This document shows positions 1 to 64,000 of a stretch of 64,000 nt of DNA, in pieces (the first letter of the stretch is position 1; every line of letters begins with the position of its first letter). Where the stretch lies: NCBI GenBank assembly GCA_902547755.1, contig CACCPA010000007.1:1-64000 (forward strand), given 5' to 3'. The notes under the pieces are model-generated. The model saw only the letters and a list, made by a program, of their open reading frames with translations. It was not told the DNA's origin and made no database searches. This DNA is from Halieaceae bacterium (GTDB lineage Bacteria > Pseudomonadota > Gammaproteobacteria > Pseudomonadales > Halieaceae). The position numbers and the translations under genes were made by a program.

Positions 1-1
1 C

Positions 2-1531
2 AGGGCGCGCATGATCTTGGTTACGGCCATCAGCCCAACACCAGCCGGTGAAGGTAAAACCACCACAACCGTGGGTCTGGGAGATGCATTGCAGAAAATT
101 GGGAAGGACACAGTCATTTGTCTCCGTGAGCCCTCGTTAGGACCGGTCTTTGGCATGAAAGGGGGTGCTGCAGGCGGTGGTTACGCGCAGGTCATTCCCA
201 TGGAGGACATAAACCTCCATTTTAATGGCGATTTGCATGCCATCGGCGTTGCCAACAATCTCTTGGCTGCGCTTCTTGATAACCACGTTAATCACGGTAA
301 TGCACTCGACATCGATGTAAGGCGCATCACCTGGAAGCGTGTGCTTGATATGAATGATCGTGCGCTGCGAGATATCACCGTTGCACTCGGTGGTCCCGGT
401 AACGGCTACCCACGACAAGACGGTTTTGACATCGTCGTCGCTTCCGAAATCATGGCCATTTTCTGTCTGGCAACCGATCTTGATGACTTAAAGGCACGTT
501 TGGGCCGCATCGTTGTTGCGTACACCCGCGAACGTCAGCCGGTGACGGCAGCTGACCTAAAGGCCGAAGGTGCGTTGACGGCGGTATTGAAGGACGCGTT
601 GGCGCCCAACCTCGTGCAAACCCTTGAGGGCACTCCTGCCTTTGTTCATGGCGGACCGTTTGCCAACATCGCGCACGGTTGTAATAGCGTCATTGCAACA
701 ACAGCAGGCCTTCGACTGGCTGATTATGTGGTTACCGAAGCGGGCTTTGGCGCCGACCTAGGTGCGGAGAAGTTCGTTGATATCAAGTGCCGCTCGGCTG
801 GTATTCGCCCATCGGCAGCGGTATTGGTCGCCACAGTCCGCGCCTTGAAATTCCACGGTGGTGTCGCTCGAGACAATCTGACCGAGGAAAATCTTGAGGC
901 TCTCGAGAAAGGGCTGGCCAATCTCGATCGTCACATCACGAATATTCGCGATAACTACGGTGTTCCCGCAGTGGTCTCGATTAACCAGTTCATCGCTGAC
1001 ACACAGGCCGAGATCGATCTTGTTGTCGAGCACTGCCGGGTTCGTGGTATTCAGGTGGCGCTATCAAGCCACTGGGCAAATGGCGGTGCAGGTGCAACAG
1101 AGCTTGCGGAGATGGTGGTCTCACTTTGCGACGCCGACGACACGCCTGCCAACACCCACCATCAGTCATTTGTCTATCCAGATTCGGCTACCTTGTTTGA
1201 AAAGGTGGAAGCTGTGGCTACCAAGATTTATGGCGCATCCGAGGTGACCGCTAATGCCAAGGTGCGAACGCGGCTTAAGGAATTGGCCGATGAGGGCTAT
1301 AGCCACTTGCCGATTTGTATCGCTAAGACCCAGTACTCATTTTCCACTGACCCTGCATTAAAGGGCGCGCCGTCGGGCCATGCCATGGATATTCGTGAAG
1401 TACGCTTGTCTGTTGGTGCGGGCTTTGTTGTGGTCATTTGTGGCGATGTCATGACCATGCCAGGACTGCCTAAGGTACCTGCGAGTCAAAGCATTGATGT
1501 GGTTGACGGACAGATTGTGGGTTTATTTTGA
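2..1531 (+). CDS. fhs: Formate-tetrahydrofolate ligase (5' end outside window)
   Basis: Cytosolic enzyme that joins formate to tetrahydrofolate at the cost of ATP, giving 10-formyl-THF for purine and one-carbon metabolism. The frame is open to the window edge, so the first visible ATG at 11 is internal. The family is about 555 residues and 506 to 509 are visible. The nucleotide-binding loop [10 protein letters not shown] lies at the start of the visible part, followed by [21 protein letters not shown]-type sequence and the family motifs [16 protein letters not shown] (about 210-225) and [11 protein letters not shown] (about 243-253). The C-terminus is intact and a strong terminator follows. 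The left neighbours are not visible. Identification is secure. Confidence 0.97.
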
Positions 1532-1544
1532 AGAAGGATTAAAT

Positions 1545-1572
1545 AAAAAAGCCCGCATGAGCGGGCTTTTTT
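1545..1572. terminator. Bidirectional intrinsic terminator
   Basis: A perfect 6-bp GC stem (GCCCGC, loop ATGA, GCGGGC) is flanked by AAAAAA on the left and TTTTTT on the right, so it can work on both strands. It lies 14 nt after fhs on the plus strand and just past the end of the minus-strand gene at 1583. Confidence 0.92.
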
Positions 1573-1582
1573 ATGGACCTTG

Positions 1583-2284
1583 TTACTTGGAGTAGTAAAG
1601 GGGAAATCCTTGGATAGAGCCTACGGGCGTAACTTGCCCAGTTGCTGACGCTTGAAGCGCCCTAAATTCAGGGCTCATGGCAATGGCGTCGCCTGATGAC
1701 GCCATAGAAGACCAGCTGTCCCAACTCATCACGTAATGTATGTTTCCGGTTCCACCGATCCCTTCATTGTAGATATTGACTCTAGCACCCAGTGATTCGT
1801 GAATGGCTTTCGCTGCCATGAAGGTCTCGTAAATATCGGCCATTTTCCCGGGTGTCGGTTGCCAGATAAATACCCGGAAGGGCCCGTCGTCTGCGAAGCT
1901 TGCTCAAGTTACTGACGCGTCCCAATTCAGTCCCTCCAGAGACATCATGAGTTTCCCAGACGGATCTGCACCGGCCTTGGCAAAAAAAGCGGAGAGTTCC
2001 TCGCCGCTGTTATAGGCCTTGGTTTTAGCCCATGCCTCACTGCTATCCCAGCGAAGCACATAATCAAAGGTGGTATTCCCCGAGCCGCCAACGTCCATTT
2101 GAAAAACCCCCACACTGGCCCCACTCTTCTCATGAAGTTTGGCGGCCTCAACGAGACTGCTTGCTAGTTGTGCGGCTTTTCCGTCCAGCGCTTGCCAACG
2201 AAAAACTTCCAGCCGTTCTGCCAGTGCCGAGGTAGAACTGAGAATCATCGATAAGACGATTAAAACTTTAGTGGTGCGCTTCAT
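1583..2284 (-). pseudogene. Secreted two-domain (NIPSNAP/dimeric alpha-beta barrel-like) protein split by one in-frame TGA
   Basis: The ATG at 2284 follows a GGGGAG ribosome binding site and begins a Sec signal peptide ending in STSALA (residues 17-22). The first domain (to about residue 120) has VFRWQ, AAKLHE, VGGSGNTTFDYVLRWDS. At codon 127 (1904-1906, minus strand) there is a TGA. The same frame stays open beyond it and encodes a second copy of the same fold: VFIWQPTPGK, AAKAIHE, GIGGTGNIHYVMSWDS, ending at 1583. The second half has no signal peptide and no clear ribosome binding site of its own, so the two halves look like one protein of about 232 residues cut by a single nonsense codon. 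Sequence error or a recent mutation are both possible. The function is not recognised; the fold resembles small dimeric alpha/beta barrel proteins of the NIPSNAP/ABM type. Confidence 0.65.
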
Positions 2285-2464
2285 TTTTATTCTCCCCAAC
2301 TAAACAGTTTGGAGGTCATTACGTGACCTCAGATTGAAATGTAGACCTAATCTAAGAATTTGCGAGTTTTTGCGCCATCCACAGGTGCTCAGGTACTTGC
2401 TCGCACGGATCTAAACAGCCACTCTGTGAGCGGCTTTTTGGAAATTGAATAAGAAGGAAGCGAG

Positions 2465-2875
2465 ATGAAAAAAACCGGTGGATGTTTGTGCGGGCAGGTA
2501 CGTTACGAAACCAAGGCTGAGCCAATGATGACAGGCGTCTGTCACTGCAAAAACTGCCAAAAGCAGGCGGGATCGGCCTTTTCAACCCTCGCGGCATTTC
2601 AAAAGACTGATATCGAATTTACGGGAGATCTGGCGCTCTACGGAGACAGCGACACGGACACAGGAAATACCGTTAAGCGTTTTTTCTGCGGTACCTGTGG
2701 ATCGCCACTGTACTCTCAAGTGCCTGCACAGCCTGACATGGTCTACTTAAAGACAGGAACCCTCGACGACACCGATAGTTTTGTCGCAATGTTTCATTGC
2801 TGGTCGAGTACCAAGCAGAACTGGGTTGAGCTATCGCCCGATGTGCCGGCTTTCCCGCAAAACCCAGCGGGCTAA
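2465..2875 (+). CDS. GFA/CENP-V family zinc protein
   Basis: A 136-residue member of the glutathione-dependent formaldehyde-activating (GFA) fold, a small zinc-binding cytosolic protein. It shows the three cysteine clusters expected: GGCLCGQVRY at residues 5-14, CHCKNCQKQAG around 26-36, and FCGTCGSPLY around 74-83. The length is typical. Most family members have no proven substrate, and true Gfa activity is not implied. The start has the ribosome binding site AAGGAAG eight bases upstream. A second member of the family lies at 4008-4409 on the other strand, but the two are divergent in sequence and are not a recent tandem copy. Confidence 0.85.
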   Translation: MKKTGGCLCGQVRYETKAEPMMTGVCHCKNCQKQAGSAFSTLAAFQKTDIEFTGDLALYGDSDTDTGNTVKRFFCGTCGSPLYSQVPAQPDMVYLKTGTLDDTDSFVAMFHCWSSTKQNWVELSPDVPAFPQNPAG

Positions 2876-3134
2876 ACGAGAAGCATCTAGCCGCCTGAAC
2901 CAAGTCATAATCCATCCCTGTTTTACAAGGGTTTGAATTTTCGCCAGCATTGAGCGCACCGATTTTTGATATGCAGCATGGTCAGCGTGCGCGCTTGGTC
3001 TACTCGTGTACAGAGCAATGGTGGTCTTTCGGTTTCTGCAGTAAAGACGAATGAGGGGTAGCGTTTAGCTCCTAGGCCTCGCCTCAGACGCGAGGGGCTT
3101 GGGATACGGGGATTTTAAAAAAAGGAGAGATAAC

Positions 3135-3440
3135 ATGTCAGCAATCATCATCGCGCATTTCAAAGCGCAAGAGGGCAAGCTTGCAGAGATGGCAGAGGTA
3201 TTCAAAGCGTCACTGGGCGCAACCCGGGGCTTCGATGGCTGTATTGGCCTCGATGTGTATGTGGAAGAGTCAGCCGATACCTACACCCTGATCGAGGAGT
3301 GGGAGAGCGTTGCCCACTATGATGCTTATCTGCAGTGGCGGATTGATACAGGCATTAAAGAGGCGACGGCCAGCCTCATTGAGGGTGGCTGGGACGACGG
3401 AGTGACTATCCAGCGCCTTGGAGCCAAACTCGATTTATAG
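3135..3440 (+). CDS. Antibiotic biosynthesis monooxygenase (ABM)-domain protein
   Basis: A 101-residue single-domain dimeric alpha/beta barrel protein. It starts IIIAHFKAQEGKLAEM and has the family's GCIGLDVY and YTLIEEWESVAHYDAYLQ segments, where ABM proteins carry the conserved strand and the E-W pair. I chose the ATG at 3135 because AAGGAG sits eight bases upstream; an upstream in-frame ATG at 3099 lacks one. Relatives include quinol monooxygenases (YgiN) and heme-degrading enzymes, but nothing here defines the substrate. It is followed by trmL with a 70-nt gap. Confidence 0.8.
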   Translation: MSAIIIAHFKAQEGKLAEMAEVFKASLGATRGFDGCIGLDVYVEESADTYTLIEEWESVAHYDAYLQWRIDTGIKEATASLIEGGWDDGVTIQRLGAKLDL

Positions 3441-3510
3441 TTACGGCGTTAGCCAGCCATCAATCTCAAACCGTGTCTTGTGCGGGCGTTACTGAGGAAG
3501 AGGTTTTCTG

Positions 3511-3984
3511 ATGAGCGAGTCGGCGCTTCATATTGTTCTCTGCCAACCTGAAATCCCGCCTAACACCGGGAATATCATTCGTCTGTGCGCCAATACAGGA
3601 GCGTCGCTTCATGTCATCGAGCCCCTCGGGTTTGAGATGGACGACAAACGGCTCAGGCGCGCCGGGCTCGATTACCACGAGTTCGCCAATGTCCAAACCT
3701 GGGATTCGCTGCCAAGTTATATTGATGTTTATGGGGATCGCCGGCTCATTGCTGTAGAGACCTGCGGTGAGGTGGCTCACTCTGACCTTGCTTACCAGTC
3801 CGGTGATTCATTGGTCTTTGGATCCGAAACAAGAGGCTTGTCACCCGAGTTGCTAGCCTTGTTTGATGTTAGTCATATTATTCGTTTACCCATGTTGCCT
3901 GGCAGTCGAAGCCTGAATTTGTCGAATGCCGTTGCGGTTGCCGTTTATGAGGCCTGGCGACAACTGGGGTACGCGGGCAGATAA
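3511..3984 (+). CDS. trmL: tRNA (cytidine/uridine-34-2'-O)-methyltransferase TrmL
   Basis: A SPOUT-class methyltransferase that uses SAM to methylate the wobble ribose of tRNA-Leu. The 157-residue length matches TrmL. Diagnostic segments are the N-terminal [20 protein letters not shown] (residues 7-26), FGSETRGLS near 108-116, and the knot-forming C-terminal [19 protein letters not shown] near 128-146. It stands alone between the ABM protein and the convergent GFA gene. Confidence 0.95.
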
Positions 3985-4007
3985 AAGAGCCCGAGAAGCA
4001 GCGCTAG

Positions 4008-4409
4008 CTACCCTTGCTTGTCGAGTTTGATCTCGCTCTCCACGGATACCCAAGAGGGTGCCGAGCAGCACCAGATTTGGAGTTTGGGGGGTAACTGATC
4101 CTTTTGGTGGCAGCCACCGAGTCGAACCGATAACAAGCCACGACCATCGATGTTGCTCGTATGGACGCCCGATCCACAATCACCACAGAAACTGTAGTAG
4201 CGCTCGTTACCGCTATCGGCGAGCTTTCCATGCTCTTTTAGTTGCCCGCTGGTGAGCTCAAAGTCATCGCGCTTGATTCGCGCGGTATATTGAAATGCGG
4301 ATGAACCGAAGGTCTGACAGTCGGTGCAATAGCAGATAGCGACCATGTCGGGGTTCGCAACCGCTTTCCACGTGATGTTGCCGCAATGGCAGGCTCCGTC
4401 AATATTCAT
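4008..4409 (-). CDS. GFA family zinc protein (second copy)
   Basis: A 133-residue GFA-fold protein. The cysteine clusters are GACHCGNITW (residues 5-14), CYCTDCQTFGSS (about 27-38) and FCGDCGSGVH (about 75-84). The ATG at 4409 is preceded by GGAG and gives the family's normal N-terminus; a longer reading frame upstream runs through the intergenic region and into the divergent gene and is not credible. It is divergently arranged with the TauD-type dioxygenase at 4570, and a 17-bp inverted repeat lies between them. Confidence 0.85.
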   Translation of the reverse strand: MNIDGACHCGNITWKAVANPDMVAICYCTDCQTFGSSAFQYTARIKRDDFELTSGQLKEHGKLADSGNERYYSFCGDCGSGVHTSNIDGRGLLSVRLGGCHQKDQLPPKLQIWCCSAPSWVSVESEIKLDKQG

Positions 4410-4449
4410 TAGCGAGGCAACTCCTTCGTCATCGAGCGTTCTTTTGTTT

Positions 4450-4466
4450 TGGCATATCGTATGCCA
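4450..4466. promoter_or_regulatory. Candidate operator, inverted repeat TGGCATA-TCG-TATGCCA
   Basis: A 17-bp inverted repeat with perfect 7-bp arms sits in the 160-nt divergent gap between the GFA gene (start 4409) and the TauD-type gene (start 4570). A TATTAT hexamer at 4467-4472 abuts it. The core ATCGTAT recurs at 4513-4519. This suits a transcription factor dimer acting on one or both genes; the regulator is not known. Confidence 0.45.
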
Positions 4467-4569
4467 TATTATTTTTCTTGGCCGAAAATGAGATGGCCAC
4501 GGATATCGGTACATCGTATAACCGTAATCATTAGTTCGACATAGCGAATAACAAAAAGGACAGTGAACA

Positions 4570-5445
4570 ATGAACGTGGTTCCTATTTTCAAAGGTTCGA
4601 GTGGCAAAGCTTTTAGTAGCGAAAGTTTCGGTGCAGATATCACAGGTATCGATCTAGCGAATCTCACGTATGACACCTTTGAGGGGATTTACCGCGCATG
4701 GTTAGCGTTTGGCGTGCTTCGATTTAAAGGACAAACACTCAATAAGGACTCGCTTCAAACGTTCAGCCAGCGGTTTGGACCATTGGAGCAAATTCCCATA
4801 GGAAGGATGAGCGATGAGCAGAAGGCACAGCTAGACAATCTCTACGTCACGCCTATCTCGAATATTAAGGTCGACGGGAAACCCATCGGCGGACTAGGAG
4901 ACGCTGAGGCAACGTGGCATGCCGATATGACCTACGTTGAGGTGCCACCCCCTGCCAGCGTCCTACTGGGCGTTGAGATTCCTCAAAATGGGGGCGATAC
5001 CTTCTTTGCCGATCAGCGTGCAGCGCTTGCCTCGCTGCCCGAGGATTTATGCCAGCGAATCGAGGGATTGTCGATCAAGCACAACGCGGCACACGATAGC
5101 GTCGGCAACTTACGACCAGGTTTTGAAGCCTTTGATGATCCGCGAGATGCACCGGGCGCTGTTCATCCGATCATTCGAAAACACAACGAAACGGGTGATA
5201 CCTGCCTGTATTTAGGGCGCCGGGAGTGGGCATACATTCCCGGTCTTCCATTGGAAGAGAGCGAGGCACTGCTCGATGACTTGTGGTCATATGCAGTTCC
5301 AGCCGATTACGTCGTGGAGCAGAACTGGACGCCCGGCGATGTGATCATTTGGGATAATCGACGGTGTCTTCACAAGCGAACATCTATTGATCCTTCTCAG
5401 CGGCGGTTATTACTTCGCTGCCAGGTGTTAGCGCGCACTGCTTGA
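4570..5445 (+). CDS. TauD/TfdA family Fe(II)/2-oxoglutarate dioxygenase
   Basis: A 291-residue non-heme iron dioxygenase that would hydroxylate a small substrate with 2-oxoglutarate and O2, in the cytosol. The facial triad is visible: H117 and D119 in TWHADMTY and H268 in RRCLHKR, plus R283 for 2-oxoglutarate binding in RRLLLRCQV and the GGDTFFAD segment at 141-148. The ribosome binding site is AAGGA. Family members act on taurine, alkylsulfates, aryloxyacetates or carnitine precursors; no local transporter indicates which. Confidence 0.9.
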   Translation: MNVVPIFKGSSGKAFSSESFGADITGIDLANLTYDTFEGIYRAWLAFGVLRFKGQTLNKDSLQTFSQRFGPLEQIPIGRMSDEQKAQLDNLYVTPISNIKVDGKPIGGLGDAEATWHADMTYVEVPPPASVLLGVEIPQNGGDTFFADQRAALASLPEDLCQRIEGLSIKHNAAHDSVGNLRPGFEAFDDPRDAPGAVHPIIRKHNETGDTCLYLGRREWAYIPGLPLEESEALLDDLWSYAVPADYVVEQNWTPGDVIIWDNRRCLHKRTSIDPSQRRLLLRCQVLARTA

Positions 5446-5484
5446 TAGTGTTGTTTTCACGATGGCCAAGGTGAGTAGTTTGTG

Positions 5485-6153
5485 ATGAGAGGGTGGTTAC
5501 CGCTCTTTACCTTCGTCGGAGCGTTGATAACGCTTTTGATGGCTGGTCGTCTCGTAGCGGACTATTTTGGTATCGAGCTGACGTTCGACTCAGTTCATGA
5601 GTTTCGCGATTGGATTGATTCCATAGGCTGGTGGGGCCCGTTAGCTTACGTGGTTCTTGTGGTCATTCGGTTGTTTCTGGGCCTCTCTACACACGTCGTG
5701 CTCACGCTGGGGGGCGTAGCGTTTGGACTAACCGAAGCCATTATTTGGGGAGGCGTAGGGCTGACGCTATCCGGCGTTGTCCAATACGGACTGGGGTACT
5801 ACCTCGGCAGTCATTGGGTCACCAAGCGACTAGGCGACAAAAATGAGCGGCTGCAACGGATTTTGTCGCGCAGCGGGGTGCCTGCACTTTTCCTGATAAC
5901 CGTCCATCCGTTGGGCCCACAAAGCCCGATGACCATCGTGGCCGGGGCTGTGCAGTTCCCGTTTACGAAATTTGTCGTGACCATGATGCTAGCCTCGCCG
6001 ATTAGAGCCAGCATTTACGCTGTTCTTGGCGGCGCTGTGCTCGAGTTCGATCTATGGCTGATCACACAGATCACGGTGGGTTGCGTCGTCGTAATGATAT
6101 TGCCCTTTCTGCACCGTAAAACCCGGCGGCTACTACTGGGTATGGACGCTTAG
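5485..6153 (+). CDS. TVP38/TMEM64 (VTT/SNARE-associated domain) membrane protein
   Basis: A 222-residue inner membrane protein of the DedA-like VTT superfamily. It has an N-terminal helix (about 5-25), hydrophobic spans at about 50-70, 72-95, 100-120, 165-180 and 185-205, and the family-typical segments GGVAFGL and HPLGPQSP in the re-entrant region. Family members are implicated in lipid or ion flux and envelope integrity. A GTG three bases earlier (5482) could also start the frame. The next gene follows after 18 nt and may be co-transcribed. Confidence 0.85.
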   Translation: MRGWLPLFTFVGALITLLMAGRLVADYFGIELTFDSVHEFRDWIDSIGWWGPLAYVVLVVIRLFLGLSTHVVLTLGGVAFGLTEAIIWGGVGLTLSGVVQYGLGYYLGSHWVTKRLGDKNERLQRILSRSGVPALFLITVHPLGPQSPMTIVAGAVQFPFTKFVVTMMLASPIRASIYAVLGGAVLEFDLWLITQITVGCVVVMILPFLHRKTRRLLLGMDA

Positions 6154-6171
6154 TAGGGGGCCCGTGTTTCG

Positions 6172-6468
6172 ATGGTAAAGCTCGCCGATTTATCTGAGTA
6201 CATTGCGGTTGCGTTGCTCATTTGGGCCGGCCTGCGAGTCCGGAAGAATACGGCGGCCCTTGGGTTGTTGTGCGGTGCCTGGGGCTTCTCGCTCTGCCTT
6301 CACTACCGAGCATGGGCGTGGCGCTTTGAGGACGTCATGACAGGCAGCGCAACGCCAGTGGTCGAGACAACCATGTTCGTGTTGACCTACACCGCGCCGA
6401 TCTCGATCATCTCGTTTATCATTACGCTGGTGCTTTGTATGCCAGCTGCGCGAAACCACGATAGCTAG
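6172..6468 (+). CDS. Small membrane protein of unknown function
   Basis: A 98-residue protein with hydrophobic segments at about 9-23, 28-44 and 66-90, so two or three membrane spans are likely. I recognise no family. It lies 18 nt after the TVP38-type gene with GGGGG upstream as a possible ribosome binding site, which suggests a shared transcript and a membrane-related role. Codon pattern is ordinary and the start is ATG. Confidence 0.6.
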   Translation: MVKLADLSEYIAVALLIWAGLRVRKNTAALGLLCGAWGFSLCLHYRAWAWRFEDVMTGSATPVVETTMFVLTYTAPISIISFIITLVLCMPAARNHDS

Positions 6469-6660
6469 TGATAACGCACATGCGGGATCTATACCTCGGC
6501 GCTTCTGTGGGGCATTGCGCAGCCACGTTGCGGCCTTTACCTTTAGTTGCTAACTCGCCTTAATTGTCGTCTCCCACCCAGGTGCCAAAATCTATAAAAG
6601 GCTGTTGTCTGACCCGCAATGAGATAGTCTTGTTTTTCCAACGTAAATAAATGATAACGA

Positions 6661-6672
6661 GGCAACGTTGCC
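6661..6672. promoter_or_regulatory. Perfect 12-bp palindrome GGCAACGTTGCC
   Basis: A perfect palindrome with a central CG lies 21 nt upstream of the ATG of the molybdopterin oxidoreductase. The shape is like LacI-family half-sites meeting at a CpG. No regulator gene is next to it, so it is only a candidate operator. Confidence 0.35.
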
Positions 6673-6693
6673 CAAAACACTCGGAGATTAATC

Positions 6694-8940
6694 ATGTCTA
6701 ACGAAGAATGGATGACCAGCGCATGCATCCTCTGTGAGCTGAACTGTGGCATCAAAGTTCAGACTGGCGGAGAAAATGGTCGCGAGATTGTGCGTATTCG
6801 CGGGGACGAGGATCACCCTGCTTCGAAGGGCTATCTCTGTCAAAAGGCGTCGGGGCTGAATCACTATCAGAACGGTAAGGACCGAATAACATCGCCTTTG
6901 CGACGCAAGCCAGACGGTACCTTCGAAGTCATCGATTGGGACACCGCGACCCGCGAGATCATGGAGCGCTTCGCCGCCATTCGTGACACGCACGGCGGTG
7001 ACAAAATCTTTTATTACGGTGGCGGCGGTCAGGGGAATCACTTGCCCGGCGCCTACTCGAGTGCGACCCGCTCAGTGCTTGGTAGCGTTTACCGCTCAAG
7101 TGCTTTGGCGCAGGAGAAGACTGGTGAATTCTGGGTCAACGGTCAAATGTTCGGATCCATGGTCAAAGGCGACTTCCACCATTGTGATGTCGCGTTTTTC
7201 CTTGGAAAGAACCCCTGGCATACGCACGGTATCCCCAGAGCACGTGTATTCTTGCGCGACTTCGCAAAGGACCCCGGCAAAACCATGATTGTTGTCGATC
7301 CAGTGGTCACGGAGACGGCGAAAATGGCCGATATTCACCTGCGAGTGAAGCCGGGAACGGATGCGTGGATGCTCGCGGCGATGGTGGCCATGCTAGTTCA
7401 AGACGAGCGCTACGCGTCAGCCTGGGTTGAAGAGCACACCCAAGGAATTGAAGACATCAAGAAAGCCTTTGGCGCCATTTCAGTCGCAGATTACTGCGCG
7501 CACGCGGGTCTAGCTGTTGAAGAAGTCAGCGCAGCGGTAGACGCCATTGCGAATGCCAAGGGCATGGCTATGTTCGAGGACTTGGGAGTTCAGATGAACC
7601 ACCACTCGACACTTATTAGTTACCTCGAAAAATTGGTTTGGGTATTGTGTGGGCACTTCGGCAAGGAGGGTGGCCACTACGTCCCCGCTTATCTGCAAAA
7701 TATAGCGGGCAGCGGACGCAGCTCACGCAAGTCACCCGTTGTGAAGGCGCCCATTATCAGCGGCATGATTCCCTGTAACGTCATTGCCGATGAGATTCTC
7801 ACGGATCATCCGGATCGCTACCGAGCCATGATCATCGAGTCGGCTAATCCGGTGCATTCATTAGCTGATAGCAATCGGATGCGTAAGGCACTCCGCTCGA
7901 TGGAGCTGGTTGTTGCGATCGATATCGCCATGACTGAAACCGCCCGGGAGGCCGACTACGTTTTGCCTGCCTCTACGCAGTTCGAGAAGTGGGAGGCAAC
8001 CTTCTTTAACTTCGAATTCCCCGAAAATTATTTCCACTTGCGCAAGCCCTTGTTCGAACCATTGGGTGAGTCGCTGTCTGAGGCAGAGATTCACGCGCGC
8101 CTCGTTGAGGCTGCTGGGGTGATGCCAACCGAGTTGGTTGATGAGCTGCGCGGCTTGTTGAAAGAAGAAGGTCGTGGCGCATTCCGCGAACGGTTTATGC
8201 AGGCCATGGCTGAGGATGTCATGGTGTCCAAATTGGCCCCCGTCATTCTATACCGAACGCTTGGCGAAGTGCTGCCTGAGGGGGCAAAAGAGGGCGCCGT
8301 CATGTGGCCGCTAGCGCTCGGTTTTGCCATGCGGGACAGCGCGAGTTTGGCGCGTGCCGGCTACGAGGGTGACCCCATCACGCAGGCCGATAAGCTCTTC
8401 GATGCCATCATTGCCGGGCACTCCGGTGTTGTGTTCTCGCGAGATGATATGTCGACGGCGTGGGAGAGAATGGGACAGGAGGAAGGCATTCAGCTAGCCC
8501 TCCCCAGCTTGTTGGATGAGCTCACCGTTCTAGAAGCGGGGCCTATTGACCGTTCAAATTCCGATTTCCCCTTTGCCTTGAGCGCGGGAGAGCGTCGCGA
8601 CTATTCCGCGAATACTATTTATCGTGACTTCGGCTGGCGGCGTAAAGACCCCGATGGGTCTTTGCGTATTAACCCAGATGATGCTGCCAACCTCGGTATT
8701 GAAACAGGCGATCAAGCGCGGATTGTGACGGCAGTCGGTTCAGCGATGGCGCGAGTTGAAGTAACTGACCGTATGCTGCCGGGTCACATTGCGATACCGA
8801 ACGGATTTGGCCTTGATAATGAGGATGGAACTCGATCAGGTGTTGCACCCAATGAGCTAACCTCGCTCTCCGATTGCGATAAATTCGCAGGCACGCCGCA
8901 CCATAAATTTGTGCCTGCGCGTATTGAGGCAGTGGCTTAG
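6694..8940 (+). CDS. Molybdopterin oxidoreductase (DMSO reductase superfamily)
   Basis: A 748-residue Mo- or W-bis-MGD enzyme. The N-terminal [4Fe-4S] site is C11-x2-C14-x3-C18 with the fourth cysteine C49 in KGYLCQKA. The central molybdopterin domains include GGGGQGNH and [11 protein letters not shown], and the C-terminal dinucleotide-binding domain runs from about 630 with [17 protein letters not shown] and PNGFGLDN. There is no Tat or Sec signal, so it acts in the cytosol. No electron-transfer subunit or cofactor-chaperone gene is adjacent, and the substrate cannot be read from the sequence. GGAG precedes the ATG at 6694. Its stop lies 43 nt before the GalT start. Confidence 0.9.
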
Positions 8941-8983
8941 TTGCCAGTCACCACGGCGCATTAATCGCGGGAGATTCAGGTCA

Positions 8984-10033
8984 TTGAGCGTTTTCGAACC
9001 TGAGGAACATCCGCATAGGCGGTTCAATGCGTTAATCGGAGATTGGGTGCTCGTTTCCCCACACCGGACGCAGCGGCCCTGGCAGGGAAAGGAAGAGTCC
9101 CTATCAAGGCCCTCGCGCGCATCCTACGATGCTGGATGCTATCTGTGCCCCGGTAATGAGCGTGCAGGCGGTCAGACCAACCCTGACTACTCAGGCCCTT
9201 ATGTGTTTCAAAACGACTTTAGCCCGCTTCTCTCAGAGACGCCTGAGGGTCGCAATGAGGACCACGAGTTGTTGGTGGCAGAGAGCGAGACGGGCGTCTG
9301 CCGTGTTATCTGCTTTTCTCCACGCCACGACCTGACCCTGCCTGAGATGTCCGTTGCTGAAATTCACGCATTAGTCGATCTTTGGACCTCACAATACATC
9401 GAGCTCGGTGCGATGGAGGGCATTAATCACGTTCAGATTTTCGAGAACAAAGGCGAGATCATGGGTTGCAGCAACCCGCATCCTCATGGGCAGATCTGGG
9501 CTCAGAAAACAGTGCCCGACGAGCCCGCGAAAGAGTCGTTAAGGATGCGCGCACATTGGGAAAAAACGGGCCGAACTCTGTTGGGTGATTATCTTGCAGT
9601 GGAGCTCGAGCGTGAAACCCGCCTAGTCTGTGCTAACCACAGTTTCGTCGTAGTAGTTCCTTTTTGGGCAACATGGCCATTTGAGACCCTAATTCTCGCG
9701 AGACGTCATGTGCGTCATCTGGGCGATATGACGCCAGCGGAACGCCACGATCTTGCCGATATTATCAAGGAGCTGACCACACGCTACGACAACCTGTTCG
9801 AGTGTAGCTTTCCCTATTCGGCTGGCATGCATCAGTCGTCAACCGACGGTGCTGAGCACGCAGAGTGGGATTGGCACATGCACTTTTATCCTCCTTTACT
9901 GCGCTCTGCTGAGGTTAAGAAGTTCATGGTGGGCTACGAAATGCTCGCGACACCTCAACGAGATATCACACCCGAGGCAGGTGCTACTCGCTTGCGAGCT
10001 TTGTCAGCGACGCATTACGCCGAACGCGACTAA
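8984..10033 (+). CDS. galT: Galactose-1-phosphate uridylyltransferase
   Basis: Leloir-pathway enzyme exchanging UMP between UDP-glucose and galactose-1-phosphate. I place the start at the TTG at 8984: it has GGGAG upstream and gives 349 residues, against 348 in E. coli. With this start the zinc ligands fall at C52, C55 and H115, the same numbers as in E. coli GalT, and the active-site HPH motif ([10 protein letters not shown]) at 166-168. The longer frame from 8909 overlaps the previous gene. galK lies 1.2 kb downstream beyond a broken gene on the opposite strand. Confidence 0.95.
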
Positions 10034-10095
10034 CATCCTCCCACCCAAGCCCGATTTAATACCTGATGGGCAGGCGAAAAGCGTCAGCATTCTCT

Positions 10096-11157
10096 TTATC
10101 GAGGGGTAACCACACGAGCTTGCCCTGGCTCCAACGCCCAGAATCGTTTTGCGTCGATTTGATTGGCTTGTAAGGCAGCGTCTAGGTCGGTCACAGGCTG
10201 ACCGACTGGCTCCCAAGTGAGCTGAAACACACCAAAATGCATACCGAGGCTCTGCTCGCTGTTGAGGTCGATATGGGCCTTAACGGCTTCTGCAGGGTTC
10301 AAGTGGATATCTTTCATAAACCAGCGAGGCTCGTACGCGCCGATCGGTAGAATGCTAAGCGCGAAGGAGCCAAAACGTTCCCCTTGCTCCTTGAAGTGTG
10401 GTGAATAGCCCGTGTCCCCGGCAAAATGGATATTCCCCTGGCTTGTCTAAATGACAAAGGACCCCCACAAGGTTCGCATTTGATCAAAGACGCCTCGCGC
10501 TGAGCGGTGCTGGCACTCAACAAAATGCACGGTGGCATTCTCGACGGATGTATTGTTATTCCAGTCGAGTTCGATTACTTGGCCATAGCCGAGTGAGCGG
10601 AGTAATGCCGCATTGCCAAGGCCTGACACGATGACGGGCTGTTTGTTTTGTTGCTGCCGTATCTGTCTCAGTGTCGCTGTATCGAGATGGTCGTAGTGGT
10701 TGTGGCTAATTAGTACGAGATCGATTTCAGGTAGATCGCTTATCTCAATGCCGGGCGCGCGAATCCGCTTCGGGCCGGCGAAGGTGACGGGGCTTGCTCT
10801 CTCAGACCAGATCGGATCGGTTAGAATGTTCATTCCATCCACTTGAATAAGGATGGTCGCGTGATTGATGTAAGTGGCACGAATGCCGTCCTCCACGCGG
10901 TCTGGAATTGCAGACGGCACAGGATTGGGTAGCGACTCTGGCCACGCTGATTCACTCCAGAGGCTTTGCCACAAAAACTGACTGATATCGCTCAGCCCTT
11001 TATCTGACCCATCGCGGTTATAAAAACGACTTCCGTCCGAGTGATCGCTGATCGGATAAGGTCTTTCGGTAAGTAGACTGCAAGCGGATAGTAGAGACGC
11101 AGTGAGCACGACCAATGAGGCACGGCTGATTCGTTTTCGGTACATCGTCATTTTCAT
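10096..11157 (-). pseudogene. Metallo-beta-lactamase-fold lipoprotein (NAPE-PLD/UlaG-like), interrupted by in-frame TAG
   Basis: The start at 11157 gives a lipoprotein signal with lipobox LLSAC. The MBL fold follows with HNHYDHLD (HxHxDH metal motif) and a further histidine in ECQHRSARG. At codon 237 (10447-10449) is a TAG, right after RTLWGSFVI. The same frame continues without any other stop and encodes GNIHFAGDTGY (the Asp metal ligand) and the final KDIHLNPAEAVKAHIDL region, ending at 10096. Both halves are thus one gene of about 353 codons with one amber codon, probably from CAG. The N-terminal product alone would lack two metal ligands. It sits antisense between galT and galK and overlaps neither when started at 11157. 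Confidence 0.8.
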
Positions 11158-11248
11158 GGCCAATTTACGTCGGCTTCCAAAGAGGCGATCATTTAGGTTG
11201 AGTTGCTCTAAGTGCACCTCTACATGCTGGCAAGAGTGATACCACATC

Positions 11249-12409
11249 ATGTTTGAGCACATCCGATCACAATTTGCGGCAACGTTTGGCGACGACAATG
11301 ACCTTCAGATCGTGATGGCTCCCGGTCGTGTAAACCTAATCGGGGAATACACTGACTTTAACGATGGTTTTGTCTTTCCAATGACTGTCGATCGCGGTGT
11401 TTACGTGGGTATTAGAGCGCGTGACGGCCAGCGGGTGAGGGTGAAGTCGAGTCGGTTTGTTGAGCTCATTGACTATCCGCTGGATGACTTTGAAAAACCG
11501 CAGCCTGGCCATTGGTCCTGCTACGTTCTTGGTGTTGTAGAAGAATTGCGGTTAATGGGATTGGTCTCGGGCGGGTTCGATGCTGTTATCGACGGCAATT
11601 TAACTTTGGGTGCTGGCCTTAGTTCATCCGCGGCACTCGAGACAGCGACAGCCTTGGCGCTTCAGTCCCTCTTTGATTTCGAGATGAGCCGTGTTGATGT
11701 TGCGACTTTGTGTCAGCGAGTTGAGCATCGCTACGCCAACGTGATGTGCGGCATCATGGACCAGTTCGCAAGTGGTCTTGGCCGCTCAAATCATGCGCTA
11801 TTGCTCGATTGTCGAACCCTGTCACACGTGAACATTCCGACCAATCTGGATAAGTACCGGATTGTGATTATCTCGAGCGAGGTCAAACGTGAGCTCACGT
11901 CCTCCGCCTACAATGAGCGGCGCGGTCAGTGCGAGGAGGGCGTCGCGTCACTCAGGCAGTTCGATCCTTCGATAGCGTCCCTGCGAGACGTGACGCCTGA
12001 CTTATTCGATGCTTACGGTGACCAGTTGTCTAAGATAGTTTTTCAGCGCTGTCGTCATGTCATCACCGAAAACGCGCGCGTGCTCGACGCATCCGCAGCA
12101 CTTGCAGCAGATGAGCTCGCGCAATTTGGGCGATTGATGACAGCGTCGCATAAGTCGTTGCGAGACGACTTTGAAGTCAGTTGTGATGAGCTCGATTGTC
12201 TGGTTGACATTGCATATGGTACCGAGGGTGTTCTGGGGTCACGAATGACCGGTGCGGGGTTTGGTGGCTGCACCGTGACACTGATTCACATGGATGCCAT
12301 AGAGACATTGAGGGCGAATTTGCTTCCCTACACTGATCGCTTTGGCCTCAATCCAGAGATGTTTGTTCTCCAGGGTAATCTTGAGGCGGGTCCGGTCAGC
12401 GGTTCGTGA
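11249..12409 (+). CDS. galK: Galactokinase
   Basis: GHMP-family kinase phosphorylating galactose at C1 with ATP, the first committed Leloir step. The 386-residue length is typical. The galactokinase signature GRVNLIGEYTDFNDGFVFP is at residues 27-45, the ATP-binding GAGLSSSAALE near 117-127, and the C-terminal GSRMTGAGFGGCTV near 330-343. No strong ribosome binding site is visible before the ATG at 11249. Its partner galT is upstream; lacZ, a second GH2 enzyme and a sugar:cation symporter lie near 57-63 kb. Confidence 0.96.
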   Translation: MFEHIRSQFAATFGDDNDLQIVMAPGRVNLIGEYTDFNDGFVFPMTVDRGVYVGIRARDGQRVRVKSSRFVELIDYPLDDFEKPQPGHWSCYVLGVVEELRLMGLVSGGFDAVIDGNLTLGAGLSSSAALETATALALQSLFDFEMSRVDVATLCQRVEHRYANVMCGIMDQFASGLGRSNHALLLDCRTLSHVNIPTNLDKYRIVIISSEVKRELTSSAYNERRGQCEEGVASLRQFDPSIASLRDVTPDLFDAYGDQLSKIVFQRCRHVITENARVLDASAALAADELAQFGRLMTASHKSLRDDFEVSCDELDCLVDIAYGTEGVLGSRMTGAGFGGCTVTLIHMDAIETLRANLLPYTDRFGLNPEMFVLQGNLEAGPVSGS

Positions 12410-12516
12410 CTGACACCGCAAAAAAACCACCTTTAAATCGGTCGTATTTAGCCTAAACTGATAGCCAAGCAATGCTACGTAGTGCGGTAGTCCCTCACTG
12501 AGCGAGCGATACAATA

Positions 12517-15500
12517 ATGAAAACAGCAACTCGTGCGTTATTACTGTCGGTTATTTTCTCTGCTTTTTTCACTGCGTGTGGTGGCGGAGGCGGTTCTCCG
12601 TCTGCACCGCCTGCGCCAGTGGTCACTCCACCACCGCCCAGCTCCGGTGAGGGCTCATCCGGTGGCGAGGAGCCTCCTGAGCGTGGACCACTCGAGACAG
12701 ATCTCGAGCTCAACCAGCGACTGATTGCGGCGGCGTCGACTGACACGAGCCAGCCGGGCTTTCAGCTCTTCATGAGTCCTCACGTTAACCCCATTTTGGC
12801 ATTGGGGTCTTATGTCTACGTAACCAACACACCAAACGGTACGGTCGATGTTCTCAATGCGGACACTCGAGTGGTGGTTCAGCAGATTGACGTTGGCTTG
12901 GAGCCGATGAGCTTGGCGGCGAAGCCAGACCGCAGCGAGTTGTGGGTCAGCAACCACGTTTCGGACAGCGTGAATGTCATCGATACCGCACCCGATTCAC
13001 CCTTGTTACACACGGTCATCGCGGTCATTGATCACCTAGATTTGCCCGCGGGCGAAGAGGTGTTTGACGAGCCAGCAGGTATTGCCTTTACGAGTAATGA
13101 GAAAGCCTATGTGGCGCTGTCTCAAACCAACCAAATAGCGGTCATCGATGCGACGACGTACGAGGTCACCAAGCTCCTTCATGTACCCGCTCAGGATCCC
13201 AGAGCCATCGCAGTGGTGGGCGACAAATTACTCGTCTTACCCTTTGAGTCGAATAATCAGACTCAGCTCTCAGGGTGCACCGCCGATGGCATTGACGGTG
13301 ACGTCTGCACCTTCGATGCTATCGAGCATGTGTTTAATAACAACAACGTGTTGTCGCTCAACTATACGGCAGACATTGTTCGTAACACGGATCTTCCAGA
13401 TCGCGATCTCATCGTCTACAGCACGGAGAACGAGCAGCGCCTTCAATCGGTGAATCACTTGGGGACGCTGCTCTATGGCCTGTCTGTTGACGCGTCCGGT
13501 GTTGCATACATTGCTCAAACGGATGCGAGGAATATGGCTAATGGTCGTGCAGGCTCACAGCAGCACGGCCTAGCTGAACTCGAGAATCGACCGTTTTTCA
13601 ACCAAATTACCCGAGTCGATTGTTCGGGGCCTCAGGGTTGTTTACCACAGACACGACGTTATGAATTAGAGCCCCGACCGCCCACTCATCCAGCGGCTGG
13701 CAGAGCGCTCGCGACGCCTTACGACGTTGTGGTTCTGCCTGAGGGAGACGCACTGCTTGGTGTTGCCGCTGCCTCTGACACCGTTTTTCGGATGGATACC
13801 GCCTCCGGTGATATTCAGAGTCGAGTGACGGTGGGCGCGACACCGCGCGGCATCACGCTGAGAGGCAGCGATGAGGCGTGGATTTACAACGCGAGCGACT
13901 CCTCTGTGAGCGTTGTGTCACTGAGTAATGGATCGCTCGACCTACAGGCAACCATTGTTCTCGAGGATCCGACCCCAAGCGAGATTGCAGCAGGTAGACA
14001 TTTGTTTGAATCGGCGAAGGCGTCGAGTACCGGCACATTCTCGTGTGCCAGTTGTCATATTGATGGCAATACCGATCAGCTGCTATGGGTATTAGATACA
14101 CCCATTTGCGATGTACCCGGTTGCACGCAAATCCAGCCGAGACTGACGATGCCCATGCGAGGGTTGAGAGACACCGCACCCTACCACTGGGACGGTGTCA
14201 TGGGTGACCCTCATGGCGGCAATAACACCGCTAACATCAACGGCTCTATTGAGCCTGATTGCGAGAGCGGCGTGGCGCTTGATTGCTCTCTCGTCCTCGT
14301 GGACCGCACGCTAGGATCGACCATGTGCGGCGTCGGCGAGTGTGAGGACGGACCCTCGGGGCGAGCCGGCAAACTGACTGACGAAGAGCGTCAATCACTT
14401 GCCTTGTTCAACTTGTCGGTCGCATTCCCTCCACCACCAGAGCGTCCAGAGACCAACCTTTTAACCCCGTCGGCTTTCCAAGGGATGCTCCAGTTCCACA
14501 TGGAAAAGGACTGCGGTAATTGTCATCGTATGCCGTTTTTGGTGAGCACCAACACACCGAGAACGGGTATGGATGCACCCACCTGGCGCGGCGCCTATGA
14601 CCGATGGATGATCCTACCCCAAGCCCGCCTAAACATTTCGGATCTTTTGCGGATCCTCAGAATCCCTGACCACTTTCCCGAACAAGAAATATGGCGGGTA
14701 GCCGGTTCGAGCGAGCAGATTTGGCGCATGGCATTGGAGGGCAGCACGGGTCATACAGGTTCGCTGGGCTCACAAATCGGTATGGCACCGGGAACAGCGT
14801 TATCAGCTTCGGAGCTTGAGAAACTAGCTATCCTATTGTCAGCGGCTAATGCGGGAACGATTGCGTTGCGAGCATCACTTTTAAAGCCAGAGACAGGGGA
14901 AACGCAGCAACTGCGCTACGAGAATGGATTGTTCACGGGCATTGAATCGGGAGAGACGTTCAGTGACCAGCAGCTGGTAGAACTGACTGAGATGGGTGAG
15001 CTGCAGGCGTTGATTACCGCGCACCCACCTGCGAACGTCACAGCGCTGCATCCGCAACCCGGGATTTGGCCTGAGTCGCCGATTGCGCAACAGGCTGCCA
15101 CGCTCAACGTTGCTGAATTGGATGATGCGAATCGCTTAGAGATGCGAGGGCGTCACATCTATCCGGGCGCTAAGATCTTTGTGGAAGGCGAATTGGTTGG
15201 CGGCTCGGTTAACTGTATCAGTGGTGAGCTACCTAATTGCGTGGATGAGCAAATTGAGGTCGTACTATCAGAGGCGCCCGATCGCGGTGGTTTTTTTCAG
15301 CTCCAGCTACAAAATCCGCTAGGTAAGTTCACAAACGACTCCTTCTATTTCTCAGAGCAGGTCGAACCCTCGCTACGCGAGGGCTCTATTTTAGCGAGCC
15401 GCGGTGATCTCGTTGACTGCGGTTTGCCCTCGAGTAGTTGGGAGTTCACCAAGTTCAATAATGGTACGGCTCGTTGCGAGCGGTCCAATAGAACGATCAT

Positions 15501-15843
15501 CGCCGACATTGATACGGCTAGCCAGCAAGAGCCCTGGCGTGTGCAAGTGTTCCATAGAGTGCCCATCTACAAGGACCGAACCTATACGGCCTGTTTCTCG
15601 GCACGGAGCTCCTTGGATAAGCGGATTTACACCTACCTCGACCGTGGCGCTGACGTCTATCAGCTATTGGGCGCGACCCAGAAGTTCGCTTCTAACGTCA
15701 CCACTGATTGGCAAACGTTTTCGCAAACGTGGACAGTGGATAGGACCGATATCACCAGTCGAATCGCCTTCGATCTCGCCGAGACGCCGGGTACCGTGGA
15801 GCTTGCGGATATAACGCTGGTGGAGGGCGTGTCCTGTCTTTGA
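12517..15843 (+). CDS. Giant lipoprotein: beta-propeller, two c-type heme sites, C-terminal jelly-roll
   Basis: A 1108-residue lipoprotein with lipobox FFTAC (Cys21) followed by five glycines and a Pro/Ser/Gly linker. Residues about 80-480 form YVTN/YncE-type propeller repeats (SYVYVTNTPNGTVDVLN, ELWVSNHVSDSVNVID). Two heme c motifs follow, C510-x2-C513-H514 (CASCH) and C666-x2-C669-H670 (CGNCH), in a region like di-heme oxidases, including an RGLRDTAPYHWDG segment. The last 150 residues contain a beta-rich region like CBM4/9-type carbohydrate-binding modules (SSWEF, EPWRVQVFH, YTACFSARSS). It should be anchored in the outer membrane or periplasm and needs cytochrome c maturation. The substrate is unknown. 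The next gene is another large CGGGGG lipoprotein with a copper site. Confidence 0.8.
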   Translation: MKTATRALLLSVIFSAFFTACGGGGGSPSAPPAPVVTPPPPSSGEGSSGGEEPPERGPLETDLELNQRLIAAASTDTSQPGFQLFMSPHVNPILALGSYVYVTNTPNGTVDVLNADTRVVVQQIDVGLEPMSLAAKPDRSELWVSNHVSDSVNVIDTAPDSPLLHTVIAVIDHLDLPAGEEVFDEPAGIAFTSNEKAYVALSQTNQIAVIDATTYEVTKLLHVPAQDPRAIAVVGDKLLVLPFESNNQTQLSGCTADGIDGDVCTFDAIEHVFNNNNVLSLNYTADIVRNTDLPDRDLIVYSTENEQRLQSVNHLGTLLYGLSVDASGVAYIAQTDARNMANGRAGSQQHGLAELENRPFFNQITRVDCSGPQGCLPQTRRYELEPRPPTHPAAGRALATPYDVVVLPEGDALLGVAAASDTVFRMDTASGDIQSRVTVGATPRGITLRGSDEAWIYNASDSSVSVVSLSNGSLDLQATIVLEDPTPSEIAAGRHLFESAKASSTGTFSCASCHIDGNTDQLLWVLDTPICDVPGCTQIQPRLTMPMRGLRDTAPYHWDGVMGDPHGGNNTANINGSIEPDCESGVALDCSLVLVDRTLGSTMCGVGECEDGPSGRAGKLTDEERQSLALFNLSVAFPPPPERPETNLLTPSAFQGMLQFHMEKDCGNCHRMPFLVSTNTPRTGMDAPTWRGAYDRWMILPQARLNISDLLRILRIPDHFPEQEIWRVAGSSEQIWRMALEGSTGHTGSLGSQIGMAPGTALSASELEKLAILLSAANAGTIALRASLLKPETGETQQLRYENGLFTGIESGETFSDQQLVELTEMGELQALITAHPPANVTALHPQPGIWPESPIAQQAATLNVAELDDANRLEMRGRHIYPGAKIFVEGELVGGSVNCISGELPNCVDEQIEVVLSEAPDRGGFFQLQLQNPLGKFTNDSFYFSEQVEPSLREGSILASRGDLVDCGLPSSSWEFTKFNNGTARCERSNRTIIADIDTASQQEPWRVQVFHRVPIYKDRTYTACFSARSSLDKRIYTYLDRGADVYQLLGATQKFASNVTTDWQTFSQTWTVDRTDITSRIAFDLAETPGTVELADITLVEGVSCL

Positions 15844-15962
15844 AGGCCGGTTTACAGTGTCAGCTACGCGTTCTCCTTGGGTTTATTTAGCACCATGCCG
15901 TCACGTCCAAGGCCAAAAACATGCCTTGCTCACAACCGCAATCGAACTTCGCGCAATCAAAG

Positions 15963-15974
15963 AGAAGCGCTTCT
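15963..15974. promoter_or_regulatory. Perfect 12-bp palindrome AGAAGCGCTTCT
   Basis: A perfect palindrome with a central CG lies in the 271-nt gap between the two large lipoprotein genes, about 140 nt before the second. Such GAAGCGCTTC cores are common in LacI-type operators. No local LacI gene is present. Confidence 0.35.
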
Positions 15975-16063
15975 AACGGCTTTCCAACTTGGACAGATGT
16001 CTAGTTTTTGCATAGACAGAGCTTAAACAAAACGAGGATCTTTTTAGTCTGAAAGATAGCCCT

Positions 16064-16106
16064 TCCGTAGCAAAGGTAAGTGAAAGCGGATGAACCGCGC
16101 TACGGA
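16064..16106 (+). promoter_or_regulatory. 5' UTR fold that would cover the ribosome binding site
   Basis: TCCGTAGC at 16064-16071 can pair with GCTACGGA at 16099-16106; the second arm contains most of the GGAG Shine-Dalgarno for the ATG at 16115. Inside, GCGG-ATGAA-CCGC (16086-16098) forms a second hairpin that stacks directly on the first stem. A possible 11-codon leader frame begins with GTG at 16080 and ends TAA at 16113-16115, overlapping the ATG as TAATG. This suggests control at translation, by coupling, temperature or a ligand. Confidence 0.45.
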
Positions 16107-16114
16107 GTTAGGTA

Positions 16115-18013
16115 ATGCAGTCAGTAACGTTGGGCTTGATGGCCCGTTTGGTGGCACTTTGCCTGGTGTTGTCCGTCTTGGCGTCGTGTGGCGGTGGCGG
16201 AGGCAGTTCTGATTCTAGTGGCTACTCGTCGGGCAGTGGTGGTTCATACGGCACTGCCAACAATGCACCGAGGTGGTCTGCCGACTCTGAAGCGGTCGAG
16301 GTGGCTGAAAATTCGACGGAGGTTAGCCTGACCGCAACCGCTTCTGATGCTGATGGGGACACACTGTCGTACAGTATCAGTGGGGATGACGCTGGACGCT
16401 TCTCGGTTGCCTCATCAGGCGCACTCAGTTTTATCACTTCCCCCGATTTTGAGTCGCCGCAGGACGCAGATACGAATAATGTTTACGAGCTGTCCGTTGA
16501 TGCATCTGACGGTTCTGCGACCGCCTCACTATCAGTCACTATTACCGTTACCGATGTTGATGAGGGCTCTGGCGCCTCTGGCGGTCCGGTAACAGGCATT
16601 GTGGTTGCGGGCTCCTACCTCAGTGAGGCACTGGTATTTCAGGATGTGAATGAGGACGGAGTACAGGACGAGGACGAAGCAGGAGTAACAACGGATGCGC
16701 AGGGCGCCTTCTCATTTGACGTAGACGATTATGCCGCAGGTAAGATTATTTCGGTTGGTGGTGTTGAGCCGCAATCTGGTACAGCCTTTGGCGCTAGCTT
16801 TAGATTGAGCGGTGGTATTGCATCGGAAGAAGCGCTTGTCATCTCACCGTTAGGGTCCCTGCTAGAAGCTGCACGAGCCAGTAGTGAGGAGCGTGTCGTT
16901 CAAATTTTGCAGTCCCTGCAGGTCAGTGAATCAGCCGCGATTAGAGATCCCCTTGAGGCAATAATTGCCGCGGAGGAAGGTTCGGTCGCATTAGCACTTA
17001 ACCACGCGCAGCTCTCGATTATCACGGCCTCGCTGTCTGCAATAACGGGGCTGTCGACACTTGAGATCGAGTCTGCGGTTGTGGAGCGAGCGGCTGCAAC
17101 AGATACCCTACTACGATTTTCAAGCGTGCAGTTACTCGCGGACGTTGCTGCTGACATCAATGACGCTTCCTTAAATGCGTTTATCACGGATGTTACCGGC
17201 TCACTTGGACGTTTCTTGCAGCAGATCGTTGCGGACGATACATCGACGCTGGCCCAGTTCACAGATGTTGGTTTGCGTGTGGTGGTGGGTGATAGCGTTG
17301 CAATTGCATCAGGTGACACTGCGTTAGCGGAAACCTACAGAGGAGCGATCCTTGGGCGGTTAGAAGATAATTCTGCTCTAACCAACCTGACATCTCAGTT
17401 ACCCGACTTTAACGAGTTTAGTTACCGCATCGACGAGGGTGCTGCCGGAGGCTTTCAGTTCACGATCGATGGTGCTGATGCGACAGCCAGTGACATCATT
17501 GTTTATGCGCGAGTTGGCGATACGATCCGCTTTGACAATGTTGTGTCATTGACGTCACACCCCTTCAGGCTGGGAAGCAGTCCCGAGTCATCGCCCCTGT
17601 CTGAGGCGGAAGGTGTTGTCATAGAAAACAATAATCACGTGGCTCTGATCGTTAACGAGAATACACCGGTTACCATCTACCCGTATTGTCAGGTCCATAG
17701 CAACATGTTCGATAGGGGCCGAATCGAGATTGTCCCATCATTCGAGGGGTTACAGTTCCCTGGCTTCGGCGCTTCACCGCTTCAGGTTCGAGGTGTTGTC
17801 ACCACAGGCAAGTACGACGGGGCGGCCGGATACACTTACGATGTGTACCTGTCTCAGGAGTCTGCGGAAGCGGCTTCAGATTCAAACGTACACCAACACC
17901 GCATGCAGGACATGCCCGAAGTGCCTATTTTCATGCCTGATGGGCAGGGGTACCACGGTGCAGTTGAGTCATATGGCCGCACAGAATTCAAGCCGATAAG
18001 CGTTCAAGATTGA
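16115..18013 (+). CDS. Lipoprotein with cadherin-like domain and amicyanin-like copper site
   Basis: A 632-residue lipoprotein with lipobox VLASC (Cys25) then five glycines and a Ser/Gly linker. Residues about 50-150 are a cadherin-like repeat (VEVAENS, DADGDTLSYSI, VTITVTDVDE). An acidic DVNEDGVQDEDEAG segment near 180-193 looks like a calcium loop. A helical, low-recognition region follows to about 440. Residues about 445-545 resemble a small blue-copper domain with H482 (LTSHPFRLG) and C525-x2-H528-x2-M531 (YCQVHSNM), the amicyanin spacing. The last 70 residues are rich in His and Met. It is surface or periplasmic and may exchange electrons with the neighbouring heme lipoprotein; that pairing is inference. 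Confidence 0.75.
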   Translation: MQSVTLGLMARLVALCLVLSVLASCGGGGGSSDSSGYSSGSGGSYGTANNAPRWSADSEAVEVAENSTEVSLTATASDADGDTLSYSISGDDAGRFSVASSGALSFITSPDFESPQDADTNNVYELSVDASDGSATASLSVTITVTDVDEGSGASGGPVTGIVVAGSYLSEALVFQDVNEDGVQDEDEAGVTTDAQGAFSFDVDDYAAGKIISVGGVEPQSGTAFGASFRLSGGIASEEALVISPLGSLLEAARASSEERVVQILQSLQVSESAAIRDPLEAIIAAEEGSVALALNHAQLSIITASLSAITGLSTLEIESAVVERAAATDTLLRFSSVQLLADVAADINDASLNAFITDVTGSLGRFLQQIVADDTSTLAQFTDVGLRVVVGDSVAIASGDTALAETYRGAILGRLEDNSALTNLTSQLPDFNEFSYRIDEGAAGGFQFTIDGADATASDIIVYARVGDTIRFDNVVSLTSHPFRLGSSPESSPLSEAEGVVIENNNHVALIVNENTPVTIYPYCQVHSNMFDRGRIEIVPSFEGLQFPGFGASPLQVRGVVTTGKYDGAAGYTYDVYLSQESAEAASDSNVHQHRMQDMPEVPIFMPDGQGYHGAVESYGRTEFKPISVQD

Positions 18014-18040
18014 CGTATTGCGCCGCTGTAACTGAGGAGG

Positions 18041-19108
18041 CTAGCTCGAGAGCCCGGGGATTTCGCAGAACGTATCGGCTTCGACCTTGACGCTAATAGC
18101 TGAGTTGGCGTGCGCGCCGACGCACCATGATGGCATGACCATCGAATACACACCTGAGCCGCCGGCCTGCAAAATCAAGATTTGTTCTGGTCCCTTGAAT
18201 GCCATGCGGTCTTGAGGATCGGGCCCTGCAAATTGGCTGAACAAGCGCTTAACGATGCTCGCTTCGACAAAGCTGCGCTGGTATAGCTCCTGAGCGATGT
18301 CCTCACGCGTGAGTCCAGCCCCATGCAAAATGGCACTGTGTTCGGGGTTCAATACCACCGTTGCGCATCCACCTGTAAGCGTACCGTTGTTACTGGGCGG
18401 GTTAGCTAAGCCCATAGCTAGGAGTTCAAGTAGCGACTTGTAGCTATTGGGATCATCGCCGTCACCGGCGAAGATAACCGAGTGAGGTGCCTCTGAACCC
18501 AGCACCGTAACCACACTGTCGTCCGCATCGAAACCACGACTCACATGGAGCGGTGTGAAGGGACTGTTTTCTTCATCTTCAGCCAAACAGAAGGTGAACT
18601 TACCTGGATGACCGAGCAGCGCCATGTCGGAACTACCCGGTCGTGCCTTACCTATGTTAATCATAGTCAGCCGGAGGGCTCGCCCGATGGTGGCGTTGGC
18701 ACGATGACCTGGACCGAGGGCGCCTGTACCCGACGCGATCGGACCGCAGGTATGTCGTGCTGGCCCATTAACGATAATTAAGGGCGCCGTGCAGTGCGTT
18801 GTAGCCTGCATTTCAGTGAGATCGAACTCGGGGTCGATCACTGCTTTCACCGCCGCGACGACCACCGGCATGTAGTCCGGCAGACAGCCGGCCATAACCG
18901 CTGCAATCGCTACTTTTTCAACGGTTGCGATGCCGTGTCCCGGTCCCATGGTGCCCAACATCATGTCCGCTTCGAGCCCTGATGCCAGAACCATTCGATT
19001 GACGCGCTCGGCTGTGGGGATGACGACTGGAAGGCCATCTGTGCAGCCGAGGCGATGAAGTTCTTCCAGTGCTGCCTCTTCGTCTCGCGCGGCTAGGGTA
19101 TTACTCAC
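18041..19108 (-). CDS. Conserved protein coupled to the UGSC selenoprotein, function unknown
   Basis: A 355-residue cytosolic protein with no signal peptide. I do not recognise a named domain. It opens with EELHRLGCTDGLPVVIPT, a segment I associate with genes that accompany UGSC-family proteins, and holds conserved-looking cysteines in THCTAPLI, HTCGPIASG, GGCATVV and SWCVG. I prefer the GTG at 19108: its bases overlap the upstream stop as GTGAGTAA, and GAGG lies seven bases before it. A TTG at 19120 is possible. The overlap indicates translational coupling, so the two products probably form a complex or act in one redox reaction. Confidence 0.6.
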   Translation of the reverse strand: MSNTLAARDEEAALEELHRLGCTDGLPVVIPTAERVNRMVLASGLEADMMLGTMGPGHGIATVEKVAIAAVMAGCLPDYMPVVVAAVKAVIDPEFDLTEMQATTHCTAPLIIVNGPARHTCGPIASGTGALGPGHRANATIGRALRLTMINIGKARPGSSDMALLGHPGKFTFCLAEDEENSPFTPLHVSRGFDADDSVVTVLGSEAPHSVIFAGDGDDPNSYKSLLELLAMGLANPPSNNGTLTGGCATVVLNPEHSAILHGAGLTREDIAQELYQRSFVEASIVKRLFSQFAGPDPQDRMAFKGPEQILILQAGGSGVYSMVMPSWCVGAHANSAISVKVEADTFCEIPGLSS

Positions 19109-19637
19109 TGCTTGCCTCAAGCGCGGCTAGGATTTCCTGTGCTACGGAGTCTGCAACCGCGGTCATGTTGTTCGCCCCGGTTCCTGCGACGGGATGCGGT
19201 AGCTGAACTCTGGGTGCCCCGGGCATACCCAGTGATTCAGCGACAAAATTGCCTTGCGCCCAGAACTCCTCAGTAACCAGTGCTACCGAAGGTATGCCAA
19301 GTTTGGCGAGGTTTATGCCGTCACGCACGGTGCCGGTAGTGCAGGAGCCTCAGTGCCCGTAGGCGGCGATGACACCCACGCAATCACCACCAATCTCGCC
19401 GAGTAGTTTCTCGGGCGCAGCGATGGTGGCATTTCCTTTGTTATAGGCCTTGAGGTTGATCCCCGGTCGAAGCCGACCAATCGCTTTCCCAACCTCATCA
19501 AGGAAGGGCACGGAGTCGGGAAATCCGTTGGCCAGCAAACCAATGGTTGTGGCGCTCCCACCGTCGACCTTTACGGATAAATCGTACGGCATATTTTCAA
19601 TGCCAACGTCAGCGTCTGGATTTAAAAACTCAATCAT
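19101..19637 (-). CDS. UGSC-family (seleno)protein with in-frame UGA at Sec96
   Basis: A 178-residue protein read through one UGA. The ATG at 19637 has GAGGA seven bases upstream. The frame runs to codon 95 (GVIAAYGH), meets TGA at 19350-19352, and continues in the same frame as GSCTTGTVRDGINLAKLGIP, ending at 19103. The residues around the stop are exactly the U-G-S-C motif that names a known (seleno)protein family, so the UGA very likely encodes selenocysteine. The U-x2-C pair is a redox motif. A possible SECIS hairpin lies just downstream. A Sec-decoding system (selA, selB, selC, selD) must exist elsewhere in the genome; none is in this window. If it does not exist, the gene is broken at the worst possible residue. 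The substrate is unknown. Confidence 0.82.
19318..19336 (-). promoter_or_regulatory. Possible bacterial SECIS hairpin
   Basis: In the mRNA, CCG-G-CAC (nt 17-23, counting the U of UGA as 1) can pair with GUG-A-CGG (nt 29-35), with a G-A mismatch and the apical loop CGUGC (nt 24-28). The distance from the UGA and a G in the second loop position fit the bacterial SECIS pattern as I know it. The stem is short, and an alternative GCAC/GUGC pairing exists, so this is tentative. Confidence 0.35.
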
Positions 19638-19767
19638 GGGCGATCCTCTGAAATCACTACTGTTATCGCCAAGAACGCCCGTGACTGTCAAGAGCGGCGT
19701 TGAATTATGTAGTTCGCTGGCATGAGTTTTGACCCGTACAATAAAGGCTCGAGATGAGGGAAGACTA

Positions 19768-20658
19768 ATGGAACGCATCGAACTAGCGCAGGGGCTGTCG
19801 TTTAGCCGGCTTGTTTATGGCATGTGGCGGCTCGCAGACGACAGCGATACGTCAGTGAAGCATGTCGATGCCAAAATTAATGCAGCGCTCGATCAGGGCA
19901 TCACGACATTCGATCAGGCGGATATTTACGGTGGCTACACCGCCGAAGCTGTGATGGGAGCGGCAATGATGGCGAACCCTTCACTGCGCCAGCGGATGGA
20001 AATTGTTTCCAAGTGCGACATTGTCATCGATGCAGGCCGTCACTCCGGAACGCGTGTTAAACACTACAACACGACGGCAGCGCACATTAATGCCTGTGTT
20101 GAAGCCTCGCTAGCAGAAATGGGTGTTGACGAGATTGATGTGCTTCTTATTCATCGGCCAGACCCGCTCATGGACCATCATGAAACAGGTGCGGCGCTCG
20201 ATGCGCTGGTCGATGCGGGAAAGATTCGCGCGGTGGGAGTCTCCAACTTCAGACCTTGGGACTGGAATTTGCTCCAGTCGGCCATGCGTCATCCGCTCGT
20301 GACCAATCAGATCGAATTGAGCCTTAAACACATCGCGCCTTTCACCAATGGTGACCTGGCCTTCCATCAGCAGCACGGACACCTCGTTATGGCGTGGTCT
20401 CCCTTGGGAGGAGGTGATCTGATGACTGCCTCTATTGAGTTGACGCATCGCTTGGACAGCATTGCCACACGATCTGGTGTCGATCGGGCCGCGGTAGCCA
20501 CGGCATTTTTATTAGCTCACCCCGCGAAGATCACGCCAGTGCTAGGCACAAATAACCTTGATCGAATCTCGGCGATCTCAGCAGCTGAAACCGTTCAGCT
20601 CGACCGGCAAGACTGGTTCTTTCTTTATGAGGCCGCGCTTGGAAGTGAGGTACCCTAG
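19768..20658 (+). CDS. Aldo/keto reductase
   Basis: A 296-residue NADPH-dependent (beta/alpha)8 oxidoreductase, cytosolic. The catalytic tetrad is visible: D49 and Y54 in FDQADIYGGY, K82 in VSKCD and H129 in LLIHRPD. VGVSNFRPWD (about 154-163) is the family's third signature area. Sequence style is closest to the YdhF-type group. The ATG at 19768 has GAGGGAAG upstream, so I do not use the in-frame ATG at 19729. It is divergent from the UGSC operon with a 130-nt gap and may share its regulation. Confidence 0.9.
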   Translation: MERIELAQGLSFSRLVYGMWRLADDSDTSVKHVDAKINAALDQGITTFDQADIYGGYTAEAVMGAAMMANPSLRQRMEIVSKCDIVIDAGRHSGTRVKHYNTTAAHINACVEASLAEMGVDEIDVLLIHRPDPLMDHHETGAALDALVDAGKIRAVGVSNFRPWDWNLLQSAMRHPLVTNQIELSLKHIAPFTNGDLAFHQQHGHLVMAWSPLGGGDLMTASIELTHRLDSIATRSGVDRAAVATAFLLAHPAKITPVLGTNNLDRISAISAAETVQLDRQDWFFLYEAALGSEVP

Positions 20659-20706
20659 TCCAAGACCGATGTCTGCAGTGAGTCATGAGCTTCGCTGAAG
20701 CTAGCC

Positions 20707-20793
20707 TTAGGAAATGAGCGGTGGGAAGTAAGGGTTAGGAAATAGGCATAGAAAGCAACCTTTGGTAAAAACTGTCCAAACTGAAAGCAACCT
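20707..20793. repeat. Two pairs of short direct repeats in the promoter region
   Basis: TTAGGAAAT occurs at 20707-20715 and 20735-20743. GAAAGCAACCT occurs at 20751-20761 and 20783-20793, 32 nt apart, close to three helical turns. Both pairs lie upstream of the VOC/enoyl-CoA hydratase genes, so they may be activator or repressor sites. Confidence 0.45.
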
Positions 20794-20816
20794 CAAAAAA
20801 AATGAGAGAGGTGAGA

Positions 20817-21563
20817 ATGCGAATAAGACAAGTTGCCCTTGCGGCCTCAGATTTGGAAAAGACCGACGCGACATTGCGTCGTTTACTGGGCTGTGATCAG
20901 TCCTACGCGGATCCAGAGATCATCTACTTCGGGCTAGACAATAGACTGTACACATTGGGTGACTGTTTCCTCGAAGTTGTCAGCCCAGTGCAGCCCAATA
21001 CGGCCGCCGGTCGTTTTCTTGATCGCCGCGGTGGTGACTGCGGTTACATGGTCATTGTGCAGGTCGAGAATCTGGCTCAGGAGCAAGAGCGTTTGGCGGA
21101 TACTGCCATACGCACGGTGTTTGCTGATGACCGCGGAAATGCGAAAGCCATTCACCTGCACCCCAAGGATGTTCCCGGTGCGATTCCTTCACTCGATGAA
21201 ATGAGGCCTCCCGAGTCTTGGTTGTGGGCCGGTGATGGCTGGGAGCAGCGCGCGGGGTGCTATGCTCGTGGCATCCTCGCGGTGGAAATAAGATCGCCCG
21301 ACCCAAAAGCGACGGGACAATGCTGGGCCGAAGCCTACGGCATTGAGCTAATGCCGGCAGGCAATGGCTGGCGCTTGGAAATGGGTGAAACAGAAATACG
21401 CTTCTCTCACGATTCGACGGCCGTTGAACCGGCGCTCATGGCAATTGATGTTGACGCTGTCGATCTTGATGCCATCTGCGCCGCTGCTGATGGTCTAGGT
21501 CTCGAGCGCGACGGTCATGTTGTTAGTGTCTGTGGCATGGCCTTTAACTTTCTCTCACCCTAA
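20817..21563 (+). CDS. VOC (glyoxalase-like) family protein
   Basis: A 248-residue protein that begins IRQVALAASDLEKTDATLRRLLG, the typical vicinal-oxygen-chelate opening, and has a second weaker repeat from about residue 140 (GILAVEIRSPDPKATGQCW). It is likely a metal-dependent isomerase, dioxygenase or lyase; the metal ligands are not all clear and the substrate is unknown. Both the ATG at 20802 and that at 20817 are in frame; the latter has AGAGG just upstream. The enoyl-CoA hydratase gene follows after 28 nt and should be co-transcribed. Direct repeats lie upstream. Confidence 0.75.
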   Translation: MRIRQVALAASDLEKTDATLRRLLGCDQSYADPEIIYFGLDNRLYTLGDCFLEVVSPVQPNTAAGRFLDRRGGDCGYMVIVQVENLAQEQERLADTAIRTVFADDRGNAKAIHLHPKDVPGAIPSLDEMRPPESWLWAGDGWEQRAGCYARGILAVEIRSPDPKATGQCWAEAYGIELMPAGNGWRLEMGETEIRFSHDSTAVEPALMAIDVDAVDLDAICAAADGLGLERDGHVVSVCGMAFNFLSP

Positions 21564-21591
21564 TTTTCTCTAACAAGTACCGGGAGGCGAT

Positions 21592-22419
21592 ATGAATCAA
21601 GGAATGATCGATACAGGAACAGACCACTTACTTGCCAACCTCACTGAGGGCGTATTGACGCTGACCTTTAATCGTCCGGAGGCACGTAATGCCCTGTCGG
21701 GAGATTTGCTTCAAGCCCTCGGGGCTCAGCTCAGTGATGCAGAGATTAATCCTGATGTGCGATGCGTGGTGGTAACCGGTAGTGGCAACGCGTTTTGCGC
21801 GGGTGGCGACGTCAAGGCCATGTCCGATGTGAATACCAAGGGGGCCGCCAGTCCTCTGGAGATACTGATACACCGGCAGCGATTGAAGCAGCGCTCAACC
21901 AGTGGTCGGCTCAATAAAATGCCTAAACCGACGCTCGCTGTTATCGCGGGTCCCGCTGCAGGCGCGGGCTTGTCTATCGCGCTGGCCTGCGATCTCCGGA
22001 TTATGTCGTCCACGGCTTTCATGACAACTGCGTTTGCCAAAGTCGGTTTCTCCGGTGATTACGGTGGCACCTTGTTCATGTCACAGCTTATCGGCACAGC
22101 AAAAGCGCGAGAGCTGTATTTCCTTTCCGAGCGCATAGGGGCCGAAGAGGCCGAGCGGCTTGGTTTGACCAACTGGGTCGTTGCGCCCGAGGACCTAGAG
22201 CAACGCGCTACAGAAATTGCTCAGAAGCTAGCGAGTGGTCCGACTGTGGCATTCAGTTACATGAAGGAAAATTTGGCGCGAGCACTGACATCGGCTGATG
22301 TCCACGATTGCTTGGACCTAGAAGCGTCGCACCACATCCATTGTGGGGGAACGGCTGATCACAAAAACGCGGTTGAAGCATTCATTGAGAAGCGCGCACC
22401 GGTCTTCGAGGGGAAATAG
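21592..22419 (+). CDS. Enoyl-CoA hydratase/isomerase family protein
   Basis: A 275-residue crotonase-fold enzyme acting on acyl-CoA thioesters. It shows NRPEARNALS (about 25-34), the oxyanion-hole segment FCAGGDVKAM (about 68-77), and the second AGPAAGAGLSIALACDLRI (about 120-138). The usual hydratase glutamates are not obvious in FSGDYGGTLF, so an isomerase or other crotonase reaction is possible. GGGAGG precedes the ATG. It follows the VOC gene closely and the exported sulfatase comes next after 120 nt. Confidence 0.9.
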   Translation: MNQGMIDTGTDHLLANLTEGVLTLTFNRPEARNALSGDLLQALGAQLSDAEINPDVRCVVVTGSGNAFCAGGDVKAMSDVNTKGAASPLEILIHRQRLKQRSTSGRLNKMPKPTLAVIAGPAAGAGLSIALACDLRIMSSTAFMTTAFAKVGFSGDYGGTLFMSQLIGTAKARELYFLSERIGAEEAERLGLTNWVVAPEDLEQRATEIAQKLASGPTVAFSYMKENLARALTSADVHDCLDLEASHHIHCGGTADHKNAVEAFIEKRAPVFEGK

Positions 22420-22446
22420 GGCGAAAGCTTGAATTTGACAAGAAGT

Positions 22447-22471
22447 GCAGCCGTCTGGGGCCGACAGCTGC
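22447..22471 (+). terminator. Weak hairpin after the enoyl-CoA hydratase gene
   Basis: GCAGC-C-GTC pairs with GAC-A-GCTGC around the loop TGGGGCC, with one C-A mismatch, and is followed by TTT only. It may attenuate transcription before the sulfatase gene. The short T run makes it a poor intrinsic terminator. Confidence 0.35.
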
Positions 22472-22539
22472 TTTAAACAACGAACTGACGGAGAGCTTAT
22501 CGCAAACGTCCGATATTGTTTGACTTTGAGGGATCACTG

Positions 22540-23976
22540 ATGGGACTTCTACAGAAATCTTTGGTTGTGTTTCTAGCGCTCACCGCAGCCGCGCCATTGT
22601 GCGCGGGAACTATGGTCGTCAGTAGTGACCGTCAGGCTTATCCGAATATCTTGATAATCTTGGTTGATGACCTCGGTTGGCATGATGTGGGTTACCTCAA
22701 TCCGGCTGTTGGCACCCCACACATCGACGCGCTGGCCGAGAGTGGTGTTAGGTTGGACCAATTTTATGCCAATCCAACGTGTTCTCCGTCACGCGCATCG
22801 CTACTGACGGGCTTATTTTCAAGATCTCATGGTGTTCACGCACCGGTGACTCACACCTCGGAAAAGGGGTTGCCCATAGAACTCCCGCTACTACCTCAGC
22901 TCTTGTCAGAGGTAGGCTATAGCACACATTTAGTCGGTAAATGGCATCTCGGCTCTAGTGATCCCCGGTTTTTACCTACAGCGCGCGGCTTTGATTCGTT
23001 TTATGGTCATTTGAATGGCGGCATTGGTTACTTTGACCACATATTTTCCGGTGGTTTGGATTGGCAGCGGAATGGAGTGACTATTCGCGAGGACGGACAC
23101 GCCTCCTCGTTACTAGCGGCCGAGGCTCGCCGAATCGTCGAGTCCCAGCCTACGGAGCAACCCTTTTTCATGTTGTTAGCCTTCAATGCGCCGCACACGC
23201 CATTGGAGGAGCCCGACGGCTCCGGTCGAGAGCACAGCGGTCGCGAGACACTCGTAAGAATGGTAGGTCATCTCGATAGTGAGATAGGGTCTGTGTTGAA
23301 TGTTATTGATCACAAAGGTTTGCGAGAAGACACGTTGATAATGTTCGTAAGTGATAACGGCGGTTCGGCTCCAAAGCCTTGGTTGTTCGAGTTTCTTATA
23401 CCTCCACTACGAGATGGCTACAGTGATAATGGCCCACTTCGCCAGGGCAAAGGATCTGTCTTTGAGGGAGGGATTCGTGTGCCGTCAGTCGTATCATGGC
23501 CCGGAACAGTTGCGGGCGCATCCATCAACCGCTCCCCGTTACACCTTGCTGATGTAATGCCTACCTTGTTAGACATTCTTAATATTGAGACTGGTGCCTT
23601 CGATGGGGAGAGCTTTCGTCAAGTCTTAAGCGGTGAGACGAAATCTCGCGAGCGGCCGATTCATGTAGCGATTGCTGGCAGTAAGGCGATGATCGATTGG
23701 CCATGGAAGGTTGTGCAGGAGGCATCGCTGCCAATAGTGCCCACGTTTCTTCAGCGCGACTCTTGGTACTTGTTTAACCTTGAAAATGATGAGGGCGAGT
23801 TAAATGATCTCGGACAGGAGGCGCCCGAGATCTTGCGGCGTATGAGAGCGCGTCTGGAATCACAGCCAAGTCGAAATGAGGTTGTCTTTGATATGAATCA
23901 GCCTTGGGATACATTTGGTGGGGAGGAAACGCGTGAACCTTGGGCAGAGGTGACCGCTAATTCAGCCGAGAAATAA
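22540..23976 (+). CDS. Exported sulfatase (type I, formylglycine)
   Basis: A 478-residue alkaline-phosphatase-fold sulfatase that would hydrolyse a sulfate ester in the periplasm. The signal peptide spans about residues 1-22. NILIILVDDLGWHDVGY (about 36-52) carries the Asp metal ligands, and CSPSRASLLTG gives the C-x-P-S-R formylglycine site at C81. KWHLG and a later DNGG hold further active-site residues. The ATG at 22540 follows GAGGGA; the TTG at 22516 lacks a ribosome binding site. A formylglycine-generating enzyme is needed and is not in the window. The ring-cleavage operon starts 75 nt after its stop. Confidence 0.92.
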   Translation: MGLLQKSLVVFLALTAAAPLCAGTMVVSSDRQAYPNILIILVDDLGWHDVGYLNPAVGTPHIDALAESGVRLDQFYANPTCSPSRASLLTGLFSRSHGVHAPVTHTSEKGLPIELPLLPQLLSEVGYSTHLVGKWHLGSSDPRFLPTARGFDSFYGHLNGGIGYFDHIFSGGLDWQRNGVTIREDGHASSLLAAEARRIVESQPTEQPFFMLLAFNAPHTPLEEPDGSGREHSGRETLVRMVGHLDSEIGSVLNVIDHKGLREDTLIMFVSDNGGSAPKPWLFEFLIPPLRDGYSDNGPLRQGKGSVFEGGIRVPSVVSWPGTVAGASINRSPLHLADVMPTLLDILNIETGAFDGESFRQVLSGETKSRERPIHVAIAGSKAMIDWPWKVVQEASLPIVPTFLQRDSWYLFNLENDEGELNDLGQEAPEILRRMRARLESQPSRNEVVFDMNQPWDTFGGEETREPWAEVTANSAEK

Positions 23977-24007
23977 AAACAACTCACCTAGATAAAAGTA
24001 ATGCGTG

Positions 24008-24027
24008 ATAGTTAATATTTAAACTAT
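24008..24027. promoter_or_regulatory. AT-rich inverted repeat before the aromatic operon
   Basis: ATAGTT at 24008-24013 and AACTAT at 24022-24027 are inverted across 8 nt, 24 nt upstream of the first operon gene. This is a candidate operator or promoter element. Confidence 0.3.
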
Positions 24028-24051
24028 TAGGCCCTAAAAAAAGGGGGACAT

Positions 24052-24987
24052 ATGAGCCACGTGAATGCTACACGGCTGTCTCAGGTGAACTTCAGGTCGC
24101 CCGACCTCGATCAGATGCAAAATTTTCTAACCGAATTTGGACTCTTGCTTGGCAGTCGAGATGCGCAGGTTCTTCGCATGTCGGGTCACGGCGATTCTGA
24201 TTGTATTCATCTCACCGAGTTGGGGGAGCCCGCATTCGTTGGTTTCGGACTTGAAGTGGCTGATGATGATGCCCTAGATCATCTTGCGTTTAAGACCGGA
24301 AAAAAAGTTGATGACACAAAGCACAAAAGAACGCTGTTCCTCTCTGACCCCAATGGCTACGAGATAGCGGTAACCGCAGAGAGCCCTGAGACCAGGACTC
24401 CGAGCGAACATTCTGCTCCCAAGATCAATTATCCAGATGTCACAAACAGAATCTCCGAGACCATGCGTCGTTTGAGTGGTCCTTCACACGTGCTGCGCCT
24501 TGGCCATGTCGTGCTCAACGTAGCGAGTTTCCGAGAGTCAGAATCCTGGTACAAGTCACACTTTGGCTTTTTGACGTCTGACGAAATCGAGTTGGAGCCC
24601 GGGGTAAGTGTTGGCGCCTTTATGCGTTTGAATATTGGGAATACAGCCACTGATCATCACTCGCTCTTCCTTTTGGAAGCACCGGGCGATGCGTCGTTCA
24701 ACCATGCTGCGTTTGAGGTGTCCGATGTGGACGATTTGATGGTGGGCCACGATCACCTGCGTCAAAACGGACGTGAGCACTCGTGGGGGGTTGGACGACA
24801 TATTTTGGGGAGCCAAGTCTTTGATTATTGGAAAGATCCTTGGGGACATGAGCTCGAGCACTTTAGTGATGGTGACCGATTTGTCGCGTCTAACCGTCCA
24901 AATGTTGCGACGCTCGATGATTTGCTGGGTGTTCAATGGGGTGATATTCACCCCTTAATGAGAGCGGCTGAGGAGATTGAGTTATGA
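24052..24987 (+). CDS. Extradiol ring-cleavage dioxygenase (VOC, two-module)
   Basis: A 311-residue type I extradiol dioxygenase, cleaving a catechol next to its hydroxyls with O2 and Fe(II). Two VOC modules are seen, residues about 7-108 and 145-270. The metal ligands expected in the second module are visible: His in RLGHVVLN, His in SFNHAAFEV and Glu in WGHELEHF. AGGGGGA precedes the ATG at 24052. The next gene overlaps the stop as ATGA. Members act on catechol, biphenyl-diol or homoprotocatechuate; the exact substrate is open. Confidence 0.87.
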   Translation: MSHVNATRLSQVNFRSPDLDQMQNFLTEFGLLLGSRDAQVLRMSGHGDSDCIHLTELGEPAFVGFGLEVADDDALDHLAFKTGKKVDDTKHKRTLFLSDPNGYEIAVTAESPETRTPSEHSAPKINYPDVTNRISETMRRLSGPSHVLRLGHVVLNVASFRESESWYKSHFGFLTSDEIELEPGVSVGAFMRLNIGNTATDHHSLFLLEAPGDASFNHAAFEVSDVDDLMVGHDHLRQNGREHSWGVGRHILGSQVFDYWKDPWGHELEHFSDGDRFVASNRPNVATLDDLLGVQWGDIHPLMRAAEEIEL

Positions 24988-25820
24988 AATTCGCAAGGTT
25001 CTTGCACGATGCGAAGCCTAGATTGGGCGTGGTTAAAGGGCATCAACTGTTTCCATTGAGCGACGGTCACAGCATACAGGCGATCGCCGCTGATTGGCCT
25101 GCCGTTCAATCCAAAGTGGAGAGCGACGGGATGGCAGAGGGCATTGATCTGGATGATGTGACACTACTCGCGCCTGTTGCTCGACCCGGAAAAATCTTCG
25201 CTGTTGGTTTGAACTACCGTGACCATATTGAAGAGTCGAATATGGAGGTGCCTGAGCGGCAGGTATGGTTCACAAAGGCGGTCACTTCTATCAACGGTCC
25301 CTACGATAATGTGTTGATACCAAAGGTCTCTAATCTCGTTGACTACGAAGCTGAGTTGGTGGCGGTAATAGGTAAATCGGGCAAATGTATCTCTGTAGAA
25401 GACGCCCCGAATCATGTGTTTGGGTATTGTGTAGGCAATGACTTTACCGAGCGCGCGTGGCAGTTTCGGAGTCCACAGTGGAGTTTAGGTAAAAGCTTTG
25501 ATACCCATGCTCCGATTGGTCCATGGATCACGACAGCTGACGAATTGGTCGATCCTCACACACTGACGATTTCGTGCTTCGTAAATGGCGAGCGTCGGCA
25601 GTACTCGAATACAGAACATCTCGTGTTCACGATCTGGGACATGATTTCCGAGTTAAGTCAGGCCATGACGCTCGAGCCCGGTGATCTGATTTTTACCGGC
25701 ACGCCCGGAGGTATTGGTGCTGCAATGGACCCTATGCAGTTTTTGAAAGAGGGCGATCTGGTGAAAACGGAAATCAGCGGCCTCGGATATATCGAGAACA
25801 CGCTTACTCAAGAGCACTAA
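24984..25820 (+). CDS. Fumarylacetoacetate hydrolase (FAH) family enzyme
   Basis: A 278-residue FAH-fold enzyme, which hydrolyses or decarboxylates dicarbonyl products of ring cleavage. The typical GKIFAVGLNYRDHIEE is at about 73-88, and the metal ligands are in DYEAELVAVIG and GNDFTERAWQ. FTGTPGGIG is near the C-terminus. It overlaps the preceding gene by 4 nt, and the flavin hydroxylase GTG follows after one base. In meta-cleavage pathways such enzymes act after the dioxygenase, which fits. Confidence 0.92.
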   Translation: MKFARFLHDAKPRLGVVKGHQLFPLSDGHSIQAIAADWPAVQSKVESDGMAEGIDLDDVTLLAPVARPGKIFAVGLNYRDHIEESNMEVPERQVWFTKAVTSINGPYDNVLIPKVSNLVDYEAELVAVIGKSGKCISVEDAPNHVFGYCVGNDFTERAWQFRSPQWSLGKSFDTHAPIGPWITTADELVDPHTLTISCFVNGERRQYSNTEHLVFTIWDMISELSQAMTLEPGDLIFTGTPGGIGAAMDPMQFLKEGDLVKTEISGLGYIENTLTQEH

Positions 25821-25821
25821 A

Positions 25822-27315
25822 GTGACGGCGACCTGTGATTTTGACGTCGTCGTCGTGGGTGCAGGCCCGGTGGGGCTTGTCGCAGCGCTTTTGCTCGCCA
25901 AACACGGCATTTCGGTGTTGCTCCTTGAAAAGGAGCGATCCATATTTCCGTTGCCTCGAGCGGCCCACATTGATCACGAGATCATGCGAATTTTTCAATC
26001 GATCGGCGTGGCTGATGACGTAGCCTCGTCTTCTGAGGTTTCTACACGCTATGAGTTTTTGAATGTGTCAGGCGATGTGTTGATGAGATTCGATACGGGA
26101 AGGGCTGCTGCGCTCAGTGGCTGGCCTCCGTCGAACATGATACATCAGCCATCTATAGAACACGTGCTGAGAGCTCGAGTGGCTGAATGTGATTCTATTG
26201 ATACTCGCTATGGCACCGCCTATCGACATCACGAGACATGTGGTGAGGTCGTCACCGTTCACTTCGATACTCAGGGTAAGGCATCACAGGCGTGCTGTCG
26301 TTTCCTACTAGGTTGTGACGGTGCAAATAGTGCCGTGCGGGCGAATTCCGGTCTGTCCCTCGTCGATCTTGGATTTTCTGAGCGCTGGCTCGTCATTGAT
26401 ACGAAGGTAATCGATTCATCTCGATTGCCTCGACACAATCTGCAAATATGTGACCCAGAAAGGCCAACGACCAGTGTTCGAATGGGTGCGGGACGACACC
26501 GCTGGGAGTTTATGCTGAAGGCCGAGGAGGACGAAGACAGCGTATCGGCACCGGCATTTGTGGCAAATCTGTTAGCAAGTTGGGACGTCGATGGTGCGGT
26601 TGAGCTAGAGCGAACGGCCACATACACGTTTGAGGCAAGGGTTGCCAATGATTGGATGCAAGATCGAGTCTTGATTGCGGGAGATGCGGCACATCTGATG
26701 CCTCCCTTTGCGGGCCAAGGCCTTTGCTCAGGGATCAGAGATGTCGAGAATCTAACATGGAAGCTAGGCGCAATTTTGGCGGGGCGTGCTAGTACCTCTT
26801 TACTCTTTAGTTACCAGACAGAGCGTGAGCCACATGTTAGAGCGATGATCGATCTTGCGGTCATGATGGGCAAAGTGGTGTGCGTGACTGACCCTGATTT
26901 GGCCTTAGCTCGTGACAAAAATTTGATCGAAACAAGGCGAGCCAGCGGCGATGCCTCTGGCGCAATACCGAATCCCAAGCTAGGCACGGGATTGTTGCAG
27001 GCAAAAAGCAATATTGCCGGAGAGTTGTTTCCCCAGTTTACTCATAAGGGAAGTCGTTCAGACGATTTATTCGGGCACGGTGCGTGGCTTATTGGTGAGT
27101 CAATTGGTATCGATGGAAATACGTTGGGCGCTGCTGGCGTAAGCATTCCATCACTCTCTTACTTCTCGCCTCTGGTATCTCAATGGCTAGACGATAAGGG
27201 TTATAACGCGGTCTTGGTTCGTCCTGATAGAGTTATTTTCGGCGGAGGAAATGCCGCTGAGTTAATTACCGCGTACGCGGATGGCCTGTACCAAGAGGCT
27301 AGGGTGGTGGCTTGA
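25822..27315 (+). CDS. FAD-dependent aromatic hydroxylase (MhpA/PheA-like)
   Basis: A 497-residue class A flavoprotein monooxygenase using NAD(P)H and O2 to hydroxylate a phenolic ring, cytosolic. The FAD dinucleotide motif is G13-A-G15-P-V-G18. The DG motif GCDGANSAVR is near 159-168, and the second FAD motif is G287-D288 in AGDAAHLMPPFAGQGLC. The C-terminal thioredoxin-like tail of this group is present (GHGAWLIGESIGIDG onward). It starts with GTG one base after the FAH stop and ends overlapping the next start as TGATG. It would make the catechol for the extradiol enzyme. Confidence 0.9.
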   Translation: MTATCDFDVVVVGAGPVGLVAALLLAKHGISVLLLEKERSIFPLPRAAHIDHEIMRIFQSIGVADDVASSSEVSTRYEFLNVSGDVLMRFDTGRAAALSGWPPSNMIHQPSIEHVLRARVAECDSIDTRYGTAYRHHETCGEVVTVHFDTQGKASQACCRFLLGCDGANSAVRANSGLSLVDLGFSERWLVIDTKVIDSSRLPRHNLQICDPERPTTSVRMGAGRHRWEFMLKAEEDEDSVSAPAFVANLLASWDVDGAVELERTATYTFEARVANDWMQDRVLIAGDAAHLMPPFAGQGLCSGIRDVENLTWKLGAILAGRASTSLLFSYQTEREPHVRAMIDLAVMMGKVVCVTDPDLALARDKNLIETRRASGDASGAIPNPKLGTGLLQAKSNIAGELFPQFTHKGSRSDDLFGHGAWLIGESIGIDGNTLGAAGVSIPSLSYFSPLVSQWLDDKGYNAVLVRPDRVIFGGGNAAELITAYADGLYQEARVVA

Positions 27316-28310
27316 TGATAAAGGGATTCGTGATCCTTTTGGCTTCGCTTATATCCATTGGATTTGTCCGTCACAGATACGGTGCAAGGCGGGTTATTGC
27401 GGGGGTTAGACACGGTGGGCGAGTGCCTCACGAGGCTGAGTTCGAATTGTATGCAAATGGTTTTTCGCATTGTTCACGCAAAACGATGCTGGCTCTGGCG
27501 GAGCACGGTATCGCCTTCACCTACAGGCATGTAGACCTAATTGAAACGGGTCGTTACGGAACTCTCGATCAGGATTACTTGCGAATTAATCCGAACGGAT
27601 TGATACCGGCGCTGGTTCACTCTGGTGTTCCCATTATCGATTCTGACGAGATTGTTAACTATGTGACGACTCAACTGGGACGCCAATTAGAGAGCGCCAA
27701 TGGCTTGGAAATACCGGAACGTCATCAGTTTTGGCTTGAAAAGTGCCGTCTAGATAGTCTCGATCCAATGGAAGCTATCGGTACTCACATAGGGGCTTGC
27801 ATACCGGGACTGACACTGCCGCTTTTTGCAGTAATGATGCAATCCGTCAGGTTTTCTGCACTGCTACGCGGCTTGGCTCTTCACAATGACGGAAAACGAG
27901 TCATGTTTTTCGTTATGGCGCGACTATTAGGGCCGGAGCGAGTCGTGACCGTAAAGCCTATTCGCACGTTAATTGAGAGGAGCAGGAGCGCTGTCGCAGT
28001 GCATTTGCGAGAGCTCGAACGACATTTGGCCGAGAGCGAAGGACCTTATCTGACAGGGTCAGAATTTGGTCTCGGCGACGCCGCTCTGTCTGTCGTTTAC
28101 CTTAGGTTAGAGGAAGCAGGATGGCTTGATATTCTGTGCCTGCACAGTGAATTTCCTTTAATTCGGAATCACTACGATACGTTGCGCACCCGGCGTAGCT
28201 GGGAGGTGCTGGAAGATGCCTACCCGGCGAGGGTGGCACAGGCGGCAGGGCAACTACGCGAGCTCATTGATAATAAGAATAGCAGGATGACTGACCTTTA
28301 TCGTTCGTAG
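27315..28310 (+). CDS. Glutathione S-transferase-like protein with N-terminal hydrophobic segment
   Basis: A 331-residue protein. Residues 1-17 are hydrophobic and could be a membrane anchor. The thioredoxin-like GST domain begins at about 45 with ELYANGFSHCSRKTMLALAE, followed by NPNGLIPALV and IIDSDEIVNYV, and a helical C-terminal domain to about 310 containing LTGSEFGLGDAALSV. The start is the ATG overlapping the hydroxylase stop (TGATG). In aromatic operons GSTs may isomerise ring-cleavage products; maleylacetoacetate or maleylpyruvate isomerase activity is possible but unproven. Confidence 0.8.
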   Translation: MIKGFVILLASLISIGFVRHRYGARRVIAGVRHGGRVPHEAEFELYANGFSHCSRKTMLALAEHGIAFTYRHVDLIETGRYGTLDQDYLRINPNGLIPALVHSGVPIIDSDEIVNYVTTQLGRQLESANGLEIPERHQFWLEKCRLDSLDPMEAIGTHIGACIPGLTLPLFAVMMQSVRFSALLRGLALHNDGKRVMFFVMARLLGPERVVTVKPIRTLIERSRSAVAVHLRELERHLAESEGPYLTGSEFGLGDAALSVVYLRLEEAGWLDILCLHSEFPLIRNHYDTLRTRRSWEVLEDAYPARVAQAAGQLRELIDNKNSRMTDLYRS

Positions 28311-28343
28311 CTCTCCTACCTTCATGCTCTTTGGGGGCCGGGA

Positions 28344-29672
28344 TTACTTCACCCCTACCAGCTTGTACTCGTTGGCATCGGTAATGAAATCTGCGTGACC
28401 GTAGGTCTTAAGCAAACTACCCAGTTTTCGCGTCAGGCGCCGGTCCAGCCAGCGGCGCAAGCCGGGAATTCTCATGCCGAGGGCGCAGAAGTTTGAATTG
28501 CTCACAATCGTTGTTAGCGCGCAGACCGTGGCGATCTTGTCGTTTAGCTTGAAATGAACCCCCATCGCCGCAGCTCGGGATGATTTACCCTCACAAAAGT
28601 TTTGAATGAGGAAGTACTTCGAGAACCCACGCTCCATCCAGCGGTGGAAACGCCCAGTAATACTCGGATCAGTAAACAGCTCGGCGTCCATGGTTCCGCG
28701 CACGAGCTCGCCACAGGTTTCATCGTCATAAATCTTGTGAAGAGACATGTCTCTGGCCGTCATCAGATCGACAATCTCCTGAGGCGTTTCACCCAATAGT
28801 TCCTCGGGTAAACCCAACAGGAAGCACCGATATCGTGCCATCTCCACCCGTGCACGCTCAGCTGGCGTAAAGTCAGTGCGCCCTTGCGCCAAAAGCTTGT
28901 AGGACAAAAGGAAAATGCCAATTAGTCCGGCGGGCATTTGGTCGACTTGCGGAATGGGGATGCCATAAGTCGATACGTCCCACTTACCCGTTCGCATGAT
29001 GTTAAAGCGCACCATCGAGTGCATCAGTCGCACTTTTGCGGCGGCCTTGAATCCGGGATTAAATCGTTCCATAGCCCGTGGCATGGCGGTCGCAGTGAAA
29101 AAGCTGGCGGTTTCAAAGACGCGGCGGACGGATTGTTGATCGGTCAGTGTGCCCGTCATTGTCATGGGTAAGGCAGTGTACTTATTCATGAACGTAGCAA
29201 TGAAAGCGCCGCGAATCGCAAAAGGCGAAATGGTCCCCAGCGGTATACGCTCGTGCTTGGCGCCTTCCTCAACCATGGCCATATCAACCCAGTCGGGTGT
29301 GGCCTCCATTGCTCTAATGAAAGCGACGAGTTCGTCTGGTGCGTTCTTAACGCTCTCGATACCCTCATCACAGGCTTGTTCCAGCATGGAGACCAGCGCT
29401 CTAAAACCATACTCAGGTATGAGAGACGCGTAGGCGTCCGCGACCTTGTCACCCATCATGGTGTAGTTACGGATGCGTTCTACAAGCTCCAGGTTTTCAA
29501 GGACGCGCTCGCAATAGTCGCGATGGCGAGAAGGGCGGAGCGTCTCAAGATCAAAGTCCCTGACGTAGCGTTCTGGGAGTTGACCAAAATCAACCGATCC
29601 GTACATCTCGGGGATAAGCGCCTGCTGCTCCAAAACCGTTGAGTTAAACAACTGCTGATGTTCTTGTTGCAT
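28344..29672 (-). CDS. MpaB/DUF2236 family heme oxygenase-like protein
   Basis: A 442-residue protein of the oxygenase MpaB (DUF2236) family, which includes latex-clearing protein and fungal MpaB. The KVRLMHSMVRF segment, with the histidine likely to bind heme, and the following KWDVSTYGIPIPQ region are family features. There is no signal peptide. The ATG at 29672 has AAGGA just upstream; the longer frame from 29702 has none. It converges with the aromatic operon and is divergent from the TPR gene. The substrate is unknown. Confidence 0.82.
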   Translation of the reverse strand: MQQEHQQLFNSTVLEQQALIPEMYGSVDFGQLPERYVRDFDLETLRPSRHRDYCERVLENLELVERIRNYTMMGDKVADAYASLIPEYGFRALVSMLEQACDEGIESVKNAPDELVAFIRAMEATPDWVDMAMVEEGAKHERIPLGTISPFAIRGAFIATFMNKYTALPMTMTGTLTDQQSVRRVFETASFFTATAMPRAMERFNPGFKAAAKVRLMHSMVRFNIMRTGKWDVSTYGIPIPQVDQMPAGLIGIFLLSYKLLAQGRTDFTPAERARVEMARYRCFLLGLPEELLGETPQEIVDLMTARDMSLHKIYDDETCGELVRGTMDAELFTDPSITGRFHRWMERGFSKYFLIQNFCEGKSSRAAAMGVHFKLNDKIATVCALTTIVSNSNFCALGMRIPGLRRWLDRRLTRKLGSLLKTYGHADFITDANEYKLVGVK

Positions 29673-29880
29673 TGTCCTTGCCCCAGTCTCTCCCTGCACC
29701 ATAGCCAGTTACGCCGGTGTAGAGCAACCGGACTGTTACCAACCTCTGTGACTGCAAATGCACATCAGCCTGGTGATCTGATGCCTTCTCCTGCGTGCCA
29801 AGGGGGTGGCGTCCTATCAGTGTTGACGCTACCTTGGTTAGCTGGCGATATGAATCAGGAATAAAAAGAGAGCGTGCCCC

Positions 29881-31563
29881 ATGAATGTTATAGCCCGACT
29901 TCTCACTGCCTTAATGTTGGTTTCTTTGAGTCACCCGAGTTTCGCAATGACTGCGGATGCGGACGCTGCCACCCGTCACGCCGTGCTGGTGCCTAAGTCC
30001 GGGACCTATTCGCGTGCAATATCGACTGATGTCGGCCTCGCACAAACCTATTTCGATCAGGGCCTGCGTTTGGCATGGGGGTTTTACTTCCCCGAGTCCA
30101 TAGCGTCTTACCAAGAAGCCTCACGACTAGATCCAACACACCCCATGCCGTACTGGGGGATTGCACAGGCGGCGGGCCCCAATCCGAATTCCCGTTACGC
30201 GCAAATGCCCGACGATCCGCAAGGCGCGGGATTGGCTGCGATTGAAGCCGCATTAGACCGCATCGATCGCGCGACCCCCATGGAAGCAGCGCTAATAAAG
30301 GCGCTTTACGTTTTCTATGATGCGAAAAGTATTCCTGACCCTCGCGAGCGCGATCGCGCCTACCTGGCGGAGATGCGTGAGCTCAACAAAAAGCACCCTG
30401 ATGATCCCGATATTGCAGCGCTCTACGCGGGAAGCTTTATGTCGATTCGCCGCTGGGATTACTGGGATAAGAGTGGGGAAGCGAAGGGTGAGACGCTGGC
30501 TGTCGCAGAAGCACTCGAGCATGTGATTACCACCGGCAATCCGCATCCCGGCGTCTACCATCTCCACGTCCATCTGATTGAGGCCTCGCTTGAGCCTGAG
30601 CGCGCTATGGTGTCTGCGGATGCCCTCGAAGTGACTTTACCCATCGGCGGTCACGTGGTTCATATGCCCGCGCATATCTTCGTGCGTGTTGGCGATTATC
30701 AGCGAGCCATCGACAACAATCTGCGCTCGCTTGCCGTGGATAAAGAGTTTGCCCAGCACTGGGGTGACCTTCCATTACCGAACATTGGCACTTACCCGCT
30801 CTCACACAAAATACACGCCGGGCATGCACTTGATTTCGTGCGTTATGCTGCCACCATGCAGGGCAGTTCCGAGCTGGCTATACGATCCGCCAAGCAGATG
30901 GCTGAGGCTATTAGTCAACACGGCACACCCATGGGAAGAATGCAGAAGCGGGTGGCCGCGCCGTGGGTGACGCTTAAAATCTTTGGACAGTGGGACGAGC
31001 TACTTGCCACCGAGAGCCTCCAACACTCAACGCCCTACCGTGATGGCGTCCTGTCGTATGTCAAAGGCAGTGCCCACATTGCTAAAGGCTCGCTCGATCA
31101 GGCCAAGGAGCAGCTCAGTGATATTCAACGCATTGCGCAGTCACCCGATGTCTCAGTGAATCGCGCTGGAGCTACGGCCACGGCAGAGCTTCTTGCGTTA
31201 GCGGCCCACGCCTTAGACGGTGAGATAAAGCTTGCAGAGGGGGATCTTGCAGGCGCCATTGTCGCCTTTGAAAAGGGCGTCGCCTTGGAAGACACGAATA
31301 ACTATACCGAGCCACCCGATTGGCCGCAGTCGATGCGTCTTTATTTGGGCAATGCGCTGTTGGAGGCAGGGCGGTTTGAGGAAGCCGAAGCGGTGTTCCG
31401 AAAAGATTTGCGCTGGCACCAGAACAACGGTTGGTCCTTGTTTGGTCTGATGAAGGCGCTTGAGGCGCAGAATAAGAAAAATGAAGCCAAAGTGATCCAA
31501 AATCAGTGGACATCCGTGTGGTCTCGCGCTGATGTTCAACTGACGTCGCCGGTGATCTTGTGA
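29881..31563 (+). CDS. Exported TPR-repeat protein
   Basis: A 560-residue secreted protein with a Sec signal ending near SHPSFA (residues 18-23). Helix pairs of the TPR kind occur at about 55-95 (YFDQGLRLAWGFYFPESIASYQEA) and again at 440-540 (GDLAGAIVAFEKGVAL, GNALLEAGRFEEAEAVFRKDL). HxH-rich stretches such as YHLHVHLIEAS and HMPAHIF lie at about 220-265. No enzymatic family is recognised. The downstream hydrolase gene starts close by, so the two are probably an operon. Confidence 0.75.
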   Translation: MNVIARLLTALMLVSLSHPSFAMTADADAATRHAVLVPKSGTYSRAISTDVGLAQTYFDQGLRLAWGFYFPESIASYQEASRLDPTHPMPYWGIAQAAGPNPNSRYAQMPDDPQGAGLAAIEAALDRIDRATPMEAALIKALYVFYDAKSIPDPRERDRAYLAEMRELNKKHPDDPDIAALYAGSFMSIRRWDYWDKSGEAKGETLAVAEALEHVITTGNPHPGVYHLHVHLIEASLEPERAMVSADALEVTLPIGGHVVHMPAHIFVRVGDYQRAIDNNLRSLAVDKEFAQHWGDLPLPNIGTYPLSHKIHAGHALDFVRYAATMQGSSELAIRSAKQMAEAISQHGTPMGRMQKRVAAPWVTLKIFGQWDELLATESLQHSTPYRDGVLSYVKGSAHIAKGSLDQAKEQLSDIQRIAQSPDVSVNRAGATATAELLALAAHALDGEIKLAEGDLAGAIVAFEKGVALEDTNNYTEPPDWPQSMRLYLGNALLEAGRFEEAEAVFRKDLRWHQNNGWSLFGLMKALEAQNKKNEAKVIQNQWTSVWSRADVQLTSPVIL

Positions 31564-31595
31564 TAGGAACGCTTTTTCGGCCGGAGAGAGCAGTG

Positions 31596-32543
31596 ATGGG
31601 ACGTGTTTTGCCATTACTTAGTCTAAGTTTGGCGTTGTACGTTGCAGCGGCGTTGCCGGTATCAGCTGATAGTCGTTACGAGTCGGTGACCAAAGATGCA
31701 GCCTTCAGAGCGAGTATAGAGCTACCTGAGGGTGCGGCCTTTGTCGCGCTATCCGAGGGCGTTACCTACTATCGGCAGGCTAATGCAGTGTCTTGTGCGA
31801 CTGCCGATGTCTTGGTCCATGGTTTCTCGGTGCCTTCCTATATCTGGGATCCAACCTACGACTTCCTTGCTTCAAAAGGGCGATGTGTTGTCACTCTCGA
31901 TCTTTATGGACGGGGCTTTTCGGACAATCCATATGTGGCGTACACCGATGAGCTCTTTGCCACCCAGGTGCTCGAGCTTCTCGATCACTTGAACATTGAA
32001 AAAGCGAATTTGCTCGGATTATCCAACGGTGGGCGGGTGGTCAGTCAGGTAGCAGGCCTTGCGCCCGAGCGGGTAGAGCACCTGATCTACGTGGCGTCGT
32101 CCGGTTTCAGAGATGTTAGCCGCGCGGCCGACGTGCAGGTCAGCCAGGAGGAAATTAATGAGCTCATCGCCCGCTATCCCGAGCTTCCCGCAGGTCAGCT
32201 ATCCGACTTTAAAGACCCGACTAGGTTTCAGGACTGGGACGACAAATACGCTGAGTTACTGGTTCATAAAGGCTTTGCGCGCGCATTGATATCGACGCGT
32301 AAGAATCATGATTCGCAGGAACTGGATCGCGTCCATGCCGAGCTTCAAGCGTCAGGCATTCCGGTTGCCACTATCTGGGGTGACAGCGATACCGTCGTTG
32401 TTTATGCGGGCTTTGCCGAGAAACTGGAGCGTTTACTCCCCAAGCGCGTCGAGCACTTTGTGCCCGAGTCTGGTCATTTACCCCACATGGAGAACCAGCC
32501 CCATGTGGAGGCGCTTCTGACCGATATTCTCTCGCTTGATTGA
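31596..32543 (+). CDS. Exported alpha/beta hydrolase
   Basis: A 315-residue hydrolase with a signal peptide ending near LPVSA (about residue 24). The nucleophile elbow GLSNGG places the serine at 143; the acid is in WGDSDTVV and the histidine in ESGHLPHMENQP. I chose the ATG at 31596 because GGAGAG precedes it and it gives a clean signal peptide; a GTG at 31560 overlaps the TPR stop. It may be an esterase or lipase of the periplasm. It converges with the PhyH gene only 3 nt away. Confidence 0.85.
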   Translation: MGRVLPLLSLSLALYVAAALPVSADSRYESVTKDAAFRASIELPEGAAFVALSEGVTYYRQANAVSCATADVLVHGFSVPSYIWDPTYDFLASKGRCVVTLDLYGRGFSDNPYVAYTDELFATQVLELLDHLNIEKANLLGLSNGGRVVSQVAGLAPERVEHLIYVASSGFRDVSRAADVQVSQEEINELIARYPELPAGQLSDFKDPTRFQDWDDKYAELLVHKGFARALISTRKNHDSQELDRVHAELQASGIPVATIWGDSDTVVVYAGFAEKLERLLPKRVEHFVPESGHLPHMENQPHVEALLTDILSLD

Positions 32544-32546
32544 GAC

Positions 32547-33716
32547 CTAAATACTCAGGTCATCCCGGTTGTAGTCATGGATGTCCGCCCGCGCTGCGTC
32601 ATCCCAAACAAACGACAGTGATTGCTCAGCAAAAGGCTTGTACTCGTAAGCGGTTTCCTCGGGAAATCGTTCCTTGCGCGCCGAGATGGCATAACCTAAA
32701 ACGCGCGACCGTCTCGCGATAATCTCATCGCCAAAGACCTGTGCATCTGAGTGGATACCACCACCTTTTACACCCAGCACGGATGAACGTTTGTGGAAAC
32801 CAAAGTTAACGGTAAGGCGCGGCTCGAACCCACTATTAGGGAAGGAACCGTGCAGCGCCTGACGATTACAAATGACGACATCGCCCCGATCGCAGACCAA
32901 AGGAACTGCGCCCTCGATTCGCTCGCTTTTGGATGAAGACACCAAGTCTTTGATATCTATTTTGCCGAGCTTATGACTGCCCGGTAGTACCCAGACCCCA
33001 TTGACCGCCGTGCTTCCATAGAGCTGTGCCATGAAGTTAAAGCCGTGGATATTTTCATCGAAATCTGGGCTGTCCCAATGAGTCACGCCGTCCTGGTGCC
33101 ATGAGACTGCAGCACCAATTCCTGGCTCTTTGATGAACAGCGCCTCGTTGAAGGGGGCAAAGTCCTCGCCGTTGATGGCTTCCGCAACCCGTAGCAATTG
33201 TGGATGTGCACAGGTCCGTAAGCAGGCATCTGAGAAACGGAGTGAGCCGAGTAAAATGAACGGCGATGCCATAGGCGTATCAGCCGTGGCCTCGGGCTCA
33301 AACATTTTGACTTGGTGTCGTCCGTTCGCGAGCTGCGTGCCACCGAGTGGGTCGCCCAGTGGCTTTGACCAGACCAGATGGGGTGTTAACGAGTCAGAAC
33401 CCAGGGCTGGCCGGCCCTCGGCGTCGACCGTGCTGTCGGGTGCGATCGGGAATGAGGCCTTGAGCGCCACCATATCGGCATCGATGTCTTCGCATTCTTC
33501 CTCAGTGAGCACCCCAGTAAAGACATAGAATCCGTACTTCGAGTAGGCATCCAGAATATGTTGAGCCAGTTTGCCTGATGCGTCGAATTCAATTGGGCCT
33601 CGATTATCCAGCGCCAAGGCGGCATCTTGTCCCGCCACTAGGTAGTCACGCATGGCAGCCGCTTGCTCACCATAGCGTGCGGCGCAGGCCTCTATCGATT
33701 TTGATATGTCTTGCAT
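32547..33716 (-). CDS. Phytanoyl-CoA dioxygenase (PhyH) family protein
   Basis: A 389-residue Fe(II)/2-oxoglutarate oxygenase. The facial triad is H207 and D209 in SWHQDGVTHWD and H289 in RQALHGSFPNSG, with R300 in PRLTVNFGF for 2-oxoglutarate. Family members hydroxylate CoA esters, ectoine or other small molecules; the substrate here is unknown. It is last in a same-strand series TetR - CurA-like - Rieske - PhyH, with an 84-nt gap before it, so shared regulation is likely. Confidence 0.87.
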   Translation of the reverse strand: MQDISKSIEACAARYGEQAAAMRDYLVAGQDAALALDNRGPIEFDASGKLAQHILDAYSKYGFYVFTGVLTEEECEDIDADMVALKASFPIAPDSTVDAEGRPALGSDSLTPHLVWSKPLGDPLGGTQLANGRHQVKMFEPEATADTPMASPFILLGSLRFSDACLRTCAHPQLLRVAEAINGEDFAPFNEALFIKEPGIGAAVSWHQDGVTHWDSPDFDENIHGFNFMAQLYGSTAVNGVWVLPGSHKLGKIDIKDLVSSSKSERIEGAVPLVCDRGDVVICNRQALHGSFPNSGFEPRLTVNFGFHKRSSVLGVKGGGIHSDAQVFGDEIIARRSRVLGYAISARKERFPEETAYEYKPFAEQSLSFVWDDAARADIHDYNRDDLSI

Positions 33717-33800
33717 ACTGTTCTCCCCCCGGGGTTATCCCTTTTTCTGATACATCGTAGTGACGACAGGTTGAGCTGCTCCAGTAACGAGCTTGACCCT

Positions 33801-34936
33801 TTAGGTGCCCCCCAACTCGGATTGAAGTTGCTGATGAAAACTGACGATCGCTTTTTCGTAGTAGCCAAAGGTCAAATGCGAATTAGCGGACGTTGTAACG
33901 GTTTCTTGTATATCCCTCGCGGCAGCACGATCTTCTTCCTGACCGGACTGATTGACAAAGTTAACGTCGCGCAACGCCTCTTCATGACTGATTTCAGTCC
34001 CGTTCTTGGCTACGTGCTTGATGTAACAGGAGAACATCTGGGTGCGAGAGGGCGATAGCGGTTCAATCACAGTGACACTCGTATGCTTTGATAGCACCGA
34101 AACACTGACGTTAGGAAAGAGGTGGTAAACAAGGGTCGCAAATCCCTCGATCGCTCGCTCATCAGGCCGTAAAAAACGTAGTTTCTCAATGCGCTTGAAG
34201 GGGTAAATAACGCGCGAGTTTTGACCGAACGATTCCACCACATTCACATTGTCTAAACCGAAGGGGTAGAAGCTTTCGCGGTGCAGCGACTTGATGTGAT
34301 AGCCCTCGAGCAGAGTCTCGGTGAGCAGTTTCCAATTCGCTTCATCAAGCGTGTCGCTCTGATGAAACAGTGGTTGGGATGTTTCAAAGAAATTGAGTGC
34401 GGTTTCGAGTGTGTCGAGTTTGGGTGTGTCCTCTTGTTGCACATAAACCAAGCCGCCGCGTTCAACCGCAAAGAGTTCCTTCAATCCAGCTGTTTCTTTG
34501 TCCAAATTGGGAAAGGCTGCTTCTCCGGGAATACCCCGAACAGAGCCGTCGAGATTGTAGGTCCACCCGTGATAGGGGCAGGAGAAGGTTCGTGTACACA
34601 GCCCTGACCTGAAGCTACTTTCATGCCTCGATGACGACAGGCGTTGATAAAGGCGCGAACCTTCAAGTCGTTGTCTCTGACGACGAGTAGTGGTGTACCC
34701 GCCGCCGTTCGCGAGATAAAACTACCGGCATCGGGAACAGCGGCCGAAGGGCAAAAAACAACCGGTCGCTGTCGCAGTAGCACGATCTCTTTCTCGTAAC
34801 GGCTTTGGCTTGTGTAGTGCTCTACCGGTTCATGCCACTGCGCTGTTCCAAGATCGGTCGTACCGTTATCGATATGCTCAAAAACGCGGTCAATGACTTC
34901 GTTATTTTCTAATAAGCCGACGTTGTTGTTATTCAC
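33801..34936 (-). pseudogene. Rieske ring-hydroxylating oxygenase alpha subunit, frameshifted
   Basis: The gene begins with GTG at 34936 and encodes the first Rieske pair C100-x-H102 (NACRHRG). At codon 113 (34600-34596, minus strand) the DNA reads TGTGT where TGT fits; without the extra two bases the frame continues TRTFSCPYHGWTYNLDG, the second Rieske pair, and then LDKETAG to the stop at 33801, including the mononuclear iron segment EGYHIKSLHRE. As sequenced, the first frame leaves the family at codon 114 and stops at 34481. A dinucleotide slip or a sequence error explains this. The intact product would hydroxylate an aromatic or quaternary ammonium substrate with a separate reductase. Confidence 0.85.
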
Positions 34937-34953
34937 TGGTATCTGTAACCGTT

Positions 34954-35973
34954 CTAGCTCGGATCCGCGAGTTTGAGCAGTTGCTTGCCGTGATTCTCAC
35001 CCGTGTAGAGGCGACGCAGGGTATTTGGGATGTTCTCGAAACCTTCCTGCACATCGACCTGAAACTTCAGATCACCGGACATTACCCAGCCCATGAGATC
35101 TTGAATGGCTTCCATGGCCCGTGGCATGTAATCGAGGATAATAAAGCCCTCCATGCGTCCTCGGTTTGTCACAAGATTCATCAGGTTTGAGGGTCCCGGA
35201 ATAGGTTCTTCCGCGTTATAGCCAGAGATGCCGCCGCACATGACAACACGGGAATAGAGATTGAGGTGGTTAAGGGCCGCTTCAAGCGTCTCGCCGCCTA
35301 CATTGTCGAAAAAGACATCCCACTTATCGGGGCAGGCAGCAGTAATTTGCTCGTCCAGGTTGCCCTGCTTGTAGTCGATCGCTGCATCCAACCCTGCCAC
35401 TTGGGTGAGCCATCGGCATTTCTCGGGACCACCCGCGATACCAACCACGCGACACCCTTTAATCTTGGCTATCTGGCTCGCAACCGAGCCGGTGGCGCCG
35501 GCAGCGCCTGAGACCAGCACCGTTTCGCCCGCTTTTGGCTGTCCTAATTCGAGCAGACCAAAGTAGGCGGTAATGCCTGTCAAACCAATGACAGAAAGCA
35601 TCATCTCCGGTGTGACTCCCTCAGGCACTTTGGTAACGCCCATGACACCTTCACCCGGGGTGATAACTGCATAGTCCTGCCAGCCACCCATGGTTTGTAC
35701 GAGGTCGCCCTCTGAGAAATCATCGTGGTTGGAGAGTACGACCTGTCCAACCGTTCCCGCGCGCATGACCTCACCTATGCCGACGGGCGGGAGGTAGCTG
35801 GGACGGTCGACTGCCCAGCCTCGCTGTGTGGGATCAAAAGAAAAGTAAAGATTTTTTACCAATATTTGCTGGTTGATGACCTTGGGAACGGTGGTCTCTA
35901 CAAATTCAAAATTGGTTTCCCCGATCATTCCCTCGGGGCGTTTTGCGAGACGCCATTGGCGATTAACAGTCAT
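34954..35973 (-). CDS. NADPH-dependent MDR oxidoreductase (CurA/leukotriene B4 dehydrogenase-like)
   Basis: A 339-residue zinc-independent medium-chain reductase that reduces activated double bonds such as enones. It opens NRQWRLAKRPEG, typical of this group, and has the NADP motif SGAAGATGS near 148-156 and DVFFDNVGGETL near 226-237. It lacks zinc ligands. The first ATG has the ribosome binding site GAGG upstream. It follows TetR after 41 nt and precedes the Rieske gene by 17 nt. Confidence 0.92.
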   Translation of the reverse strand: MTVNRQWRLAKRPEGMIGETNFEFVETTVPKVINQQILVKNLYFSFDPTQRGWAVDRPSYLPPVGIGEVMRAGTVGQVVLSNHDDFSEGDLVQTMGGWQDYAVITPGEGVMGVTKVPEGVTPEMMLSVIGLTGITAYFGLLELGQPKAGETVLVSGAAGATGSVASQIAKIKGCRVVGIAGGPEKCRWLTQVAGLDAAIDYKQGNLDEQITAACPDKWDVFFDNVGGETLEAALNHLNLYSRVVMCGGISGYNAEEPIPGPSNLMNLVTNRGRMEGFIILDYMPRAMEAIQDLMGWVMSGDLKFQVDVQEGFENIPNTLRRLYTGENHGKQLLKLADPS

Positions 35974-36014
35974 TGATTCAGCCTCTCTATGTAAGCTTTG
36001 ATTTCAGTGGCGTG

Positions 36015-36635
36015 TTACTTAAATTGTCGTTCGTTTTTCTTTCCCGCCACGAGCGTTTCAATACCTGCAATGATGTAGTTGACCGTCAGCTCAACGGTCT
36101 CATCCATGCTCAACCCTCGTTTGCCAGCTAGCTCAGCGGCTGACCAAGCAGCACCAGAAGAAAGCTGCACAATGAGACATGCTGTATCTTCGTCAAGCCG
36201 GTAGTGTTCGGAGACTTTCTCAATAAGGTAGCTGGCGGCTTCTTGCGAGTTTTGTACCAATCTGTTCTGGACGACGCGCGCTATCTCCGGCTGAGTGATC
36301 AGAATAGGTAGTACCGTGCCCGGCGCGTAGTGCTCAAAATTACTTCTGACCGCGACACGAACAATATCTTCAAAGCTCGTTGCTTGCTCCGCGTCGTTTG
36401 CGGTTCGCCTGTTAAACCGCGCGAACTCGCGCTTGAGTAATGTCCGAAGGAGCTCGATTCGATTCGGGAAGTAGTTATAGACCAGTGGTGCGGACACATT
36501 CGCTCGCTTTGCGAGCCCTTCCATTGTGAAGCCGGCAATACCGTCCGTTGCGATCATTTCCGCGCTGCAATCGAGCAAGTGCTCCTGCCGCGCCTCGGGA
36601 CTGAGTCTGATTCGTTTGGGTTTTGCGTCTGTCAT
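36015..36635 (-). CDS. TetR family transcriptional regulator
   Basis: A 206-residue repressor-type protein. The N-terminal helix-turn-helix covers residues about 12-58 (GIAGFTMEGLAKRANVSAPLVYNYFP), the usual TetR signature. The ligand domain follows, with no clear homology to a named type. It heads the minus-strand group CurA-like, Rieske, PhyH, and is divergent from an exported amidohydrolase at 36782. It likely represses one or both sides. I could not see a clear palindrome in the 146-nt gap. Confidence 0.9.
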   Translation of the reverse strand: MTDAKPKRIRLSPEARQEHLLDCSAEMIATDGIAGFTMEGLAKRANVSAPLVYNYFPNRIELLRTLLKREFARFNRRTANDAEQATSFEDIVRVAVRSNFEHYAPGTVLPILITQPEIARVVQNRLVQNSQEAASYLIEKVSEHYRLDEDTACLIVQLSSGAAWSAAELAGKRGLSMDETVELTVNYIIAGIETLVAGKKNERQFK

Positions 36636-36781
36636 GGCTTTATTTTTGAGTTTCTATAGTAATCAGTGTAGTTGAACCAAGTACTGCGGTAAACCGAGGG
36701 GCGCTAACCAGAGTGGAACGTCATGACAGCCCCATCAATGTCGTTTAACGTTGTGGTTCTTACGTCAGCGCGGAGGTGGGT

Positions 36782-38215
36782 ATGAGAGTTGAACATTCGT
36801 TAACACGACGATCACTGCCCGTTGCACTGACACTGCATTTTTGGGCGTCACTTCTTTCTATATGGCTCATTTTTGTCTCGCCTAAATCGACCGCCTGGCA
36901 AGTGCATCCAGTAGGACCTATCGCGCTGGTCGGCGCTCAGGTGCTGGACGGTTATGAGGTTGCCCCAATTTCTAACGGGGTCGTTGTCTATGAAGATGGC
37001 GTTATCACGGCGGTGGGCTCGGCTAACGACGTTCAGATACCGACAAATGCAGTGGTTATCGACGTAGGAGGTCACACCGTGCTTCCCGGGCTCATCGATA
37101 ATCATGTTCACGTCGATTTGATCGGACATGGCTCTTACGAACGTTACTACGAATTTCTTGGTGGCGATGAACGCCTAGATGAGGTGATGCCTATTGCCGC
37201 CAAGCAAATGCTGAGAGCTGGCATCACGACAGCTCTGGACTTAGGTGCGCCCTTTGAGATTTTGGATGTCCGAAGAAAAATCGATGCGGGCCAAATTCCC
37301 GGCCCCCGTCTACTGGTGTCGGGCCCTTGGATAACCCGTGTTCAGTACGACACCATCCCAGACAGCTACGAGGTGGTTATCACATCGCCCGAGGAAGGTG
37401 CGCTTAAGGCGCTAGAGCTCATTAATCGGGGCTCTGACGTCATTAAGACCTGGGAAGGTCTGACACAGGAGGATTATCACGCCATTGTGGCTGCGGCCCA
37501 CTCTCGGGGCGTTAAAGTTCACGCTCATCTTTATGATCCCCAAGCCATCAAAATGGCCATTGAGGCGGGCGTCGATGTGTTTCAACACGTTGGCTCCGCC
37601 GGTAATCCGCCTTATGAGGACGCGTTAATTAATACTATTTCGCACGAAGAGATTCCCATCGTTCAAACCATTTCTCATCGTGTTTGGGTCTATCCCTCGA
37701 CGCTGGCATTTCCCTCGCGCCTGAAGAGAGCCGAGTACAAAACGGATATGCCGGACGATATCTACCGCGAGTTCATGGAGTCATTTCAAAACTTTCACCA
37801 GCTTCCTTACTTTAGGAATGCGGCGAATGAGATAAGGAACTCAAAAGAATCCGCCAGTCAGTTCATCGAGGCCGGGGCGCGCATCGGTGTCGGCACAGAT
37901 GCAGCTAGTCCGCTCAATATGCATCTAGAGGCTATTTGGCGTGAAATGTCGGCTTTGGTCGATAGTGGTATGACACCGATTCAGGTCATATCGGCCGCAA
38001 CCAAAACCAACGCCGAGATACTCGGCGTATTCGCCGAGCGTGGCAGTCTCGAGCCTGGGAAACAGGCCGACATTCTCGTGGTTGCAGGCAATCCTTTGGA
38101 GGATGTCGAGACGCTTGGCCGAGTGGCGCTAATTGCCAAAGGTGGAGCGCTTTGGGTTACCGAAAACAGCGCGCTGCGCGTTGATGGCCCAATCAATCGC
38201 TTCCAGAATCCCTGA
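36782..38215 (+). CDS. Exported amidohydrolase
   Basis: A 477-residue metal-dependent hydrolase of the amidohydrolase superfamily. Residues 1-40 include a hydrophobic signal. Metal site residues are visible: HxH in DNHVHVD, Lys in DVIKTWEGL, His in VHAHLYD and FQHVGSAG, and Asp in GTDAASP. GKQADILVVAGNPLED near the end is the common terminal motif. The ATG at 36782 sits after GGAGGT. Substrate could be a peptide, hydantoin or imidazolone-like ring. A larger propeller-fused relative follows. Confidence 0.88.
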   Translation: MRVEHSLTRRSLPVALTLHFWASLLSIWLIFVSPKSTAWQVHPVGPIALVGAQVLDGYEVAPISNGVVVYEDGVITAVGSANDVQIPTNAVVIDVGGHTVLPGLIDNHVHVDLIGHGSYERYYEFLGGDERLDEVMPIAAKQMLRAGITTALDLGAPFEILDVRRKIDAGQIPGPRLLVSGPWITRVQYDTIPDSYEVVITSPEEGALKALELINRGSDVIKTWEGLTQEDYHAIVAAAHSRGVKVHAHLYDPQAIKMAIEAGVDVFQHVGSAGNPPYEDALINTISHEEIPIVQTISHRVWVYPSTLAFPSRLKRAEYKTDMPDDIYREFMESFQNFHQLPYFRNAANEIRNSKESASQFIEAGARIGVGTDAASPLNMHLEAIWREMSALVDSGMTPIQVISAATKTNAEILGVFAERGSLEPGKQADILVVAGNPLEDVETLGRVALIAKGGALWVTENSALRVDGPINRFQNP

Positions 38216-38261
38216 ATGTTTCCGCGACGTTATCGTCGTGCGTATGCCGCTCGCGTCTGCT

Positions 38262-38267
38262 TATAAT
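38262..38267 (+). promoter_or_regulatory. Candidate -10 box TATAAT
   Basis: A perfect TATAAT lies 39 nt upstream of the ATG of the large amidohydrolase gene, in the 90-nt gap after the previous stop. A matching -35 element is not clear. Confidence 0.35.
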
Positions 38268-38305
38268 CAAGTCCACACACCTGATAACAATGGACGCGAT
38301 CAGAG

Positions 38306-41300
38306 ATGAATCGACTAACGCAAGTATTAGTGGCAGCCACGATGGCGTGGGCACCGATCGCGGCGCAGGCGGACTCCGAGCAAGAAACGCTGCCGCTTGA
38401 GGGCGCCACCGAGGTTCTCAGTTTTACCACTGATGAGGGTTCATGGCTCTCCATCGATGTGACGCCTGAGGGCGATAGCCTCATCTTTGATCTGCTGGGC
38501 GATTTGTATCGCTTGCCCATCGACGGCGGTGAGGCGATTCGTCTTACCTCAGGCCTTGGATATGACAGCCAGCCTGTGATCTCACCTGACGGGAAGCGCA
38601 TTGCGTTCATTAGCGATCGAGACGGTGCGACTAATTTGTGGGTTGCTGACATCAACGGTGCCGACGCTCGACAACTCTCCTCGGAACGCCACGCCGGTAT
38701 GATTTCTCCCCAATGGAGCTCGGATGGCGATTACCTCATTGTTACTCGAGTCGCTACCGATACCGAGCTGGTGATGTTTCACGTTGATGGTGGCTCCGGT
38801 GTGACCTTGACGGGCTCGGGGCGTAATGAGCGCTTCTGGGGTGTTGGTGTCGAGGTCTCTCCCGACGGCGAGCATCTCTACTTCGCTGAGGGTCAGGGTT
38901 CTCGGCGGGATATCCCTGCATCGCAGATCAGTCGCTACACCTTTGCCACAGGCGATATCGAGCCATTGACGCAAGGCGAGGGTGGTGCCTTTCGCCCCGT
39001 GTTGTCTCCCGATGGTCAGTTGATGGTGTACGGCACGCGATTCGAAGCTCAGACAGGACTGCGAATTCGCGACCTGATCTCGGGCGCAGACCGATGGCTG
39101 ACGTATCCGATTCAGCGCGATGCGCAGGAGAACTTCCGCCCGCCGAGTCGCGATCTCTTACCCGGTTATTCGTTCACGCCTGACGGTCAGCAGGTCATCT
39201 TCAATGTGTTCGGCAAAATCTGGCGGGTTGATGTGGCAACGGGCGACCGTGAGGAAATCCCTTTCACGGCAGACGTGGCGCTCGATATTGGACCGGATCT
39301 CACGGCGCCTTATCGCGTGCCGCAAGGCGATCTGACGGCCACTCTGATTCAGGACCCGCGACCCTCCCCCGACAAGGACAAGGTTGCCGCGTCTGTTCTG
39401 ACCAAAATCTATGTCATGGATGTTGACGGAAAAAATCTCAAGCGTCTCACCAAGAGTAATCAAAATGAATTCAAACCCATCTGGTCGCCTGATGGCCGTT
39501 GGATCGCCTACACCACCTGGTCGCATGCGCGCGGCGGACACATTTACAAGATGCGCTCTGATGGCAAGGGTAAGCCAAAACAGCTTACTGACATTGAGGC
39601 GTTTTACACCGATCTCGCGTTTAGTCCCGATGGCAGCACTATCGTTGCTATGCGAGGAAATGAGTTTCTTCGCAATCAGACGTTTAGCGAGTTTGGGGGT
39701 TTGAGAATCCCACTCGAGTTGATCTCGCTGCCTGCCAAGGGCGGTGAGCAAACCGTTATCAAGGCGCTCGATAGTGGACGTTATCCCCACTTTGGCCCTG
39801 AGTCAGATCGCGTCTACCTCACCGGCGATGACGGACTCTTCTCCCTGACACTGAGCGGTACCGACTATCGCCATGAAATGACGGTAAACGCTGCTCGCGG
39901 TAACCGGCGTGGCGATGACCCCCCGCGAGCCGAAGCGATTTACATACACCCAGACGGTAACTCGGTATTGGCGTTTGCTAACAAGCAGGTGTGGTGGATT
40001 GCAAAGCCAAAAGCGGGTGCGCAGGCGGTTGTTGCCAACCTGAGAGGTGGCAACGTACCGGTAAAGCGACTAACGCACGTGGGAGCTGACTATCTGGGTT
40101 GGTTCAGCGATGGCAACAGTGTGTGGTGGGCCATCGGAAACACCTTTCATTCTCGCCCGCTCGTGAGTCTAAGCTTTGAGGCAGATGAAGCGGATTCAGA
40201 TGTAGCCGTTCCGGATGATGTATCAGATCGCTTTGTTCCTGAAGATGAGCACCCCGCGGTCACTGCTGTTGATATGGACGTAGTCGTACCCAGATCCACC
40301 CCAGCCGGTGCGCTCTTGTTAGAGCAGGTCAATCTCATCAGCATGTCCGGTGACTCGACGGATGCCATGGCAGAGGTGCTCACGTCGCAAGATATTCTGA
40401 TAGTCGATAATCGCATCCATGCGATCGGTGATCATGGCAGCTTGGCGGTACCTGACGGAGCGACGAGACGCGATCTGAGCAACAAATTTGTGGTGCCCGG
40501 TTTTATCGATACGCATGCCCACTGGGAGTTCAGAACCAGCGATGTGTTCGAACCTCACAACTGGTCGCTCGTCGCCAATGTGGCTTATGGGGTAACCGCT
40601 GGTCTTGACGTACAAACAGCATCGAACGATTACCTGGTTTACCGGGATTTTGTGGAGACCGGGCAGTCTATTGGTCAGCGTGCTTTCATGACGGCGCGCG
40701 GTGTTTTTGGTGATACCGATTTCCAGTCATACGACGAGACCTACTCTTATCTCCAGCGTTACAGCAAGCACTATCACACCAACAACATCAAAAGTTATGT
40801 GGTTGGCAATCGTCAGCAGCGACAGTGGGTGGTGCAGGCCAGTCAGAAGCTAGAGTTGATGCCCACCACCGAAGGCGCTGCCGATCAGGCGATGAATATC
40901 ACGCATGCGATCGATGGTATGCACGGAAACGAGCACACGCTGCCGGATGCGCCGTTCTACAAGGACGTTGTCGAGGTCTTTGCTAAGACTAAAACTGCCT
41001 ATACCCCGACGTTGGTTGTTCAATACAACGCGCCTACCTTGGTTGATTACTTCTTCACCCGCACTGAGGTGCACGACGATCCCAAGCTAAAGCGCTTCTA
41101 TCCTAAGAATCGACTCGATGAGATGACCTTGCGGCGATCCGCTTGGCTTCACGAGAGTGAATTCGACTTCAAGCAGGCGGCAGCTCAGGTAGCGAAGATT
41201 CAACGCGCTGGTGGTCTCGTCGGTGTTGGCGGTCACGGTGAGTTGCAGGGCCTCGCCTACCATTGGGAAATGTGGTCGTTTGCCATGGGCGGTATGACGC

Positions 41301-41590
41301 GGGTTGAGGTCCTCCGAGCGGCTACCATCGACGGTGCGCGAATTATTGGTGTCGAGCAGGATCTTGGGTCCATTGAGGTAGGGAAGCTGGCCGATATGGT
41401 CGTGCTGAATAGCAACCCGCTGGATGACATTCGCAATACCGTCGATATCGATAGCGTCCTCATCAATGGCCGTCTTTACAATGGTGACACCATGGATCAG
41501 GAGTGGCCTGATCGCGTGCCGTTGCCCGATTTTTGGTGGTGGGATCAGACAGATCACCGGTTTGTTCCTGCGGAAAACAGAAATAATTAA
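38306..41590 (+). CDS. Exported TolB-like propeller fused to an amidohydrolase
   Basis: A 1094-residue protein with a Sec signal ending near IAAQA (residues 18-22). Residues about 40-600 carry WD40-like PD40 repeats (VISPDGKRIAFISDRDG, WSPDGRWIAYTTW, FSPDGSTIVAM). The amidohydrolase domain covers about 680-1070, with HxH in DTHAHWEF and IEVGKLADMVVLNSNPLDD near the end. VGGHGELQGLAYHWEMW occupies the area where the last metal ligands lie. This propeller-hydrolase fusion is common in marine gammaproteobacteria and is thought to process peptides in the periplasm, which is inference. Confidence 0.87.
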   Translation: MNRLTQVLVAATMAWAPIAAQADSEQETLPLEGATEVLSFTTDEGSWLSIDVTPEGDSLIFDLLGDLYRLPIDGGEAIRLTSGLGYDSQPVISPDGKRIAFISDRDGATNLWVADINGADARQLSSERHAGMISPQWSSDGDYLIVTRVATDTELVMFHVDGGSGVTLTGSGRNERFWGVGVEVSPDGEHLYFAEGQGSRRDIPASQISRYTFATGDIEPLTQGEGGAFRPVLSPDGQLMVYGTRFEAQTGLRIRDLISGADRWLTYPIQRDAQENFRPPSRDLLPGYSFTPDGQQVIFNVFGKIWRVDVATGDREEIPFTADVALDIGPDLTAPYRVPQGDLTATLIQDPRPSPDKDKVAASVLTKIYVMDVDGKNLKRLTKSNQNEFKPIWSPDGRWIAYTTWSHARGGHIYKMRSDGKGKPKQLTDIEAFYTDLAFSPDGSTIVAMRGNEFLRNQTFSEFGGLRIPLELISLPAKGGEQTVIKALDSGRYPHFGPESDRVYLTGDDGLFSLTLSGTDYRHEMTVNAARGNRRGDDPPRAEAIYIHPDGNSVLAFANKQVWWIAKPKAGAQAVVANLRGGNVPVKRLTHVGADYLGWFSDGNSVWWAIGNTFHSRPLVSLSFEADEADSDVAVPDDVSDRFVPEDEHPAVTAVDMDVVVPRSTPAGALLLEQVNLISMSGDSTDAMAEVLTSQDILIVDNRIHAIGDHGSLAVPDGATRRDLSNKFVVPGFIDTHAHWEFRTSDVFEPHNWSLVANVAYGVTAGLDVQTASNDYLVYRDFVETGQSIGQRAFMTARGVFGDTDFQSYDETYSYLQRYSKHYHTNNIKSYVVGNRQQRQWVVQASQKLELMPTTEGAADQAMNITHAIDGMHGNEHTLPDAPFYKDVVEVFAKTKTAYTPTLVVQYNAPTLVDYFFTRTEVHDDPKLKRFYPKNRLDEMTLRRSAWLHESEFDFKQAAAQVAKIQRAGGLVGVGGHGELQGLAYHWEMWSFAMGGMTRVEVLRAATIDGARIIGVEQDLGSIEVGKLADMVVLNSNPLDDIRNTVDIDSVLINGRLYNGDTMDQEWPDRVPLPDFWWWDQTDHRFVPAENRNN

Positions 41591-41761
41591 AGCGCCTGCG
41601 CTCGCCTTTTTTCGCGCCGCATGCAGCCCTTGTTGACCACCCCATTTCGCGTTCCATTTTTGGGGCGCCTGACAGCGTTTTCGTTACAGGCGGGACTCCT
41701 AAACCCCGCGTATCCTTTCTGTCGTCATACCGTAGTGACGTTAATCAAGGAGTAATGAAAC

Positions 41762-42055
41762 ATGGATAAAGTTAAAGCTGTTGTGATTTCTGGACTGGCC
41801 GTTTTAGGTATGGGCGTTGAAGCTAACGCGTCCACCTCAGTGACCGCTGCCTATGGGCAGTGCAAAGCTGAAGTAATCGAAAAGTTTGGTGAGGAAACGC
41901 GCGTAGCGATGAAAGGGAGCAAGAAGTATTCGGGCACCCTAACCGTGAAACTCTCCGTGGTACCTGAGGGCGCTTCACGCCAAAGATTGCTGTGTAAAAT
42001 AACCGGTGACGCATTAGTGCTCACTGACAAAGAGGGTTCGCCGCTCTCTTCTTAA
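41762..42055 (+). CDS. Small exported protein, unknown
   Basis: A 97-residue protein with a signal peptide ending near VEANA (residues 19-23). The mature part is basic and beta-rich, with two cysteines (AYGQCKAEV, RLLCKITG) that could form a disulfide. It resembles short periplasmic proteins often found in gammaproteobacteria, but I do not recognise a family with certainty. AAGGAG lies upstream. The LysR gene follows after 12 nt, so the two are probably one transcript. Confidence 0.65.
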   Translation: MDKVKAVVISGLAVLGMGVEANASTSVTAAYGQCKAEVIEKFGEETRVAMKGSKKYSGTLTVKLSVVPEGASRQRLLCKITGDALVLTDKEGSPLSS

Positions 42056-42067
42056 GCAAGGAAAACT

Positions 42068-43015
42068 ATGCGAGAGCTTAGCTGGGACGATTTGAAGGTG
42101 CTGTTGGCCTGCAGTCGTCATGGGTCAACGCGCACAGCAGCATCCGCTATGGGCGTGAGTAACAGCACGGTAGCTAGGCGACTTGAAACGCTTGAGGCGG
42201 CCATCGAAGGCCGCCTTTTTGATAGGACCCCTGACGGACTTCTCGCCACGGCGCTCTGCGAGGAATTATTACCGATCGCGAAAACGGTCGAAGACATCGT
42301 ATCTGATGGACAACTTAGACTAACCGGCAGAGATGCATTGTTGGCAGGAAAGTTGAAGGTATCGATTGCGGATCTTAAGCCCGTAAACCAGCTTCTTTTT
42401 CGCAGCTTAAACGAATTTTCAAAGGCTTACCCTCGCATTCAACTGGATGTGAGGTCGTCTAACGACAAGGTGGATCTCTCTCGGCGCGAAGCGGATTTCG
42501 CCATTCGAGGCCTAAAGCTTGAGGAGCGTCCCCCCAAAGATATTGTTGGTGTAAAGCTTGGTTTGCTGACTATGGGGCTCTATGTTCACAAGACCCTTCT
42601 AGTTGATGCAACACTGGGTAAGCGGGAACTCAATTTCATTGACTCATCTCAGACAGCCCCTGCAGGATTGCCAACAGCCGCCGACCTTGGGATCAAAGTT
42701 AGGCACTCAGTCGACACGCCTATTGCCCGCCTCGATGCGGTAGCTAATCAAATGGGGGTGGCGGCACTCGCTTGCTGTAGCGTTGCAGATGCAGGCTTTA
42801 AGGACCTCGTGCGCTTACCGAATACGGAAAGTGTCCCTTATAGATACGTCTGGCTGCTCTATCATAAGGACCTTCGGCAAAGTGCTCGGATACGTGCTTT
42901 GTTTAAGCATCTACTGACGCTAGAGCAAAACTGGCCTGCGGAGTGGATGGGTCAGGCTGTTGCCCCCAACTGTGGTTTTGAGCTCATTAACGCAAAGATA
43001 AGTAAACTCGCCTGA
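42068..43015 (+). CDS. LysR family transcriptional regulator
   Basis: A 315-residue regulator. The N-terminal winged helix-turn-helix spans about 5-62 (LLACSRHGSTRTAASAMGVSNSTVARRLETLE). The substrate-binding domain follows from about 90. The effector and targets are unknown. It lies directly after the small exported protein with AAGGA before the ATG. LysR proteins usually act on a divergent gene, but none starts nearby, so its targets may be the co-transcribed gene or distant loci. Confidence 0.92.
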   Translation: MRELSWDDLKVLLACSRHGSTRTAASAMGVSNSTVARRLETLEAAIEGRLFDRTPDGLLATALCEELLPIAKTVEDIVSDGQLRLTGRDALLAGKLKVSIADLKPVNQLLFRSLNEFSKAYPRIQLDVRSSNDKVDLSRREADFAIRGLKLEERPPKDIVGVKLGLLTMGLYVHKTLLVDATLGKRELNFIDSSQTAPAGLPTAADLGIKVRHSVDTPIARLDAVANQMGVAALACCSVADAGFKDLVRLPNTESVPYRYVWLLYHKDLRQSARIRALFKHLLTLEQNWPAEWMGQAVAPNCGFELINAKISKLA

Positions 43016-43097
43016 CATCGACCCCTTCGATCCTTACCGACGCTGTTGTTCAGCCGCTGTTACGCAACAACCTCACAACGCCTAGACGAGTCTACTT

Positions 43098-43122
43098 ACA
43101 CCCTCCCCCTCAAAGAGGGTGT
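43098..43122. other. Hairpin ACACCCTC-N9-GAGGGTGT
   Basis: An 8-bp perfect stem with a 9-nt loop lies in the 254-nt gap between the LysR and PhoX-like genes. It has no T run, so it is not a standard terminator. It may be part of a leader or an operator. The rest of the gap shows nothing I can support. Confidence 0.35.
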
Positions 43123-43269
43123 GGGCACTGCAATACCCTGCAAGGCTATGGGTTCAGAAACGATTAGTTTGCTACGCTTGGGCATGGCGGCGCAGGTTGT
43201 GTTGCGAGTCGGCTGAGACCGCGTCCTTATAAGACGCCAACCGTTAAAAACTATGACCACGGTAAAATC

Positions 43270-44613
43270 ATGGAACGACGAACGTTTTTGCATATGACTG
43301 GCCTAGCCTTCGCGGCCTTGTCTGCGAGTGGCTGCATCACTCGGTCTTTACCCGATCGATCTTTTTCACGCGCGGTGGGCTACGGTCCTTTGGTCCCCGA
43401 TTCTCAGGGTTTGCTCGATCTTCCCACCGGTTTCTCCTATCAGGTTGTTTCGAGTCTCGGGGATGCCATGACCGACGGGGCAGCCGTTCCGGATAAAGCC
43501 GATGGGATGGGTTGCTTTGATCTTGGAGACGGGCGCTTGGCGCTGGTGCGTAACCATGAGCTGGTCTCTACCGACGAAAGCGGTGGAGTGTTCAGTGCCG
43601 GCTTTGGCACCAAAAATGGTCAGTTTATTCCCGGGGGTACAACACACGTTGTTCTCAATAAGGACACGTTAGAGGTATTGGATCAGTTTCGCTCGCTAGG
43701 TGGCACCATGCGAAACTGCTCGGGTGGTGTCACGCCCTGGGGTAGTTGGCTGACCTGCGAGGAATCGACCACAGGCCCCGGATTGAAATACGGCGAGGGT
43801 CTCAACCAGTATCACGGCTGGGTGTTCGATGTGCCTGCAGCGGCCACGGGACTGGTGGATCCTGCGCCCCTCAAAGCCCTTGGCAGGTTCAATCATGAAG
43901 CCGCTTGCGTGAACCCGGATACGGGCCTTGTTTATCTCACAGAAGATCGCGATGACAGTGTTCTGTACCGGTTCATCCCTGCAGTCCCGGGGGACCTTGC
44001 GCGCGGAGGGCGTCTGCAAGCCATGAAAGTGGAGGGTATGCCCGACCTGAGAAACTGGTCAGGGTCTTCTAATGCTGTGGGTTCTGTCGGTGAAGTAAGC
44101 TGGATTGACCTTGATGAGGTCGAAGCCCCCAACGACGATCTGCGCCATCGCGCCGCCGCTAAGGGCGCGAGTTTGGTGGCGCGTGGTGAAGGCATCCACA
44201 TGGGCGAGGGCGAGGCTTTTGTCTGCTCAACCAGTGGCGGCGCCCGCAAACTCGGTCAAATTTTCCGTATCCAATTCAGTCCTAACGGGGAAAGCGATCG
44301 CGTGGAACTCTTTTTCGAGAGCGTTTCCAAGCATCAATTTGATTACGGCGACAACGTGGTTGTTGCTCCCAATGGGCACCTCATTGTCTGTGAGGATCAG
44401 TACACCGAAGTCGTTGATAACCACTTGAGAGGAATCGCACCCGACGGGAACGCTTATCCGCTGGCGCGTCTTCGACTGCAGACAGAGCTCGCCGGAGCTT
44501 GTTTCTCACCCGATGGACAGACAATGTTCGTCAACGTCTACGCGCCAACAAAGACGCTCGCTATTACGGGGCCATGGGATAGCTTCAACGCAAAGACGAT
44601 TACGGTGTCCTGA
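43270..44613 (+). CDS. PhoX/DUF839 family protein (Tat-lipoprotein signal)
   Basis: A 447-residue protein of the DUF839/PhoX family, calcium- and iron-dependent phosphatases of the periplasm. The N-terminus ERRTFLHMTGLAFAALSASGC is like a twin-arginine signal with lipobox. Family segments are LVRNHELVS, GSWLTCEESTTGPG and FNHEAAC. Key ligands look kept in EAACVNP and CEDQY. Whether it is a true alkaline phosphatase is unsure, since many DUF839 members are uncharacterised. It converges with the MOSC gene. Confidence 0.82.
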   Translation: MERRTFLHMTGLAFAALSASGCITRSLPDRSFSRAVGYGPLVPDSQGLLDLPTGFSYQVVSSLGDAMTDGAAVPDKADGMGCFDLGDGRLALVRNHELVSTDESGGVFSAGFGTKNGQFIPGGTTHVVLNKDTLEVLDQFRSLGGTMRNCSGGVTPWGSWLTCEESTTGPGLKYGEGLNQYHGWVFDVPAAATGLVDPAPLKALGRFNHEAACVNPDTGLVYLTEDRDDSVLYRFIPAVPGDLARGGRLQAMKVEGMPDLRNWSGSSNAVGSVGEVSWIDLDEVEAPNDDLRHRAAAKGASLVARGEGIHMGEGEAFVCSTSGGARKLGQIFRIQFSPNGESDRVELFFESVSKHQFDYGDNVVVAPNGHLIVCEDQYTEVVDNHLRGIAPDGNAYPLARLRLQTELAGACFSPDGQTMFVNVYAPTKTLAITGPWDSFNAKTITVS

Positions 44614-44658
44614 GTACATTGGCTGTGCTCAGGTCTGACGAAATAAGGACGGACTGAG

Positions 44659-45498
44659 TTACACGACCGTCACGGTCTGTCCTTGAGTAATGGTGCCGCC
44701 GCGGACGACTTTTGCATACACACCTAGATTGCCCTCAGCTTCAGTCACCAGATGCCGCATGATGTCGGTATCTCTGGGGAGGGTGTCGGTGGCGTGAGTG
44801 ATCATCGAACAGCGCGGGCAGGTATCGATTACTTTGAGAACCACCTCGCCAATATGCAGCTCTTTACCAATCCATGCTTGCTCTGGGAATCGATCGGTCG
44901 AGCCATCCACATTTAGAATGAAGTTGGCTCTAAATCGCTTTTCATCGAACGCCGAATTTGGAGCTACGTGTGACATCGTATCCAGCGATTGCTGCGTCAT
45001 GAGCATGATCGGAAACGCATCAAAATAGGTCCCAGGCGGCGACTCGAATTCGATGACTTTCGCGAAGGCACTAAGATCTGGGAGCGGTTCGTCGGGGGTG
45101 CGCCCGAAGATCTCTCGCAGTTCCTGTTCGAAATCTTCTGAGTCGGGGGCGCCTCGTCGATAGTGCTCGAGGTTATCGGGAGGAAGTAGCGGCCACAGGG
45201 TCACGCTGTGATCAAGTTTCTCTGACAGCCAATGATTCATCTCGTCTGAGCTTGTTGGGCAGGTCGAGCCATCAGGAGCGGTAATTTCCGATGTATTGTC
45301 ATCGACCGATCGCGCGCCAAATAGCATCAGTTGCGGTAGTTTCTTGGCGCCGCGAATGCCACCACGGACCTCATCACGCGTTGCCCAGGCGCGATCGCCT
45401 TGGATACCGCGTTCGCTAACCGTCACTTCTGAGGGGGTCTCACCCAACATGGATTTAACGGGGTAGCGGTGTATTTCTGTGATCGTTATTTCCGACAT
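44659..45498 (-). CDS. MOSC domain protein (YcbX/MOSC N-terminal type)
   Basis: A 279-residue protein with the MOSC N-terminal beta barrel (IHRYPVKSMLGE, RGIQGDRAWATRDE) and a C-terminal MOSC domain (RFRANFILNVDGS, DTCPRCSMIT). The cysteine in DTCPRCS is in the position that binds Mo cofactor in mARC and YcbX relatives. It would reduce N-hydroxylated compounds. The ATG at 45498 follows GGAG. It ends the minus-strand group that starts near 50.2 kb. Confidence 0.87.
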   Translation of the reverse strand: MSEITITEIHRYPVKSMLGETPSEVTVSERGIQGDRAWATRDEVRGGIRGAKKLPQLMLFGARSVDDNTSEITAPDGSTCPTSSDEMNHWLSEKLDHSVTLWPLLPPDNLEHYRRGAPDSEDFEQELREIFGRTPDEPLPDLSAFAKVIEFESPPGTYFDAFPIMLMTQQSLDTMSHVAPNSAFDEKRFRANFILNVDGSTDRFPEQAWIGKELHIGEVVLKVIDTCPRCSMITHATDTLPRDTDIMRHLVTEAEGNLGVYAKVVRGGTITQGQTVTVV

Positions 45499-45534
45499 AA
45501 TCCAACTCCTCTGCACAGCCTCATGAGACGCAAT

Positions 45535-47556
45535 TTACTCTGGAACGTCCAGTGCTGGATTTCGGTTAAAGAAGTTACGCGGCTTCAGCGTGATCTCATC
45601 TACCTTTGACGGCATTACGGGCCAGTCCTCGGCCATGGGTACATGGTGGAAGCCAATCATGGGCCATGCGACAAGGTCGGTATTTTCTATAGTCTCGTCG
45701 TCTGCCACGTACTCAGGCAGTCCAACACCAGCATCCGATTGATTGACGGTGAGCCCGGTCGAGAAAATCTCATTAGGCTTGTAGCGGGTCACCCATAAAT
45801 TGTTCTTGAGAAAGCCCGCGCGTTGATAAATCGCATCATCGAGCGTCACCAATGGATGCGTATTGGGGAAGATGAGTTGGTAAGAAGCGGGGTAGCCCAT
45901 CGCGTTTTTTGCGGTGGTGCTGGCAAAGGTTAGGAGCGCAGGCTTTTCCACTTTCATGACCGTTTGCGCCTGTTGCTCCGTCAGTACTTGCTCTTGTTCA
46001 ACGGTCCAGATGCCCTGGCGAGGCGACCCGTCGGGCTGTTCTGTGGCCACCAGCCGCTGACGAACAAAATTGTTATCGACACCATCGACATCCATATCTA
46101 TGCGGTAGCTGAAGAAGTGGTCGTGATTGACGCCGACGCGGTACGGAGCAATGAGAGTCCCTGTCTGTGTTTCTGACGCGGCTCTCGGGTCATCTAACGA
46201 CGCCGAGAAAACACCCTTGGTGGCGTCAATGCCTGTTGAAATCAGTCGGATTCTTAGGCGTCCATCTTGCTGGAAAACGTAATCCTGGAAGTAATCGTAA
46301 TTGCCGATTACAGCGACCATTCGCACAACGAGATTGGTGGCTCTGCGTGAGTTGTGTTTCGCCATGCCGGGTACATCGTCATACAAAGACTCGTGGTGGC
46401 GCCAGCTGGGGTAGCCCGGGTCGAACTCAAAAATACAGATGCGATTTTCGGCGGTGAAGGCTTCCCCGCTCGCGGTGTGCAAGACCACATCCTGATAAAC
46501 AGCGGTGGGTGGGCAGTCGTCGCCCTTGAGCTCGGTTGCCATGTTGCCGAAGCCGTATTCACCCATATCGAAGTAGGCGCGATAGAACCAGTGGGTATCT
46601 GGGTCTTGGTATGGGACAAACATCTCAGACATGGCGATTTCGTAAGCAACGGGCCTGAATCCATCATCCGAGATAACGCCAACATTATTGAGAATCGTGC
46701 CTTGGCGCGGGTCAAAGCGAAGATGGAACCGCCAGTCTTGCCAGTTGATTTGACTTCCCGTGACGGCGAAATTTCGTCCTTCGCGCTGCTCGATGGTGAT
46801 CGGTTTCAGTGCTGGCCGTGTGTCGAGTGCGCTCTCGTGAAACTCGATGACTTTAAAGTCATTGGGTGGTGAATCAGCGTCAGCAAATGAGTCTGTGATT
46901 TCGATAAGCTTCAATTCCTCAACGTCGAACAAGAAACTGATACCTTCTACGGGTCGCGCCCAAGCACTCGTCGTAGGGAGAAGACCTAAGCCACTTTGAC
47001 CCCGAATGTTGAAGCAGTCGAACCGGACAAGTCGGTCGTTGACAGGGTTTGCAAGATCAGCGAAGAAACGTCCGACTGTACGTGGTAGGCAGAGACCGTC
47101 CGAGCCGGTAATGCCGCGCCGTTCCAGTGCAGCTACCACTTCAGGCAGTTGGTTGACCACGTCGAGCGCTCCGAAAAGCTCCTCGCCCGCGAGCATGGGT
47201 TGACCGCTGGTGATCTCCTTCGGAGCAGAGAGCGATGAGGTATCAAAATCGTAGCGTGCTACATAAGAGGTCTTGTTAAGCCTGTAGACAATATCTGCAC
47301 CGCGGGTTGCTGTATCGCCCGCCTGCCAAGCACGCGCCTTGTTCTTGTCAGGCTCGGTAAGGCTAATACGATTGAACAAGATGCCCTCACCAAAGGCATC
47401 GCTTACGGCGGCAGCTGCTTCATTAATTTCTGTTTCGGTTAAGGAGTGCCATGGTGACGTTGTAGTGGGCGCGTTATCGCCCGTTTCCTGTGGGCTTTGA
47501 CCGCAGCTCGCGAGAACGGCGACGCTTAAAACTGCGACAACTTGATTTATCCCCAT
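45535..47556 (-). CDS. Copper amine oxidase, lipoprotein
   Basis: A 673-residue topaquinone amine oxidase that oxidises primary amines to aldehydes with H2O2 and ammonia. The cofactor Tyr is Y420 in GNYDY, the base D330 in YFDMGEYGFG, and copper ligands are H478 and H480 in VNHDHFF and H638 in FHHVPMAEDWPVMP. The N-terminus has lipobox VLASC (Cys18), so it is anchored in the envelope. The gene is single, with ABP-type neighbours absent. The substrate could be phenethylamine or tyramine. Confidence 0.92.
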   Translation of the reverse strand: MGINQVVAVLSVAVLASCGQSPQETGDNAPTTTSPWHSLTETEINEAAAAVSDAFGEGILFNRISLTEPDKNKARAWQAGDTATRGADIVYRLNKTSYVARYDFDTSSLSAPKEITSGQPMLAGEELFGALDVVNQLPEVVAALERRGITGSDGLCLPRTVGRFFADLANPVNDRLVRFDCFNIRGQSGLGLLPTTSAWARPVEGISFLFDVEELKLIEITDSFADADSPPNDFKVIEFHESALDTRPALKPITIEQREGRNFAVTGSQINWQDWRFHLRFDPRQGTILNNVGVISDDGFRPVAYEIAMSEMFVPYQDPDTHWFYRAYFDMGEYGFGNMATELKGDDCPPTAVYQDVVLHTASGEAFTAENRICIFEFDPGYPSWRHHESLYDDVPGMAKHNSRRATNLVVRMVAVIGNYDYFQDYVFQQDGRLRIRLISTGIDATKGVFSASLDDPRAASETQTGTLIAPYRVGVNHDHFFSYRIDMDVDGVDNNFVRQRLVATEQPDGSPRQGIWTVEQEQVLTEQQAQTVMKVEKPALLTFASTTAKNAMGYPASYQLIFPNTHPLVTLDDAIYQRAGFLKNNLWVTRYKPNEIFSTGLTVNQSDAGVGLPEYVADDETIENTDLVAWPMIGFHHVPMAEDWPVMPSKVDEITLKPRNFFNRNPALDVPE

Positions 47557-47602
47557 TGTGCTACCTCCTTATTTATTTTTTTGGAGTCGGCAATGCGCAG
47601 GC

Positions 47603-48298
47603 TCACTCCGGTATTTGGTTTCTTCGGACCCCTAACGAGACGAGTCGACTAAGCTCCGACAAGCTTCTACCGCTCTCCTCGCGAAGGCCATTGAAATAAC
47701 TCTGTGCGGCTTTGAGGGCGCGCAAACTGTGAATCCCAGAATCAACAATATCGTTTTCGCGCAAAAAGAACTCCACATCGGCGGTAATCAGAAATGTATC
47801 GACACCTAAGGTTCTTAAGGCATAGGGACCCGTGTTCCCGCCCAGTCGGCTTCCGTGTTTTTTCAAAAATAGCCATAGGCCGGTAATGTCATCATCCGGC
47901 CAGCCGGCAATGAACTCGCCAAAGGTCTTTTCCTCGCGCCGCTCGGTGTCAGCAATCATCACCGCGTTATCCAGCACGGTCTTGACCTTGCTGAAGTTGC
48001 GAATGATGCCTGGATCGCTGGCCTTACGCTCGAGCATATCGTCGGGCATCATCAGTAGACGCTCAATGTCGAACTCCCAGAATACCTCTTCGAACTGGGG
48101 CCACTTGTTATTGACGATGCGCCAGACGAAGCCTGATTGAAATACCTTGCGCGTGAACTCTGCAAGGTAGCGATCGGAGCCCAATCCACTGAGGTGCGCT
48201 TTGGTTGCAATGGTGGGTAGTAGGCTCTCTACAACATCACCACCGCCTTTTCGTAGGCAGGCAACTTCATACAAGCTGTCGTAGGACGGTCCGAGCAT
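47603..48298 (-). CDS. DNA-3-methyladenine glycosylase I-like protein
   Basis: A 231-residue protein with the Tag-like pattern: SGFVWRIVNNKWPQFEEVFWEFD (about 55-77), and a middle helical region with RNFSKVKTVLDNA. It is longer than E. coli Tag (187) and the Zn ligands of Tag are not clear, so it may be a divergent family member or a different helix-hairpin protein. It lies 23 nt after the EamA gene on the same strand. Confidence 0.7.
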   Translation of the reverse strand: MLGPSYDSLYEVACLRKGGGDVVESLLPTIATKAHLSGLGSDRYLAEFTRKVFQSGFVWRIVNNKWPQFEEVFWEFDIERLLMMPDDMLERKASDPGIIRNFSKVKTVLDNAVMIADTERREEKTFGEFIAGWPDDDITGLWLFLKKHGSRLGGNTGPYALRTLGVDTFLITADVEFFLRENDIVDSGIHSLRALKAAQSYFNGLREESGRSLSELSRLVSLGVRRNQIPE

Positions 48299-48321
48299 TC
48301 AGGAAGTGTAACCCTAAATGC

Positions 48322-49215
48322 CTACGCTTTTGCCTTCTGTGTGCTGACGATACAGCCAGTGACGATAAGTGCTGTTCCAAGTAGCGTGCCCGCACTGACA
48401 GGTTCGGCAAAAAACAGCCAGCCAAACAATGCAGCCCAGATAAACGCCGTGTATTCCACGGAGACAAGGGCCTGTGCCTCGGCTTTGCTGTAGGCGATGG
48501 ACAACAGTATGAGCGAAATGACGGCAAGAACGCCGGCGGCTGACGCGGCAGTCCACTGGACGACATCAGCGGGTAGGGTGAGGGCGAAGGGAGCGCCGAT
48601 CGCCAGAATGCAGGCCATGATTACGTTTTGATAGCAAGCGATTTCCGTGGGTCGGGCCACCAAGGCCTGCTTGCGCTGCAAAATGATATTCAGTGCGTAC
48701 ATGACGGCGAAGATGAGGACCGCCGCAATACCGAGCAGACTGTTGTCATCACGCATCTGAAACATATCTTCGCCGGCGATGACCACAACACCACCAAAAC
48801 CTAAGACAGCGGCGAATTTCGCGCCGCGTGTAATTTGCTCACCGAGCATGGGGGCCGCAAGGTAGAGAGCGATGATTGGAGCGACAAAGCTCAGGCCAAC
48901 AGCCTGCGCAAGGGGTAGCTGTGTCAGGCTCCAAAACAGAAAGAGCATCATGAATGCGGTGAGTACGCCGCGAGTAATATGGAGTCGCAGTACTCTCCCG
49001 GTTGCCAGTTGTGGCCGGTTGGGTAAGTAGAGCGCCGATGCAAAGACGGCCCCCATTGCGGCTCGCCAAAACGTGGCGCTGTAGGCACCCATGGCCAGCG
49101 CTTGGGCTTTCATGACCGCATCGAGCATGCAGAAGAACAGTACGCCTGCACTCGCCAACAAGACCGGAATGAGAACGCTCTCGCTGTTTTCAGGGGCGCC
49201 GATCATTTTCACCAT
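48322..49215 (-). CDS. EamA family (DMT) transporter
   Basis: A 297-residue inner membrane protein with ten hydrophobic spans, two EamA repeats, and no signal peptide. Members export amino acids, metabolites or amines. The N-terminal SGVLFFCMLDAVMK and the second repeat EYTAFIWAALFGWLFFAE are typical. A second ATG at 49206 could also start it. It follows an alpha/beta hydrolase and precedes a Tag-like gene; substrates are unknown. Confidence 0.88.
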   Translation of the reverse strand: MVKMIGAPENSESVLIPVLLASAGVLFFCMLDAVMKAQALAMGAYSATFWRAAMGAVFASALYLPNRPQLATGRVLRLHITRGVLTAFMMLFLFWSLTQLPLAQAVGLSFVAPIIALYLAAPMLGEQITRGAKFAAVLGFGGVVVIAGEDMFQMRDDNSLLGIAAVLIFAVMYALNIILQRKQALVARPTEIACYQNVIMACILAIGAPFALTLPADVVQWTAASAAGVLAVISLILLSIAYSKAEAQALVSVEYTAFIWAALFGWLFFAEPVSAGTLLGTALIVTGCIVSTQKAKA

Positions 49216-49259
49216 GAAGCCACGATTGCACTGGAGAAATGCACCTGCCCGACACTAGC

Positions 49260-50234
49260 TCAAGCCGCTTTATCAGCTGCGTGCCACTGTGCGACCAGCG
49301 AGCGAAGTACGCTGACAAAGGCGACGGGCTCATCGAGCATCAGGTGATGACGTGCACCGGGAATGCTAATGAAAGGAATGTTATCGCCACCCTGCTCACG
49401 CACGTAATCGGCCGAGTCATCATCAAATAAGGCGCTGTGCTGTCCGTAGACGTAGGCTTTTCTGCCAGGTGCAGCTACAACAACATCCACTTGATTGAGT
49501 ATTCGGTCTTTCAGGGAGAAATCACTGTCGAACACACTGGTATCGAACTTCCAGGTCCATCCTCCGTCGACCTGTTTCAGCGAGTGATAGGCCATGTAAT
49601 GGAATAGATAAGGTTCGCCACAAGGTTGGTTTGGCGAGAGCACAAAACGCGATTTTGCCTCGTCATACGTTGGGTAGATTCGGTTCGGGCGACTCGTATC
49701 CGATCGCATGGGACGTCCACCCGCAAAGTGTGCTTTGAGTCGCTCGGGTCTCAAGACCATGAGATCGCAAACAACGAGGCCACCGAATAGCTCATGAAAA
49801 TCATTCATGGCTGCAAGGCCCACATGCCCACCATAGCTATGTGCGATCACGATGGGCTTAATGGCGTGATCAAATAGACCCGTTTCGCGAGCTACGTCGA
49901 TCACTTCCTGTGCGCGAACAGCGTCGGGATAGGACGAACGAACGCCTGAGTCACCCATACCGGATAGATCGTAGGCAACGACGTGGTATTGTTCAGCTAG
50001 AAACGGGGCGATGAAAGCCATGCAGCGGGCATGGGCCAGAAAACCGTGCATCAAGAGCAGAGGTGGATTCTCAGGATCACCCCAGCGGAAGTAGTGAACA
50101 TTGCACCCGTCCGAGTTTACCCATCCCTCTTCGCGAGGCACCTGCAACGCATCGACCAGCCACTTCGGTGCATCGGGTGCGTCCGGCGGCAGTTCGTTAT
50201 TTAGGTTACAGATATCGGTTACCGGGCTCTTCAT
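49260..50234 (-). CDS. Alpha/beta hydrolase
   Basis: A 324-residue cytosolic hydrolase with no signal peptide. The oxyanion strand LLMHGFLAHAR is at about 60-70, the nucleophile elbow HSYGGH near 135-140, and the catalytic His in GARHHLML near the C-terminus. Lid sequence is unremarkable. It is the first gene of a minus-strand run to the MOSC gene. Function could be an esterase or haloalkane-type hydrolase. Confidence 0.85.
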   Translation of the reverse strand: MKSPVTDICNLNNELPPDAPDAPKWLVDALQVPREEGWVNSDGCNVHYFRWGDPENPPLLLMHGFLAHARCMAFIAPFLAEQYHVVAYDLSGMGDSGVRSSYPDAVRAQEVIDVARETGLFDHAIKPIVIAHSYGGHVGLAAMNDFHELFGGLVVCDLMVLRPERLKAHFAGGRPMRSDTSRPNRIYPTYDEAKSRFVLSPNQPCGEPYLFHYMAYHSLKQVDGGWTWKFDTSVFDSDFSLKDRILNQVDVVVAAPGRKAYVYGQHSALFDDDSADYVREQGGDNIPFISIPGARHHLMLDEPVAFVSVLRSLVAQWHAADKAA

Positions 50235-50573
50235 AGCTGTGTGTTCATCCTCGAAGTCTACTCATACGAGCGAAACTGGCTTTTGGTCGCTTGTTACCCG
50301 CGTATTTTCCAAAGTAATCAACTGGCGGATAGCTGGAGTGCCACCCCTTTTGCTCGCGCCGGCATGCTAAACGCTTGGCAGGCAAAAATCTTCAAAAAAG
50401 GGCTCCCCGCTAGCTCGCTACTCAATTCATCACAATCCATTACCAATGGATGAGCTGGCGAATCGGTTTGATGGGGTGATGTGGTAATGAATAGACCAGC
50501 CCAGGAGAGTTGGTTTCTGGGACTGACGACCTAAGCTGACCGTTGTTGCTCTCGGCCTTTTACCCTCAGGGTA
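50235..50573. other. Intergenic stretch with one small hairpin
   Basis: No coding sequence is credible in these 339 bases. It should hold the promoter for the minus-strand hydrolase. A perfect ATCCATT-ACC-AATGGAT inverted repeat is at 50435-50451, a possible operator or hairpin, and TACCC-TCA-GGGTA at 50561-50573 follows the small membrane gene. I see no tRNA or other RNA fold. Confidence 0.4.
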
Positions 50574-50804
50574 TTACTTTCGACGAAAAGTTCTGAGGTG
50601 CAGTTTTATCGACGTAAAAAAACGTTCCCTTGCGCTACGCATCAGGATGAAGCAGCCCGCAGCGGCCAAGGGTAAGACAAACATCACACCGGCGAGGAGT
50701 TTTTCGAACGAACCAACGTCCGGGCCTCGGGTGATGCCGCGAAATAGCGCTCCGGAGGCCCACGCGGCGAGGCCTAAAAGACCCACATAACCATAGAACT
50801 TCAC
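50574..50804 (-). CDS. Small membrane protein, unknown
   Basis: A 76-residue protein with two hydrophobic spans (about 5-24 and 35-57) and a basic C-terminal tail (SIKLHLRTFRRK), which would face the cytosol. The start is GTG with AAGG five bases upstream. It lies 133 nt after the Nudix gene on the same strand. No family is recognised. Confidence 0.6.
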   Translation of the reverse strand: MKFYGYVGLLGLAAWASGALFRGITRGPDVGSFEKLLAGVMFVLPLAAAGCFILMRSARERFFTSIKLHLRTFRRK

Positions 50805-50937
50805 AATACCTTTAAGCTGATTGAGGGATTTCGTCCACTCCTTTTTGGAGGGCTCGCTTCATTCTGTTCGTTCGGGAAAGCTTCTGGCTCATAACGATAA
50901 CGTCCTCGGTTGCTTACAAGTAAAGTTCCTTCCAGCC

Positions 50938-51648
50938 TCAACTCCTGACAAAGGGTGGATAGGTATCGTCGACGTCGCTGTAAACGTATTCCCACCCTTT
51001 CTCTTGCATGATGGCACGGTGCCGAGCACCTGCAGCGCTGCCATCGCCCGCTTCGTAACCCGCATCCCCTTGGAACAGCACGGCCATTTTGCCCTCTGCC
51101 TTGGTAAACACGGGGAAAACATAGGGTGGTGGAATTTCGCTTTCACCAGCGGTCATATCGGCGGTTGTGGCGTAACGCAACAGGCTGAGCAGCGTGATGT
51201 AGGTGGGTGGCAGCATGCCAAACTCGCCCGCCTCGTGTTGTGCTACCGCATCCTGCACGCGAATCCATGCAAAGTCGTGAATCTCGCTTCCGTCAATGGC
51301 AACGTCCATATCTTCCGCCAGGGGCGCCGCGTAAATCCAGGTTTCAAATCGCTTAGATTCAACGACAGGTGTCGTCCAGTGGCTGAGGTGCACCATATTT
51401 TCAGTATCTGGACGCAAGCCGCATTCTTCCTCGGCCTCGCGTGCTGCCGCAATGCGCGCGGCCAAGGCGATATCGCCTTCAGCCGACTCAATGTCGCTTT
51501 CTTCCAATGCGCCACCGGGAAAGACCCATAAGCCACCGGCAAACATCAGCGCTTTGTTGCGCTTGAGCATTAAGGTTTCCATGCCATTGTCCGTGTCACG
51601 CAAAAGAACAACGGTGCTGGCAGGTCTGGCTTTGGGTATATCAGTCAC
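50938..51648 (-). CDS. Nudix hydrolase (NUDT19-like)
   Basis: A 236-residue nucleoside-diphosphate-linked hydrolase. The nudix box is visible with an insert between its halves: GGALEES near 45-51 and AREAEEECGL near 67-76. The preceding MFAGGLWVFPGG is typical of the CoA-diphosphatase-type subgroup. The start is GTG with AAGGAA upstream. It probably clears CoA or nucleotide derivatives. No operon partner is clear apart from the small membrane protein. Confidence 0.85.
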   Translation of the reverse strand: MTDIPKARPASTVVLLRDTDNGMETLMLKRNKALMFAGGLWVFPGGALEESDIESAEGDIALAARIAAAREAEEECGLRPDTENMVHLSHWTTPVVESKRFETWIYAAPLAEDMDVAIDGSEIHDFAWIRVQDAVAQHEAGEFGMLPPTYITLLSLLRYATTADMTAGESEIPPPYVFPVFTKAEGKMAVLFQGDAGYEAGDGSAAGARHRAIMQEKGWEYVYSDVDDTYPPFVRS

Positions 51649-51844
51649 GGGGATTCCTTAACGCTATTTTTGAGTTCAGCGTAGCACTCGTAGGCTGAAA
51701 AAGTTAAGTGAGATGCCCTGATTGTCATGGCGATGCATTCAAATCGCCGTTGTAGGAAAAATAGTGGAAAGGAAGGTCTTTTATCCTTGGTAGCACTGTG
51801 GAACGAGAGCTATAGTGACTCTACTGTTTTGGGAGCTATTCGCG

Positions 51845-53176
51845 ATGTCGAAAGTGGAAACCAATGTTCCTGATCGTGAGCCCGAGTCTGGATTGGCTGG
51901 GCTTTCCGGACTCCTAAATTCGGTTATTTCCGTTGGGCGCGATATTCTGGCGCGCCGTCGACAGAATGCACTCGAAGCGCCTTCGAGCGATCTACTGGCG
52001 AAAAGTAAGCAGCTAATCCATCACCGAGGTGAAGCGTCAGGCTTAGCACTGGCTTGCGAGGTCGTAGCGGATTATCAAGCGCTAGATGATGACAACCGAC
52101 GCCTTTTCTTCGAAGCCTTAGCTAACGGCTTTTCTGCCGACAGTAGTGTGGTTTTAACTGCCGCGGAGAGCTACAAGCTCGATCCGTCAGAGGCGAATCT
52201 TGCCGCGCTGTCGCGGGCTGCCGAAGCGCCGCGAATAAAGCTTTTTCGACGAATGAATATGGCGCCAGAAGCAACGCCTGTATTGGTGGAAATGCGTGGA
52301 GCAATGATTCAGACGCTCGGCGACCTCCCCCAGCTTAAGGCGGTAGAGACCGACCTAAAGCATCAGTTTATCTCCTGGTTTAATCGCGGATTTCTGGAGT
52401 TGCGGGTGATTGACTGGAATACACCGGCATCCATTCTCGAACGAATCATTCAGTACGAATCGGTACATGCGATTCAGGGCTGGAATGACCTGCGAGCCAG
52501 ATTGAGCGGCAACCGCATGTGTTTCGCGTTTTTTCACCCGGCGATGCCCGATGATCCGCTGGTGTTCGTAGAGGTGGCGCTAACCGAGGGAGTTCCCGAT
52601 GCGATTGGTCCGCTGATTGATCAAACGAAAGAGGGTGATGTGGGGACTACGCCGGATACGGTTGTCTTTTATTCCATAAGCAACTGTCACCCCGGCTTGG
52701 CTGGCGTCTCATTCGGTAACTTTCTGATCAAACAGGTGGTTGAAGAAGTCGGTAAGCGTTATTCGACGATGAAGCGATACGTAACGCTCTCACCCATTCC
52801 CGGTTTTTGCCGTTGGCTGGCTACTCAGGAAACAGGTATCGATCTCGAGGAAATGCGGTCGATGGCGAAGACCGATACGGCCAAGACTGCCGATGCACGA
52901 CGAGACGATTTACTGACAGCCTGCGCGCAGTACCTTGTGAAGGAACGCCGCAATAACCTCGCGCTCGATCCCGTGGCCCGCTTTCATCTAGGGAATGGCG
53001 CAAGCCTTCACGCCATTCATTGGGCGGCCGATCTCAGCGACAAGGGTCTAGAGCAATCGGCGGGTCTTATGGTCAATTACCTCTATAATCTTCGCAGTAT
53101 CGAAGAGAATCACGATAGCTATTTTGATCAGGGCGAGATTGCAACATCACGCGATGTCGCCCGATTGTTAAACTGA
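51845..53176 (+). CDS. Malonyl-CoA decarboxylase
   Basis: A 443-residue enzyme converting malonyl-CoA to acetyl-CoA and CO2. Residues about 80-150 give the helical N-terminal domain with the family segment RIKLFRRMN, and the acyltransferase-like catalytic domain runs to the end. The active-site segment YSISNCHPGLAGVSFGNFLI (about 276-295) holds the serine, and ARFHLGNGASLH near 380-392 holds the catalytic His. The ATG at 51845 follows GGGAG, while the frame from 51815 is without a binding site. It is a single gene, not clustered with malonate transport. Confidence 0.93.
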   Translation: MSKVETNVPDREPESGLAGLSGLLNSVISVGRDILARRRQNALEAPSSDLLAKSKQLIHHRGEASGLALACEVVADYQALDDDNRRLFFEALANGFSADSSVVLTAAESYKLDPSEANLAALSRAAEAPRIKLFRRMNMAPEATPVLVEMRGAMIQTLGDLPQLKAVETDLKHQFISWFNRGFLELRVIDWNTPASILERIIQYESVHAIQGWNDLRARLSGNRMCFAFFHPAMPDDPLVFVEVALTEGVPDAIGPLIDQTKEGDVGTTPDTVVFYSISNCHPGLAGVSFGNFLIKQVVEEVGKRYSTMKRYVTLSPIPGFCRWLATQETGIDLEEMRSMAKTDTAKTADARRDDLLTACAQYLVKERRNNLALDPVARFHLGNGASLHAIHWAADLSDKGLEQSAGLMVNYLYNLRSIEENHDSYFDQGEIATSRDVARLLN

Positions 53177-53207
53177 CCCGAAGACGGGTTCATTGGAGTC
53201 GCTCGAT

Positions 53208-54734
53208 ATGACATTCGTCCGCAATATGACAGCCGCGTTGGTGCTTTTGGGTGTGGCATCGTCAGGCGCAAGTGCACAAAGCCCCGCCGAAATCGCGCGA
53301 CAGCACCATCAAGCGACAGCTACCACCATTGTTGCTGATTTTCGTGAGTTTCTGAGCATTCCTAACGTTGCAAGCAACCTCACCGACATGAAGGACAATG
53401 CGTCGTTTATTCAGGACTACATCGGAAGTCGAGGATTTACCTCTAAGGTTGTCTCTGCCGGCGGCGCACCTTACGTGGTCGCTGAGCGGCCCGGCTCGGA
53501 TGGCGCGCCCACTATCTTGGTCTATGCGCATTTTGACGGGCAGCCAGTCATCCCCAGTCAGTGGTCCTCGCCACCCTTTGAGCCAACACTATGGACGGAT
53601 AATCCGCTCAAGGCTGAGGCAAAAATCTTATCTTGGGATCAGGACGCCTTTGACCCCTCATGGCGCGTTGTCGCGCGCTCTGCTGGGGACGATAAAGCAC
53701 CCGTCATTGCTTTGATGGCCGCCATTGATGCCTTGGTGGCTGCGGACAAGATGCCGGATGTCACCGTCAAACTGATCCTCGACGGTGAAGAGGAGCGGGG
53801 TAGCCCAACCTTGGCAGGCGTACTTGAACAGGTTGCTGATGATCTGGTCGCCGATGTCATGCTCTTTTGTGATGGCCCCATGCATCAGTTGGGGCGCCGA
53901 CAGCTCGTATTGGGGGTCCGAGGTAGCATGACTGTCGATCTTACGACCTTTGGTCCCAACCGTCCTTTGCACTCGGGCCACTACGGCAACTGGGCACCAA
54001 ACCCCAACGAGATCCTGATGCGTTTGTTGCTGTCGCTGAAAGACGATAAGGGGCGTGTCGCGGTTGCAGGCTATTCCGATGATGTTAGAACTGTGTCAGA
54101 GCAAGAGACTCGTGCCGTTGCCGCCATGCCGTCAGTTGATGCGCAGCTGAAGCGCGAACTCGGTCTTGGTAATAACGAAATACCGGATGAGCGCCTCGAG
54201 TCAGCCATCATGCGCCCGGCCATTGTAGTCCGTGGTATCTCGGGTGGCGGAGTGGGTCCTGAGGCGCGGAATATTATCGAACCGACGGCCCAAGCCTCTC
54301 TCAATTTGCGGCTGGTGCCGGGTCAAAAGCCCGAGGCCTTATTGGCTACCCTGAAAGCTCATTTTGAAAAGATGGGTATGACCGTTTCGTCCGAAGGCCC
54401 CGATAAGGTTGCCGCTCGAGAGCGTCACCTGCAGATGGTCCCCCGTCCAGGCGGTTACCGCTCGTTCCGAACGTCCATTGACGCCGATGTGGTCGACGAT
54501 TTGAAGGTCATACTCGATCGGTTGGGCGATCAGGAGACACTGATTACACCCACCATGGGTGGATCGCTGCCGATCTACCTGTTTGAGGATAATCTCGAGG
54601 CCCCCATTGTCATCCTTCCCGTTGCAAACCATGACAACAATCAGCACGGTCGCGATGAGAACCTCCGCTTGAAGAACCTCTTTGATGCCATAGAGATGTA
54701 CGCCGAGGTACTTGTCGGCCTATCTGACGAGTGA
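53208..54734 (+). CDS. Exported M20 family dipeptidase
   Basis: A 508-residue zinc peptidase. A signal peptide ends near SGASA (about 19-23). Metal site sequences are VYAHFDGQPV (about 107-116), with the conserved His and Asp, and DGEEERGS (about 188-195), where the catalytic Glu sits. A dimerisation lid domain follows, with GGGVGPEARNIIEPTA. The ATG at 53208 follows GGAG; a TTG at 53193 is also possible. It would cut dipeptides in the periplasm, alongside the S9 peptidase it converges with. Confidence 0.9.
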   Translation: MTFVRNMTAALVLLGVASSGASAQSPAEIARQHHQATATTIVADFREFLSIPNVASNLTDMKDNASFIQDYIGSRGFTSKVVSAGGAPYVVAERPGSDGAPTILVYAHFDGQPVIPSQWSSPPFEPTLWTDNPLKAEAKILSWDQDAFDPSWRVVARSAGDDKAPVIALMAAIDALVAADKMPDVTVKLILDGEEERGSPTLAGVLEQVADDLVADVMLFCDGPMHQLGRRQLVLGVRGSMTVDLTTFGPNRPLHSGHYGNWAPNPNEILMRLLLSLKDDKGRVAVAGYSDDVRTVSEQETRAVAAMPSVDAQLKRELGLGNNEIPDERLESAIMRPAIVVRGISGGGVGPEARNIIEPTAQASLNLRLVPGQKPEALLATLKAHFEKMGMTVSSEGPDKVAARERHLQMVPRPGGYRSFRTSIDADVVDDLKVILDRLGDQETLITPTMGGSLPIYLFEDNLEAPIVILPVANHDNNQHGRDENLRLKNLFDAIEMYAEVLVGLSDE

Positions 54735-54780
54735 TGAGTAAACCCAGAATATTGGTCCAGGGCGTGCAACAACTATGGGC

Positions 54781-54834
54781 TAGCGTGGCGCTCTCCGTGC
54801 GTGGAGAAGCGCCAAATACCCGGGCGCTACGCTA
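54781..54834. terminator. Overlapping hairpins between convergent peptidase genes
   Basis: TGGCGCT-CTCC at 54786-54796 pairs with GGAG-A-AGCGCCA at 54803-54814 (11 bp, one bulged A). In the alternative, TAGCGTGGCGC at 54781-54791 pairs with GCGCTACGCTA at 54824-54834 with one G-U pair. No T run follows, so this is a terminator-like fold, not a standard intrinsic terminator. The two folds exclude each other. Confidence 0.45.
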
Positions 54835-56916
54835 CCTGCCGTTTGAATCCTCTTTTCGGTAGCGCTCAAACCAAGCGAGGATGTGATCGACCTTGGTAAT
54901 GAGTCTCGACGGTCTACTCGCGATGCCGTGCGATGCTCCAGGTAAGCGCACCATGGCTGAATCCACGCCACGCAGTCGCAACGCCTGATAGAACTGCTCG
55001 GTCTCGGACATGGGTGTACGCCGATCTTCTTCGCCCGTCAGCAGAAGGGTAGGCGTAACGACATTACCTACCAAAGACAGTGGTGAACGCTTCCAATAAT
55101 GATCCAGGTGTTCCCAAGGTGGTCCGGGGAACTGATGGTAGATCTGACCCACCATCGAGTCGGCGGTCAGTGTTTTGCTCACCCAATTGATTACCGGCTT
55201 CGCTGCGACCGCCGCATTGAAGCGATCTGTCAGGCCGACGGCATAGGCCGTGGCGATGCCGCCCGCACTGCCACCTGCGATAAATAAATTATCGCCATCC
55301 ACAATGCCTCTCTCGATCAAGGCATCAATGCCTGACATGTGGTCAGCAAAGTCCTCTTCACTCGAGTACTTGTACTGGAGCAGCAGCGCAAAATCCTCGC
55401 CGTACGAGAGGCTACCCCGATGGTTATCGTAAAAAACGATGTAGCCAGCAGCGGCCATGAGCTGAAGTTCAGCTGAAAAATGGGGTCCATAGGCGAGGTG
55501 AGGGCCCCCGTGAATCTCAAGAATCAGGGGGTATTTCTTTGTGGGATCGAAATCAGGTGGTGTGATGTACCAGCCTTGGATCTCCTGGCCGTCAAACGAT
55601 GAGTTGTAGACAATCTCGTGCACCTCACCCAACGATCGGTAGTTCAGAAGATCATCGTTGAGCGCCGTGACGATTTTGGGCGTTTTACGCTGCATGACCG
55701 CGATGTCTGCGGGCCGATCGGGTCCTCCTTTTGTGTAGGCAACGACACCACCGGCCGTGTGGAACCCGCCGGATAGATAGGGCCGACCCACGCTGGTCCC
55801 GCCCAATCCTGTTGCTACTGACGAGACTGCCTTGTTCAGCGTTACCTGTTTGATGCACCGCTCACCGCGCTCATCAAAGGCAAAGTAGAGCGCTTTACCA
55901 TCGGCTCGCCACAGGATATTCGTCGCATCGCCATCGACGGCCTCGGTGAGTATGCGGACGTCCTTGGTTGACAGATCAACTGTGGCAATACGGTCGGGTG
56001 TGAAGGCCAGGGGTCTACTCTTTTCGTAGCTGATGGCCAGAAGCTTGCCGTTTGGTGAGACTGCGGGAGACCGCTCAGCACCCGGAAGGTCTGTGATTTG
56101 TGTCAGCGCACCGCTGCCAAGCGATACTGAATAGATGTCGGCTTCGTCACTGCGGAGCTCCCAATCATCCGAGCGGTCAGCAGAGAAAAAGATGGATGTG
56201 CTATCAGCCGACCAGCTCAGCCGGCCATTGTGATTGAAATCACCTGATGTGAGCTGTCGCGCTACACCTCCGTCGGCAGGGATGACGAACACATGACGGT
56301 AAGCCGGACCGACGATGCCTCGGCCATCGTATTGATAGCGTGTGGTCGTGACAGTAACCGGTGGCTGGGCCCAGACAGCACCTTCGGGTGCTTTGCGACG
56401 CTTGGCGATGGGTGGCGTCGATTTTTTAACCGACATGGTGAAGGCCAACCATTGACCATCGGGAGACCAGGTGAGGTCTGACGGGCTTTGCTGGAGGTGT
56501 GACGCGACCGACGTCTGGCCGGTATCCATCCACTGAATGTGAATCTGACTGGAGCCGGTCTCGCTCGAGACATATGCAATCTTGTCTCCCTTAGGAGACC
56601 AGCGTGGCGAGGTGCTCCGGTGCAAGTTGCTATTGAGCGGTCGATGATCACTGCCATCAATGGAGACTTGCCAAAGTGTGGCTTTGGCGGCATCGCTCAT
56701 GACGTCGAAGGAGCGACGAACATAAACCACGGACTTGCCATCAGGAGCCACCTGCGGGTCGGAGGCCCACTCCAGTTCAAAGACATCCATGGCATCCAGT
56801 GCGGGTGCTGGCTCAGAGGCCAATGAGAGCGTGCTCATCGACAGGATAAGCGCACCAAGGCTGGATTTAATGAAGATCTTGGAGAGAGAGAAAGAAATTC
56901 CTTTTGGCTTAATCAT
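54832..56916 (-). CDS. Exported S9 family prolyl oligopeptidase
   Basis: A 694-residue serine peptidase with a signal peptide ending near LSLAS (about 35). The N-terminal propeller covers about 40-420 with PD40-like repeats (WSPDGQWLAFTM, SVSPNGKL). The catalytic alpha/beta domain has S550 in GGSAGG, Asp in TGEEDRRTP and His in GASHGIASRP. The start at 56916 gives a clean signal peptide; the longer frame has none. It is divergent from the GH2 gene and converges with the M20 peptidase. Confidence 0.9.
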   Translation of the reverse strand: MIKPKGISFSLSKIFIKSSLGALILSMSTLSLASEPAPALDAMDVFELEWASDPQVAPDGKSVVYVRRSFDVMSDAAKATLWQVSIDGSDHRPLNSNLHRSTSPRWSPKGDKIAYVSSETGSSQIHIQWMDTGQTSVASHLQQSPSDLTWSPDGQWLAFTMSVKKSTPPIAKRRKAPEGAVWAQPPVTVTTTRYQYDGRGIVGPAYRHVFVIPADGGVARQLTSGDFNHNGRLSWSADSTSIFFSADRSDDWELRSDEADIYSVSLGSGALTQITDLPGAERSPAVSPNGKLLAISYEKSRPLAFTPDRIATVDLSTKDVRILTEAVDGDATNILWRADGKALYFAFDERGERCIKQVTLNKAVSSVATGLGGTSVGRPYLSGGFHTAGGVVAYTKGGPDRPADIAVMQRKTPKIVTALNDDLLNYRSLGEVHEIVYNSSFDGQEIQGWYITPPDFDPTKKYPLILEIHGGPHLAYGPHFSAELQLMAAAGYIVFYDNHRGSLSYGEDFALLLQYKYSSEEDFADHMSGIDALIERGIVDGDNLFIAGGSAGGIATAYAVGLTDRFNAAVAAKPVINWVSKTLTADSMVGQIYHQFPGPPWEHLDHYWKRSPLSLVGNVVTPTLLLTGEEDRRTPMSETEQFYQALRLRGVDSAMVRLPGASHGIASRPSRLITKVDHILAWFERYRKEDSNGR

Positions 56917-56961
56917 AGCAATTTTCTCGTGCGTGTCCGGCTGGAGACAACCGGTCCAGTG

Positions 56962-56982
56962 GGTAACTCGATGAGAGTAACC
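56962..56982. promoter_or_regulatory. Imperfect inverted repeat GGTAACTC-GATGA-GAGTAACC
   Basis: The arms match at 7 of 8 positions across a 5-nt spacer. It lies in the 185-nt gap between the S9 peptidase and the GH2/lacZ genes, about 120 nt before the GH2 start. It is a candidate operator for the galactoside locus. Confidence 0.35.
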
Positions 56983-57101
56983 AAGGGATGATTTGAAACA
57001 CAACTCAATGCGAAAGAAACGATAAGCGGCTATGGTGTGGCTCTGTGCCATCTATAACGACACAGACAGCTAAAAAAGAGAAATAAAAAGACAGTCACGA
57101 C

Positions 57102-61996
<4,895 letters not shown>

Positions 61997-62025
61997 GATA
62001 AGTAGGTATTCGGGAGTCATGGGCT

Positions 62026-63393
62026 ATGAGTGATGCTCTCGATGGGATTGACGCGATTTCGACGCGCACCAAGTTCAGTTACGGACTGGGCGCACTGGGG
62101 AAGGACTTCGCCTGCTCCATCGTTTATCTCTTTCTCATGTACTACTACACCGATGTGGCTGGTGTGCCGGCGGCGTTTGTGGGGACGTTGTTTCTCGTTG
62201 TCCGCATGATTGATGCGGTATCTGATCCGGTCATGGGCATGATCGTCGACAACACCCGCAGTCGGTTTGGAAAGTTCAGGCCCTGGATTGTCCTTGGGAC
62301 GGTGATCAACTCGCTGGCCTTGTTGGCGCTGTTCTCTGCACATCTATTCACGGGTTCGCAGCTGCTGTTGTTTGTCACCGTGACCTACATCGTCTGGGGC
62401 CTCACCTACACGATTATGGATATCCCCTTCTGGTCCATGGTGCCTGCACTGTCTGCTAGTCGTGAGGAGCGAGAGCGATTGGTTGTGTGGCCGCGCCTCT
62501 TCGCCAGCATCGCGTGGACGATCGTCGGCACCTATGGTCTCGCGAGCATCGCCTTCCTGGGTGAAGGTGATGAAGGCAAGGGTTTCCTTCTCCTCTCGGG
62601 TCTCATCATTATTGCCTTTGTCGCATCAGCGCTGATTACCTTTACGCAGGTGAAGGAGCGCGTTGCTACTCAAGTGACGAGCGAGCGCTTCTCATTTGGG
62701 GATGTGATCGCCATCTTGCGAAATAACGATCAGCTAGCTTCGCTGATTGGTTGTGTCCTTACCTTTAATATCGGCACCCAGCTGGTGGGTGGCTTTGCGA
62801 TTTACTACTTCAGCTACGCCATTGGTAAGCCCGAATTGTTTCCCATGTTTGCCTTGGTCTCCGGTATTGCCGAGATGCTTGGCATCTTCATTTTCCCGTG
62901 GCTCTGCCGACACCTGCCAAGACATTTTACCTGGTACATCGCCAGCGTTTTCGCTCTTGCCTGCAGTTTAGTCCTGCTGGCAGGAAGCATCGTGGCACCC
63001 GAGAGTGGCGTCTTGGTCGCTGTCGCTGGCGCGCTACTGAAGTTTGGTGGTGGTATTGCCAATGGCTTGGGCACGGTCATGCTCGCCGATGTCGTTGATT
63101 ACGGTCATTACAAGACGGGGAAGCGCAGCGAGAGCATTATTTTTTCAGTCCAGACCATGCTGGTGAAGTTCGCAGGAGCTTTCGCCGGTTTTTTCATCGG
63201 AGTTGGGTTATCGCTCATCGGTTACGTACCCAATGAGATCCAAAGCGAGGCGACAGTATTTGGCTTAAGAGCCCTGATGATTGGTCTTCCGGTTTTCTTT
63301 CTGATCGGGAGTATCTGGGCATATCGACAAACGTTTCGTTTGCACGGTGAGTTGCACCAGCGAGTCTCCGATTTTATCTCCAAGCAGCGATAG
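62026..63393 (+). CDS. Glycoside-pentoside-hexuronide (GPH) cation symporter
   Basis: A 455-residue inner membrane transporter of the MFS_2/GPH (melibiose carrier-like) group, twelve hydrophobic spans. The family segment DPVMGMIVDNTRSRFGKFRP covers residues about 67-86. It should import beta-galactosides or the GH2 substrate with a cation. It follows lacZ by 30 nt with a shared operon likely. It converges with the aminotransferase 11 nt away. Confidence 0.92.
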   Translation: MSDALDGIDAISTRTKFSYGLGALGKDFACSIVYLFLMYYYTDVAGVPAAFVGTLFLVVRMIDAVSDPVMGMIVDNTRSRFGKFRPWIVLGTVINSLALLALFSAHLFTGSQLLLFVTVTYIVWGLTYTIMDIPFWSMVPALSASREERERLVVWPRLFASIAWTIVGTYGLASIAFLGEGDEGKGFLLLSGLIIIAFVASALITFTQVKERVATQVTSERFSFGDVIAILRNNDQLASLIGCVLTFNIGTQLVGGFAIYYFSYAIGKPELFPMFALVSGIAEMLGIFIFPWLCRHLPRHFTWYIASVFALACSLVLLAGSIVAPESGVLVAVAGALLKFGGGIANGLGTVMLADVVDYGHYKTGKRSESIIFSVQTMLVKFAGAFAGFFIGVGLSLIGYVPNEIQSEATVFGLRALMIGLPVFFLIGSIWAYRQTFRLHGELHQRVSDFISKQR

Positions 63394-63403
63394 CAAAACT
63401 GGC

Positions 63404-64000
63404 TTATGGCGGCAGATTTGTCTTCAGGTACGCAGACATTTCAGATAGGCCTGCCTCGAGAATTTCTCGTTCATTGGCGTAGCCAATTCGCACATAACCC
63501 TCCATGTCGAAGGCATCCCCCGGTGTGAGCATAACCCCCGTCTTTTCGAGGAGGTCGATACAGAATTCTCTGCAGCTCATGGGAATGTCGAGTTTCAACA
63601 TTGCGGTGGTACCGGCGCGCGGTTTGACCCAGTCAACTCGTGGCTCGTTTTTAATCCAGTTATCCAAAATCGCAAGATTTTCTCGCGTTATTGCCTGGCT
63701 TCGTGCCAGTACTTTGTCAGCATTCTCAAGCGCCATGGCCGCAAAGTGGTCGTTAATCATGCCAACGGAAATAGTGTCGTAATCACGATGAATCATGATC
63801 TTATCGGTCAGCTCTTTTGGCGCTAGAACCCATCCGACACGAAGACCGGCGAGGGAGAATACTTTCGACATACCCGCTGTACTGATGCCTTTATGGTAGA
63901 TGTCGACAATGGAAGGGACCATCCCGTCTCCGACTTGGCCGGTCCCTCGATAGACCTCGTCACAGAGTAGATAAGCCCCGACCGAGTCGGCAATCTCAGC
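63404..64000 (-). CDS. Class I/II aminotransferase (5' end outside window)
   Basis: The C-terminal 198 residues of a PLP-dependent aminotransferase; the frame is open to the window edge (LLCDEVYRG at the right). STAGMSKVFSLAGLRVGW holds the PLP lysine (in GMSKVF) and the following arginine. VMLTPGDAFDMEGYVRIGYAN near the end carries the substrate carboxylate-binding Arg. The substrate cannot be told from this part. It converges with the transporter. Confidence 0.88.
   Translation of the reverse strand, partial: AEIADSVGAYLLCDEVYRGTGQVGDGMVPSIVDIYHKGISTAGMSKVFSLAGLRVGWVLAPKELTDKIMIHRDYDTISVGMINDHFAAMALENADKVLARSQAITRENLAILDNWIKNEPRVDWVKPRAGTTAMLKLDIPMSCREFCIDLLEKTGVMLTPGDAFDMEGYVRIGYANEREILEAGLSEMSAYLKTNLPP

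What the first reader, a model, noticed from the sequence alone, without database searches (positions are those of the whole stretch)
19101..19637. Selenoprotein of the UGSC family, UGA at the U of the motif
Two reading frames in the same phase are joined by one TGA at 19350-19352. Read through, the text is YGH-U-GSC-TTGTVRDGIN. The stop falls exactly where the known UGSC family has selenocysteine, and the flanks are conserved style on both sides with a single start (19637, good ribosome binding site) and a single end. Standard gene callers would split or truncate it. It implies Sec decoding in an aerobic marine-type bacterium.
Basis: partly seen in the sequence, partly recalled or inferred. 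Interest (0 to 1): 0.85.

Follow-up and report, generated by a model that had tools for sequence, protein, structure and literature searches.

The report
Marine selenoprotein with near-constant partner gene
This gene really does use an in-frame stop codon to insert selenocysteine, which makes it a member of an already described aquatic selenoprotein family (UGSC), and it travels with an unnamed partner gene with which it probably forms one redox enzyme.

Summary
Confirmed. The frame 19637-19101 (-) is open except for one TGA (19350-19352) at the U of UGSC. The protein passes Pfam UGSC (133 bits; cut-off 25) but not NCBIfam's stricter cut-off. The TGA is no error: 18 of 19 UGSC matches in 58 genomes (own plus 57 relatives) hold it (the other is cut by a contig end), as do 80 of 80 kept loci elsewhere. 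The own genome carries selA-selB-tRNA-Sec; selD was not found in this 72%-complete draft, but close relatives have it. Six codons after the TGA are 98-100% invariant at synonymous sites (Arg CGT 62 of 62; 16% elsewhere) and form a SECIS-like hairpin.

A known selenoprotein family, so a new member of a known kind. Thioredoxin reductase lies in the same cluster in 3 of 17 annotated plasmid regions. The AlphaFold model looks flavodoxin-like (tentative), not thioredoxin-like as suggested in print. Best reading: a thioredoxin-fed two-subunit selenoenzyme; substrate unknown.

The parts
19101..19637 (-). UGSC-family selenoprotein gene, 178 aa, Sec at residue 96, Cys at 99
19350..19352 (-). in-frame TGA read as selenocysteine
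19318..19336 (-). SECIS-like hairpin CCG-G-CAC-CGUGC-GUG-A-CGG directly downstream of the TGA; apical loop at 19325-19329
19644..19649 (-). AGAGGA, ribosome-binding-site-like
   Evidence: similar purine-rich stretches before the start in several relatives
18041..19108 (-). partner gene, 355 aa, GTG start overlapping the UGSC stop by 8 nt; no Pfam or NCBIfam family

Best explanation
The locus encodes a two-subunit redox selenoenzyme. Step 1 (shown computationally): SelB and tRNA-Sec, directed by the hairpin just after the UGA, insert Sec at residue 96 of UGSC. Step 2 (inferred from gene overlap, co-occurrence and fusion): UGSC and the downstream partner are made together by coupled translation and form one complex. 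Step 3 (inferred from motif and model): Sec96 and Cys99 sit at the start of a helix, at the C-terminal edge of a flavodoxin-like sheet, and cycle between selenol/thiol and selenenylsulfide, while the partner supplies substrate binding and further conserved Cys and His residues. Step 4 (inferred from Cys-type homologues whose clusters carry trxB, once with trxA): electrons come from the thioredoxin system. The substrate is probably a small imported organic acid or CoA-linked metabolite; which one is unknown. Confidence: Sec insertion about 0.97; physical two-subunit enzyme about 0.75; thioredoxin-fed redox enzyme about 0.55.
For: frame, family; tRNA-Sec, SelB, SelA; TGA conserved; 24 with 19 (17 of 18 UGSC genomes have selA, against 4 of 40 others; Fisher p 5e-10, relatedness ignored); 69 (selA in 48 of 49 genomes searched); 48, 56, 74 (synonymous invariance and hairpin); 32 with 63 (UGSC and partner in the same 5 of 398 genomes; p 1.2e-11, relatedness ignored); 34, 115 (partner downstream on the same strand in 80 of 80); 82, 115 (overlap, see below); 91, 93, 112 (UGSC-partner fusion in Variovorax); 84 with 96 (all 15 plasmid records with UGSC are among the 24 with the partner); 89, 90, 98, 111 (trxB over cut-off in three clusters, with trxA in one); 40 (invariant H18, H167, H188, C174, C348 of the partner); 49 (model).
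Against: selD is missing from the own draft. The window-type Sec loci have no conserved trxA or trxB: only the partner recurs (a gene that reads like trxB, not searched against a library, in 6 of 80 loci on the opposite strand). Only 3 of 17 annotated plasmid regions have a trxB over cut-off, and in one of them it lies three genes away. Fused relatives in Sporomusa and Vibrio have a weak UGSC-like domain (14.6 and 16.4 bits) without Sec or Cys at the motif (DMGTS), so the partner may work without this redox centre. Haladaptatus has the partner without a detected UGSC. The fold assignment is tentative (TM below 0.5). No complex, cofactor or activity was tested.
Confidence: 0.6

Rival explanations
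1. The TGA is a sequencing error or the mark of a decayed gene.
For: The genome is a draft at 72% completeness. A broken Cys-type copy exists in G331.
Against: TGA in 80 of 80 kept loci from separate assemblies labelled as several phyla, with the protein intact on both sides; Sec genes present; synonymous invariance downstream.
Confidence: 0.01
2. UGSC is an ordinary thiol oxidoreductase or peroxidase of thioredoxin-like fold, as suggested in the GOS paper, and the partner is incidental.
For: UxxC motif; statement in PMC2398784 (passages).
Against: The model alternates five strands and helices without a strand hairpin, with Sec after strand 3; none of the 50 Foldseek rows shown is described as a thioredoxin-family protein and the best are flavodoxin-like, though with TM only about 0.47. 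The partner is next to UGSC in 80 of 80 loci and fused to it in Variovorax.
Confidence: 0.12
3. The pair works like glycine or proline reductase: a Sec subunit plus a second subunit that reductively cleaves a C-X bond, fed by thioredoxin. This is a more specific form of the best explanation.
For: UxxC at a helix start followed by a GIP stretch, a second subunit, and trxB-trxA in the Arthrobacter cluster parallel those systems, whose layout I recall.
Against: No relation to a local GRDB-like protein by hhalign (only 4 closely related GRDB-like rows); PF07355 is not among the Pfam matches; substrate unknown.
Confidence: 0.25
4. The partner is the enzyme and UGSC is a regulatory or assembly subunit whose Sec is a redox switch.
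For: Sporomusa and Vibrio fusions lack Sec and Cys at the motif of a weak UGSC-like domain; Haladaptatus has the partner without a detected UGSC; two partner copies flank UGSC in 4 of 8 haloarchaeal plasmid regions.
Against: Residues 96 and 99 are invariant in the 62-row alignment and codon 96 is TGA in 80 of 80 loci, which would be costly for an accessory role.
Confidence: 0.15

Closest known systems
UGSC-containing selenoprotein family (Pfam PF24696; NCBIfam NF041046; GOS selenoproteome, PMC2398784)
   Same: Same motif, Sec position and Pfam family; listed in print as a major aquatic selenoprotein family (255 Sec and 21 Cys sequences in Table 2 of that paper, passage seen).
   Different: Scores below the NCBIfam equivalog cut-off. 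The constant partner, the synonymous block and the flavodoxin-like model were not in the passages I read; the paper mentions a UGSC fusion to an unidentified domain 'Unknown_1' that may be the partner, whose figure I could not see.
Proline reductase PrdB / glycine reductase GrdB (Pfam PF07355 GRDB)
   Same: UxxC selenoproteins (PrdB as UxxC in the table seen) that work with a second subunit and thioredoxin (recalled).
   Different: No Pfam match and no profile similarity to a local GRDB-like protein (shallow profile).
Thioredoxin-fold UxxC selenoproteins (Trx-like, Prx-like)
   Same: UxxC redox motif.
   Different: Order of strands and helices and position of Sec differ in the model.

Membership tests
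UGSC family (PF24696) | profile match over Pfam cut-off | tested here: met
   133.1 bits vs 25; all 62 rows of A2 match the family
UGSC equivalog (NF041046) | score over NCBI's cut-off of 125 | tested here: not met
   104.8 bits
UGSC family (PF24696) | U/C-G-S-C motif with Sec or Cys at the first position | tested here: met
   TGA-GSC; TGA in 80 of 80 kept loci; of 16 plasmid copies 12 have Cys, 3 have TGA, and Neorhizobium reads CSTC
bacterial selenoprotein | selA, selB, tRNA-Sec in the genome | tested here: met
bacterial selenoprotein | selD in the genome | tested here: inconclusive
   not over cut-off in the 72%-complete draft; present in close relatives G016, G017
bacterial selenoprotein | SECIS hairpin just downstream of UGA with G in the apical loop | tested here: met
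   hairpin and synonymous invariance; G of the loop 21 nt after the UGA; six pairs in 78 of 80. Against: stability alone is not special, no covariation to test, no Rfam match. The G-in-loop rule is recalled, with support in legends seen; SelB binding not testable
bacterial selenoprotein | Se in the purified protein | not testable with these tools
   needs mass spectrometry or 75Se
thioredoxin fold | Trx order of strands and helices (recalled) | tested here: not met
   AlphaFold model, pLDDT 90.9, alternating strands and helices; prediction only; Foldseek best matches flavodoxin-like with TM below 0.5
GRDB (PF07355) | profile match | tested here: not met
   hhalign E 0.16 (shallow profile)

The most novel reading that the evidence does not exclude
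UGSC plus its unnamed partner is a new class of thioredoxin-fed, two-subunit selenoenzyme on a flavodoxin-like scaffold, working in marine bacteria and, in its Cys form, in haloarchaea and soil bacteria, for catabolism of an unidentified organic substrate; a functional counterpart of the glycine and proline reductases without detectable sequence relation to them.
Probability: 0.35. Interest if true: 0.75.

Novelty: new member of a known kind. Interest (0 to 1): 0.5.

Why it matters
UGSC is listed among the major selenoprotein families in aquatic metagenomes (PMC2398784, and 8.2% of selenoprotein genes in PMC9402790; passages seen), and a 2026 review that lists it says that the functions of such families remain largely uncharacterised (PMC13188914, passage seen). 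The constant partner, the natural fusion and the thioredoxin clusters turn 'function unknown' into a testable two-protein assay, and point to organisms with Cys forms in which selenium is not needed.

Tried and rejected
Rfam scan of the window at gathering threshold: nothing; no tRNA in the window. Viral contigs: 34 stretches matched a pattern, none a relative. PDB by sequence for UGSC and partner, single and profile: no credible match. Pfam and NCBIfam for 52 partner sequences: only weak scattered matches. Foldseek for the partner: class I fumarase at E 3e-4 but TM 0.26 and rmsd about 17, not accepted, although a class I fumarase-like gene follows the partner in 8 of 80 loci (Pfam fumarase in 5 of the 90 neighbours scanned). 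UGSC versus GRDB-like by hhalign: no signal. GRDB-like genes lie about 7-14 kb from UGSC in G005, G027, G030 and G035 but also occur in genomes without UGSC (G008, G013, G020) and sit in general synteny, so I did not count them. Other conserved neighbours: the next best cluster is in 19 of 80 loci. Pfam on 90 nearby genes (of 134 picked) shows acyl-CoA dehydrogenase in 8, short-chain dehydrogenase in 6, fumarase in 5: no single pathway (25 of 70 families shown). SECIS by stability alone is not special: 12% of synonymous random versions fold as well, and 353 of 5000 allow the six pairs. The pairs cannot be tested by covariation because the sequence hardly varies, so the case rests on the invariance. 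Hairpins in divergent Sec copies are weak evidence, since some haloarchaeal Cys copies can form similar stems. Repeat, promoter and terminator scans gave nothing useful. A literature search for Halieaceae with selenoproteins listed off-topic papers; UGSC with 'flavodoxin-like fold' gave none.

Full report
Observation. The minus-strand frame 19637-19101 is open except for one TGA at 19350-19352. The gene starts at ATG 19637 with AGAGGA upstream; relatives start at the same Met. Table-11 ORFs split the gene.

Family. The protein matches Pfam UGSC at 133.1 bits (cut-off 25). NCBIfam's UGSC equivalog matches at 104.8 bits, below its cut-off of 125. UGSC is a published selenoprotein family: passages of PMC2398784 list 255 Sec sequences and 21 Cys homologues, and passages of PMC9402790, PMC5029168, PMC9312934, PMC13188914 and PMC7539508 name it too. 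PMC5330540 mentions UGSC-motif selenoproteins in Geodermatophilaceae whose tRNA-Sec has anticodon CUA. All were seen as passages only.

Is the TGA real? The own genome (draft, 53 contigs, 72% complete) carries selA (577.5 bits), selB (417 bits) and tRNA-Sec (71 bits), consecutive on contig C25. selD gave only 26.5 bits, but the close relatives G016 and G017 (99% identical partner) have it over cut-off, so the draft probably lacks that piece. Of 58 genomes (own plus 57 relatives) 18 hold a UGSC match, 19 matches in all: 18 matches have exactly one TGA, and one (G003) is a fragment that runs into the contig end before the motif. Of these 18 genomes 17 have selA, against 4 of the 40 others (Fisher p 5e-10, relatedness ignored); the exception, G026, is 62% complete. 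In genome contigs 193 relatives were found and the best 80 kept: 80 of 80 have TGA. One of the two search patterns spelled Cys at that position, which would favour Cys forms; the 113 dropped, more distant relatives were not seen. The loci are labelled mostly as Gammaproteobacteria, with Actinomycetota (Acidimicrobiales), Myxococcota and Thermoanaerobaculia. Of 50 genomes of these loci asked for, 49 were held and 48 have selA; the one without is the genome of L134.

Recoding signal. Over 62 aligned genes, codons 101-106 (Thr-Gly-Thr-Val-Arg-Asp) just after the TGA are 98-100% invariant among rows that keep the residue. No other degenerate codon among those listed there (residue kept in at least 85% of rows) exceeds 92%. 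Arg105 is CGT in 62 of 62, whereas CGT is 16% of Arg codons elsewhere in the same genes and conserved Arg143 uses six codons. In 80 sequences (window plus 79 of the 80 loci) the counts are GGC 80, CGT 80, GAC 80, second ACC 79, GTG 79, first ACC 76. The block can form CCG-G-CAC-CGUGC-GUG-A-CGG, with all six pairs in 78 of 80 and a G in the second loop position, 21 nt after the UGA. Stability alone is unremarkable (12% of synonymous random versions fold as well). The Cys-type copy in G331 uses other codons there. In seven divergent Sec copies examined (two identical in this stretch) a different stem of 6-8 pairs with a loop G 19 nt after the UGA is possible, but some haloarchaeal Cys copies can form such stems too, so I rest the case on the synonymous invariance.

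Partner. A 355-residue gene (18041-19108) overlaps the UGSC stop by 8 nt. A homologue follows UGSC on the same strand in 80 of 80 loci. If the start codon nearest to the UGSC stop is taken, 76 of 80 partner starts overlap that stop; this rule favours overlap, and by alignment alone homology begins before the end of the stop in 66 of 80 and within 50 nt after it in 13. The next most frequent neighbour is in 19 of 80. In 398 genomes drawn from the phylum, the own among them, UGSC and partner occur in the same five and in no other; one of the five UGSC copies (G331) is broken. In the 58 genomes the partner is in 17, all of them UGSC genomes; G003, with the cut UGSC fragment, is the exception. The order can be reversed (L035; G193, G197 and G365). 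In plasmids, all 15 records with UGSC are among the 24 with the partner. I fetched 19 of these 24: 16 have a recognisable UGSC beside or fused to the partner, two (Sporomusa, Vibrio) have a weak UGSC-like domain without Sec or Cys at the motif fused to it, and one (Haladaptatus) has none detected. Variovorax EBFNA2 has one 545-residue CDS with UGSC then partner. In Neorhizobium VafX2 a UGSC domain with CSTC and the start of the partner share one CDS, and more of the partner lies in another frame. In 4 of 8 haloarchaeal regions a partner copy lies on each side of UGSC. The partner has no Pfam or NCBIfam family.

Electron supply. In Arthrobacter ERGS1:01 the order is trxB-trxA-partner-UGSC on one strand, in Roseovarius THAF8 partner-UGSC-trxB, and in Variovorax SRS16 trxB is the third gene upstream of the partner. 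All three TrxB pass TIGR01292, and the TrxA passes TIGR01068. Two further TrxR-like proteins score below the cut-off (Variovorax EBFNA2, Haloterrigena). A tblastn with the Roseovarius TrxB finds 624 places in 7.3 Gb of plasmids; by my arithmetic the 19 stretches (217 kb in all) would hold about 0.02 by chance, against 3 seen among the 17 that carry annotation. The hypothesis was formed after seeing the data, and one query misses remote TrxB. Transporter subunits, CoA transferases, CoA lyases and dehydrogenases recur in these clusters, which suggests catabolism of an imported solute. The window-type Sec loci have no such conserved trx genes.

Fold. The AlphaFold model of UGSC (pLDDT 90.9) has strands 31-36, 61-66, 88-94, 117-122 and 143-146 alternating with helices, with Sec96 at the start of the helix after strand 3. 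The invariant stretches LANGFPDS, K67, GH-U-GSC and LPHP lie at the C-terminal ends of strands 1, 2, 3 and 5. Foldseek's best matches are flavodoxin-like (E 3.5e-4, TM about 0.47, rmsd above 5), so the fold class is tentative, but the order of elements does not support the thioredoxin-like fold suggested in PMC2398784. The partner model (pLDDT 85.5) has no convincing match.

Verdict. The additions are the partner, the synonymous block, the fusion and the thioredoxin link. One search listed eight papers with UGSC and selenoprotein; I saw passages of seven and only the listing of PMC7435645. None of the passages describes the partner, except perhaps as the unidentified 'Unknown_1' fusion of PMC2398784. 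Full texts and supplements were not read, so I do not claim that it is unpublished.

Noticed in passing
window 6150-6694: Close relatives (G005, G027, G030, G035) have a Cys-type GRDB-like gene of about 415 aa next to the homologue of 5482-6150; the window lacks it.
   Followed up: partly
L179 (Acidovorax sp. T1, conjugative IncP plasmid p2-T1): A Sec-type UGSC gene with partner on a conjugative plasmid; the partner stretch has no gene in the listed table.
   Followed up: no
L180:4435-5004 (Paracoccus ferrooxidans pFER4): UGSC with in-frame UGA annotated as two hypothetical proteins, with selB annotated about 3.3 kb beyond the partner: a split selenoprotein in a public record.
   Followed up: partly
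L176:4314-6038 and L178:4371-6056: Partner fused to a weak UGSC-like domain with DMGTS in place of U/C-GSC, near aconitase X and DUF126 genes: apparent loss of the redox residues.
   Followed up: partly
L170, L184, L185, L186: Haloarchaeal plasmids carry a partner copy on both sides of UGSC.
   Followed up: partly
L110, L112, L114, L117, L122, L125, L126, L129: Class I fumarase-like gene directly downstream of the partner in 8 of 80 loci, while Foldseek's weak best match for the partner is also class I fumarase.
   Followed up: partly
window 20802-28307: Run of same-strand genes: two glyoxalase-domain proteins, an enoyl-CoA hydratase-like protein, sulfatase, fumarylacetoacetate hydrolase and an FAD monooxygenase-like protein; looks like a degradation cluster (for four of them; the rest by eye).
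   Followed up: partly
L145/L148 (G331): Cys-type UGSC copy interrupted by a frame break and a TGA away from the motif.
   Followed up: no
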